Source: a virus. Taken from it: a stretch of DNA of 32,369 nt. The notes beneath the pieces were generated by a model. That model was not told the origin of the DNA, searched no databases, and saw nothing but the letters and a program-made list of their open reading frames with translations. Position 1 is the first letter of the stretch, and each line of letters opens with the position of its first letter. Position numbers and translations under genes: made by a program. Shown in pieces: positions 1 through 32,369 of this stretch. The stretch spans positions 1 to 32,369 of IMG/VR virus record IMGVR_UViG_3300021960_000305; one strand, written 5' to 3'.

Positions 1-2613
1 AGAAATGCCGGCAAGAGTACTTATATCACCATCTAACAAGAAACCATTCAACGACAATTCGACATGACCATCTGTAACAGTAAAGTTGGCAGAGTCAAAC
101 GATGCAATACCTTTGTTATCCTTTGTCGCATCTTCACCACTAATTATACCAAATTGAAAATCAAGACCCTCACCAGCATAAATATGCGCCCTGACTTCAG
201 AAGCAGATGGTCCAGTGTAAGTAAATACACCGGTACCAGAATCATAACTCAATGAGCCATCACCACCAGCATCTGTTACACTAACAGCACCTCTTGCACG
301 GGCGTCTGTGAAGTATTGATTTGTCGAACCCTCACTTACCGAATCTGTTGTTCTATTAAATACCTCATTGATCGCCCCGACTATTGTCGTCGCTTTTGTA
401 TCAAGGTCGCCAACCGCGCCCGATGTACCATCAAGAGTGGTTAAACGATCGCTGTCTGTATCAATTCTAGCTTTTAGTTCATTGATAGCAGCAACTGCAT
501 TTGATTGTGCTGTGGTATTTAAACTTGACAGCGTTCCAATGCGACCATTGAGGGTAGTATACAAATTATTGACGTTGCTGACAACAGTTGTGCCAGATTT
601 GAAAGCTGTATTAAAACTTGAGATTGTGCCAATTGTTGTATTTGCTGTATTGGCATTTGTATCAACTTCGTTGATTGCGGCAACCAACGAACCTTGTGCA
701 TCTGTATTTAAGCTCGCCAGCGTACCGATTTCACCATCAAGTTCATTGATGGCAGAAATTAGATCGGTACCAGTTGTAGTTAGTTGAGCAATGTCACCAC
801 CAATGTAATCTGACTCTAGCTCGTTAACAGCAGCTGTTAGGTTTGTCGCGACGGTGTTGAGGGATAGCGTACCAGCATATGCATCGGCATCCTGAATGTT
901 TGTCAACAAAAAGTTGAGTATTTCTGAGAGATGTTTATCATCTAACGAATCTGTTAGATCTGCATTTGGTAGAAAAACCTTACCATTGAACGTAACATCT
1001 CTTTCCGTTGTTGGAGTACCAGTAGAAACAGTAAACACCGTTTGGCCATTAGACTTAACTTCAAGGTTGTTATCAGCAGATTTTCTTGTTAGAGTGGCAT
1101 ACGATACACCATTTTTGTACAACGTAACGTTGCCACTAAATGGATCAATCCTAACATCAGAACTATCCGATACAAGATCTAGTCTACCATAGCTTGCTCT
1201 GATACGAGCTGCATCAGTACTAAGATCCATCTCAAGACCATGAGTAGTTGAATCATGGAAGTGGAATTCACCACCATAAGCCTTGAACGTAGCTACACCT
1301 GTTGCTGTAGCTTTATCACCTATCTCAAATAAAAGCTCGTCTTTTTCAACTTTAAATGTAGTCAGTTCAGCTGATGTGTTTGTAAATCTTAGAAGCTCAT
1401 CGCCGTTGTCTTGGACAATAACATTACCGCCGTCTCCATCAAGAAGAAGGTCGCCAGCCGCTTCAATTTCTAGGTTGCCAGAACCAGTAAAGATCTTAGG
1501 AGTGCCTGTTAGGTTAGCAGTAATAACTGTGGTACCGCCATCCTTCAAATAGATGTTGCCACCATCAGCATCCAAGCTGATGTTAGCAGAGACATCGAGT
1601 GTTAGACTGCCTGTCCTGTTGATGTTTGTACCACCAACAGTAACACTACCACCGGTTGCAACCGTACCAGCAGTAGTAACATTAGCACCATCAAATGTCA
1701 TGGCAGTCGTACTGCCTGACTTGACAATTAGGTTACCCGATGTGTTGGTAAATGCACCATACTGTGTACCATCATCCTTTAGAGCGACGTCACCTCCGTT
1801 TGCATCTAAGTTAATGTCACCTTCTACATCAACGGTTAGATCACCGGCTGGTACATCAATCTCTTTGTTTGTACCGTCATTAGTAAATGTAAATTGAGTT
1901 GTGCCGTCATCAGCAATTTCAACAGTAGCGTTGTCTGCATCAAGTACAATACTTGTTGCTGCATCAACAGTAAAGTCGCCGGTGTTGGTTACACCTGTGC
2001 TGTCAACAACTTGCCGGCCGTTTGTAACGCTATTGAATTCTACATCAGATGCTACTAATACAGCTTGATCAAGAAGACCATCTAGCGAATCAACACGGTC
2101 AACAACTTCTACAATAGCACCTACTGTATTAGTGTTTTCTGTTGTTGTGAGAGCTGTTACGTCACCAAGCTCTGTACGCAATTCTCTTGCAGCTGCTGAA
2201 AGATCAGTAGCAGTGAGACCGGTCAACGTCATGTTGCCAATGTCTGTCTCGTGCTCGTTTATAGCACCTGTAAGAGTCTTTGCTGTGGTTGTTAAGTTAG
2301 TTGCTGGCTCAGCACCAATATCAGAGTCAAGCTCATTGATAGCAGCACGTAGAGTCTGAGCTGTTGTCGCTAATGCACTATCACCAATCTCTGCATCATG
2401 TTCGTTGATTGCAGTAACGACATTGGTTTTATCTATTGTCGTTAGATTTTCACGAGGACCAAGATTAGAATCAAGACTATTAATAGCTCCTACTACATCG
2501 GAGTCAGTATCCGTAGTGAGCTGAACGATATCACCTAGATCGGTCGAGATATCGTTAGTCTTCTCTTTCCATACATTAATGGTATCGCTTGAATTGACAA
2601 TTGTCTTGGCCAT
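1..2613 (-). CDS. Large modular tail fibre-like structural protein, 3' end outside window
   Basis: Reading leftward from the ATG at 2611-2613, the frame is open for 871 codons to base 1, so the C-terminus lies outside the window. The protein is built of repeats. Residues about 30-165 hold roughly 30-residue modules ending in AINELDSDIG-like motifs. The middle holds four copies of a beta module around the motif LDADGGNIYLKD. The C-terminal part returns to AINEL modules and then has a YFTDARARGAVS motif, which is common in marine phage fibre and structural proteins. There is no signal peptide or membrane segment. It starts directly after the stop of the 2614-2847 gene and closes the late baseplate operon, which suits a host-contact or baseplate-peripheral fibre. 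The adhesin tip, if there is one, is not visible. The fibre role is inferred from repeats and position. Confidence 0.8.
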   Translation of the reverse strand, partial: MAKTIVNSSDTINVWKEKTNDISTDLGDIVQLTTDTDSDVVGAINSLDSNLGPRENLTTIDKTNVVTAINEHDAEIGDSALATTAQTLRAAINELDSDIGAEPATNLTTTAKTLTGAINEHETDIGNMTLTGLTATDLSAAARELRTELGDVTALTTTENTNTVGAIVEVVDRVDSLDGLLDQAVLVASDVEFNSVTNGRQVVDSTGVTNTGDFTVDAATSIVLDADNATVEIADDGTTQFTFTNDGTNKEIDVPAGDLTVDVEGDINLDANGGDVALKDDGTQYGAFTNTSGNLIVKSGSTTAMTFDGANVTTAGTVATGGSVTVGGTNINRTGSLTLDVSANISLDADGGNIYLKDGGTTVITANLTGTPKIFTGSGNLEIEAAGDLLLDGDGGNVIVQDNGDELLRFTNTSAELTTFKVEKDELLFEIGDKATATGVATFKAYGGEFHFHDSTTHGLEMDLSTDAARIRASYGRLDLVSDSSDVRIDPFSGNVTLYKNGVSYATLTRKSADNNLEVKSNGQTVFTVSTGTPTTERDVTFNGKVFLPNADLTDSLDDKHLSEILNFLLTNIQDADAYAGTLSLNTVATNLTAAVNELESDYIGGDIAQLTTTGTDLISAINELDGEIGTLASLNTDAQGSLVAAINEVDTNANTANTTIGTISSFNTAFKSGTTVVSNVNNLYTTLNGRIGTLSSLNTTAQSNAVAAINELKARIDTDSDRLTTLDGTSGAVGDLDTKATTIVGAINEVFNRTTDSVSEGSTNQYFTDARARGAVSVTDAGGDGSLSYDSGTGVFTYTGPSASEVRAHIYAGEGLDFQFGIISGEDATKDNKGIASFDSANFTVTDGHVELSLNGFLLDGDISTLAGIS
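1418..1950 (-). repeat. Four LDADGG-type beta modules in the fibre gene
   Basis: Four diverged copies of a module around I-x-LDADGG-x-(I/V)-x-LKD lie near 1418-1450, 1550-1590, 1790-1823 and 1915-1950. The intervening strands follow the pattern TFTNTSGNLIVKSG. This suggests a repetitive beta shaft. The gaps between copies are uneven, so this is not a strict tandem repeat. Confidence 0.55.
2119..2526 (-). repeat. Tandem AINEL-type protein modules in the fibre gene
   Basis: About five degenerate coding repeats of roughly 30 codons. Each carries a T-rich stretch, then AIN(E/S)LD or AINEH, then (D/E)IG. Related copies return in the C-terminal third of the same gene (about 390-840). They look like alternating helix/turn shaft modules. 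The boundaries are approximate. Confidence 0.6.
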
Positions 2614-2847
2614 TTACAACTTCTCTACTAATTTAGTAAGCAAGCTCTTAATATCTTGTACATCATTCTTTAAGTTGTCAACGTCTTCACGAAGCTGTGC
2701 TTGTTGTTTAATTTGATCTCTTCGAGCTTGTTTTACTCTTTGAGCTCTTGCTATTTCATCATTACTATTTATACTAACAATTGCACCCGATCTCATGTCG
2801 CGCACGAGACCGGGATTGTTCTCCACAGGCACATGATAAGATTTCAT
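2614..2847 (-). CDS. Small coiled-coil protein of the late tail operon
   Basis: This 77-residue protein lies between the DUF4815 structural gene (1 base upstream) and the fibre gene (directly adjacent). The N-terminal part has the pattern PGLVRDMRSGAIVSIN. The C-terminal half is a charged amphipathic helix with heptad leucines and valines (LREDVDNLKNDVQDIKSLL), so it probably forms a coiled coil. Small proteins with a VRD...GAI(I/V) N-terminus and a coiled-coil tail occur among marine T4-like structural genes, but I know of no assigned function. Its position suggests a virion-associated or assembly role. A late promoter box for the next gene lies inside its coding sequence. Confidence 0.75.
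   Translation of the reverse strand: MKSYHVPVENNPGLVRDMRSGAIVSINSNDEIARAQRVKQARRDQIKQQAQLREDVDNLKNDVQDIKSLLTKLVEKL
2766..2773 (-). promoter_or_regulatory. T4-type late promoter box inside the small gene
   Basis: A perfect TATAAATA on the minus strand, about 150 bases upstream of the fibre gene start at 2613. It encodes part of the VSINSN segment, so it could be coincidence. Its orientation and position fit an internal late promoter giving extra fibre mRNA. Confidence 0.45.
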
Positions 2848-2848
2848 A

Positions 2849-5800
2849 TTAGGTACTCAAGGCAATTGCTCTGAAGTCCCGAATTTGTGGAACCTTCGAA
2901 CTGTTTGTTGATTTCATTACAATCTTAAATTGCATCTGATCAAACGGTGTCAAATCGCCATTATCACCTCCAATCAAATACTCATACTCTCTAAACACTG
3001 TTATGTTATCATCTGTCGCTACAGGAGAAATAGTATCCTGTAGAATCCACTCAGTGTTAAACAAGATACCTTCCGCGCTGTCTTGGCTTGTATTAGTTCT
3101 GTAATACAAGTCAACGTAAGAACCATTAGGTCTGTTTGCTGCCAAAAGAACTTTAATGCCTGTTGCAGGATTTTCTAGAGCGACAGGAAGAGTAATATGC
3201 TTAGCGAGATGAGTACCACCTGATGGTGAAGTTTCTGCAATGTACGTATTAGGTACATTGAATCCACTCGTTGCAGCTGCAGCCTGTCTGTCGATCAAAT
3301 TGTTGACAGCAAGAATTGAGCAACGCTGCATATCGAGCATAGGCGATACATTGCTATTCGAAGAATTCAAAATAGCGTTGATTTGAACTGACTTGTTACC
3401 ATTGTTGGCATCGAACCCTTGCGCTGCCTCAACCCGCTCTGATGCAATCACTTTAGGTGTGTTAAATATGTTATTATCGTTAATAACAATTGGTGTGAAT
3501 GAGGTATCTTGATTGTACCCACTTAGACCATCATTCGACGTCAATGAAACACCAGAAAGGAATTTACCTGTAAATCTTATTGTAGTGTTTGGAGGAACGA
3601 GGGTTTCGACTAGCGGAACAGCAACGTCCATCATTACTTGTCGTTCAGTTAGTACTGCGGTTCCTCCACCCAACGCTGTCGCGTTTGCAGCAGAATCAGC
3701 TATGATCTTAAATCCGTATCCATCGACTGATTCAATTGTTCTCACGCCATTGATAGAGCCTGCTGATATACCACCAACAGCTTCTGCCCCAGCAATGTTA
3801 ACCGTATCTCCAACAACAAAACCATGTCCTGTTAGAGGAATGTATACACCAGAGTCTCCGGAGTCGGTCAACAATTCGTTCGTTTGAATTAATTCAAGAG
3901 GTGTTGTTACATTCACTAGTCTAGCGACACCCTGGCTTGTACTAAAGTTTGCTTTATACAAAGTAAACATTAAATCACGTTCTTGATCAGGAGTCCATGT
4001 TCTAGCGTTCTGTGACTTAAACAACGAACCGAGAGAAGGTTGTTTAGCAACTCTCGCTGCAGTCGTGTTCAATTGGAAATCACCAGCCTTCGATACATAG
4101 ACATTGTACGTCGTTGTATCAGCGATCAACACAATTGAGTACTCGTTACCACCTGTTAGATAAACAGGTTCGTCAAACTCAAATACAGTTTCTAGTCCTT
4201 GTACATCTGTCATAGAAGCTGTAGTTAGATCAGCAGGGACCGCTGTTGGCACTTGCTGTGTCATCGCTAGAATTTCTGTTGATGATGGAACACCATTCAC
4301 TGTTGGTCTAATTTGACAAATCACAGGAATTGTTGAATCCACAGTAGCAAAGTGGATACCAACCTTTGTTACATACACACCCTCTGTTTCAGGAACAAAG
4401 AATGTCTGAGCTAGAGGATCAACCAACCAAGCTCTTGTGGTAGTACCACCTCCAATAACAATCCGTCTCGTTGCAACAATGTCGCGTTGTCGAGTTTCCA
4501 AAACTCCCGTTGACGTAAAGTTCGCACGTGCAATACATAGCGCGTTGTCATCTTGCGCTACATTAATATCCATTAATTTGAACTCGCGGGTACCAGTTCT
4601 GAATCTTCTTGCGGCTGTAGACGGAATGAAGAATGAACCAGCAAGCGTACCATCAGCACCTGTAATGATTTCAGATGTTGGAGTATCGGGGTGCTGAGTT
4701 GCAGCATTATAACGGTTACCATAATCTTCGTCGTTTTGACTGTGACGAGAATACGATTCAACTTTAACCCACGACGACACATCCACATTATCAAAGAATG
4801 GGAACATTCTGTGGTTAGGTTTTAGACCCCAAGCCCTGAAATACACCTTTCTTGAACGCATGAATGGAATAAAAGCGGTATCTAATAATCTGTCTCCGAC
4901 AGTATTACGAATAACTCTATCAGACGTAATACGTGCTGTTTGGAACGTGCCTACTACTGTCCTCCATCCCCGCATTCTGTGACTAATACGTCGCTCTATT
5001 GATTCGTTCTGAACCGAAGCACCAAATGTTGCCTGACCTTGTAGTTGACCAGCCCAATTCCACAACCAATTATTCCAACCAAAACTAGCATTGTTGCTGA
5101 TTGTGACCCCGCCATCTATCACATTGTCGGCAACATAGTCACGTTCGACCCAGTTATCCGTTGTAGGTGAAAGTTCCATGAAACCTTCTTTGCGTACAAC
5201 AGCATAAGGATTAATGTTAATATATTCGCTTGCAAACTGCTGATCTTGATATGTTGAGTGAGTGTATGACAAATAAACATTGTCGCCCTTCAATACAACA
5301 TTAGTCGAATTGTCCGAGTCGAACTTCAATCGGCGCTCTTGTTCAACAAACGACGGTCTAAGAATCCCTTGTTGAGGATCAATAGAGGCATGATAATCAG
5401 CACTCGTTGTTAATGCACGAGCATGATCGTAGAAATTATCTACAAAGAAACCAGACTTGAGACGAGAATTACCAGCGGAATCAAATACCAGTAAGTTATC
5501 TGTTTGAGTCTCTAGTAGAGATAGCGAAGTGACTTCTTCAAGTTTTGACAACCGTTGCTCGAGCAAATCGATATCTTGCATTGTGTATCGTTGTGCGCGA
5601 ATCTGGTTAGTAAACAAATCTCCATCATTTAACATGTATGGATTCATGTGAACATGGAACAAATCCAACGTGCCTGTTGGTTTAGCTGGTAACTGAGGGA
5701 CAAGAGAAGGTTCACCCTCTAGAACACTAACGGCACTGTTCTGATCAATACCAATTCTCAATGTCTTGCCAAGATAATACTTCACATCAGCTTGTACAGC

Positions 5801-7957
5801 CTGAGCATTTCTTGGTAATCTAAATTGAATTGATCCTGCACTTGTAAAGTCATCGCTCGGACTCTTTACAGAACGGAAATCAAGTACATCTCTGAGATTG
5901 ACTGTAGAACCATCGTCTTTTGTATAGTCAGGAATATCTTCATAGTCAATCTGTCCTGAATATGAGTTTACGGCAAAATAGTGGCCACCTGCCAAATGCT
6001 CGAAATACCTGAACTGTACATATACATCACCTGCTGGTGCTGTTTGTCCTGGCTTGAGTCTCAATTGACCCAAATCATAATGTGTATCCCTTTGACCATT
6101 GTCAAACTCATAACGAGAAGAAATGTCAGCTCCTGAAACTGAGCCACTTCTGATTGCTAACACATCGTAAACATCTGCTTTTCCTAAATTAACAGTACCA
6201 TTACCTGCAGGTGTGATTGTACTTGTAGTAGTTGTAAGACTTTTCTGCTTAGGTTGGGCATTGGTCAACAACACAAAACCATGAACTTCTAACAATGTTC
6301 CATCGTCTATTGTTACGGTATCAATGTTAAAGTTTGCAAACGTATCACCCGCCGTACCACCACTAGCAAGCGTTGCCGTGAACGAAACATCAGAGTCTCT
6401 ACTAAACACAAAATCAGTTGTGTTAGTCCAATCTGCATCTGTTAATCCAGTTAATTGAACTTGGTTGCTTGTAGCAGAGATTGATCCGAAATAGCGGTGA
6501 ACAGTAATATCTGCACCAGTGACGCTTTGTGGTCGTGTGATTGGCAAATCAAATAAGTATGAGCTCGCAGCTGCTTCTTTCAAAACCGCAGTGTCGTTTT
6601 CTGCAAGAATATTGATATAGTTTGTTGTGCTTGTGCCCAATGATGCCAAACCGCCTAAGTTCGCGCCAGACTCTCTTTCCACACCAAACAAATGAATTCG
6701 GAAGTTACCATCGTTGTTTTCTTCTACGGCACTAACATAAGCAGTACCAAGAGTGGTCCCTGTAAAATTAGATCCACTCTTTAGCGTTACTTGTTCGAAC
6801 GGATTAGGCAAACCAGCGTTTGAACTAGCAACACCAATATAGTAATAACCATACGAAGCACTAATTGCTTCATCTGTTGTTAATTCAGTTGTTCGTGGCT
6901 TATCAATTGTAAACTTCGTTGGAAGATTAATAAACGCTCTGTACCCATCAACATACGCTACACCATTACTAATGTCTAAATCAACTTTTGTATTGTCATC
7001 TTCGTTCGTATCAAATTTAAGAATAAAATTCTTGGCAATGTAGTTACCTGATTCTTCGAATGTTCTAGTAGCTAACAATTTTTCAGGAATGTTGTAATCA
7101 TCACCAGTTACATTTTCGTCTATCTTCACTCCGTTGCGTATTTGAGCAAGATAGATGTAGTTGTCGGTTGCAGTGAGGTCCTCAATCACAGCAAGTGTGA
7201 GACGGATTCTGTAACGGTCTGCACCAGGCGCAGATCTGTTTAGTGTTGCACCTTGATTGTCAAACAAATTAGGGTCATCTGCCGTAGTAACAATGCTTTC
7301 TGTTACCTTCAAGCCGATAGTTGCGTTGGGAGTACTAGAATATTTGGAAACGATAATACTCTGTGAACCAGTAAATACTAATCTTTCCTTGACATAAAAA
7401 TCACCAGCGTCAATAGAAAACCGTGTACCTTGTCCCACAGCTGGATTGGATGGAGTGTTAGTTGTCTGTACAGTAAATGTAAAATCACCTCCCGACAATG
7501 TAGTACCGGGTGTAACTCTAATTGGTTCGCTACCAGCTGTTTCTGCTTGGGTACTGACATAGCGAACAAACAGCGTTGCAGGCTCTGCTGCACTAACATA
7601 GGCTGTGCTCTCAATCACCTCTACGATGACACCCTCAGTACTTGTCAATCGTTGACTACCTGAGTTTAGTGTAGTTAGAGCGGCTCCTGTAGGGTAAGGA
7701 TTAATTGATGTATCTAACTTAATGAATTCATATTCATTGTTAGACGTCATGTTTCCCGAATTGACAGGGTTACCATCTTTAAACAGATGTCGCAGCAAAC
7801 GAGACATTTCTGTCTGTGTAATCGTTTGCATCTGTGTAAGTTCACGAGCCTGCAAAGCACGGCCGGCGTTAAACAGAATACGGTGATAGTTGTCGCTATC
7901 AACGTAATCGTCTTTATAGGTAGATGCAAATAAATTTTTCGAGAAACTTGTAGCCAT
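2849..7957 (-). CDS. Giant DUF4815 baseplate/virion structural protein
   Basis: This 1702-residue protein is the largest complete gene in the window. Residues about 1-70 (KNLFAST, DNYHRILFNAGRALQARELTQ) match the start of the DUF4815 family found in large structural proteins of T4-like marine phages. The C-terminal end (QMQFKIVMKSTNSSKVPQIRDFRAIAL) is also typical of that family. The body is rich in Thr, Ser, Asn and Asp with beta-strand patterning and no catalytic motif. It sits directly after gp8, where T4 carries the gp9-gp12 wedge and fibre set. A gp10-like role as a large peripheral wedge protein or fibre-attachment protein is therefore plausible, but this is positional inference. The start follows an RBS-like AGAGTAG stretch. 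The DUF4815 assignment is more certain than the function. Confidence 0.88.
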   Translation of the reverse strand: MATSFSKNLFASTYKDDYVDSDNYHRILFNAGRALQARELTQMQTITQTEMSRLLRHLFKDGNPVNSGNMTSNNEYEFIKLDTSINPYPTGAALTTLNSGSQRLTSTEGVIVEVIESTAYVSAAEPATLFVRYVSTQAETAGSEPIRVTPGTTLSGGDFTFTVQTTNTPSNPAVGQGTRFSIDAGDFYVKERLVFTGSQSIIVSKYSSTPNATIGLKVTESIVTTADDPNLFDNQGATLNRSAPGADRYRIRLTLAVIEDLTATDNYIYLAQIRNGVKIDENVTGDDYNIPEKLLATRTFEESGNYIAKNFILKFDTNEDDNTKVDLDISNGVAYVDGYRAFINLPTKFTIDKPRTTELTTDEAISASYGYYYIGVASSNAGLPNPFEQVTLKSGSNFTGTTLGTAYVSAVEENNDGNFRIHLFGVERESGANLGGLASLGTSTTNYINILAENDTAVLKEAAASSYLFDLPITRPQSVTGADITVHRYFGSISATSNQVQLTGLTDADWTNTTDFVFSRDSDVSFTATLASGGTAGDTFANFNIDTVTIDDGTLLEVHGFVLLTNAQPKQKSLTTTTSTITPAGNGTVNLGKADVYDVLAIRSGSVSGADISSRYEFDNGQRDTHYDLGQLRLKPGQTAPAGDVYVQFRYFEHLAGGHYFAVNSYSGQIDYEDIPDYTKDDGSTVNLRDVLDFRSVKSPSDDFTSAGSIQFRLPRNAQAVQADVKYYLGKTLRIGIDQNSAVSVLEGEPSLVPQLPAKPTGTLDLFHVHMNPYMLNDGDLFTNQIRAQRYTMQDIDLLEQRLSKLEEVTSLSLLETQTDNLLVFDSAGNSRLKSGFFVDNFYDHARALTTSADYHASIDPQQGILRPSFVEQERRLKFDSDNSTNVVLKGDNVYLSYTHSTYQDQQFASEYININPYAVVRKEGFMELSPTTDNWVERDYVADNVIDGGVTISNNASFGWNNWLWNWAGQLQGQATFGASVQNESIERRISHRMRGWRTVVGTFQTARITSDRVIRNTVGDRLLDTAFIPFMRSRKVYFRAWGLKPNHRMFPFFDNVDVSSWVKVESYSRHSQNDEDYGNRYNAATQHPDTPTSEIITGADGTLAGSFFIPSTAARRFRTGTREFKLMDINVAQDDNALCIARANFTSTGVLETRQRDIVATRRIVIGGGTTTRAWLVDPLAQTFFVPETEGVYVTKVGIHFATVDSTIPVICQIRPTVNGVPSSTEILAMTQQVPTAVPADLTTASMTDVQGLETVFEFDEPVYLTGGNEYSIVLIADTTTYNVYVSKAGDFQLNTTAARVAKQPSLGSLFKSQNARTWTPDQERDLMFTLYKANFSTSQGVARLVNVTTPLELIQTNELLTDSGDSGVYIPLTGHGFVVGDTVNIAGAEAVGGISAGSINGVRTIESVDGYGFKIIADSAANATALGGGTAVLTERQVMMDVAVPLVETLVPPNTTIRFTGKFLSGVSLTSNDGLSGYNQDTSFTPIVINDNNIFNTPKVIASERVEAAQGFDANNGNKSVQINAILNSSNSNVSPMLDMQRCSILAVNNLIDRQAAAATSGFNVPNTYIAETSPSGGTHLAKHITLPVALENPATGIKVLLAANRPNGSYVDLYYRTNTSQDSAEGILFNTEWILQDTISPVATDDNITVFREYEYLIGGDNGDLTPFDQMQFKIVMKSTNSSKVPQIRDFRAIALST

Positions 7958-7970
7958 TCTTTTCTACTCT

Positions 7971-9386
7971 TTATAGTTGAATAACAATTTTAATATCTTC
8001 TGTCTGCTCTTCAGCACGTTGAATAGGAGCTCTATTATCTATGTACAGCAATTCACCACTGAATGGATCTATTGAGCCTCTAGTATACGCATCAGAGTCT
8101 GCGTCTGTTGCGACAAGCTCTGTGACGCCTTCACCAACACCACCATCGACCGTCACTGTTTCCGACTCTTGAAACTTTGTGAATCCTGTCGTTTCTGTTT
8201 GGTGGAAATACAGATAATGGGTAGAACCAGAGTCATACACATCATCGAGATAAGCACGAGCGCCAGATGTGCCCCCTTCAATAATCGCGGGTGCACCTGA
8301 GGTTCCTAGTTGAAATGTTGTACTAACAGACGATAGTGATAGATATCTTAAACCAGATCCTGTGGTGCTTGTATAATCGGAATCTACGTCTTGCCATTTC
8401 TTAGGATTGCGAATCAAAGAAACTTGTCTGAAGCTGTTGCCAGATGTAATAATCCAGTCATCATCTTCTGCTCCAGATGGCTTAACATTAAGCATCATTG
8501 CGCTTGCTTTTAAGTCATCTCGCGCATCATAACCAAAGCCTTGTGACGGACCAATTACAGGCCGAATCACTGCTGTCACACCACCCACACCAGTCGGAGC
8601 TTCTACAGAAACAGAGGCCCAGTCATACCCTGATCCAATATCAGGACTGCCAGATCCATTCGAATCAATTTCTATCTTTACAACCGCACCGCCATCGATG
8701 AACGCTCTTGCAGTAGCACCTGTCCCATTACCAACAACAGTGACAGCTGGAACGGTTTCATAACCACTGCCCTGATTTGTAACTCGATAACCAATAATTT
8801 GTCCTGCAACAGCGGCGTTCTGGTTTATTACTTGGTTTCTTTCTGACTCAGGATCTGCGGCGCCAGCACTATCAATTCTTTGGACTGGCATAAAGTTTGC
8901 GGCTAGAAATTTGGAAGCAGATAATGCACCAATAGTATACAAGTAACGCCACATGTAGCCATCAGCTGTGTAAAACGGACTTGTGCCGGTACCTGTTGGT
9001 TGAACAGTGGAAGGGACAGCCTGTCCTTGGGCATTCCGACCACCCTGCAAACAAACATACACCTGGTTCTCGTCTGTTATTACATAGAAGTTGTTAGTAG
9101 GATGGCCTACACCAGCATCATCCCAACCCGAATATACAGCACCTGTTGACCAGTTACTACGGGGTACAACAGCGGATGCATCAGATACTAATTTATACGA
9201 TTGAACAGCATACCTTGCTTGTCTGGCGGTACGCAATGAGTTGGTAGGAGTTGTAGGATTCTGATCAGAATCCCATGGATCGTTTTTACCAACTGCCGCA
9301 TAGTAGTAACTGCTGACGTTTTCAATATCAGCTATTGTCTGACTTATAAACTGTTTCTTTAAATTATCAGTGATTGTCGCTGCCAT
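7971..9386 (-). CDS. gp8: Baseplate wedge protein gp8-like
   Basis: This 471-residue protein has an N-terminal part (ITDNLKKQFISQTIADIENV, YYYAAVGKNDPWDSD, then RSNWSTGAVYSGWDD) that follows the pattern of the gp8 baseplate wedge proteins of T4-like cyanophages. In T4, gp8 forms a dimer in the wedge and contacts gp10 and gp7. The protein is longer than T4 gp8 (334 residues). The extra length includes glycine-rich beta segments in the middle (TNQGSGYETVPAVTVVGNGTG), a pattern frequent in phage wedge and fibre proteins. It lies between the NINIG gene (12 bases away) and the DUF4815 gene (13 bases away). An AGGA Shine-Dalgarno-like motif precedes the ATG. Confidence 0.75.
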   Translation of the reverse strand: MAATITDNLKKQFISQTIADIENVSSYYYAAVGKNDPWDSDQNPTTPTNSLRTARQARYAVQSYKLVSDASAVVPRSNWSTGAVYSGWDDAGVGHPTNNFYVITDENQVYVCLQGGRNAQGQAVPSTVQPTGTGTSPFYTADGYMWRYLYTIGALSASKFLAANFMPVQRIDSAGAADPESERNQVINQNAAVAGQIIGYRVTNQGSGYETVPAVTVVGNGTGATARAFIDGGAVVKIEIDSNGSGSPDIGSGYDWASVSVEAPTGVGGVTAVIRPVIGPSQGFGYDARDDLKASAMMLNVKPSGAEDDDWIITSGNSFRQVSLIRNPKKWQDVDSDYTSTTGSGLRYLSLSSVSTTFQLGTSGAPAIIEGGTSGARAYLDDVYDSGSTHYLYFHQTETTGFTKFQESETVTVDGGVGEGVTELVATDADSDAYTRGSIDPFSGELLYIDNRAPIQRAEEQTEDIKIVIQL

Positions 9387-9398
9387 TTGTTTATCCTA

Positions 9399-10397
9399 TT
9401 ATGCAGTAATTGTGACGTAAGCGTTGCTTGAATCAGCACCACCAACCATAAACCAGTTAGCGCCTGACCAAATAACTTGTGTTGAACCGTTTTGTGCTAA
9501 GCTAAACGATGTGCCTGGAGCAAAGCTGGTTGGAGTAACTGTAACTAGACCTGCACCAGCATTGGCCATAATCTTGAGTTCTCCTGTTGTTGTTCCATCA
9601 GCAAGGGTTGCTGCAAGAGCTGAGCCTTTGTTGAATACTACGAAAGAGGCACTATCACTAACAGCTCCATCAGCTGTTTGTGTTTGATGATTCAATGCCA
9701 ACTTGTTAACCTCAACAGCACCCGATCCTTTACTATTAACATTGAAATTAATATTAGTATCTGAACCTGTAGCACTTAGAGATGGACCGTTACCCGTAGC
9801 AGCGTTGGCTAAAGTAACCTCGTTAACAGCACTTGCTGTGGCTGTTACTTTAATAAGTTCTGCACCATTGATATCATTAATAGAACTATCAACAATAGGA
9901 GTTGTAAGAGTAGCAGACGTAAGAGTCTTATTTGTTAAAGTCTGTTGCGTCGCAAGTGTAACAATCGTATCGCTGTCTGTCAACGTTGGAATGTTTAGGT
10001 TAGTATTGGCCGTCAACGACCCAGGAACAAGAACATAATTGTGAGAAGAATCCGCATCCTTAATTTCTGGTTGTGTCATTGCTGGCGTCAGCAATGTTTT
10101 ATTTTCTAATGTGTCTGTCGTATCGTTTAAGATAACAGTACCAGTAGCATTAGGAAATGTGATTGTACGCGCAGCGGTTGGGGTTGTAAATGCAAGATCG
10201 GTATAGTTAGAAGCAGTCTGAGTTCTTCTAATAGTAGTGTCTTGAATTTGAATATTAGTAGAAGGCTGACCGCTATCCCCACTTAGCTGCTCATAGATCT
10301 CAGCAAAGTTCTGATTGATCTTTTGGCCAGCAACACGTAAGGTATCACCTGTACCGTCGTTAGCTGATGTGCCAATATTAATGTTCTGTCGTGCCAT
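9399..10397 (-). CDS. NINIG-type fibre-like virion protein
   Basis: This 332-residue protein begins ARQNINIGTSANDGTGDTLR, followed by QKINQNFAEIYEQL. That N-terminal signature recurs in structural and fibre proteins of marine T4-like phages. Next come repeated TLENKTLLTP / TLTNKTLTSATLTTPI segments and a beta-rich C-terminal region ending with a NGSTQVIWSGANWFMVGG pattern. No enzymatic motif is seen. Its place between wedge genes suggests a baseplate-attached fibre or pin, equivalent in position to gp9-gp12 of T4, but no direct orthology to any of those is visible. A perfect late promoter box lies 29 bases upstream of its start. Confidence 0.75.
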   Translation of the reverse strand: MARQNINIGTSANDGTGDTLRVAGQKINQNFAEIYEQLSGDSGQPSTNIQIQDTTIRRTQTASNYTDLAFTTPTAARTITFPNATGTVILNDTTDTLENKTLLTPAMTQPEIKDADSSHNYVLVPGSLTANTNLNIPTLTDSDTIVTLATQQTLTNKTLTSATLTTPIVDSSINDINGAELIKVTATASAVNEVTLANAATGNGPSLSATGSDTNINFNVNSKGSGAVEVNKLALNHQTQTADGAVSDSASFVVFNKGSALAATLADGTTTGELKIMANAGAGLVTVTPTSFAPGTSFSLAQNGSTQVIWSGANWFMVGGADSSNAYVTITA

Positions 10398-10425
10398 GTT
10401 CTAACCTATTAATTAGTTATACTGA

Positions 10426-10433
10426 TATTTATA
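10426..10433 (-). promoter_or_regulatory. T4-type late promoter box before the NINIG fibre gene
   Basis: A perfect TATAAATA on the minus strand, 28 bases before the ATG at 10397. It overlaps the last codons of the upstream gene. This is a normal distance for a T4-type late promoter with a short leader. Confidence 0.7.
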
Positions 10434-11472
10434 CGATGGGTAGATCACTATCAAACTGTCTATCCAATGGATCCCAAACTGGGACATAAACTTCGTCAAA
10501 CGTATCAAGCGTAGACGAGAGCCGTGCAACCCGGAAATCAACACCAGCAGAATCTTCATCGAACGATGGAGATGTTCTACCTGCAGCCTCACCAATATCA
10601 TCGTATGTCCTATCCAATTGCTCAATTGTAAGGTCTCCGTAGTTTGGCTCACCCTTAAAGTTAGTGGAAACTTCAACTCTTCTTACCACGCTATACTCGC
10701 TATCTGTTAATGCATCATCATAGGTATCACCATGGATACCACCTCTTGCAACAACCAAACCAGAAACCTCTGTTAGTGTAGTTGATACCAACGCTCCTGT
10801 GCTGTGTACAGCAATCGCGGGTGCCTCGTCAGGTGTGGCTGTTGGCGCGAATAAATTTACATCCCCTGTGGCAGCAAGTTGAACTTCTGCACCGAGATAC
10901 AATCCAGCCGGATGAACAAACAGTTTGTATGTATCCTTCCACTCGCTGAGTGGTATACCAATTCTAATAAGGATAGCATACTGTTGATACAGTTTATCGT
11001 TCAAAATAAATCGTTCAGACTCCGAACCAATTTCTGATTGACCGACAGTAAAAATATATTTCTTCGTATATTCAATATCTGGATTTAAACCATAGAACAT
11101 TCTGAAGAATTGTTGCATAGAAAACAAAGTGCCCTTGGATCTATAGAGAACACTTGAGACCTTTGCAGCTGCTCGTTTATCTTGGAATCCTTGAAAATAT
11201 TGCTCGCCGAGCAGCAATTCATCCTCAATGAAATTTAACAGCTTTTCATCTGCTGCAGAAATATCCTTGCTTTCAAACAACTCATGGATTAGATGAGATG
11301 GTGAAATTGGATCATGCTCGAATTGATAATATGCTTCCAGGAATGCAAGGAACTTAGGATATGTCGAGCCAAAGTATTCAGGCAACACCTCACGAATTGA
11401 GTGCTTATCACTGAATGAAAGGTCCCGTCGATTATTATCGACTAGAGTTTTGTCTTGGGTAACGTGCGCCAT
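10429..11472 (-). CDS. Baseplate wedge-associated structural protein (FLEAYYQF type)
   Basis: This 347-residue protein lies directly after gp6; its ATG follows the gp6 stop by one base, so translation is probably coupled. Conserved-looking parts are VLPEYFGSTYPKFLAFLEAYYQF (residues about 30-52), a helical segment with DKRAAAKVSSVLYRSKGT, and QQFFRMFYGLNPDIEY. Similar sequences occur as virion structural proteins in marine T4-like phages. In T4 the gene after gp6 is gp7, so a gp7-like or tail-protein-I-like wedge role is possible. It is far shorter than T4 gp7 (1032 residues), so I do not assign that symbol. The 3' end contains the late promoter of the next gene. Confidence 0.75.
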   Translation of the reverse strand: MAHVTQDKTLVDNNRRDLSFSDKHSIREVLPEYFGSTYPKFLAFLEAYYQFEHDPISPSHLIHELFESKDISAADEKLLNFIEDELLLGEQYFQGFQDKRAAAKVSSVLYRSKGTLFSMQQFFRMFYGLNPDIEYTKKYIFTVGQSEIGSESERFILNDKLYQQYAILIRIGIPLSEWKDTYKLFVHPAGLYLGAEVQLAATGDVNLFAPTATPDEAPAIAVHSTGALVSTTLTEVSGLVVARGGIHGDTYDDALTDSEYSVVRRVEVSTNFKGEPNYGDLTIEQLDRTYDDIGEAAGRTSPSFDEDSAGVDFRVARLSSTLDTFDEVYVPVWDPLDRQFDSDLPIV

Positions 11473-11473
11473 A

Positions 11474-13303
11474 TTAGTAAGATGCGTCTACTACTACAGG
11501 TGTAATAAAGGAGTTTACTTTGTCGTGCTTAAGAATATCATTTCGCACTGGAGCAACTGCACTTTGATTTGCTGGTGTTACAGTAATCTTAATGTAATCT
11601 TCCCCACCAATCAATTCTTCCGGTCTCAATCCAACAATGCTAACAACGCCGGTAGTTGGATTAAATGTGCCAACATTGTCGATCGCGACCGACAAATCAG
11701 CGATAACAATTACTTCTAGAGTAGAACTGTTAAGTCTATTTCTAATATTACAAATCCGTCCTTGATATTTAAACGGAGAAGAAGTAATAATATGATTTTT
11801 ATCGTCTGGTTCAGCTAATGGAGAAGGGAACCGAAGAGATACGCTGTTAAGATTATCAATTAATGGAACAAACCGTTGTTGCATTTTAATTTCTGCACGG
11901 GTCGACAATACAGCAGGACTGACCTCATCAATCAATGTCAACAAATTTGATCGACGAAATGCTCTCTCGAACTTACCTGTGTTATTCGCAAAATACGTAT
12001 CAACAATTGTGTCAATTTCTGCACGAACAACATTGAGGTTGACTGATGTCAATCGAGGGTTGAATTGGAAAAATATACCTGTCTCTATAAAAGTCTCAAC
12101 AGGATCATCAAACTTAAGATCAAAAGAAACAACTGAGAGCTGACTTGCAAGATCAAGGATCTGTAGTTTTGTGCTGTCAATTTGAGCCTGAGTAACATTA
12201 TCGTTGAAGACGACAGACATATAAACAACACCAAATTCAGGATCAAGAGAATCTTCGCCTCCCCATGCCTTAATGTCTTTGATTAATGATGAGAAGTTTC
12301 TAAGAACCAAAGCAGAATAGTCTGCAGCTGTTACCATCCTGTTTTGTGATGCATATTGAAACGGTGCATTTTTTCTAATCGATTCTATCGTTTCTTTACC
12401 AGCACCACCGGCCGCATTTGATATAGTTGTAACATTGAGATTGTAATCATTACCATCTGTTACCTCAACTCTATTAGATGCCTTGAAGATTGCTGCTTGA
12501 TTAGCATCTTCACCAACAGCTGAAAGATATTCAACTACAATTTTGTTACCAGCTGTTGGCGTCCGTCCCAGAATTGATCCATCGCCAAACGATAATTCAA
12601 AATATCCATTGGGCGATTCTTTCAGAATGTATAGCGTTGAATTAGCATCTATTAGTGTTGCATCAATAATATTGTTGTAAGTTGTGTACGTCGTTGATGT
12701 TGCCGTGTCATATACTTTTACAACAACAGATTGTGAATCCATTGTTTCATCTGGAATAATATAGATTGTATTCGCAGCATCTGTCCCCACAAAGAAACTT
12801 TTTGTCTTTGCTGTACCTTCATAGATTACAATATTGTCATCGCCGGCCTGTGTTTCGAACTGATAGTAACCATTACCATCATCCGTGGCAACAATAGCTT
12901 CCTTCGTTTGAAAAGTATACACTACGCTATCGACAGTTGATGTAAATGTCGTGCCTGCTGGCAATGTGATCGTTGCTGGTCGTCCAGCTAGGTTTCCTGT
13001 GTTAATCGAAAGAGTGACAGTAGCGCTGGCAGATGTTTGGGTCTTAGGAATATATCCAATTCCTTCTGATAAAGACACGACCGAGCTTCTTAGCTGCGCT
13101 GTACTAAGAAAAGATTCATTCAATGCAAAGTTGGCAATCAACGCATTGTAGTGAGTATTGTAAGCCAATACATCTAATAGATTAGATAATCCAGAAGCTT
13201 CAAAATTATAATCCGTAAACTCTTCTTTTTCTTGTAAGAATGTCTTTAGATTATTTTTAATTGAATTGAAGTCTAATGCTGTTGACTTGATAGTAGTTGC
13301 CAT
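11474..13303 (-). CDS. gp6: Baseplate wedge protein gp6 (baseplate J-like)
   Basis: This 609-residue protein is close to T4 gp6 in length (660). The N-terminus has the family pattern: FNSIKNNLKTFLQEKEEFTDYNFEASGLSNLLDVLAYNTHYNA in several short blocks, then SFLSTAQLRSSVVSLSEGIGYIPK. Further in are GYFELSFGDGSILGRTPTAGN and a TAADYSALV segment, both hallmarks of baseplate J / gp6 proteins. gp6 dimers join neighbouring wedges into the inner baseplate ring and move during sheath contraction. The gene follows gp25 by one base, the same gp25-gp6 pairing found across contractile injection systems. Confidence 0.93.
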   Translation of the reverse strand: MATTIKSTALDFNSIKNNLKTFLQEKEEFTDYNFEASGLSNLLDVLAYNTHYNALIANFALNESFLSTAQLRSSVVSLSEGIGYIPKTQTSASATVTLSINTGNLAGRPATITLPAGTTFTSTVDSVVYTFQTKEAIVATDDGNGYYQFETQAGDDNIVIYEGTAKTKSFFVGTDAANTIYIIPDETMDSQSVVVKVYDTATSTTYTTYNNIIDATLIDANSTLYILKESPNGYFELSFGDGSILGRTPTAGNKIVVEYLSAVGEDANQAAIFKASNRVEVTDGNDYNLNVTTISNAAGGAGKETIESIRKNAPFQYASQNRMVTAADYSALVLRNFSSLIKDIKAWGGEDSLDPEFGVVYMSVVFNDNVTQAQIDSTKLQILDLASQLSVVSFDLKFDDPVETFIETGIFFQFNPRLTSVNLNVVRAEIDTIVDTYFANNTGKFERAFRRSNLLTLIDEVSPAVLSTRAEIKMQQRFVPLIDNLNSVSLRFPSPLAEPDDKNHIITSSPFKYQGRICNIRNRLNSSTLEVIVIADLSVAIDNVGTFNPTTGVVSIVGLRPEELIGGEDYIKITVTPANQSAVAPVRNDILKHDKVNSFITPVVVDASY

Positions 13304-13304
13304 A

Positions 13305-13754
13305 TTATCTTAACCTATTGACTACCGTTGAAATTGTTATTGTTTCTAAAGAATTAACAACTTTGAATGTGACAGAAACAGACACAGAGTTGTTGTCTGG
13401 TCTTACAGTAACATTAATGTCTAAAATCTCTGCTCGAGGTTCGTAGACATATGCTGCGTTTTTAATATTCTCTTTGATTTCATATGATGTAAAATCATCA
13501 GCAAGTTCGAACAACAACGCCCGAATATCAGCGCCAAAATCAGGCTCAAATGGCTTCTCAAAATGATTTGTTGATAACAAGTTGCGCATTGCCTGCTTGA
13601 CAGCCGCGGCATCAGACTTCTTGTAAATGTCGCCTACATTGGGTTGCTTTGCAAAAGACAAATCAATATCCTTGTACAGTTTGGTTCTTGAACCAATAAC
13701 TGTAGCTGTACCAAGTTTTCTATCCTCTATCGATAAAGCGCGATCAGTAGCCAT
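13305..13754 (-). CDS. gp25: Baseplate wedge protein gp25 (lysozyme-like fold)
   Basis: At 149 residues it is near the usual gp25 length (132 in T4). It has the GPW/gp25 pattern: KQAMRNLLSTNHFEKPFEPDFGADIRALLFE (in short blocks), then IKNAAYVYEPRAEILDINVTV. The EPR motif near residues 107-109 is the conserved core motif of the family. gp25 forms part of the wedge core with gp6 and gp53 and helps start sheath assembly. The gene has its own late promoter box 23 bases upstream and is followed at once by gp6. Confidence 0.95.
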   Translation of the reverse strand: MATDRALSIEDRKLGTATVIGSRTKLYKDIDLSFAKQPNVGDIYKKSDAAAVKQAMRNLLSTNHFEKPFEPDFGADIRALLFELADDFTSYEIKENIKNAAYVYEPRAEILDINVTVRPDNNSVSVSVTFKVVNSLETITISTVVNRLR

Positions 13755-13776
13755 TAATAACCCTTCTTAACTGTAA

Positions 13777-13784
13777 TATTTATA
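13777..13784 (-). promoter_or_regulatory. T4-type late promoter box before gp25
   Basis: A perfect TATAAATA on the minus strand in the 33-base gap between the spike gene and gp25, 22 bases upstream of the gp25 ATG. Its intergenic position and exact match make this one of the better late promoter candidates here. Confidence 0.75.
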
Positions 13785-13787
13785 TGG

Positions 13788-16100
13788 TCACACGAGGTTA
13801 TTATCTTGTTTATATTGTATCCAAGCAGCATAGGCCTGATCTTTTGCTTCTTCCAATTCTATACTAATGATATTGTTTTCGTACGCAATCCGTGCAGTAT
13901 CATAAGCAGCCCGAAGTTCAGCTTCTCTCCGATTGATTAGTCGAGACTCGTCTACAGTCGTCTCAGTTGTTGGAACAGTAGCTTGTACTCGCTTCTCTCC
14001 ATCAGTTGGCAAAATTTCAATCAAAGAGTTCTTTCCCTGCACTTTGCCATTATAGATTGTTTCGACCTTCCCTTGAGAATTAATTGAATAATCGGTAGAG
14101 ACATTTGGCACTTCAATCATCAGCTGGATATTAAGAGTACCATCTGGATCATACTCATCATAGTCCAGTGTTAGTTTGTCAAACAAGTGGCTACACTTAT
14201 CTCTTAAATAACTAGCAAGCTCAAAAGTAGCATCTGCGTCTTGCTCGCCGTATTGATCAATCAATTCATAAACAACAAGGGTACCTTTGTTCCGTTTATC
14301 TAACGCACTATTAGGAGTTAACACCTCTGTCGCCAAAGAGTTGCCAGAAGGTACTCCATAACGAGCTGGTTGATAAAACCCTTCTACAACTTCTAGTCTG
14401 TAATCTTCAAAGTCAGTCGCTTGAGGTCCAGGTCTAGTCATTACGTACTTAATAATTTGAGAGTGCAAATAATAATTACGTGCAAGTTGTTTTCGGAGGG
14501 ATGGTGGCAAATTCTTAAAGTTGCTTGGTGACTTACCTCCAAGGAATTTGGCCATTGTAATCCCTGGCGCCAGTTTAGTGTTTATGGTAATGTCTGTTTG
14601 ATTGTTGACATTATAAGCAGCGTCGGGAATAAGAGTTCTGTTTCTTCTTTGGAACTCTTCTTGACGTTTAAATGTTTGGGCTGCATTTGCCGGATCTTGG
14701 TTACCAGCAACTACTGTGCCTCTTTCACAGCCAGGTTGAGCAGAACGGATACGTCCAAAGCCATTTTTTGGCACTTGTATGTGGTAATTCGGATTGAGCT
14801 TACCAGCACCAATCGCTCGACTGACAAACTCAGCATTGTTGAAATTTGCTGGGTCACGTAGCTGGGCTCTGATATCATCTTTTGTTGTCTTCTTCTCTTT
14901 GAGAGAATTAGATAAGAAGTCTCCTGCATCAACCGTAACAGCTTTGATACCCTTAGATGAATTAAAATAAGCTGTGAGCTTGGCCTCTGTAGGTAGAGCC
15001 GTTGCTGTTGTGTCTGCTGACGTGGAGGCAGTCCCTGGTGCAGCTGTGTTACTACCAGGAGAACCTGCTACTCCTGTAGGCGCTTGCCCAGCGGTTGTAG
15101 CAAAGTCTGCTTGGTTCGCATTGTCTGCTTTACCTGTCACATCTCCAACAAGATGAGAGTGTGTGACAGATCCATCTGCTCTTGTAAAATGTAGCTGAGG
15201 TGCAGTTACAGTATCACCTGCATTAATCGAATGACCGGTGTACATGTTATAGTTGTACATGATAACATTCTCACCTCCAACAGTACCTGTATCACCAAAC
15301 ACGGATAGACTCTTGGCTGCCATGTTTAGGTTAGGTGTGGTTGTAATGATCTCTGTCTCAGCTGTTGTACAAACACACCCACTGGCATTCAATTCAACAT
15401 TACCTTGTACAGCTGTATTGTAAGTACCCTTGATATTGTATGACGTGTTACCTAGGTATGTGTAGGTTACAGTCTGTGCAACAGTCTCAGTTTTATGACC
15501 AGACGTCTTCATACTATAGTTACCAAATACTGTATTCTTTGATGAACCACCAATATCTTCTTTCTTATCACCCTTAGCATTGACATTAAAGTCCATGCAG
15601 TTGATGTTAAGATCACCAGTAACATCTAATGTCAGGTTACCTTTGTAAACGAGCTTGGCATCACCTTCGACAATAACAGTATTGTCACCACCACACACTT
15701 CTACTTTGTTACCTAGTGCGCTAACAACAATAGTGCCATCTGGACGCATCTCTACACCAGAACCACTATTGTGCTTTATTAGAATACGTTCTCCACCAGG
15801 AGTATCATTAAACTCGAGCACATGACCAGAAACTGTCTCTCTGACATCATTAAGAGGATATTGATTACCAAGCGCAGCTGTTGCAGAAGCTGGTACGCCC
15901 GAAGCCGCACCACCAAACGCTAGCTTATGCATCTTGCTTGTGCGCGCTCCAATGTTAACAGGAGAAGAGTACTGATACTCAAATCTAGGATGCTCTCCTG
16001 TGGGATCCCCAAATGCAGTTGAGTTTACTCCATCGGTAAGAACGCGTCCCTTACCGAGAGTATTTTCTCTCTCTTTTAAATCGTCATTAAATGTTGTCAT
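13788..16100 (-). CDS. Baseplate central spike protein (gp5 C-terminal beta-helix type)
   Basis: The first 300 or so residues of this 770-residue protein look like a gp5/VgrG needle. After GERILIKHNSGSGVEMRPDGT come short alternating repeats (GDNTVIVEGDAKLVYKGN, LTLDVTGDLNINCMDF) typical of an intertwined trimeric beta-helix. A Cys-Val-Cys and a THSHLVGD segment follow. A low-complexity Ala/Thr/Gly linker (residues about 330-375) leads to a C-terminal part of about 390 residues that I do not recognise. It contains ATEVLTPNSALDKRNKGTL and ends in a charged helix. The start overlaps the amidase stop by 4 bases (ATGA). There is no OB-fold; that domain is encoded two genes upstream. The protein is probably the membrane-piercing spike. 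The C-terminal part could be an enzyme or a trimerisation region. Confidence 0.8.
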   Translation of the reverse strand: MTTFNDDLKERENTLGKGRVLTDGVNSTAFGDPTGEHPRFEYQYSSPVNIGARTSKMHKLAFGGAASGVPASATAALGNQYPLNDVRETVSGHVLEFNDTPGGERILIKHNSGSGVEMRPDGTIVVSALGNKVEVCGGDNTVIVEGDAKLVYKGNLTLDVTGDLNINCMDFNVNAKGDKKEDIGGSSKNTVFGNYSMKTSGHKTETVAQTVTYTYLGNTSYNIKGTYNTAVQGNVELNASGCVCTTAETEIITTTPNLNMAAKSLSVFGDTGTVGGENVIMYNYNMYTGHSINAGDTVTAPQLHFTRADGSVTHSHLVGDVTGKADNANQADFATTAGQAPTGVAGSPGSNTAAPGTASTSADTTATALPTEAKLTAYFNSSKGIKAVTVDAGDFLSNSLKEKKTTKDDIRAQLRDPANFNNAEFVSRAIGAGKLNPNYHIQVPKNGFGRIRSAQPGCERGTVVAGNQDPANAAQTFKRQEEFQRRNRTLIPDAAYNVNNQTDITINTKLAPGITMAKFLGGKSPSNFKNLPPSLRKQLARNYYLHSQIIKYVMTRPGPQATDFEDYRLEVVEGFYQPARYGVPSGNSLATEVLTPNSALDKRNKGTLVVYELIDQYGEQDADATFELASYLRDKCSHLFDKLTLDYDEYDPDGTLNIQLMIEVPNVSTDYSINSQGKVETIYNGKVQGKNSLIEILPTDGEKRVQATVPTTETTVDESRLINRREAELRAAYDTARIAYENNIISIELEEAKDQAYAAWIQYKQDNNLV

Positions 16101-17683
16101 GCTCTTGCTGTTCCTGGTGTGGCTAACGCCAATTGTTTAGGTGACAAAGGAGGGCTCTGTCCATCTGTGATAACATTGGACTTACCATACTTGGCTCTTG
16201 CAAATTCTTGAACATCAAAGCCAGGATCGACTTTCCCTTTATTATCTGTATCGACGTGACCAAACACCTGACCGCCTGGCCACTCATCATAAAAAGCTCC
16301 TAAGAACATCTCAAACGATTTCATCTGAGCCGGAGTAATAGAGTCTGCACTAATAAACTTGTTTGGATTCTTTGTACCTGATGGACAATTGTATCCAGCT
16401 GCAAATGCAATTCCTATAGAATACTTATTGTGACCATTTGCACCAGCATGGGCACCTGTTTTGTTGATTGGTCGACCTCTTTGAATTCTGCCATCACGTC
16501 TAATAATGTAGTGATATCCAATCCCGCTCCACCCTCTCTGTTTATGCCACTCGTGAACATCTTCCGCACCAATATCTTGGTTGTTATATGTTCCTGTCCA
16601 ATGTGTCACTACTTCTGTAATTAATCTTGTTGCTGAAGCAAATTCTGCAGCAAGTTCTTCGCGCGAGGATACAAAACTAAATTGAGAATTGTTTGTAGTC
16701 GGTGTTGTGCTAGACTGGACCGATCTTGTTGTGATAGGAGTTCCAGTGGTAGGCGTCTCTGCTCCCTTCCAACTGTTTTCATTTGATCCAATATCATAAC
16801 ACGGTATCGATTTAGAACCTATATCAGCTGAAACTGACCTTGTGATTGCCTTAGACGGATTCAACGATAATGGAGTTAGCGTTGAATTTACGGTTTGTGG
16901 ATCTAGATTTGTTACTGTAGAAACCTTTGTTGTCAACCCCCCATAATCCTCATCAGAAATAAATCTATACACTTCATTTAGTGATAGCTGACTTGATATT
17001 TGTGGATTGTTAAAATCAATTAAGTTATTGATTACTCTTGCAAGCGACTGATCTATTGTAATAGTTAGATCGCCAAAAAGATCACCAACAATTGTTCGAA
17101 CCACATTTTCAAAGTTATTTGCTGTCTCTTGCAATACATTAGCAAGTTGAGAAGATACTGCAATCCCTTCATTTTTTGTTTGCTCTAAACTGCTGATTGC
17201 ATCTAACGCGTCTGGTGTCGATATATCTTGTAATGCTGCTTGTATTTCATCTGCCGACTTACCTGTCACTTCGCCTAGTGCCGTGGCAACTGCAAGGGGT
17301 GATCCAGCTGATATAATTTTCTTTAATGAACCGTTTGTGATTGTCGTAGAAGTATTTGATGAACCAATGATTGCATTCAAATCATCTTGGTATTCTGATG
17401 GATCGCCGACCAATTCAGCTGAAAGACCAGGGACATCATTTGTAATTTCACATATGCTATCTGTGGCATCAACAGGGTCGCCGAAAGCGTCATACGAAAC
17501 ATCTTTTGTTTGTGTTAAAGACTTGACCCCGCCCTTTGTCTGACCAGCTCTTTCAAATATAGATTGTTGGCGCGCAGCTACCGCTGCTACTGTAGCTTTC
17601 GTCTTTGCATCTAATTCACTTGATGCCGTGGTACGGAATAATTTTTGTACTTCCTGATTAACTGTGTCTAATGTTAGTGCCAT
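16097..17683 (-). CDS. Tail-associated N-acetylmuramoyl-L-alanine amidase
   Basis: In this 528-residue protein, residues about 350-500 form an Amidase_2 domain of the T7-lysozyme type, which cuts the amide bond between MurNAc and L-Ala in peptidoglycan. Visible landmarks are VVTHWTGT (His361), GIGYHYIIRRDGRIQRGR (Tyr390), GAHAGANGHNKYSIGIAF, SITPAQM, VFGHVD (His476) and KVDPGFDV (Lys484, Asp486). His361, His476 and Asp486 would bind zinc. Asp replaces the third ligand Cys of T7 lysozyme, as in AmpD. The first 340 residues are a non-enzymatic region with an Ala/Gln-rich helical start and no recognised domain. The gene sits between the gp5 OB-fold gene and the spike gene, so the enzyme is probably a virion component that opens the cell wall during infection. 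Endolysin is the less likely alternative. Confidence 0.88.
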   Translation of the reverse strand: MALTLDTVNQEVQKLFRTTASSELDAKTKATVAAVAARQQSIFERAGQTKGGVKSLTQTKDVSYDAFGDPVDATDSICEITNDVPGLSAELVGDPSEYQDDLNAIIGSSNTSTTITNGSLKKIISAGSPLAVATALGEVTGKSADEIQAALQDISTPDALDAISSLEQTKNEGIAVSSQLANVLQETANNFENVVRTIVGDLFGDLTITIDQSLARVINNLIDFNNPQISSQLSLNEVYRFISDEDYGGLTTKVSTVTNLDPQTVNSTLTPLSLNPSKAITRSVSADIGSKSIPCYDIGSNENSWKGAETPTTGTPITTRSVQSSTTPTTNNSQFSFVSSREELAAEFASATRLITEVVTHWTGTYNNQDIGAEDVHEWHKQRGWSGIGYHYIIRRDGRIQRGRPINKTGAHAGANGHNKYSIGIAFAAGYNCPSGTKNPNKFISADSITPAQMKSFEMFLGAFYDEWPGGQVFGHVDTDNKGKVDPGFDVQEFARAKYGKSNVITDGQSPPLSPKQLALATPGTARA

Positions 17684-17685
17684 AG

Positions 17686-18591
17686 CTACGCTCTGTTGTA
17701 CGCTTCATGCACATCTTTTGCCACACTGATTCGTTTGGCTAAATCTGTAGAAGGTTTCCGAAGATAATAGTTTAAAAATATTTCTGTTGCTTTTGACAGA
17801 TTGTTCGTCGTTGAGAATTTAGTGAACTGGTATAACCTCGCTTGCGCTTCCATAAAATCATACGCCAGATATTGAAGCTGCGTTTCCAAAATACGAGAGT
17901 CTAATCCGCGTTGATTGGCAAAATCAAGATATGTATCTCTGTTGATCCCAGTCCATTTGGCAATCCCAATATATTGTTCGGCTTGCGCACCGCCTGCTAG
18001 TGTGGGATCTAACTTAGATGTTACTAATAAGTTTCCTACAATTGCAGCAGCTTGTATTGGAGACAAGCGAGTAGTTAACAAAAAGTTAAACGTCTTCTCA
18101 GTATTGTTTGCACCAACAGCACCAGCAGTTGAAACAAACTGTCCTTGAGCGCTTTGAGCTCCTTCGTTAGTATTTTGATTGCGAGGAGCGTTCAAAGTGG
18201 GGGCCGTACTTGATGATCCGAATCTAGAACCAATACCTAATTGGCCTGGAGCTGGTTCTGCAAACCTTGGCACAGATCCAATAATAATTGGCATCTGTGA
18301 TTGAGTGCCATCCAAGAAATATCCCATCACCATAGCACCTGGCTTTAACTTACTCGATCTACCAAGACCGGATACTCCATCTTCTGTCGTTGGTATGATA
18401 GGGATCGCCCAAGGCAAAGACTCCTCTGGCACAAGCGTGAGGTCTTCACTGTGCACACCAAAGATACGAACGCGTAGTCTACCTGACTGAAGCGGGTCGT
18501 TGTTATTCACTACAACACCTACCCACCATCGCCAGTTGTCCCCATAGTACTCAGATTGAATAGCACGAGGTTTAAAATTATCCATTTGCAT
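17686..18591 (-). CDS. gp5: gp5-like baseplate hub protein: OB-fold plus degenerate tail lysozyme domain
   Basis: Residues about 17-110 of this 301-residue protein match the gp5 N-terminal OB-fold: WRWWVGVVVNNNDPLQSGRLRVRIFG, LPWAIPIIP, GAMVMGYFLDG, PIIIGSVP (quoted in pieces). After an Asn/Gln/Ala linker, residues about 164-301 resemble the phage tail lysozyme family: IQAAAIVGNLLVTSKLDP, GIAKWTGINRDTYLDFA, LETQLQYLAYDF, ATEIFLNYYLRKP. Where that family has the catalytic Glu (NL-x-x-ESGLNP) this protein has Thr191. The domain order OB then lysozyme matches T4 gp5, but the beta-helix is in a separate gene. Two starts are possible. ATG 18591 overlaps the hub gene by 14 bases. ATG 18585 has better spacing from a GGGG motif and may be the real one. 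Confidence 0.85.
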   Translation of the reverse strand: MQMDNFKPRAIQSEYYGDNWRWWVGVVVNNNDPLQSGRLRVRIFGVHSEDLTLVPEESLPWAIPIIPTTEDGVSGLGRSSKLKPGAMVMGYFLDGTQSQMPIIIGSVPRFAEPAPGQLGIGSRFGSSSTAPTLNAPRNQNTNEGAQSAQGQFVSTAGAVGANNTEKTFNFLLTTRLSPIQAAAIVGNLLVTSKLDPTLAGGAQAEQYIGIAKWTGINRDTYLDFANQRGLDSRILETQLQYLAYDFMEAQARLYQFTKFSTTNNLSKATEIFLNYYLRKPSTDLAKRISVAKDVHEAYNRA

Positions 18592-19885
18592 ACCCCGCTA
18601 TCTTAACTGCATCAGCTTCATCGCCTACCAACTTAGTGACGGTAGCATTAACAGAATGCTTCATCTCTGCAAACGTGTGACGGATAGCCATAATAATATA
18701 GTTGCCAGATCTCTTTGGATCTATTGTATCATTAATCTCATTATTCAATATATTGATCCGCATCATAGTTCCAACAGTACCAGTTGCAGACAACAAAAAG
18801 GGAAGACCAGCAACATCAATGTCCATCATGTTTTTCAACAACGCATTGCGTAACCCCTTATTGTTTATTTTGGTTGATAGGTCGTCTAAACTTTTATCCA
18901 TGTGATATGTTCCAATGTCATCACTAAACAGGCCTGTTGCAACCAAATGATAAAATTCTTTTGCTGGATATGTTCCAATCGGTTTATCGTTTATCACATC
19001 GTCAGTGTTGAACACAATGTTGTTAGGTAACAGCTTTTCTATACTGTATTTACGAGCTTGATCAGAATTGAACTTTTGACGGAAAATATCTAAAACATTC
19101 CAGTTTGCTGTCACAGCACCATTCATTATAGCGCTCAGCGTGTTATCGTTGTTCTGATTATTAATTCCATTAATTGCATATATATTTTCTCTACCAGGTA
19201 TCTCTTTATTTGTACTACCTTGTGAAAATACAAAAGGTTCAGAGTTCCACGGACCAAGTCTAAGAATATTTGCAAGATTGTTTACGACTACAGATTGAGA
19301 TTTCAATGACCCATATGTAAAGTATGGATGACCTTGTTCTGTTGTTGCTCTATCTCTAATCCACTCTACTGCTTGCAGTGGAGTAATGTATGGTGTGATT
19401 ACTCTTATAGCTTGTTGTATTGGTTCTTCTTGTAGTTGAGATCTATCGAGTCTATAACCTGATTTCATCCCAGAAAGAATATTATCGATAATGTCAAGTG
19501 GCTTACCAGTAAACGCTTGGGATATCTTTGTTATGTGACTGATAAATGCTGTCTCTTCAATCATTTGAATAGCATACACTGTAGTATAGTCATTCGTTTT
19601 TTCTGATCTGATGATGCTAGTGAGAACAAACGTCTTTGATTGTGTCAACGCAGTAGTATTTCCATCACTTATAGTTACTGTGAATCTTTCAGTGCCTGTA
19701 AACCCCATCTGACCAATAAAGTTTTGTGTATCAGTGATGAGTATTGTACCAGTGAGGTATGGCTTTTCTATGTTCTCAAAGATTGTTAACTCACTGAGAG
19801 CACCCCGAACATCAATGACCGTACCAGCTGCAGACAAGATCTCAGCTTGGTCAAATTTATACTCTTGTGGTCTTGCTGTTGCCAT
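18578..19885 (-). CDS. Baseplate hub protein (gp27-like, by position and pattern)
   Basis: This 435-residue protein lies between gp53 and the gp5-like gene. The N-terminus (EILSAAGTVIDVRGALSELTIFENIEKPYLTG, in pieces; GTILITDTQNF) has the two-domain beta-barrel pattern of hub proteins that form the platform between tail tube and spike, as T4 gp27 does. A helical stretch (GKPLDIIDNILSGMKSGYRLD) and PLQAVEWIRDRA resemble the third hub domain, which is also present in VgrG and gpD. The C-terminal GNYIIMAIRHTFAEMKHSVNATV is a typical strand pair of that family. It starts on the last base of the gp53 stop (TAATG) and overlaps the gp5 gene. T4 gp27 is 391 residues. The hub role is likely; direct orthology with gp27 was not shown. 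Confidence 0.75.
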   Translation of the reverse strand: MATARPQEYKFDQAEILSAAGTVIDVRGALSELTIFENIEKPYLTGTILITDTQNFIGQMGFTGTERFTVTISDGNTTALTQSKTFVLTSIIRSEKTNDYTTVYAIQMIEETAFISHITKISQAFTGKPLDIIDNILSGMKSGYRLDRSQLQEEPIQQAIRVITPYITPLQAVEWIRDRATTEQGHPYFTYGSLKSQSVVVNNLANILRLGPWNSEPFVFSQGSTNKEIPGRENIYAINGINNQNNDNTLSAIMNGAVTANWNVLDIFRQKFNSDQARKYSIEKLLPNNIVFNTDDVINDKPIGTYPAKEFYHLVATGLFSDDIGTYHMDKSLDDLSTKINNKGLRNALLKNMMDIDVAGLPFLLSATGTVGTMMRINILNNEINDTIDPKRSGNYIIMAIRHTFAEMKHSVNATVTKLVGDEADAVKIAGYANG

Positions 19886-20916
19886 TATACTTTTAGGAAT
19901 CGCTTAAACTGACTCAACACCTGATTTATAGAATCAGGTTTAATGACACGTATTTGTTTCAATTCGTCATTGCGTGCTTCTGCTCGATTGTAATATGTAA
20001 TGGGTGTCAGTCCGCTAATATTCCGTTGCAACGGATCGACGTCAAAATAAATACCGTTAGCATCCTCATAGTGATGGACGGAGTTGTATTGAGCGACCGC
20101 ACTTACTAGCTGTATACTTGGTAGTTCGGGAGTATCAACATTCGTCAACGTTACAAATTCAGTTGCGTCAAAATTTCTATTCGTCAGAAATTGATAAAAG
20201 AAGTCTACGTAAAGAGGTACTGTAAATGACTCTGCATCTACATTTAAGTACAGTTTGTTTCCTTGTAAATTGAATCGTTCAATATAATTTACTTTAGGTG
20301 TGAGAACATCTACAGTGGGGTCCTCTGTATAAACAGCGACAGCAGAATTGACACTGTATCCTGTACCCCATGCCGGCATGTCTGTCAAATCGAGATAATA
20401 AAATCCTGTCTCCGCTTCCTGCTGGAGTTCAAACGATGGGTAGTCGCTAAGATCGCTTGTTCGGCGAATTTCATACCCGACAGTATTAACAACGAGCTGA
20501 CCGAGCTCTAAATTAACCTCAACAATTGTCCCTGTTGTACCTGATCTGTTTCCTTCAATAGTACTACCTGGAACAAATGATGAATTAGAAATATTCGCTT
20601 TTGTAGTAATTGTCCAATGAGGATAATTCTGTTTTATTACTTCATCAAGTGTTTGTGTTTTTAGAGGCCACCCTCCCACTTTTAACTTTTCATTCATTAG
20701 AAAGAACGTCCAGTGGTATGTGGAATCCCCATACAATTTGTACGACAATGTATCAGGTCTCTCGCCATCTAATATTGTATACGTCTCATATATTGACGCA
20801 TCATCTTTTATTTGATCGATAAGATCCAAGTACGTAGTTAGGTTTTGGAATATTACTGGAGGTTCATTATCTCCAAACTTATAATACGCTAGGGGAAAAT
20901 CTGCAAAGTAACTCAT
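19885..20916 (-). CDS. gp53: Baseplate wedge protein gp53-like
   Basis: The first 100 or so residues of this 343-residue protein have the gp53 pattern. YFADFPLAYYKFGDNEPP and the following segment NLTTYLDLIDQ lead to TYTILDGERPDTLSYKLYGDSTYHWTFFLMN, the signature in which a disordered start is followed by a wedge-binding helix. gp53 clips gp25 and gp6 of neighbouring wedges together around the hub. T4 gp53 is 196 residues. Here a beta-rich insert (about residues 105-175, with GTTGTIVEVN) and a C-terminal extension add nearly 150 residues. The gene begins directly after the gp48 stop and ends on the start of the hub gene. Confidence 0.88.
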   Translation of the reverse strand: MSYFADFPLAYYKFGDNEPPVIFQNLTTYLDLIDQIKDDASIYETYTILDGERPDTLSYKLYGDSTYHWTFFLMNEKLKVGGWPLKTQTLDEVIKQNYPHWTITTKANISNSSFVPGSTIEGNRSGTTGTIVEVNLELGQLVVNTVGYEIRRTSDLSDYPSFELQQEAETGFYYLDLTDMPAWGTGYSVNSAVAVYTEDPTVDVLTPKVNYIERFNLQGNKLYLNVDAESFTVPLYVDFFYQFLTNRNFDATEFVTLTNVDTPELPSIQLVSAVAQYNSVHHYEDANGIYFDVDPLQRNISGLTPITYYNRAEARNDELKQIRVIKPDSINQVLSQFKRFLKV

Positions 20917-21831
20917 TTATGCAATATCCTTTTTACCAAATGGAATCGTTTCCATAAACGATAATGATAGGTCTACGGACGTCCAATCACCACCTTGATA
21001 AAATGACATTCCTTGTGTGTTATACGACGCTGTGACGTCTCTCAGATAAGCTGGCAAAATCTTAGCTTCAGGAATGAGCTGACCGTCATACAAGATCTTA
21101 ATATCAATTGGATTGGGAAACTTATATCCAACAGAGAACCCTTCAACATTAATATTTTCAGGATACAACTCTGTACGGAACCATTTAATAATTTCCTTGA
21201 TCTGTTCTGACTCTTTGGGAGATTCAGGAGTCAATCTGAATTGAAAAGTAAATTCCCTTAACGGAACAGACCTGAACAACGCTCGTGTGTTGGGATTGGG
21301 CGTCACTCTAAGAGCCGATCTGACAGCGCCCTGTACCTCATCGCCAAAAAATCTTGATGCACGTAAAGCAGCTACAGAACCACCTCCACCACCAATAAAC
21401 GTATCTATGAATGCACTAGCATCAGCCTTTATAGCACTGAAAGCTCCTGATAACGCTCCGCCGCCAGATTGCATACCTCTTTCGATAGCACCACCTGTTA
21501 ATCCCAAATCGGCATTATCATAAACGACGCCGTCTCGCACCTGGATTGCTTGAGGCATATACAACGTAACAAAGTCGCGACTGTTCCCTTGTTGTATTGT
21601 ACGCTTTCTTGTTTGAGATCCTTCCGTACCACCTTTAAATTGACTAACGTCCTGAGCGCTTGGTCTTGCATCGCCTACAGCATTCTCTACAGCTTGTTCA
21701 GCTGCGGCTCGAGCTTGCTGCAAACCTTGAGTGACTGCCGACGCGTCGATCGGGGGTACTTCAATTGCTCTAAAGACAATTTGTCCTTTGTATTGATCTT
21801 GACGAGCAAGTGGAAACTGATATGCGGCCAT
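20917..21831 (-). CDS. gp48: Baseplate tail tube cap protein gp48-like
   Basis: This 304-residue protein has a variable N-terminal half (Ala/Gln-rich helix at about residues 30-55, Gly-rich GGGALSGAFSA and GGGGGS segments). Its C-terminal half carries the conserved pattern of gp48/gp54-type tube caps: NPNTRALFRSVPLREFTFQFRLTPESPKE, KEIIKWFRTELYPENI, VGYKFPNPIDIKILYDGQ, SFYQGGDWTSVDLSLSFMETIPF (quoted in pieces). In T4, gp48 sits on the gp5-gp27 hub and, with gp54, starts tube polymerisation. It is the first gene of the leftward late operon and has a perfect late promoter box 34 bases upstream. gp48 is preferred over gp54 because the gp19-like protein next door could fill the gp54 role. Confidence 0.82.
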   Translation of the reverse strand: MAAYQFPLARQDQYKGQIVFRAIEVPPIDASAVTQGLQQARAAAEQAVENAVGDARPSAQDVSQFKGGTEGSQTRKRTIQQGNSRDFVTLYMPQAIQVRDGVVYDNADLGLTGGAIERGMQSGGGALSGAFSAIKADASAFIDTFIGGGGGSVAALRASRFFGDEVQGAVRSALRVTPNPNTRALFRSVPLREFTFQFRLTPESPKESEQIKEIIKWFRTELYPENINVEGFSVGYKFPNPIDIKILYDGQLIPEAKILPAYLRDVTASYNTQGMSFYQGGDWTSVDLSLSFMETIPFGKKDIA

Positions 21832-21840
21832 GATTGTCCT

Positions 21841-21848
21841 AATAAATA
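21841..21848 (+). promoter_or_regulatory. Possible late promoter box (one mismatch) before gp4
   Basis: AATAAATA on the plus strand differs from TATAAATA only at the first base and lies 35 bases before the gp4 ATG. It would make the gp48/gp4 gap a pair of overlapping divergent late promoters. This is weaker than the minus-strand box. Confidence 0.4.
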
Positions 21849-21865
21849 ATCGAACTTAACTCAAT

Positions 21866-21873
21866 TATTTATA
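21866..21873 (-). promoter_or_regulatory. T4-type late promoter box before the leftward baseplate operon
   Basis: A perfect TATAAATA on the minus strand in the 52-base divergent gap between gp48 and gp4, 34 bases upstream of the gp48 ATG. It is the natural main promoter of the whole baseplate operon. Confidence 0.8.
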
Positions 21874-21883
21874 TGGGATCTCA

Positions 21884-22384
21884 ATGGCTTACTCTGGCAA
21901 GTTTAGTCCTAAGAATGTAAACAAGTATGCAGGCGACTACACAAACATCATCTTTCGATCGATGTGGGAGAGGCATGCGTTCAAATGGTGTGATGAGAAC
22001 CCTCAAGTAGTGAAGTGGTCAAGTGAAGAAATCGTTGTTCCGTACTACTGGGAAATAGATAAACGATACCACAGATACTTCGTTGATCTCAAAATTACTT
22101 TTTCCAATGGCAAGACAATACTTGTAGAGATAAAACCTGAAAAAGAAACACAGGTACCGAAGAAGCCAGATCGTTCTAAACGATACATCAGTGAAGCAAT
22201 GACGTATGTTAAGAATCAAAACAAATGGAAAGCAGCAACAGAGTATGCTAAAGATCGAGGATGGGAGTTTCAGGTATGGACAGAGGAAACGTTAAAGAAA
22301 TATGGTATAATGACAAAGGATCTTCCTAAGACTCTCAAACCAATAAAGAAGTTGAAGCCACTGAGAGTTAGAAAAACAGTATAA
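21884..22384 (+). CDS. gp4: Head completion protein gp4
   Basis: This 166-residue protein is close to T4 gp4 (150). The pattern is that of the gp4 family: NKYAGDYTNIIFRSMWE, VVKWSSEEIVVPYYWEIDKR, HRYFVDLKITFSNGK, ILVEIKPEKETQVPKKP, KWKAATEYAKDRGWEFQVWTE (quoted in pieces). gp4 joins the filled head in its last maturation step so that the tail can bind. The fold resembles TnsA / restriction-type nucleases, and the matching acidic residues are visible as Glu29, Asp68 and Glu82-Ile-Lys84. Whether it cuts DNA is not known to me. It is the first plus-strand gene after the divergent promoter gap. The C-terminus is Lys-rich. Confidence 0.92.
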   Translation: MAYSGKFSPKNVNKYAGDYTNIIFRSMWERHAFKWCDENPQVVKWSSEEIVVPYYWEIDKRYHRYFVDLKITFSNGKTILVEIKPEKETQVPKKPDRSKRYISEAMTYVKNQNKWKAATEYAKDRGWEFQVWTEETLKKYGIMTKDLPKTLKPIKKLKPLRVRKTV

Positions 22385-22387
22385 ATA
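22380..22387 (+). promoter_or_regulatory. Late promoter box overlapping the gp4 stop codon
   Basis: A perfect TATAAATA whose TAA is the gp4 stop codon, 5 bases before the ATG of the next gene. A T4-type start site would fall at or within a few bases of that ATG, giving a leaderless or nearly leaderless transcript. It may be coincidental. Confidence 0.4.
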
Positions 22388-22392
22388 TTAGT

Positions 22393-22986
22393 ATGAGTAA
22401 AATTTTTCAGAAACTAGAACAGGAAGCTTTCCGTGCAGGAATCAACCCACGGACGGAAGAATCACGTAAGTGGTTTATGGAAAAGGCTAGCGATCTAGGA
22501 AAAATTAACAGAAGAAGACTAATGAACGAGGCACCTCTTATTCGTCGGAATAGAGAAAAGGTCGGTGCTATGATGATGTTCTTCTATGATCCTAAACTAA
22601 AGGATCAATTACCATATTATGATAGATTTCCTCTTGTGATTGTTGTTGGTCCTGCTGAAGGTGGATTTTATGGATTGAATCTCCATTACATCCCTCCTGT
22701 GTATAGAGCAAAGCTGCTTGATCAGCTAATGGACTTTACAAACAATACAAGGTATGACGAAACAACGAGATTTAAATTGAAGTACGATTTGTTGAATCGT
22801 GTTGCAGGTATGAGATGGTTTAAGCCCTGCTTCAAACATTACCTCGATGCCCACGTTGCAAGTCAGTTTGCTTTTGTTCCTGCTCCAGAATGGGAGATAG
22901 CAACTTTCCTTCCTACTGCTATGTGGAAGAAGGCAAAGGGAGAGCGTATTTACAAAGACTCGAGGAGACTAGCATATGGCCGCTAG
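22393..22986 (+). CDS. Conserved T4-like phage protein of unknown function
   Basis: This 197-residue protein is basic and helical at the N-terminus (residues about 1-60), followed by PYYDRFPLVIVVGPAEGGFYGLNLHYIPPVYRAKLLD. That core resembles proteins encoded beside tail and head-completion genes in marine T4-like phages. I do not know an assigned function. A late head/tail assembly or structural role is inferred from its place between gp4 and the tube protein. The ATG has no clear Shine-Dalgarno motif, which is unusual here and relates to the late promoter box just before it. The end overlaps the next gene by 11 bases, so translation is probably coupled. Confidence 0.75.
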   Translation: MSKIFQKLEQEAFRAGINPRTEESRKWFMEKASDLGKINRRRLMNEAPLIRRNREKVGAMMMFFYDPKLKDQLPYYDRFPLVIVVGPAEGGFYGLNLHYIPPVYRAKLLDQLMDFTNNTRYDETTRFKLKYDLLNRVAGMRWFKPCFKHYLDAHVASQFAFVPAPEWEIATFLPTAMWKKAKGERIYKDSRRLAYGR

Positions 22987-23689
22987 TATAGAAGATTTTA
23001 AAGGTGTTGTAGCTGCCAAAGGTGGAATGGCTAGGACCAATCTATTCTTAGTTACATTGCCTTCATTGCCTGGTGCGACAAGCAGGGAACTAAACATCTT
23101 ATGTAAAGACCTCCAGCTGCCTGGACGCCAGATTATGACACAAGAACGTCAGATTGGAATGAAGACGATCAAGATGCCATATGGTTTTGCTGTTGATGAC
23201 ATATCAATGACATTCCATGTGTTGAACGATTGGGGTGTTAAGACATATTTTGAAACGTGGCAAGCCCTTGCTGTTAATCCTTTGACATATGAAGTAAACT
23301 ACAAGAGTGTTTATGCCAAAGATGTTAAGATTGCAGCATTAAAGAAAAACATTGGTCTACCAATCTACAATCAACCTCTACCTTTACCAAAAATACCATC
23401 CGAGCTTCAGAATAGATTACCAAAGGTTGGTCCAATTGATCTTGCACAGGGTGAAATTGACATAGACTTCTTTACACCTGAAAAGAAGTTGTATGAAGTT
23501 ACATTGAAGAATGCATTCTGTACTACTCTGAATGCTATTCAAATGAACAATGATACAGGCGGTATCGTAGAAGTCAACGTTCAATTGTCCTACGATGATT
23601 GGACAGCAGAGAACTATGGTGTAACGTCTTCTTTGAGCGATACATTGCTTACAACTGTTATTGGAGGGGTTACTTCCAGAATATTTTAA
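22976..23689 (+). CDS. gp19-like tail tube family protein
   Basis: The fold pattern of this 237-residue protein is that of T4 gp19. It has an N-terminal helix and ARTNLFLVTLPSLPG, then CKDLQLPGRQIMTQERQIG, MKTIKMPYGFAVDDISMTF, WGVKTYFETWQALAV, a long insert with GLPIYNQPLPLPKIPSELQ, and the closing strands YEVTLKNAFCTTLNAIQ and VEVNVQLSYDDW. Tube proteins stack as hexamers inside the sheath. At 237 residues it is longer than T4 gp19 (163). In T4 the tube initiator gp54 is a gp19 relative. Because this gene lies beside gp48, gp26 and the tape measure, it could be either the main tube protein or the initiator. The proline-rich insert may favour a specialised role. Confidence 0.8.
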   Translation: MAASIEDFKGVVAAKGGMARTNLFLVTLPSLPGATSRELNILCKDLQLPGRQIMTQERQIGMKTIKMPYGFAVDDISMTFHVLNDWGVKTYFETWQALAVNPLTYEVNYKSVYAKDVKIAALKKNIGLPIYNQPLPLPKIPSELQNRLPKVGPIDLAQGEIDIDFFTPEKKLYEVTLKNAFCTTLNAIQMNNDTGGIVEVNVQLSYDDWTAENYGVTSSLSDTLLTTVIGGVTSRIF

Positions 23690-23705
23690 TGGAGTGAATT
23701 AAATT

Positions 23706-24404
23706 ATGGCATTACCTAGACTGAATACTGAACCGAAATTTAGAATCAATATACCATCAACGGGCAAGCAGAGTCGGTTCCGACCTTTCCTAGTCAAAGA
23801 GGAAAAGGTACTGATGTTAGCAATGGAATCAAAAGATGAACGTCTGATGTTAGACGCTGTAGCTGATACAATCGTTGCTTGCATTGAGGATGATATCGAT
23901 AAAAGTAAGTTAACAACATTTGATATTGAATATTTGTTTACAAAGATTCGAGCGAAGTCGGTAGGAGAGATTACTCGAGTTAATATCAAATGTCAGAATT
24001 GTGAGCATGATAACGAAGTTGGTATCAATATCGATGAAGTGAAAATGACTGTCAAGCAAAACGAGTCGATGATTAAACTCGATGATGGTATCACACTGGA
24101 AATGAAATGGCCAACACTAGAAGATGTTATCAATGCTCCAACGGAGATGGATATTAAGAGTATCTTTACAATGTTGCGGATTGCAATGATGGCGATCCAC
24201 ACGAATGATGAACGGATTGACTTATCAGAATACAGTGATAAAGAAGTAGAAGATTTTATTGAGTCGATGAATACAGAACAGTTCAATAAGATCAAAGAAT
24301 ACATGGAAGCAATTCCTACACTAAAACACAAGGTTGAGTTTGATTGTGTAAGTTGTCAGACTCATAATGAATTGACACTGGAGGGCATGCAGAGTTTTTT
24401 CTAG
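23706..24404 (+). CDS. gp26: Baseplate hub protein gp26 (probable 0-frame tail assembly chaperone)
   Basis: This 232-residue protein matches the T4 gp26 baseplate protein family, with KQSRFRPFLVKEEKVLMLAMES near the start and two CxxC pairs, Cys96/Cys99 in IKCQNCEHDNE and Cys214/Cys217 in DCVSCQTHNE, which could bind one zinc. It is followed by the short coiled 63-codon frame and then the tape measure gene, the order seen for tail assembly chaperones. The last codons read AGT TTT TTC TAG, so the stop is preceded by a T TTT TTC slippery heptamer. The gene may therefore make two products: 232 residues, and about 296 residues after a -1 shift. A GGAG motif lies 11 bases before the ATG. Confidence 0.88.
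   Translation: MALPRLNTEPKFRINIPSTGKQSRFRPFLVKEEKVLMLAMESKDERLMLDAVADTIVACIEDDIDKSKLTTFDIEYLFTKIRAKSVGEITRVNIKCQNCEHDNEVGINIDEVKMTVKQNESMIKLDDGITLEMKWPTLEDVINAPTEMDIKSIFTMLRIAMMAIHTNDERIDLSEYSDKEVEDFIESMNTEQFNKIKEYMEAIPTLKHKVEFDCVSCQTHNELTLEGMQSFF
24395..24401 (+). promoter_or_regulatory. Candidate -1 ribosomal frameshift slippery heptamer
   Basis: T TTT TTC in the gp26 reading frame fits X-XXY-YYZ exactly and is followed at once by the TAG stop. After a one-base backward slip both tRNA-Phe re-pair perfectly with TTT TTT. The ribosome then enters the frame of the next ORF with CTA GTG TGT. Confidence 0.75.
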
Positions 24405-24595
24405 TGTGTCTATCTCATGATAGCTTGTTGAATCACTACTCTACAAAGTTTCAGCTGATGCAACACCATAAATATAGTTTGACTGAGATAGACGATATGA
24501 TACCCTGGGAGAAAGAAGTTTATCTTAACATGCTTATCGAGCATCTAAAAGAAGAAGAAGAACGTATAAAAGCAGAGAAGCAAAAGTATGGCTAG
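24401..24595 (+). CDS. -1 frame extension of gp26 (gp51-like/T-like tail chaperone segment)
   Basis: This frame is open from 24371 to the stop at 24593-24595 and has no ATG until 24458, which would leave only 45 residues. A GTG at 24404 overlapping the gp26 TAG is the only other likely start. It has no good Shine-Dalgarno motif. The encoded part contains SLTEIDDMIPWEKEVYLNML followed by a highly charged EEEERIKAEKQK helix. This resembles the short hub-assembly proteins (T4 gp51 type) and the T part of chaperones made by frameshift just before a tape measure gene. The likely main product is a gp26 fusion of about 296 residues. Independent translation from GTG is the alternative. The end overlaps the tape measure start by 8 bases. 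Confidence 0.7.
   Translation, partial: LVCLSHDSLLNHYSTKFQLMQHHKYSLTEIDDMIPWEKEVYLNMLIEHLKEEEERIKAEKQKYG
24402..24438 (+). promoter_or_regulatory. RNA hairpin downstream of the slippery site
   Basis: CTATC at 24410-24414 and GATAG at 24419-24423 form a perfect 5-bp stem with a 4-base loop, 8 bases after the heptamer. TAGTG (24402-24406) can also pair with CACTA (24434-24438) around it. The first distance is the usual spacing for -1 stimulatory structures. The stem is short and A+U-rich, so its strength is uncertain. Confidence 0.5.
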
Positions 24596-26228
24596 TGTAA
24601 CACTCAATGACGTTGTTGATCAATTAAAGACTAACAACAAAATGGTCGAAAAGACCAACTCTCATCTTGAGACTTTTATCAAGAGTATCGATCGTTCGCG
24701 TTTAGATCAACTCGAAGCAATGAGAGAGTCAAGGAGAGGTGGTGATACACCTACAGCTGCTGGTGGTACCACTTCCCAACAAGGTGGTAGTAACATAGCT
24801 ATGCTGATGGCTGGTATTGCAGCTGCAGTAGCAGGTTTCTTTTCAGGCATCATGGACTCTGTAAAGGCATTATTTAGCCTAACGAGATTAGATAAAGCAT
24901 TTGCTGGTATCAAAGGATTGTTTACCAGTACAGGTGCAATAGGAAAACTGTTTACTGATTTCAAAGCCAGATGGTTGATGTACGTCGATGATGCGATGAG
25001 AGGGATTGGTAAACTATTTCAACCCATCACAGATGTATTCAAACCGAATGGCGCTGTCGGTAAGTTGTTTTTAAATGTCCGACTTCGCTGGGCAATGTTT
25101 GCTGATGATGCTCTTCGTGTTGTCGACAATGGTATCAAACCAATAACAAATATATTTTCAGCTGAAGGTAAGATTGCTCAGCTGTTTAAAGCAATTGCTA
25201 GACCATTCATGTTCCCGTTCGAAGGGTTCATTGATAATGTAGCAAAGCCATTCAGGTCATTATTCACTGTCGGTGAAGGAGCAATTAGTAAAATCTTCAC
25301 CTCAGTTGCTAGGCCATTCCAGGTAGTTGGTACATTCATGGCTGACCTAATTAAACCTTTCACTACTGCATTTAATGCTGTCAAGGGCTCGTTTGCAATC
25401 TTTAGTGAGGGTGGTGCACTAATGAAGATCCTTGGTGGTCTAGGACAAACGCTTGGTAGATTGTTCTTTCCTCTTACGTTAATCATGACAGCATATGATA
25501 CGGTCAAAGGAGCAATCACAGGTTTTGAGGAAGATGGTTTCCTTGGTGGAATTCAAGGAGCGATTACTGGATTGTTGAATTCAATTGTTGGTATCCCACT
25601 CGATCTATTGAAGAGCGCTGTATCTTGGATCATCGGCAAGATGGGATTCAGTAATGCTGAACGGATGCTCGATAGCTTTAGCTTCGAAGATATAATTACC
25701 AAAGCAATAGGTGGCGTGTTCAATTTATTTAAGAGTGTTGTCAATGGACTGCTAGAGGCAATTGCAACAGCTGTATCTGCTCTACCACTTGTCCCTGATT
25801 CAGTTGGTAATTCAATCCGTAGCCTGAAGTTTGATATGAGGCAGGAGACTGCTGCTGAAGCAAGTTCGCCTTATCAGATAGAGCCGAAAAGCGGATCAAA
25901 TAATGTCGACCGACCACCGGCCGTCTCATCTTCTTCTGGTGTTTCTGATGGTGTTGGTCCTGTGTTGTCAACACAACCTCGTGTCCAAAATGGGATTGGT
26001 CCTGTTTCTTCAAGTACCAGACCTGTAACAGGTATGCAGAATGGTATTGGATCTGTACTAACAGAGCAGAGAAGAAGAACGGAGGCAGCTGCCGCTAGAC
26101 AAGCTCCTCCGACTGTTATAAGCACAGGTGGTAATACTACCAGCAATGTAAGTCAGAATACTACCAATATGATAAGTGGCGGTATGCCCGCCACCCGTGA
26201 TAGAAACGACTCTTATCAGCAGTATTAA
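24588..26228 (+). CDS. Tail tape measure protein (T4 gp29 position)
   Basis: The protein is 546 residues, similar to T4 gp29 (590), which sets tail length and is part of the hub. It has a charged coiled start (residues 1-50), a Gly/Thr/Gln linker, and a membrane-like stretch (IAMLMAGIAAAVAGFFSGIMD, residues about 70-90). Four or five amphipathic repeats follow (about 112-271). Then come hydrophobic segments around residues 275-345 (GGLGQTLGRLFFPLTLIMTA, FLGGIQGAITGLLNSIVGIP). A low-complexity Ser/Pro/Gly tail holds three copies of QNGIGPV/SV-like motifs. Long amphipathic composition, hydrophobic segments and position directly after the chaperone-like genes all point to a tape measure. The 3' end overlaps the convergent gp32 gene by 4 bases. 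Confidence 0.82.
   Translation: MASVTLNDVVDQLKTNNKMVEKTNSHLETFIKSIDRSRLDQLEAMRESRRGGDTPTAAGGTTSQQGGSNIAMLMAGIAAAVAGFFSGIMDSVKALFSLTRLDKAFAGIKGLFTSTGAIGKLFTDFKARWLMYVDDAMRGIGKLFQPITDVFKPNGAVGKLFLNVRLRWAMFADDALRVVDNGIKPITNIFSAEGKIAQLFKAIARPFMFPFEGFIDNVAKPFRSLFTVGEGAISKIFTSVARPFQVVGTFMADLIKPFTTAFNAVKGSFAIFSEGGALMKILGGLGQTLGRLFFPLTLIMTAYDTVKGAITGFEEDGFLGGIQGAITGLLNSIVGIPLDLLKSAVSWIIGKMGFSNAERMLDSFSFEDIITKAIGGVFNLFKSVVNGLLEAIATAVSALPLVPDSVGNSIRSLKFDMRQETAAEASSPYQIEPKSGSNNVDRPPAVSSSSGVSDGVGPVLSTQPRVQNGIGPVSSSTRPVTGMQNGIGSVLTEQRRRTEAAAARQAPPTVISTGGNTTSNVSQNTTNMISGGMPATRDRNDSYQQY
24921..25400 (+). repeat. About 39-residue repeats in the tape measure protein
   Basis: Two clear copies (residues 112-150 and 151-189) share F-x(3)-GA(I/V)GKLF, RW-x-MYVDDAMR / RWAMFADDALR and a PIT(D/N)(V/I) end. 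Two or more shorter, diverged copies follow (about 190-225 and 226-271, with GKIAQLF and GAISKIF starts and RPF motifs). The regular period suggests a rod built from repeated helical pairs. Confidence 0.65.
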
Positions 26229-27106
26229 TCGTCCGCTGCTAGCTTAGCAAAGTACGACAACGTATCATCGTCATCAACACTCTCAGCTGTCGCTGGAGTC
26301 GACTTCGGAGCTGGTGCAGGTGCAACCTCATCCAAAGCAACTTCTTGCTTAGCAGTCCGCGGAGCAGACTCACCCAACACAGCTGCAAGACGAGCCTTTA
26401 GCTCATCATACGACTTGTAGTTCTTAGGATCGGTCCACTCTGACAAGTCATGTTGTTTGTTATACAACTCTTCCAACTTGGCTTCATCATCGCTAATCGC
26501 TGACACTGACTTGAACTCAGACTTGTCGTAGTTACGATACCCTTCGACGTTACGAATCTTCAGAACGAAGTCAGCACCTTCCCACATGCTAAATGGGCTC
26601 ATGGGTTTCTCATCAGGAAACTGAGGCTGCATTACATCCATGATCTTGTCAAAGATTTTCTTACCGAAGCGGAACAACTTAACCTGACCTTCATTCTCAG
26701 GATTCGAAGGATCAGAGACAATCAGCACGTTCGCTACATAACGTAGGTTACGCTTACGCTCACGAACAATAGCCTTGTTCGATTCAATCCCAGAGTTCCA
26801 TAGAAGCGCGTTTGCCTCGCCAACAGGATCTGGTTGGCCAATCGAGCTTAACGATTTCTCAATGTACCATTGACCAGTCGGGCCTTTGAACCCATGATCC
26901 CAATAACGGACCCATGGGGTAGCAGCATCAGCATCACCAGGAAGGAAACGCAACACAGCATAACCATTACCTGCCTTGTCAACAGTAGGTTGCCAGAATC
27001 GTTCATCCTTACCGGGGTTTTGTTTATTAGTAGCGCCGCTACCATTTGCTGCTTCGACCAGCTTAGAAATGTCGGTCGACTTACGTTTTAGATTTGCAAA
27101 AGACAT
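26225..27106 (-). CDS. gp32: Single-stranded DNA-binding protein gp32, lacking the zinc cysteines
   Basis: This 293-residue protein (T4 gp32: 301) begins with the basic cooperativity motif LKRKST (residues 6-11). The core has GYAVLRFLPGD, WNSGIESNKAIVRERKR and YVANVLIVSDPSNPENEGQVKLFRFGKKIFDKI, all typical of gp32 of T4-like phages. The acidic C-terminus (DDDDTLSYFAKLAADD) is the usual docking tail for replication partners. The zinc region is altered. His71 is present, but where relatives have CPVC this protein has Asp93-Pro-Val-Gly96, and the whole protein contains no Cys. A GGAG motif 6 bases before the ATG is a strong RBS, with AU-rich repeats over it. The gene follows gp33, as in T4, and would act in replication, recombination and repair. 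Confidence 0.95.
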   Translation of the reverse strand: MSFANLKRKSTDISKLVEAANGSGATNKQNPGKDERFWQPTVDKAGNGYAVLRFLPGDADAATPWVRYWDHGFKGPTGQWYIEKSLSSIGQPDPVGEANALLWNSGIESNKAIVRERKRNLRYVANVLIVSDPSNPENEGQVKLFRFGKKIFDKIMDVMQPQFPDEKPMSPFSMWEGADFVLKIRNVEGYRNYDKSEFKSVSAISDDEAKLEELYNKQHDLSEWTDPKNYKSYDELKARLAAVLGESAPRTAKQEVALDEVAPAPAPKSTPATAESVDDDDTLSYFAKLAADD

Positions 27107-27175
27107 ATATTTCTCCGTATGTTTAATGTATGTTTAATGTATATTATAGCTGCTACTCAATCGAGTGGCAACTCG
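27107..27175 (-). promoter_or_regulatory. Candidate gp32 autogenous translational operator
   Basis: On the mRNA strand the leader reads two copies of an 11-base unit ATTAAACATAC (plus-strand 27117-27138) directly before the GGAG of the gp32 RBS. Upstream is a hairpin, CGAGT-TGCC-ACTCG (27162-27175), whose 3' arm can alternatively pair with a following GAGT. T4 gp32 represses its own translation by binding a folded nucleation site followed by unstructured UUAAA-type sequence over the RBS. This layout is similar. A full pseudoknot was not demonstrated. Confidence 0.5.
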
Positions 27176-27402
27176 TTTTGTCGAGGAAGGAAGTTTAGCT
27201 TTCGCGCCTCCGCCTCGATCTTGTCCTTGATGATAGGTGAAATAAATTTCTTTACTTCCTCTAACTCAAGGTTGTGCTGTTCGCACAATTCTATAACAGC
27301 ATCCATATAGGATGATTTATTTATACGAACGCTGTCTTCAACTAGTTGTGTAAATTTCTGTTTATTTAAGAATTCAGTTTCTTGTTTCTCTGTCACGTGC
27401 AT
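27157..27402 (-). CDS. gp33: Late transcription co-activator gp33
   Basis: This 81-residue protein is shorter than T4 gp33 (112). The helical pattern SSYMDAVIELCEQHNLELEE then VKKFISPIIKDKIEAEARKLNFLP is that of gp33 in T4-like marine phages. In T4, gp33 binds the RNA polymerase flap and links the sliding clamp gp45 to late promoters recognised by gp55. Its presence fits the TATAAATA boxes across the window. The ATG lies 29 bases inside the upstream gene, and the N-terminal part before residue 12 is not conserved-looking. It is followed by gp32, matching the T4 gene order 33-32 (T4 has dsbA between). Confidence 0.85.
   Translation of the reverse strand: MHVTEKQETEFLNKQKFTQLVEDSVRINKSSYMDAVIELCEQHNLELEEVKKFISPIIKDKIEAEARKLNFLPRQNELPLD
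27318..27325 (-). promoter_or_regulatory. Possible late promoter box within gp33, upstream of gp32
   Basis: A perfect TATAAATA on the minus strand within the gp33 coding region, about 210 bases before the gp32 ATG. T4 gene 32 also has late promoters inside upstream genes, which makes this plausible. It could be chance. Confidence 0.4.
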
Positions 27403-27943
27403 CCATTTCTTTAGTCCATACTAGACCAAGGTCATCATAAAATGTTCCAACATTCCGCTTGACGTTTCCATCTTTATCATATGCCTTTGCTAGACATCTG
27501 CGGACCATAATACTCTCTCGCTTCTCACCATAGCGGAAGTCGAACCAGTCACCATACCTCAAGTATGCTTCCATGTTCGATATATAGGTTTCCACATCCA
27601 AGTAAGCTGAACGCTCTTTCGCGTCACTACTCTTATCCCAACCCTTCATCATCTCCAACTCTTGCTTGCAGCTCCGTATCCATTGACGGACATTAGCAAC
27701 ACTAAGAGGAGCATCATCAGGTAGGTTAGCAATATGTTCTGGATATGAACTTGATGTAGGACCTTTCGCCTCTCGTGCCTTCTTCAGACGTTCAGCTGCA
27801 GCCGCCTTCTGCTCAGCAGACATTGGCTTACGTGGCTTACGAGTCTTCCTTTTGAGGTCATCCTGCAATCCCATAGCAGCAGCCATCGCCTCAATTTTCT
27901 GACGGCGGGTGTTGGCTGCTTTCTGTGATGGGGTTAACTTCAT
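27374..27943 (-). CDS. Conserved hypothetical protein upstream of gp33
   Basis: This 189-residue protein has a basic, Ala/Lys/Arg-rich start (residues 1-62, RKTRKPRKPMSAEQKAAAAERLKKAREAKG in pieces). A folded part follows: VRQWIRSCKQELEMM, AYLDVETYISNMEAYLRYGDWFDFRYGE and VGTFYDDLGLVWTKEM. Similar proteins occur next to gp33/gp32 in marine T4-like phages, but I know no function. The basic start could bind nucleic acid. It is not recognisable as the helicase loader gp59. Its ATG overlaps the upstream stop (ATGA), and its end overlaps gp33 by 29 bases, so the three genes are probably one transcript. Confidence 0.7.
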   Translation of the reverse strand: MKLTPSQKAANTRRQKIEAMAAAMGLQDDLKRKTRKPRKPMSAEQKAAAAERLKKAREAKGPTSSSYPEHIANLPDDAPLSVANVRQWIRSCKQELEMMKGWDKSSDAKERSAYLDVETYISNMEAYLRYGDWFDFRYGEKRESIMVRRCLAKAYDKDGNVKRNVGTFYDDLGLVWTKEMDARDRETRN

Positions 27944-28185
27944 GAGCGAGAGCGGCGGGCCCGCGACACGCGCTTCGGTTCAGGAGGGAAAGGAATCAGG
28001 TTAATCGAACCATCTTCCATCTCCTCTGCTTTGACAAATCCTTCTTGGATTAGAAAGTCAATAGTAGATTCCATAGTATCTTGTTTATTGCCTTCACCTT
28101 TCCACTTACCGAGAAGGTAACCACAACCGAGGAATATACCTCCAAACAATACTGTGAATGTTAAGGGGTCTAGTTCAAACGACAT
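27940..28185 (-). CDS. Small single-pass membrane protein, function unknown
   Basis: This 81-residue protein has one hydrophobic segment near the N-terminus (LTFTVLFGGIFLGCGYLLG, residues about 7-25), then a charged cytoplasmic-type tail ending in RVSRARRSRS. The start is taken at ATG 28185 because an AGGAG motif lies 6 bases before it. The frame also opens six codons earlier with a TTG, but that TTG has no RBS. The stop overlaps the ATG of the next gene. I do not recognise the family. It may be an inner-membrane protein made early in infection. Confidence 0.7.
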   Translation of the reverse strand: MSFELDPLTFTVLFGGIFLGCGYLLGKWKGEGNKQDTMESTIDFLIQEGFVKAEEMEDGSINLIPFPPEPKRVSRARRSRS

Positions 28186-28214
28186 ACGTACTCCTAAAAA
28201 CAATATAATGTTAT

Positions 28215-28460
28215 TTAGGGTAGAAATTTAGTCACGTTCTCAACCCGAAATGATCTCCACTCTTGCAGCTGAGTATCAAACGCTCTGATAACAGAGTCGT
28301 TATATTCTTTACCAACCTTTGGACGCTTGTCTTCAGGAATCATGCTTTCACATAACGTAGCAGACATAAAACGCTCTTCACCATTGACCTTGGTAAAGTA
28401 AACACTGACCCATTGCTTGCGCAGGATCTCAATCATTTCATCACGAGTCATCTTAACCAT
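28215..28460 (-). CDS. WYL_2/Sm-like SH3 barrel protein (DUF2693 type)
   Basis: The pattern of this 81-residue protein, VSVYFTKVNGEERFMSATLCESMIPE followed by VIRAFDTQLQEWRSFRVENV, is that of the small SH3-like beta-barrel proteins annotated in T4-like phages as DUF2693 or WYL_2. They are thought to be small nucleic-acid-binding or regulatory proteins, but the function is not established. A GGAG lies about 12 bases before the ATG. The gene follows the 109-residue gene by 3 bases. Confidence 0.7.
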   Translation of the reverse strand: MVKMTRDEMIEILRKQWVSVYFTKVNGEERFMSATLCESMIPEDKRPKVGKEYNDSVIRAFDTQLQEWRSFRVENVTKFLP

Positions 28461-28463
28461 TTC

Positions 28464-28793
28464 TTAGTTTCTCCGCATCGTTGAATAGTCAGCAGGGGCA
28501 TCGCCAGCACCAACGGCAACAAGATTAGACTTGTGCATGGTAGCAATCCCAACGATATAATCACCTGAGTATTGTTTACGTTCTGGTTTAGAGCAGACGG
28601 CCGCATTAGGAGTACTCCTGCTAGGATGTTGTGGTACATCTCTTATATATGGTCCAGGAGTAGACTTCAGTACCTCGTACTTCCACTTATCAGCTTTCTT
28701 GGGTTTAATATCAGCCCCTATAGAACGGAGCCACTCATTGTACTCACGCTCGCGTTGCTGCCAGCCAGGTTTCTTCTTTGCCTTGATCTTCAT
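28464..28793 (-). CDS. Conserved phage hypothetical protein (REYNEWL / MHKSN type)
   Basis: This 109-residue protein has a Lys-rich start, then REREYNEWLRSIGAD, GPYIRDVPQHPSRSTPN, and a C-terminal QYSGDYIVGIATMHKSNLVAVG followed by DYSTMRRN. The YSG-x-x-(I/V)-x-GIATMHKSN ending recurs in small early proteins of marine phages. No function is known to me. It is positively charged, with no membrane segment or catalytic motif visible. Its ATG overlaps the stop of the tiny upstream ORF (ATGA), so translation is probably coupled. Confidence 0.7.
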   Translation of the reverse strand: MKIKAKKKPGWQQREREYNEWLRSIGADIKPKKADKWKYEVLKSTPGPYIRDVPQHPSRSTPNAAVCSKPERKQYSGDYIVGIATMHKSNLVAVGAGDAPADYSTMRRN

Positions 28794-28891
28794 GAGAATA
28801 CTTTCAACAAATAACCATGCAATGCTTTGAACAACACTGCGTCATCATACATAAGCATTATAACGAATACTAGACCAAGAATCAACCTCAT
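28790..28891 (-). CDS. 33-residue hydrophobic peptide gene joined by ATGA overlaps on both sides
   Basis: The ATG at 28889-28891 overlaps the TGA of the upstream 90-residue gene, and its own TGA (28790-28792) overlaps the ATG of the downstream 109-residue gene. The peptide begins MRLILGLVFVIMLMYDD, a membrane-spanning or signal-like stretch, and ends HGYLLKVFS. Exact fit between two genes with stop/start overlaps at both ends is strong evidence that it is translated. Nothing indicates its function. Small membrane peptides made early may target the envelope, but that is speculation. Confidence 0.6.
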   Translation of the reverse strand: MRLILGLVFVIMLMYDDAVLFKALHGYLLKVFS

Positions 28892-29160
28892 ACGCCTAGT
28901 CCCATACCAGCAAGGATAAAGTCCTGCGCTTTCTTCAGAGCAGCCTGCTTCGATGTCGCTACACGGATACCTGAGATGATCTCGTCCTTCCGCTTCTGCT
29001 TGCCGCCACCATTCTGTACAAAGTCCTCACAAATAATCTTGAACTGGCCAAGATCAATACTCGATTCGTACATTGCATACAAACGCTTCAGCGCATCCTC
29101 ACCGAGAGTATCATTCTGTAAACGAGCCTTGCTCGAGCTTTGTGTCTTCAGTACAGCCAT
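28888..29160 (-). CDS. Hypothetical small basic protein
   Basis: This 90-residue protein has a GGAG motif 6 bases before its ATG. It is mostly helical and carries a DALKRLYAMYESSIDLGQFKIICEDFV stretch (in pieces), a GGGKQKRKDEII linker, and a C-terminal helix with KKAQDFILAGMGLGV. I do not recognise the family. The repeated Lys/Arg and the lack of hydrophobic segments suggest a soluble, possibly nucleic-acid-binding protein. It lies in a run of small early-type genes and ends on the start of the 33-residue ORF. Confidence 0.65.
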   Translation of the reverse strand: MAVLKTQSSSKARLQNDTLGEDALKRLYAMYESSIDLGQFKIICEDFVQNGGGKQKRKDEIISGIRVATSKQAALKKAQDFILAGMGLGV

Positions 29161-29161
29161 G

Positions 29162-29362
29162 TTACGCTCCGTAATAAGGACTAGAAAGGTCCGATTGATC
29201 TTCAGACTGAGCTATCTCGTCATAGATTTCCTCGACGAGGTTCAATGCAAAGTCCCGATCAACATCAAAGTCGATTGCAATGATTCTTGCGATCTCTTGA
29301 TCTTCCATACCATCAGCAAGCATCTCGCTGACACACAAATGAATTTCACCCATCCTAGACAT
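29162..29362 (-). CDS. Hypothetical small acidic protein
   Basis: This protein is 66 residues when started at ATG 29362, which has GGAGAG at good spacing; the open frame extends 15 codons upstream without an RBS. The sequence is acidic and helical: GEIHLCVSEMLADGMEDQEIARIIA then DVDRDFALNLVEEIYDEIAQSED. It resembles a small helix-turn-helix or UBA-like bundle, but I do not assign one. It overlaps the upstream gene by 8 bases and lies 1 base before the next RBS-bearing gene. Confidence 0.65.
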   Translation of the reverse strand: MSRMGEIHLCVSEMLADGMEDQEIARIIAIDFDVDRDFALNLVEEIYDEIAQSEDQSDLSSPYYGA

Positions 29363-29558
29363 CTGCACTCTCCAATAACATCTTGTTAAAGTTATTATCC
29401 TTCTCAAGGATCAAACGGTCAACATTAAGGTCAAGTATCTTCTGCTCGATCTTAAGGTTCGTCTCATCATCAAAGCAGCCCTGCTGCTCATGGAGATTAA
29501 CTAGTTCCATGTAGATAGCATCTAACTGCTCTTGTCGTGATAGTCTCTTCTTAGCCAT
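29355..29558 (-). CDS. Hypothetical small coiled-coil protein
   Basis: This protein is 67 residues from ATG 29558, chosen over an upstream in-frame start because GGAAGG lies 8 bases before it and the preceding gene ends 2 bases upstream. The sequence is a long charged helix pair (RQEQLDAIYMELVNLHEQQG, then DETNLKIEQKILDLNVDRLIL), probably a helical hairpin. No family is recognised. Confidence 0.65.
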   Translation of the reverse strand: MAKKRLSRQEQLDAIYMELVNLHEQQGCFDDETNLKIEQKILDLNVDRLILEKDNNFNKMLLESADV

Positions 29559-29560
29559 GA

Positions 29561-29746
29561 TTACAACCTTCCAGTACCAAATTTCGTCCAACGCTCAGCA
29601 TCCTGCTCACGCTCCTCTCGGCAGTAAATGCCTAACAGGTGCTCAAGACTTTCAGCCTTGGCGGTGTCAAACGTAGCCAGCGCTTCCGCCAGGGTGTTCA
29701 TTTCGGTCTTCGACAACCGCATAATCTCACTCGCAAGGTTTTTCAT
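29561..29746 (-). CDS. Hypothetical small helical protein
   Basis: This 61-residue protein is mostly helical (LASEIMRLSKTEMNTLAEALAT, ESLEHLLGIYCREEREQDAERW). A GGAAG motif lies 6 bases before the ATG, in the tail of the upstream gene. It has no recognised domain. It is part of the closely spaced run of small leftward genes downstream of the 30192-30220 promoter. Confidence 0.6.
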   Translation of the reverse strand: MKNLASEIMRLSKTEMNTLAEALATFDTAKAESLEHLLGIYCREEREQDAERWTKFGTGRL

Positions 29747-29749
29747 TAT

Positions 29750-29926
29750 TTACTTCCATTTCCAACGATAAATCGTCTTATCAAGAACCTTCACTTCCGT
29801 AGCCGTATGGCCCTCGCATGAGGCCTTGGTCTCAGCAAAGATCTTTGCCGTGCTATAATCAGGGGCAAATGCCTCAATCTTATACCACTTATCATCTTCA
29901 AACCTCACTGCGAGTTTGTACCACAT
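29750..29926 (-). CDS. Hypothetical 58-residue protein
   Basis: The ATG at 29924-29926 overlaps the TAA of the upstream gene (TAATG), and AGGAG lies 8 bases before it, so the start is well supported. The encoded protein (MWYKLAVRFEDDKWYKIEAF, then TAKIFAETKASCEG, ending KTIYRWKWK) has an alternating beta-alpha-beta pattern rich in aromatic and basic residues. This resembles a small ferredoxin-like or double-psi fold, but no family is recognised. It fills what would otherwise be a gap of nearly 180 bases between flanking genes. Confidence 0.65.
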   Translation of the reverse strand: MWYKLAVRFEDDKWYKIEAFAPDYSTAKIFAETKASCEGHTATEVKVLDKTIYRWKWK

Positions 29927-30159
29927 TATGCATTCTCCTTTGCATTGGCCATCTCAAACAAAATGAATTTTGCAACGTTCATCTGCTTACGAACAGCGTC
30001 GGCATTCGCATCGCTCATAGCAATCAGCTCCTGACAATCAGACAGAATGCTAGCAACAACCATCTCAAGGCCAGAAAATTCAGCAGTGGTTGATTTCATG
30101 TACTGCTCACGGATATCTTGCTCTGACATACCGTAGGCTTTGGTTTCGAATTCTGTCAT
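29926..30159 (-). CDS. Hypothetical small protein behind an early promoter
   Basis: This 77-residue helical protein has an acidic start (MTEFETKAYGMSEQDIREQY), then EFSGLEMVVASILSDCQELIAMSD and a C-terminal MNVAKFILFEMANAKENA helix. The RBS is AGGAG 6 bases before the ATG, inside a 15-base leader shared with the 30261-30644 gene. A sigma70-type promoter lies at 30192-30220. No family is recognised. It is the first gene of the leftward cluster that runs on towards gp32. Confidence 0.65.
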   Translation of the reverse strand: MTEFETKAYGMSEQDIREQYMKSTTAEFSGLEMVVASILSDCQELIAMSDANADAVRKQMNVAKFILFEMANAKENA

Positions 30160-30164
30160 GATAA

Positions 30165-30179
30165 ACTCCTGTTTGCGTT
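30165..30179 (-). repeat. Leader/RBS repeat, copy 1
   Basis: AACGCAAACAGGAGT on the minus strand, containing the AGGAG RBS of the 29926-30159 gene. The identical 15 bases recur at 30650-30664 before the next gene. Confidence 0.8.
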
Positions 30180-30191
30180 TGTGTTGAATTA

Positions 30192-30220
30192 ATTATCTTC
30201 GGGATTCGGGTTCACGTCAA
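30192..30220 (-). promoter_or_regulatory. Sigma70-type early promoter, copy 1
   Basis: TTGACG (-35, 30215-30220) and GATAAT (-10, 30192-30197) are separated by exactly 17 bases on the minus strand. Each box matches the consensus in 5 of 6 positions. It points to the 29926-30159 gene 32 bases further on. The same boxes and spacing recur at 30678-30706. Confidence 0.75.
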
Positions 30221-30222
30221 CA

Positions 30223-30252
30223 GAATAACCTGACTTTTTGGTCTGGTTATTC
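30223..30252. other. Hairpin upstream of early promoter copy 1
   Basis: GAATAACC (30223-30230) pairs with GGTTATTC (30245-30252), and GAC with GTC inside, separated by one T-T mismatch, with a 6-base loop TTTTTG. It lies just after the stop of the 30261-30644 gene. It may be an mRNA 3' end or processing hairpin, but no T-tract follows on either strand, so it is not a canonical terminator. Confidence 0.5.
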
Positions 30253-30260
30253 CGTGCTAC

Positions 30261-30644
30261 TTACACTGGCAGAGCACGCAGCGCGTTGTAGTAGTACGTA
30301 GTAGCCCCTGCCCGGGTCATTGGTAGTTCGATCGAGAGTTTGGTAATCAACTCGTCTTTTGGCACTGTCGCGTAAAAAGTCTCCACTATCACGTTTGCAC
30401 GCTGCTGCTTCGTGGGGGCTTTTGAGCTACGTTTCACTACTGCCCGGGGAGTTTTCGCCCGGGGAGTCTTCGCTGCGACTTTTTTCGCAGGGGCGGTGCG
30501 AGTCTTCGTTTTCTCGTCCCACTCAGCGTCCTCAGGAAAACCTGGGTACTTTGAGTCCAAAGGACGTGCAACATCCATCAGCCACAGGTTGTAGTGCTTC
30601 AACTTGCGGCTGAGATAATCGTTGTATTCGCGTGTGAATTCCAT
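30261..30644 (-). CDS. Basic protein with histone-like linker and MTRAGATTYY motif
   Basis: The first third of this 127-residue protein (FTREYNDYLSRKLKHYNLWLMD) is helical and aromatic. The middle is a Lys/Ala/Pro/Arg-rich low-complexity linker with the tandem KTPRAKTPRA and VVKRSSKAPTK, like histone H1 tails. The C-terminus is a compact domain (RANVIVETFY, KDELITKLSIELPMTRAGATTYYYNAL). The MTRAGA-x-TYY-type motif recurs in small phage and bacterial proteins of unknown function and may be a helix-turn-helix-like DNA-binding unit. RBS AGGAG is 6 bases before the ATG, and the gene has its own sigma70-type promoter. The linker DNA is unusually G+C-rich and carries two copies of GCCCGGGGA. Confidence 0.7.
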   Translation of the reverse strand: MEFTREYNDYLSRKLKHYNLWLMDVARPLDSKYPGFPEDAEWDEKTKTRTAPAKKVAAKTPRAKTPRAVVKRSSKAPTKQQRANVIVETFYATVPKDELITKLSIELPMTRAGATTYYYNALRALPV

Positions 30645-30649
30645 TTCAG

Positions 30650-30664
30650 ACTCCTGTTTGCGTT
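30650..30664 (-). repeat. Leader/RBS repeat, copy 2
   Basis: The same 15 bases as at 30165-30179 (AACGCAAACAGGAGT on the minus strand), carrying the RBS of the 30261-30644 gene. A related CTAACG lies just upstream. Confidence 0.8.
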
Positions 30665-30677
30665 AGCGTTAGAGTCT

Positions 30678-30706
30678 ATTATCGCGGGATGTCGACATCA
30701 CGTCAA
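30678..30706 (-). promoter_or_regulatory. Sigma70-type early promoter, copy 2
   Basis: TTGACG (-35, 30701-30706) and GATAAT (-10, 30678-30683) with a 17-base spacer on the minus strand, the same boxes as copy 1. The spacer includes a GTCGAC palindrome. It drives the 30261-30644 gene. Confidence 0.75.
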
Positions 30707-30709
30707 CAA

Positions 30710-30785
30710 GTACCCTACAAAAATGTATGGGTATTATTCCCGCCCGGGGAATCCTGCCCGGGGGTATATCCATGCATCCGGATAT
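30710..30785. other. Intergenic hairpins and GCCCGGGG repeats
   Basis: Three inverted repeats lie in a row. TACCC-TACA / TGTA-GGGTA with an AAAA loop spans 30711-30733. Two GCCCGGGG units (30742-30749 and 30756-30763) can pair as CCCGGG/CCCGGG. ATATCC / GGATAT spans 30766-30785. They follow the stop of the 30786-31241 gene and precede the early promoter, so they may end or process its mRNA. No T-tract is present. Confidence 0.5.
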
Positions 30786-31241
30786 TTACTTATTGTTGAA
30801 TTCGGATAAATCTAAGGATAATTGATTTTCATCTACAAAATAATCCATGTTAGATGAATCAGATAAATCAACGGAAATTGTTTGATCTAAATCTTCATAT
30901 GAAATTCCATTAAATGGTATTCCACCTCCAAGATCTAAATTAATATTATTATAATTGTTTTCTGTATTTTCTTCCCAATTATTAATAAACATTACTTTTT
31001 GATCTTGTGACCAATTAATTAAATAATCATTTTCTTTATCAAATAATTCTAATACATTATCTAATTTCATTTCCTCAACACGAACAATTTCTTCACCATT
31101 ATGATTCTGAGAGAATTCTTTTAATCTGCCTTCATCAATATAATGTTGTAATTCATTTCCTTCAATTGCATTTGTAGGAACGACATACGTATGGGTAAAC
31201 ATACTATTTGTTCGAATTACATAAAAAGATTTATTACTCAT
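30786..31241 (-). CDS. Very AT-rich hypothetical acidic protein
   Basis: This protein is 151 residues from ATG 31241, which lies inside the stop region of the upstream gene; a TTG two codons earlier in the same frame is a less likely start. The N-terminal 90 residues (SFYVIRTNSMFTHTYVVPTNAIEG, LKEFSQNHNGEEIVRVEEM) look like a small folded domain. The rest is Asn/Asp-rich and acidic (TENNYNNINLDLGGG, SVDLSDSSNMDYF) and ends in LSLDLSEFNN. Base composition is strikingly low in G+C (11 of 60 bases in 31021-31080), unlike its neighbours, which may mean transfer from an AT-rich relative. No function is recognised. Confidence 0.7.
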   Translation of the reverse strand: MSNKSFYVIRTNSMFTHTYVVPTNAIEGNELQHYIDEGRLKEFSQNHNGEEIVRVEEMKLDNVLELFDKENDYLINWSQDQKVMFINNWEENTENNYNNINLDLGGGIPFNGISYEDLDQTISVDLSDSSNMDYFVDENQLSLDLSEFNNK

Positions 31242-31656
31242 ACTCAATTACCTCTTCCCACGTTGAATCACCTAATAAACGAACTGTCATCTTATGTTTG
31301 ATGTAGTCAGGCCAAGCATTATTCCATTTGGGGTCATTCAAAGATAGAATGTATTCTTCTTTGAATTCATCATAATACACAAAATAGATTTTACCATGTA
31401 CTGGTTTGAAAGAGAACATGCATTTGTGCATCACTTCGGATACCGCCATCCGATTCATCAACGAGTCCGCTTGTTTCTTCAGAACAGCGACCTGCTCCAT
31501 GATTCTGTCGTATTGCTCCTTTGCATGGAGCTTACCAGCATTGTGGATTACATCTTTCTCATGCTTAACATCTATAGGTGCGAAAGCGGGTGCACCTACC
31601 TCCATTGGATATGCAAGAGCATATCTCTTATCTGCATCTTCTTTACTTACATCCAT
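31234..31656 (-). CDS. DUF2452-type protein
   Basis: The order of motifs in this 140-residue protein matches the DUF2452 family: ALAYPMEVGAPAFAPIDVKHEK, AKEQYDRIMEQVAVLKKQADSLMNRMAVSEVMHKC, FSFKPVHGKIYFVYY and EYILSLNDPKWN (quoted in pieces). The central part is a long helix and the end a small beta region. DUF2452 proteins occur in T4-like phages and in bacteria, and I know no assigned function. It is placed one base after the 31658-31867 gene and overlaps the AT-rich gene by 8 bases, so these three genes are probably co-transcribed from the 31906-31934 promoter. Confidence 0.75.
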   Translation of the reverse strand: MDVSKEDADKRYALAYPMEVGAPAFAPIDVKHEKDVIHNAGKLHAKEQYDRIMEQVAVLKKQADSLMNRMAVSEVMHKCMFSFKPVHGKIYFVYYDEFKEEYILSLNDPKWNNAWPDYIKHKMTVRLLGDSTWEEVIEYE

Positions 31657-31657
31657 A

Positions 31658-31867
31658 TCAAATGTTATAACTCGTATGATAAATGATGTATTTCATTACT
31701 CGAGCATCGCCACCAGGTAACGCCCATACTTCTAGAGGTGTACTACCACCAAACTGAATATTTGGACTGTTCCACCATTGTTTCACGAAGCTGTCAGATC
31801 CTAACATTGACTTCAGCCATTTATTGGCTTCAGCCATCGAAGCAGGGATGTCATAAGAGCTGGCCAT
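31658..31867 (-). CDS. Small protein resembling the MbcA/ParS/Xre antitoxin C-terminal domain
   Basis: The stretch ANKWLKSMLGSDSFVKQWW then NSPNIQFGGSTPLEVWALPGG in this 69-residue protein, followed by ARVMKYI, resembles the C-terminal toxin-binding domain of Xre/MbcA/ParS antitoxins (DUF2384), where a W(L)-x(2)-PN-x(2)-(L/F)GG-x-TP-x-E(L/V) motif is typical. The DNA-binding HTH part of such antitoxins is absent. Proteins with FGG-x-TP may also form a separate phage family, so the relation is tentative. RBS AGGA is 6 bases before the ATG. A sigma70-like promoter lies upstream, overlapping the divergent EF-hand gene start. If related, it could mimic an antitoxin. Confidence 0.7.
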   Translation of the reverse strand: MASSYDIPASMAEANKWLKSMLGSDSFVKQWWNSPNIQFGGSTPLEVWALPGGDARVMKYIIYHTSYNI

Positions 31868-31876
31868 GGTCTATCC

Positions 31877-31884
31877 TATAAATA
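31877..31884 (+). promoter_or_regulatory. T4-type late promoter box before the EF-hand gene
   Basis: A perfect TATAAATA on the plus strand in the divergent gap, 43 bases upstream of the ATG at 31928. It lies within the minus-strand leader of the 31658-31867 gene, so early leftward and late rightward transcription start from the same gap. Confidence 0.7.
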
Positions 31885-31905
31885 AAGTTGTTACCAATAT
31901 CTATA

Positions 31906-31934
31906 ATTATAATTCAAGGGAGATAATATGGCAA
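31906..31934 (-). promoter_or_regulatory. Sigma70-type promoter for the leftward gene cluster
   Basis: TTGCCA (-35, 31929-31934) and TATAAT (-10, 31906-31911) with a 17-base spacer on the minus strand; five of six and six of six consensus matches. The -35 box overlaps the start codon of the divergent gene (its reverse complement reads TGGCAA within ATGGCAAC). It points to the 31658-31867 gene. Confidence 0.6.
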
Positions 31935-32278
31935 CACAAAAGAAACAAGTAACGATTGATGAAGATGCTGTAGCTGGCATGGATGCTAATGGTGATGGTC
32001 ACATCTCCAAAGAAGAATACCAAATGGAGCTTGAGTTTAGACGCAAGGCTCTAGAAGACAAAGACGCTCAAAGAGATGCCATTCGTAAAATGGCTTGGTT
32101 CTCGTTGTTCGGTCTTCTACTATACCCAATTGGTATTTTCTTCACCTCGGCTTTTGGCCTAGACAAAGCTGCAACTCTGATTGCTGACATTGCTCCAACA
32201 TACTTTGCATCTATTGCAGTGTTGGTATCAGCATTCTTTGGTGCTGACGCTATTGCTAATAAGGGTGCTAAGAAGTAG
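31928..32278 (+). CDS. EF-hand membrane protein
   Basis: In this 116-residue protein, residues 19-30 (DANGDGHISKEE) are a canonical EF-hand calcium loop with Asp, Asn, Asp, Gly, Ile and Glu at positions 1, 3, 5, 6, 8 and 12. A charged helix follows (residues 31-54). Two hydrophobic segments come next: about 56-76 (AWFSLFGLLLYPIGIFFTSAF) and 88-106 (IAPTYFASIAVLVSAFFG), and the end is basic (NKGAKK). Proteins with a single EF-hand and two membrane segments are found in T4-like marine phages, where the role is not settled. Late expression is suggested by the TATAAATA box. GGGAG is 5 bases before the ATG. It could be a holin-like or membrane-structural protein. The 3' end overlaps the next minus gene by 11 bases. 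Confidence 0.8.
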   Translation: MATQKKQVTIDEDAVAGMDANGDGHISKEEYQMELEFRRKALEDKDAQRDAIRKMAWFSLFGLLLYPIGIFFTSAFGLDKAATLIADIAPTYFASIAVLVSAFFGADAIANKGAKK

Positions 32279-32369
32279 CATCAACAAATGTGCTTGTGTC
32301 CCACTTGACACAACGGACTTCTTTCATCATGATAGGAGGGCCAGGAGGTTTCATTAGATCTTGAATCCT
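32268..32369 (-). CDS. 3' end of a leftward gene, partial
   Basis: The minus-strand frame ends with TAG at 32268-32270 and is open to the right edge of the window (33 codons). The visible end contains IQDLMKPPGPPIMMKEVRC, then VKWDTSTFVDATS. The compact proline turn and absence of in-frame stops look like a real gene end, probably a conserved phage protein. I do not recognise it. Its 3' end overlaps the convergent EF-hand gene by 11 bases. The call rests on an open frame only, so it is tentative. Confidence 0.5.
   Translation of the reverse strand, partial: RIQDLMKPPGPPIMMKEVRCVKWDTSTFVDATS

Follow-up and report, generated by a model that had tools for sequence, protein, structure and literature searches.

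A Tail Assembly Chaperone Gene in an Uncultured Marine T4-Like Phage, Very Probably Expressed by Programmed -1 Ribosomal Frameshifting

RESULTS

Gene organization upstream of the tape measure gene

The window analyzed here is the entire 32,369-base virus record IMGVR_UViG_3300021960_000305 (positions 1 to 32,369), which derives from an uncultured marine T4-like phage. Based on profile matches, its gene line-up comprises head closure, DNA end protector, tail tube, gp26, gp51, tape measure and gp32-like genes. Directly upstream of the tape measure gene, two open reading frames (ORFs) overlap: the gp26-like gene and an ORF in the -1 frame that runs to position 24595. The features of this region are listed below.

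23706..24404, + strand: gp26-like gene, whose zero-frame product is the predicted short tail assembly chaperone (TAC-N), 232 aa (family T4_baseplate, PF12322, E 4.8e-60; phrog_150, E 1.9e-61)
24380..24384, + strand: GGAGG, a Shine-Dalgarno (SD)-like element and putative stimulator ending 10 nt 5' of the heptamer (GAGG counts and third-position G excess in 140 relatives)
24395..24401, + strand: slippery heptamer T TTT TTC, of the form X XXY YYZ in the gp26 phase (conserved in phase in related loci; codon-usage test)
24402..24404, + strand: zero-frame stop TAG, abutting the heptamer (stop 0 codons after the heptamer in 120/400 related loci, one codon after in 259/400)
24401..24595, + strand: -1 frame extension, a gp51-like TAC-C domain of 64 aa that would be read after the slip (phrog_634, E 3.4e-28; conserved protein alignment; aligned with the T4 gp51 C terminus)
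24404..24406, + strand: GTG overlapping the gp26 stop (TAGTG), the sole plausible rival start for a free gp51 (Val codon; GTA, ATA or ATT in most relatives)
24410..24423, + strand: 5-bp hairpin from the first-pass annotation, not supported as functional (fold z -0.33 to +0.59; complete in 3/39 same-class relatives)
24588..26228, + strand: gene for the tape measure protein, 546 aa, sharing 8 bases with the -1 frame ORF (phrog_1272, tail length tape measure in PHROGs, E 9.3e-10)

The 3' end of gp26 reads ATG CAG AGT TTT TTC TAG, which agrees with the first-pass annotation of a heptamer touching the stop codon. As also annotated, the -1 frame opens at 24371 and has no ATG before 24458, and the tape measure ORF follows with its start inside the -1 ORF. 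The stop of the -1 frame lies at 24593-24595. Absent from the annotation are three other possible starts of this frame, a GTG at 24404 and TTGs at 24425 and 24428. The annotation likened the frame to a short hub or tail assembly protein; it encodes the gp51 domain (phrog_634).

Elsewhere in the window, the gp4-like head-closure protein (21884-22384) carries a TnsA-like endonuclease N-terminal domain (PF08722, E 2.6e-18). A minus-strand ORF of 1702 aa in the structural module (2849-7957) has a very strong match to phrog_358, of unknown function.

Homology to T4 gp26 and gp51

A profile of the fusion product, 296 aa in length when the two frames are joined, aligns over nearly its full length with T4 gp51 (20-279 against 12-244 of 249; hhalign prob 97.4). 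The first part of T4 gp51 is covered by the TAC-N profile and its C terminus by the TAC-C profile, which matches residues 207-244 in hmmsearch. In addition, the gp26 profile aligns with T4 gp26 (hhalign prob 99.4). The likeness of the fusion to T4 gp51 and of gp26 to T4 gp26 therefore points to a tail assembly chaperone (TAC-N/TAC-NC) resembling lambda G/GT. T4 gp26 thus corresponds to TAC-N and T4 gp51 to the whole TAC-NC. However, T4 carries two complete, separate and diverged genes (20% identity between gp26 and gp51, blastp E 1.7e-6) and uses no frameshift, so that a single locus of the window phage would make what T4 encodes in two. Frameshifting is reportedly conserved in several T4-like groups, and T4 itself is said to use genes 26 and 51.

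The AlphaFold2 model of gp26 (pLDDT 90.6) was compared with known structures. Residues 1-86 match 3fgx (Z 8.1), the HK97 TAC 2ob9 (Z 7.4) and YqbN 3klu (Z 7.0), with the next match at 4.4; a Z near 8 is hardly above the level at which caution is due, and taken alone it may reflect a common arrangement. We take 3klu and 3fgx to be prophage TAC-like proteins. Foldseek paired the gp26 model with 2ob9 (prob 0.82, E 0.93) and, in BFVD, with gp26/baseplate-hub proteins. A PDB sequence search with the gp26 and gp51 profiles returned no match, and NCBIfam holds no model for either the gp26 or the gp51 part.

Two C-x-x-C pairs in gp26, CQNC (23991-24002) and CVSC (24345-24356), flank its middle domain and could be metal-binding knuckles. 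Cysteines also occur at similar positions in T4 gp26 (CTC and CPEC).

Conservation of the heptamer and the -1 frame

Approximately 400 related loci, some of them near-duplicates, were collected from IMG/VR, genome contigs and annotated phages. T4-like phage contigs L302 to L305 among them are binned in GTDB MAGs labelled Gammaproteobacteria, Thiotrichaceae, Sphingobacteriales and Nitrospinota, labels that are no guide to hosts. In 397 of the 400 loci, gp26 has an in-phase T TTT TTN among its last codons and gp51 lies in the -1 frame. All 397 have a -1 frame that stays open for 50 codons or more beyond the stop. The six-T run occurs in Kyanoviridae, uncultured marine relatives, Sinorhizobium phage phiM12, Rhizobium phage IG49, Aeromonas phage PX29, Vibrio phage nt-1 and others.

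The three loci without a heptamer belong to Dickeya phage LIMEstone1 and Vibrio phages 207E48.1 (listed as Ackermannviridae) and D494. Here, the gp51 ATG overlaps the gp26 stop (TAATG). They are the only relatives to go against the annotation's own test, by which an independent ATG and RBS without a heptamer would speak against frameshifting. This suggests that Ackermannviridae or Ackermannviridae-like relatives express the same gp26/gp51 pair by another route. The TAATG overlaps without a T run lie at 3271-3456 (locus L131), 3046-3298 (L133) and 3163-3375 (L134).

Codon usage was examined in a dereplicated set of 140 loci that were chosen to hold the heptamer, with only LIMEstone1, 207E48.1 and D494 omitted for its absence. 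The codon before TTT ends in T in 140/140 (log10 P -31.7, set against codon usage in the same loci) and the first Phe codon is TTT in 140/140 (log10 P -22.6), values that are overstated since the loci were treated as independent. The residue before TTT varies (S 67, D 41, N 21, A 8, T 2, H 1), encoded by GAT, AGT, TCT, AAT and GCT among others. Because this codon is always NNT across six amino acids, it is the bases that are conserved, and not the residue. It is therefore scarcely credible that the T run merely reflects AT-rich codon usage and a Phe-Phe conserved at the C terminus, next to an incidental -1 ORF. FF or FL is indeed conserved in the protein, and Phe is encoded more often by TTT than by TTC (966 versus 435), but these tendencies are already inconsistent with an invariant NNT TTT, and gp51 is a conserved protein domain that always lies in the -1 frame.

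The seventh base of the heptamer is free (C 96, T 31, A 7, G 6). A conserved homopolymer, with seven or eight Ts in some relatives, could also let RNA polymerase slip on the T run and join the frames in the transcript instead of on the ribosome. However, the seventh base is not T in 109/140 relatives, including the window phage, so that only six Ts are present there, and six is short for bacterial transcriptional slippage. Polymerase slippage would also leave no role for the upstream SD-like element and the cyanophage hairpins described below. We consider it very improbable.

Start codons in the -1 frame bear on whether gp51 is a separate protein, produced without any fusion by termination and reinitiation at GTG 24404. 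The TAGTG geometry of this GTG would suit reinitiation, as would the TAATG overlaps in Vibrio phage nt-1 and the three heptamer-less phages. Moreover, 52/140 relatives have an ATG before +47 in the -1 frame, located at +5 in 27 cases, and a subset could therefore make free gp51 as well. On the other hand, 51/140 have no ATG, GTG or TTG before +47, and in 17/140 the -1 frame opens exactly at the heptamer. In such loci, the conserved N-terminal part of gp51 is therefore hardly attainable without a shift. The GTG itself is only one among several Val and Ile codons in its alignment column (GTA, ATA, ATT), and reinitiation leaves the invariant six-T run in fixed phase unexplained. T4 gp51, in addition, is a fusion of both parts. 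As the sole route to gp51, reinitiation thus appears very unlikely, though slightly less so than polymerase slippage; for the window phage alone, some free gp51 is possible as a side product because of the GTG at 24404.

Taken together, the comparison with relatives favors a programmed -1 ribosomal frameshift as by far the best explanation of the locus. This comparison rests on the conserved heptamer, the -1 relation of the two frames, the many relatives without a start codon and the homology of the predicted fusion to T4 gp51. The proposal in the first-pass annotation of a short and a C-terminally extended gp26 product, in the manner of lambda G/GT, thereby gains strong comparative support at the sequence level.

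Accessory signals around the slip site

Upstream of the heptamer, GAGG occurs at h-20 to h-5 in 67/140 relatives, compared to 2.6% in control windows. Its spacing is exactly 10 nt in 59 of these 67. Third-position G is in excess at codon -5 (z 8.6) and codon -6 (z 5.2) across the 140 relatives. The GGAGG of the window phage, an anti-SD-complementary motif approximately 10 nt before the heptamer, fits this conserved signal and is a putative stimulator of slippage.

Downstream, the first-pass annotation had pointed to a hairpin 8 nt past the heptamer. Its 5-bp stem (24410-24414/24419-24423) is present, but its stability is at chance level: region 24402-24440 folds with z -0.33 (64/200 shuffles fold as well), and longer stretches give z values of about 0 to +0.59. 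The inner stem is complete in only 3/39 relatives of the same class. Likewise, the outer TAGTG (24402-24406) can pair with CACTA (24434-24438) as annotated, but this pairing shows no covariation in relatives (p 1.0 and 0.39); it is frequent there because the stop codon faces conserved Asn-His/Tyr-Tyr codons. No stable or conserved RNA structure was found 5-9 nt past the heptamer in the window. The hairpin at 24410-24423 was consequently rejected as a stimulator for the window phage and its clade, and the upstream GGAGG is the better-supported candidate accessory signal.

Many cyanophages have a strong hairpin after the slip site (clade mean z -2.45, with 38/71 below -2), compared to a mean of -0.61 in the clade of the window phage. 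In cyanophages such as S-PM2 and P-SSM2, hairpins of about -14 to -16 kcal/mol lie a few bases past the slip site (3198-3260 of locus L126 and 3208-3265 of L125). Cyanophage subgroups differ in the stem used.

Hairpin strength was also compared with the position of the zero-frame stop. The mean hairpin z equals -0.27 when the stop abuts the heptamer (n=52) versus -1.75 when it lies one codon later (n=122; p 1e-5). This trade-off is strong in raw counts; on the tree, with 5 supported (11 in all) independent changes, the association is not significant. A tentative reading, which we hold to be somewhat doubtful, is that T4-like phages use two interchangeable designs. In one, the stop lies one codon past the heptamer and a strong downstream hairpin would drive slippage. 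In the other, represented by the window phage, the stop abuts the heptamer without a hairpin, and slippage would depend on the upstream SD-like element and slow termination at the adjacent stop.

DISCUSSION

The locus is very probably a T4-like phage tail assembly chaperone gene expressed by programmed -1 ribosomal frameshifting, with ribosomes of the window phage almost certainly slipping back one base on the six-T run. Most ribosomes would stop at TAG 24402-24404 and release the 232-aa TAC-N (gp26). In a minority, the Phe-tRNAs on TTT and TTC would re-pair one base back on T TTT TTC, and translation would continue on CTA GTG TGT, adding the gp51 domain to give the 296-aa TAC-NC. If lambda G/GT is a guide, both forms may act together to coat the tape measure protein, whose gene lies immediately downstream, and to deliver it. 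The occurrence and efficiency of slippage in the window phage, and a stimulating role of the GGAGG, are inferences; the chaperone function is suggested by position, homology and the lambda precedent.

The arrangement resembles lambda gpG/gpGT and the TAC frameshifts of other double-stranded DNA phages, in which a gene pair precedes the tape measure gene and an X XXY YYZ site lies near the end of the first ORF. The window phage would share with lambda a short chaperone with a minority -1 extension. It differs in its slip sequence, U UUU UUC compared to G GGA AAG in lambda, and in its larger short form. A second parallel is Escherichia coli dnaX, where an SD-like element approximately 10 nt upstream of the slippery heptamer stimulates -1 frameshifting; the GGAGG spacing of the window phage matches. 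However, dnaX also has a downstream hairpin, which is not supported in the window phage but is present in many cyanophage relatives, and its frameshift product is the shorter one, not the longer.

Contrary to the first-pass annotation, which knew of no such description for a gp26/gp51-like pair, the arrangement was described by Vladimirov, Gautam and Davidson 2022 (Virology 566:9-15), who identified the TAC genes of T4-like phages. In the T4-like phages treated there, gp26 reportedly likewise corresponds to TAC-N and the gp51 domain to TAC-C, and TAC-N ends in a polyT -1 slip site that lies upstream of the tape measure gene. Of two papers citing Vladimirov 2022, one does so for polyT -1 frameshift signals in T4-like TAC-N genes (PMC12846349) and the other for some T4-like phages that instead have a short gene together with a fused long one (PMC10885494). 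The chaperone frameshift is real, ancient and already known for T4-like phages, and the novelty of the present case is low because polyT frameshifting in their tail chaperones was published in 2022. The window phage probably lies outside that study.

None of the examined public records bearing the heptamer marks a frameshift; gp51 is given as a separate gene, shortened or missing. In the C48C1 record it is cut to 35 aa (34 plus stop), and in the S-WAM1 record it is omitted; the likely reason is that the frame lacks a usable start. The corresponding regions are 3208-3391 of locus L123 and 3202-3393 of L127.

With these results, the TAC frameshift known from T4-like phages reaches into a broad clade of uncultured marine phages and gains testable accessory signals, namely the SD-like element, the hairpin and the stop spacing. 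Rather than being a separate gene, the gp51-like ORF almost certainly encodes the C-terminal domain of a frameshifted chaperone, in the window phage as in hundreds of marine T4-like phages.
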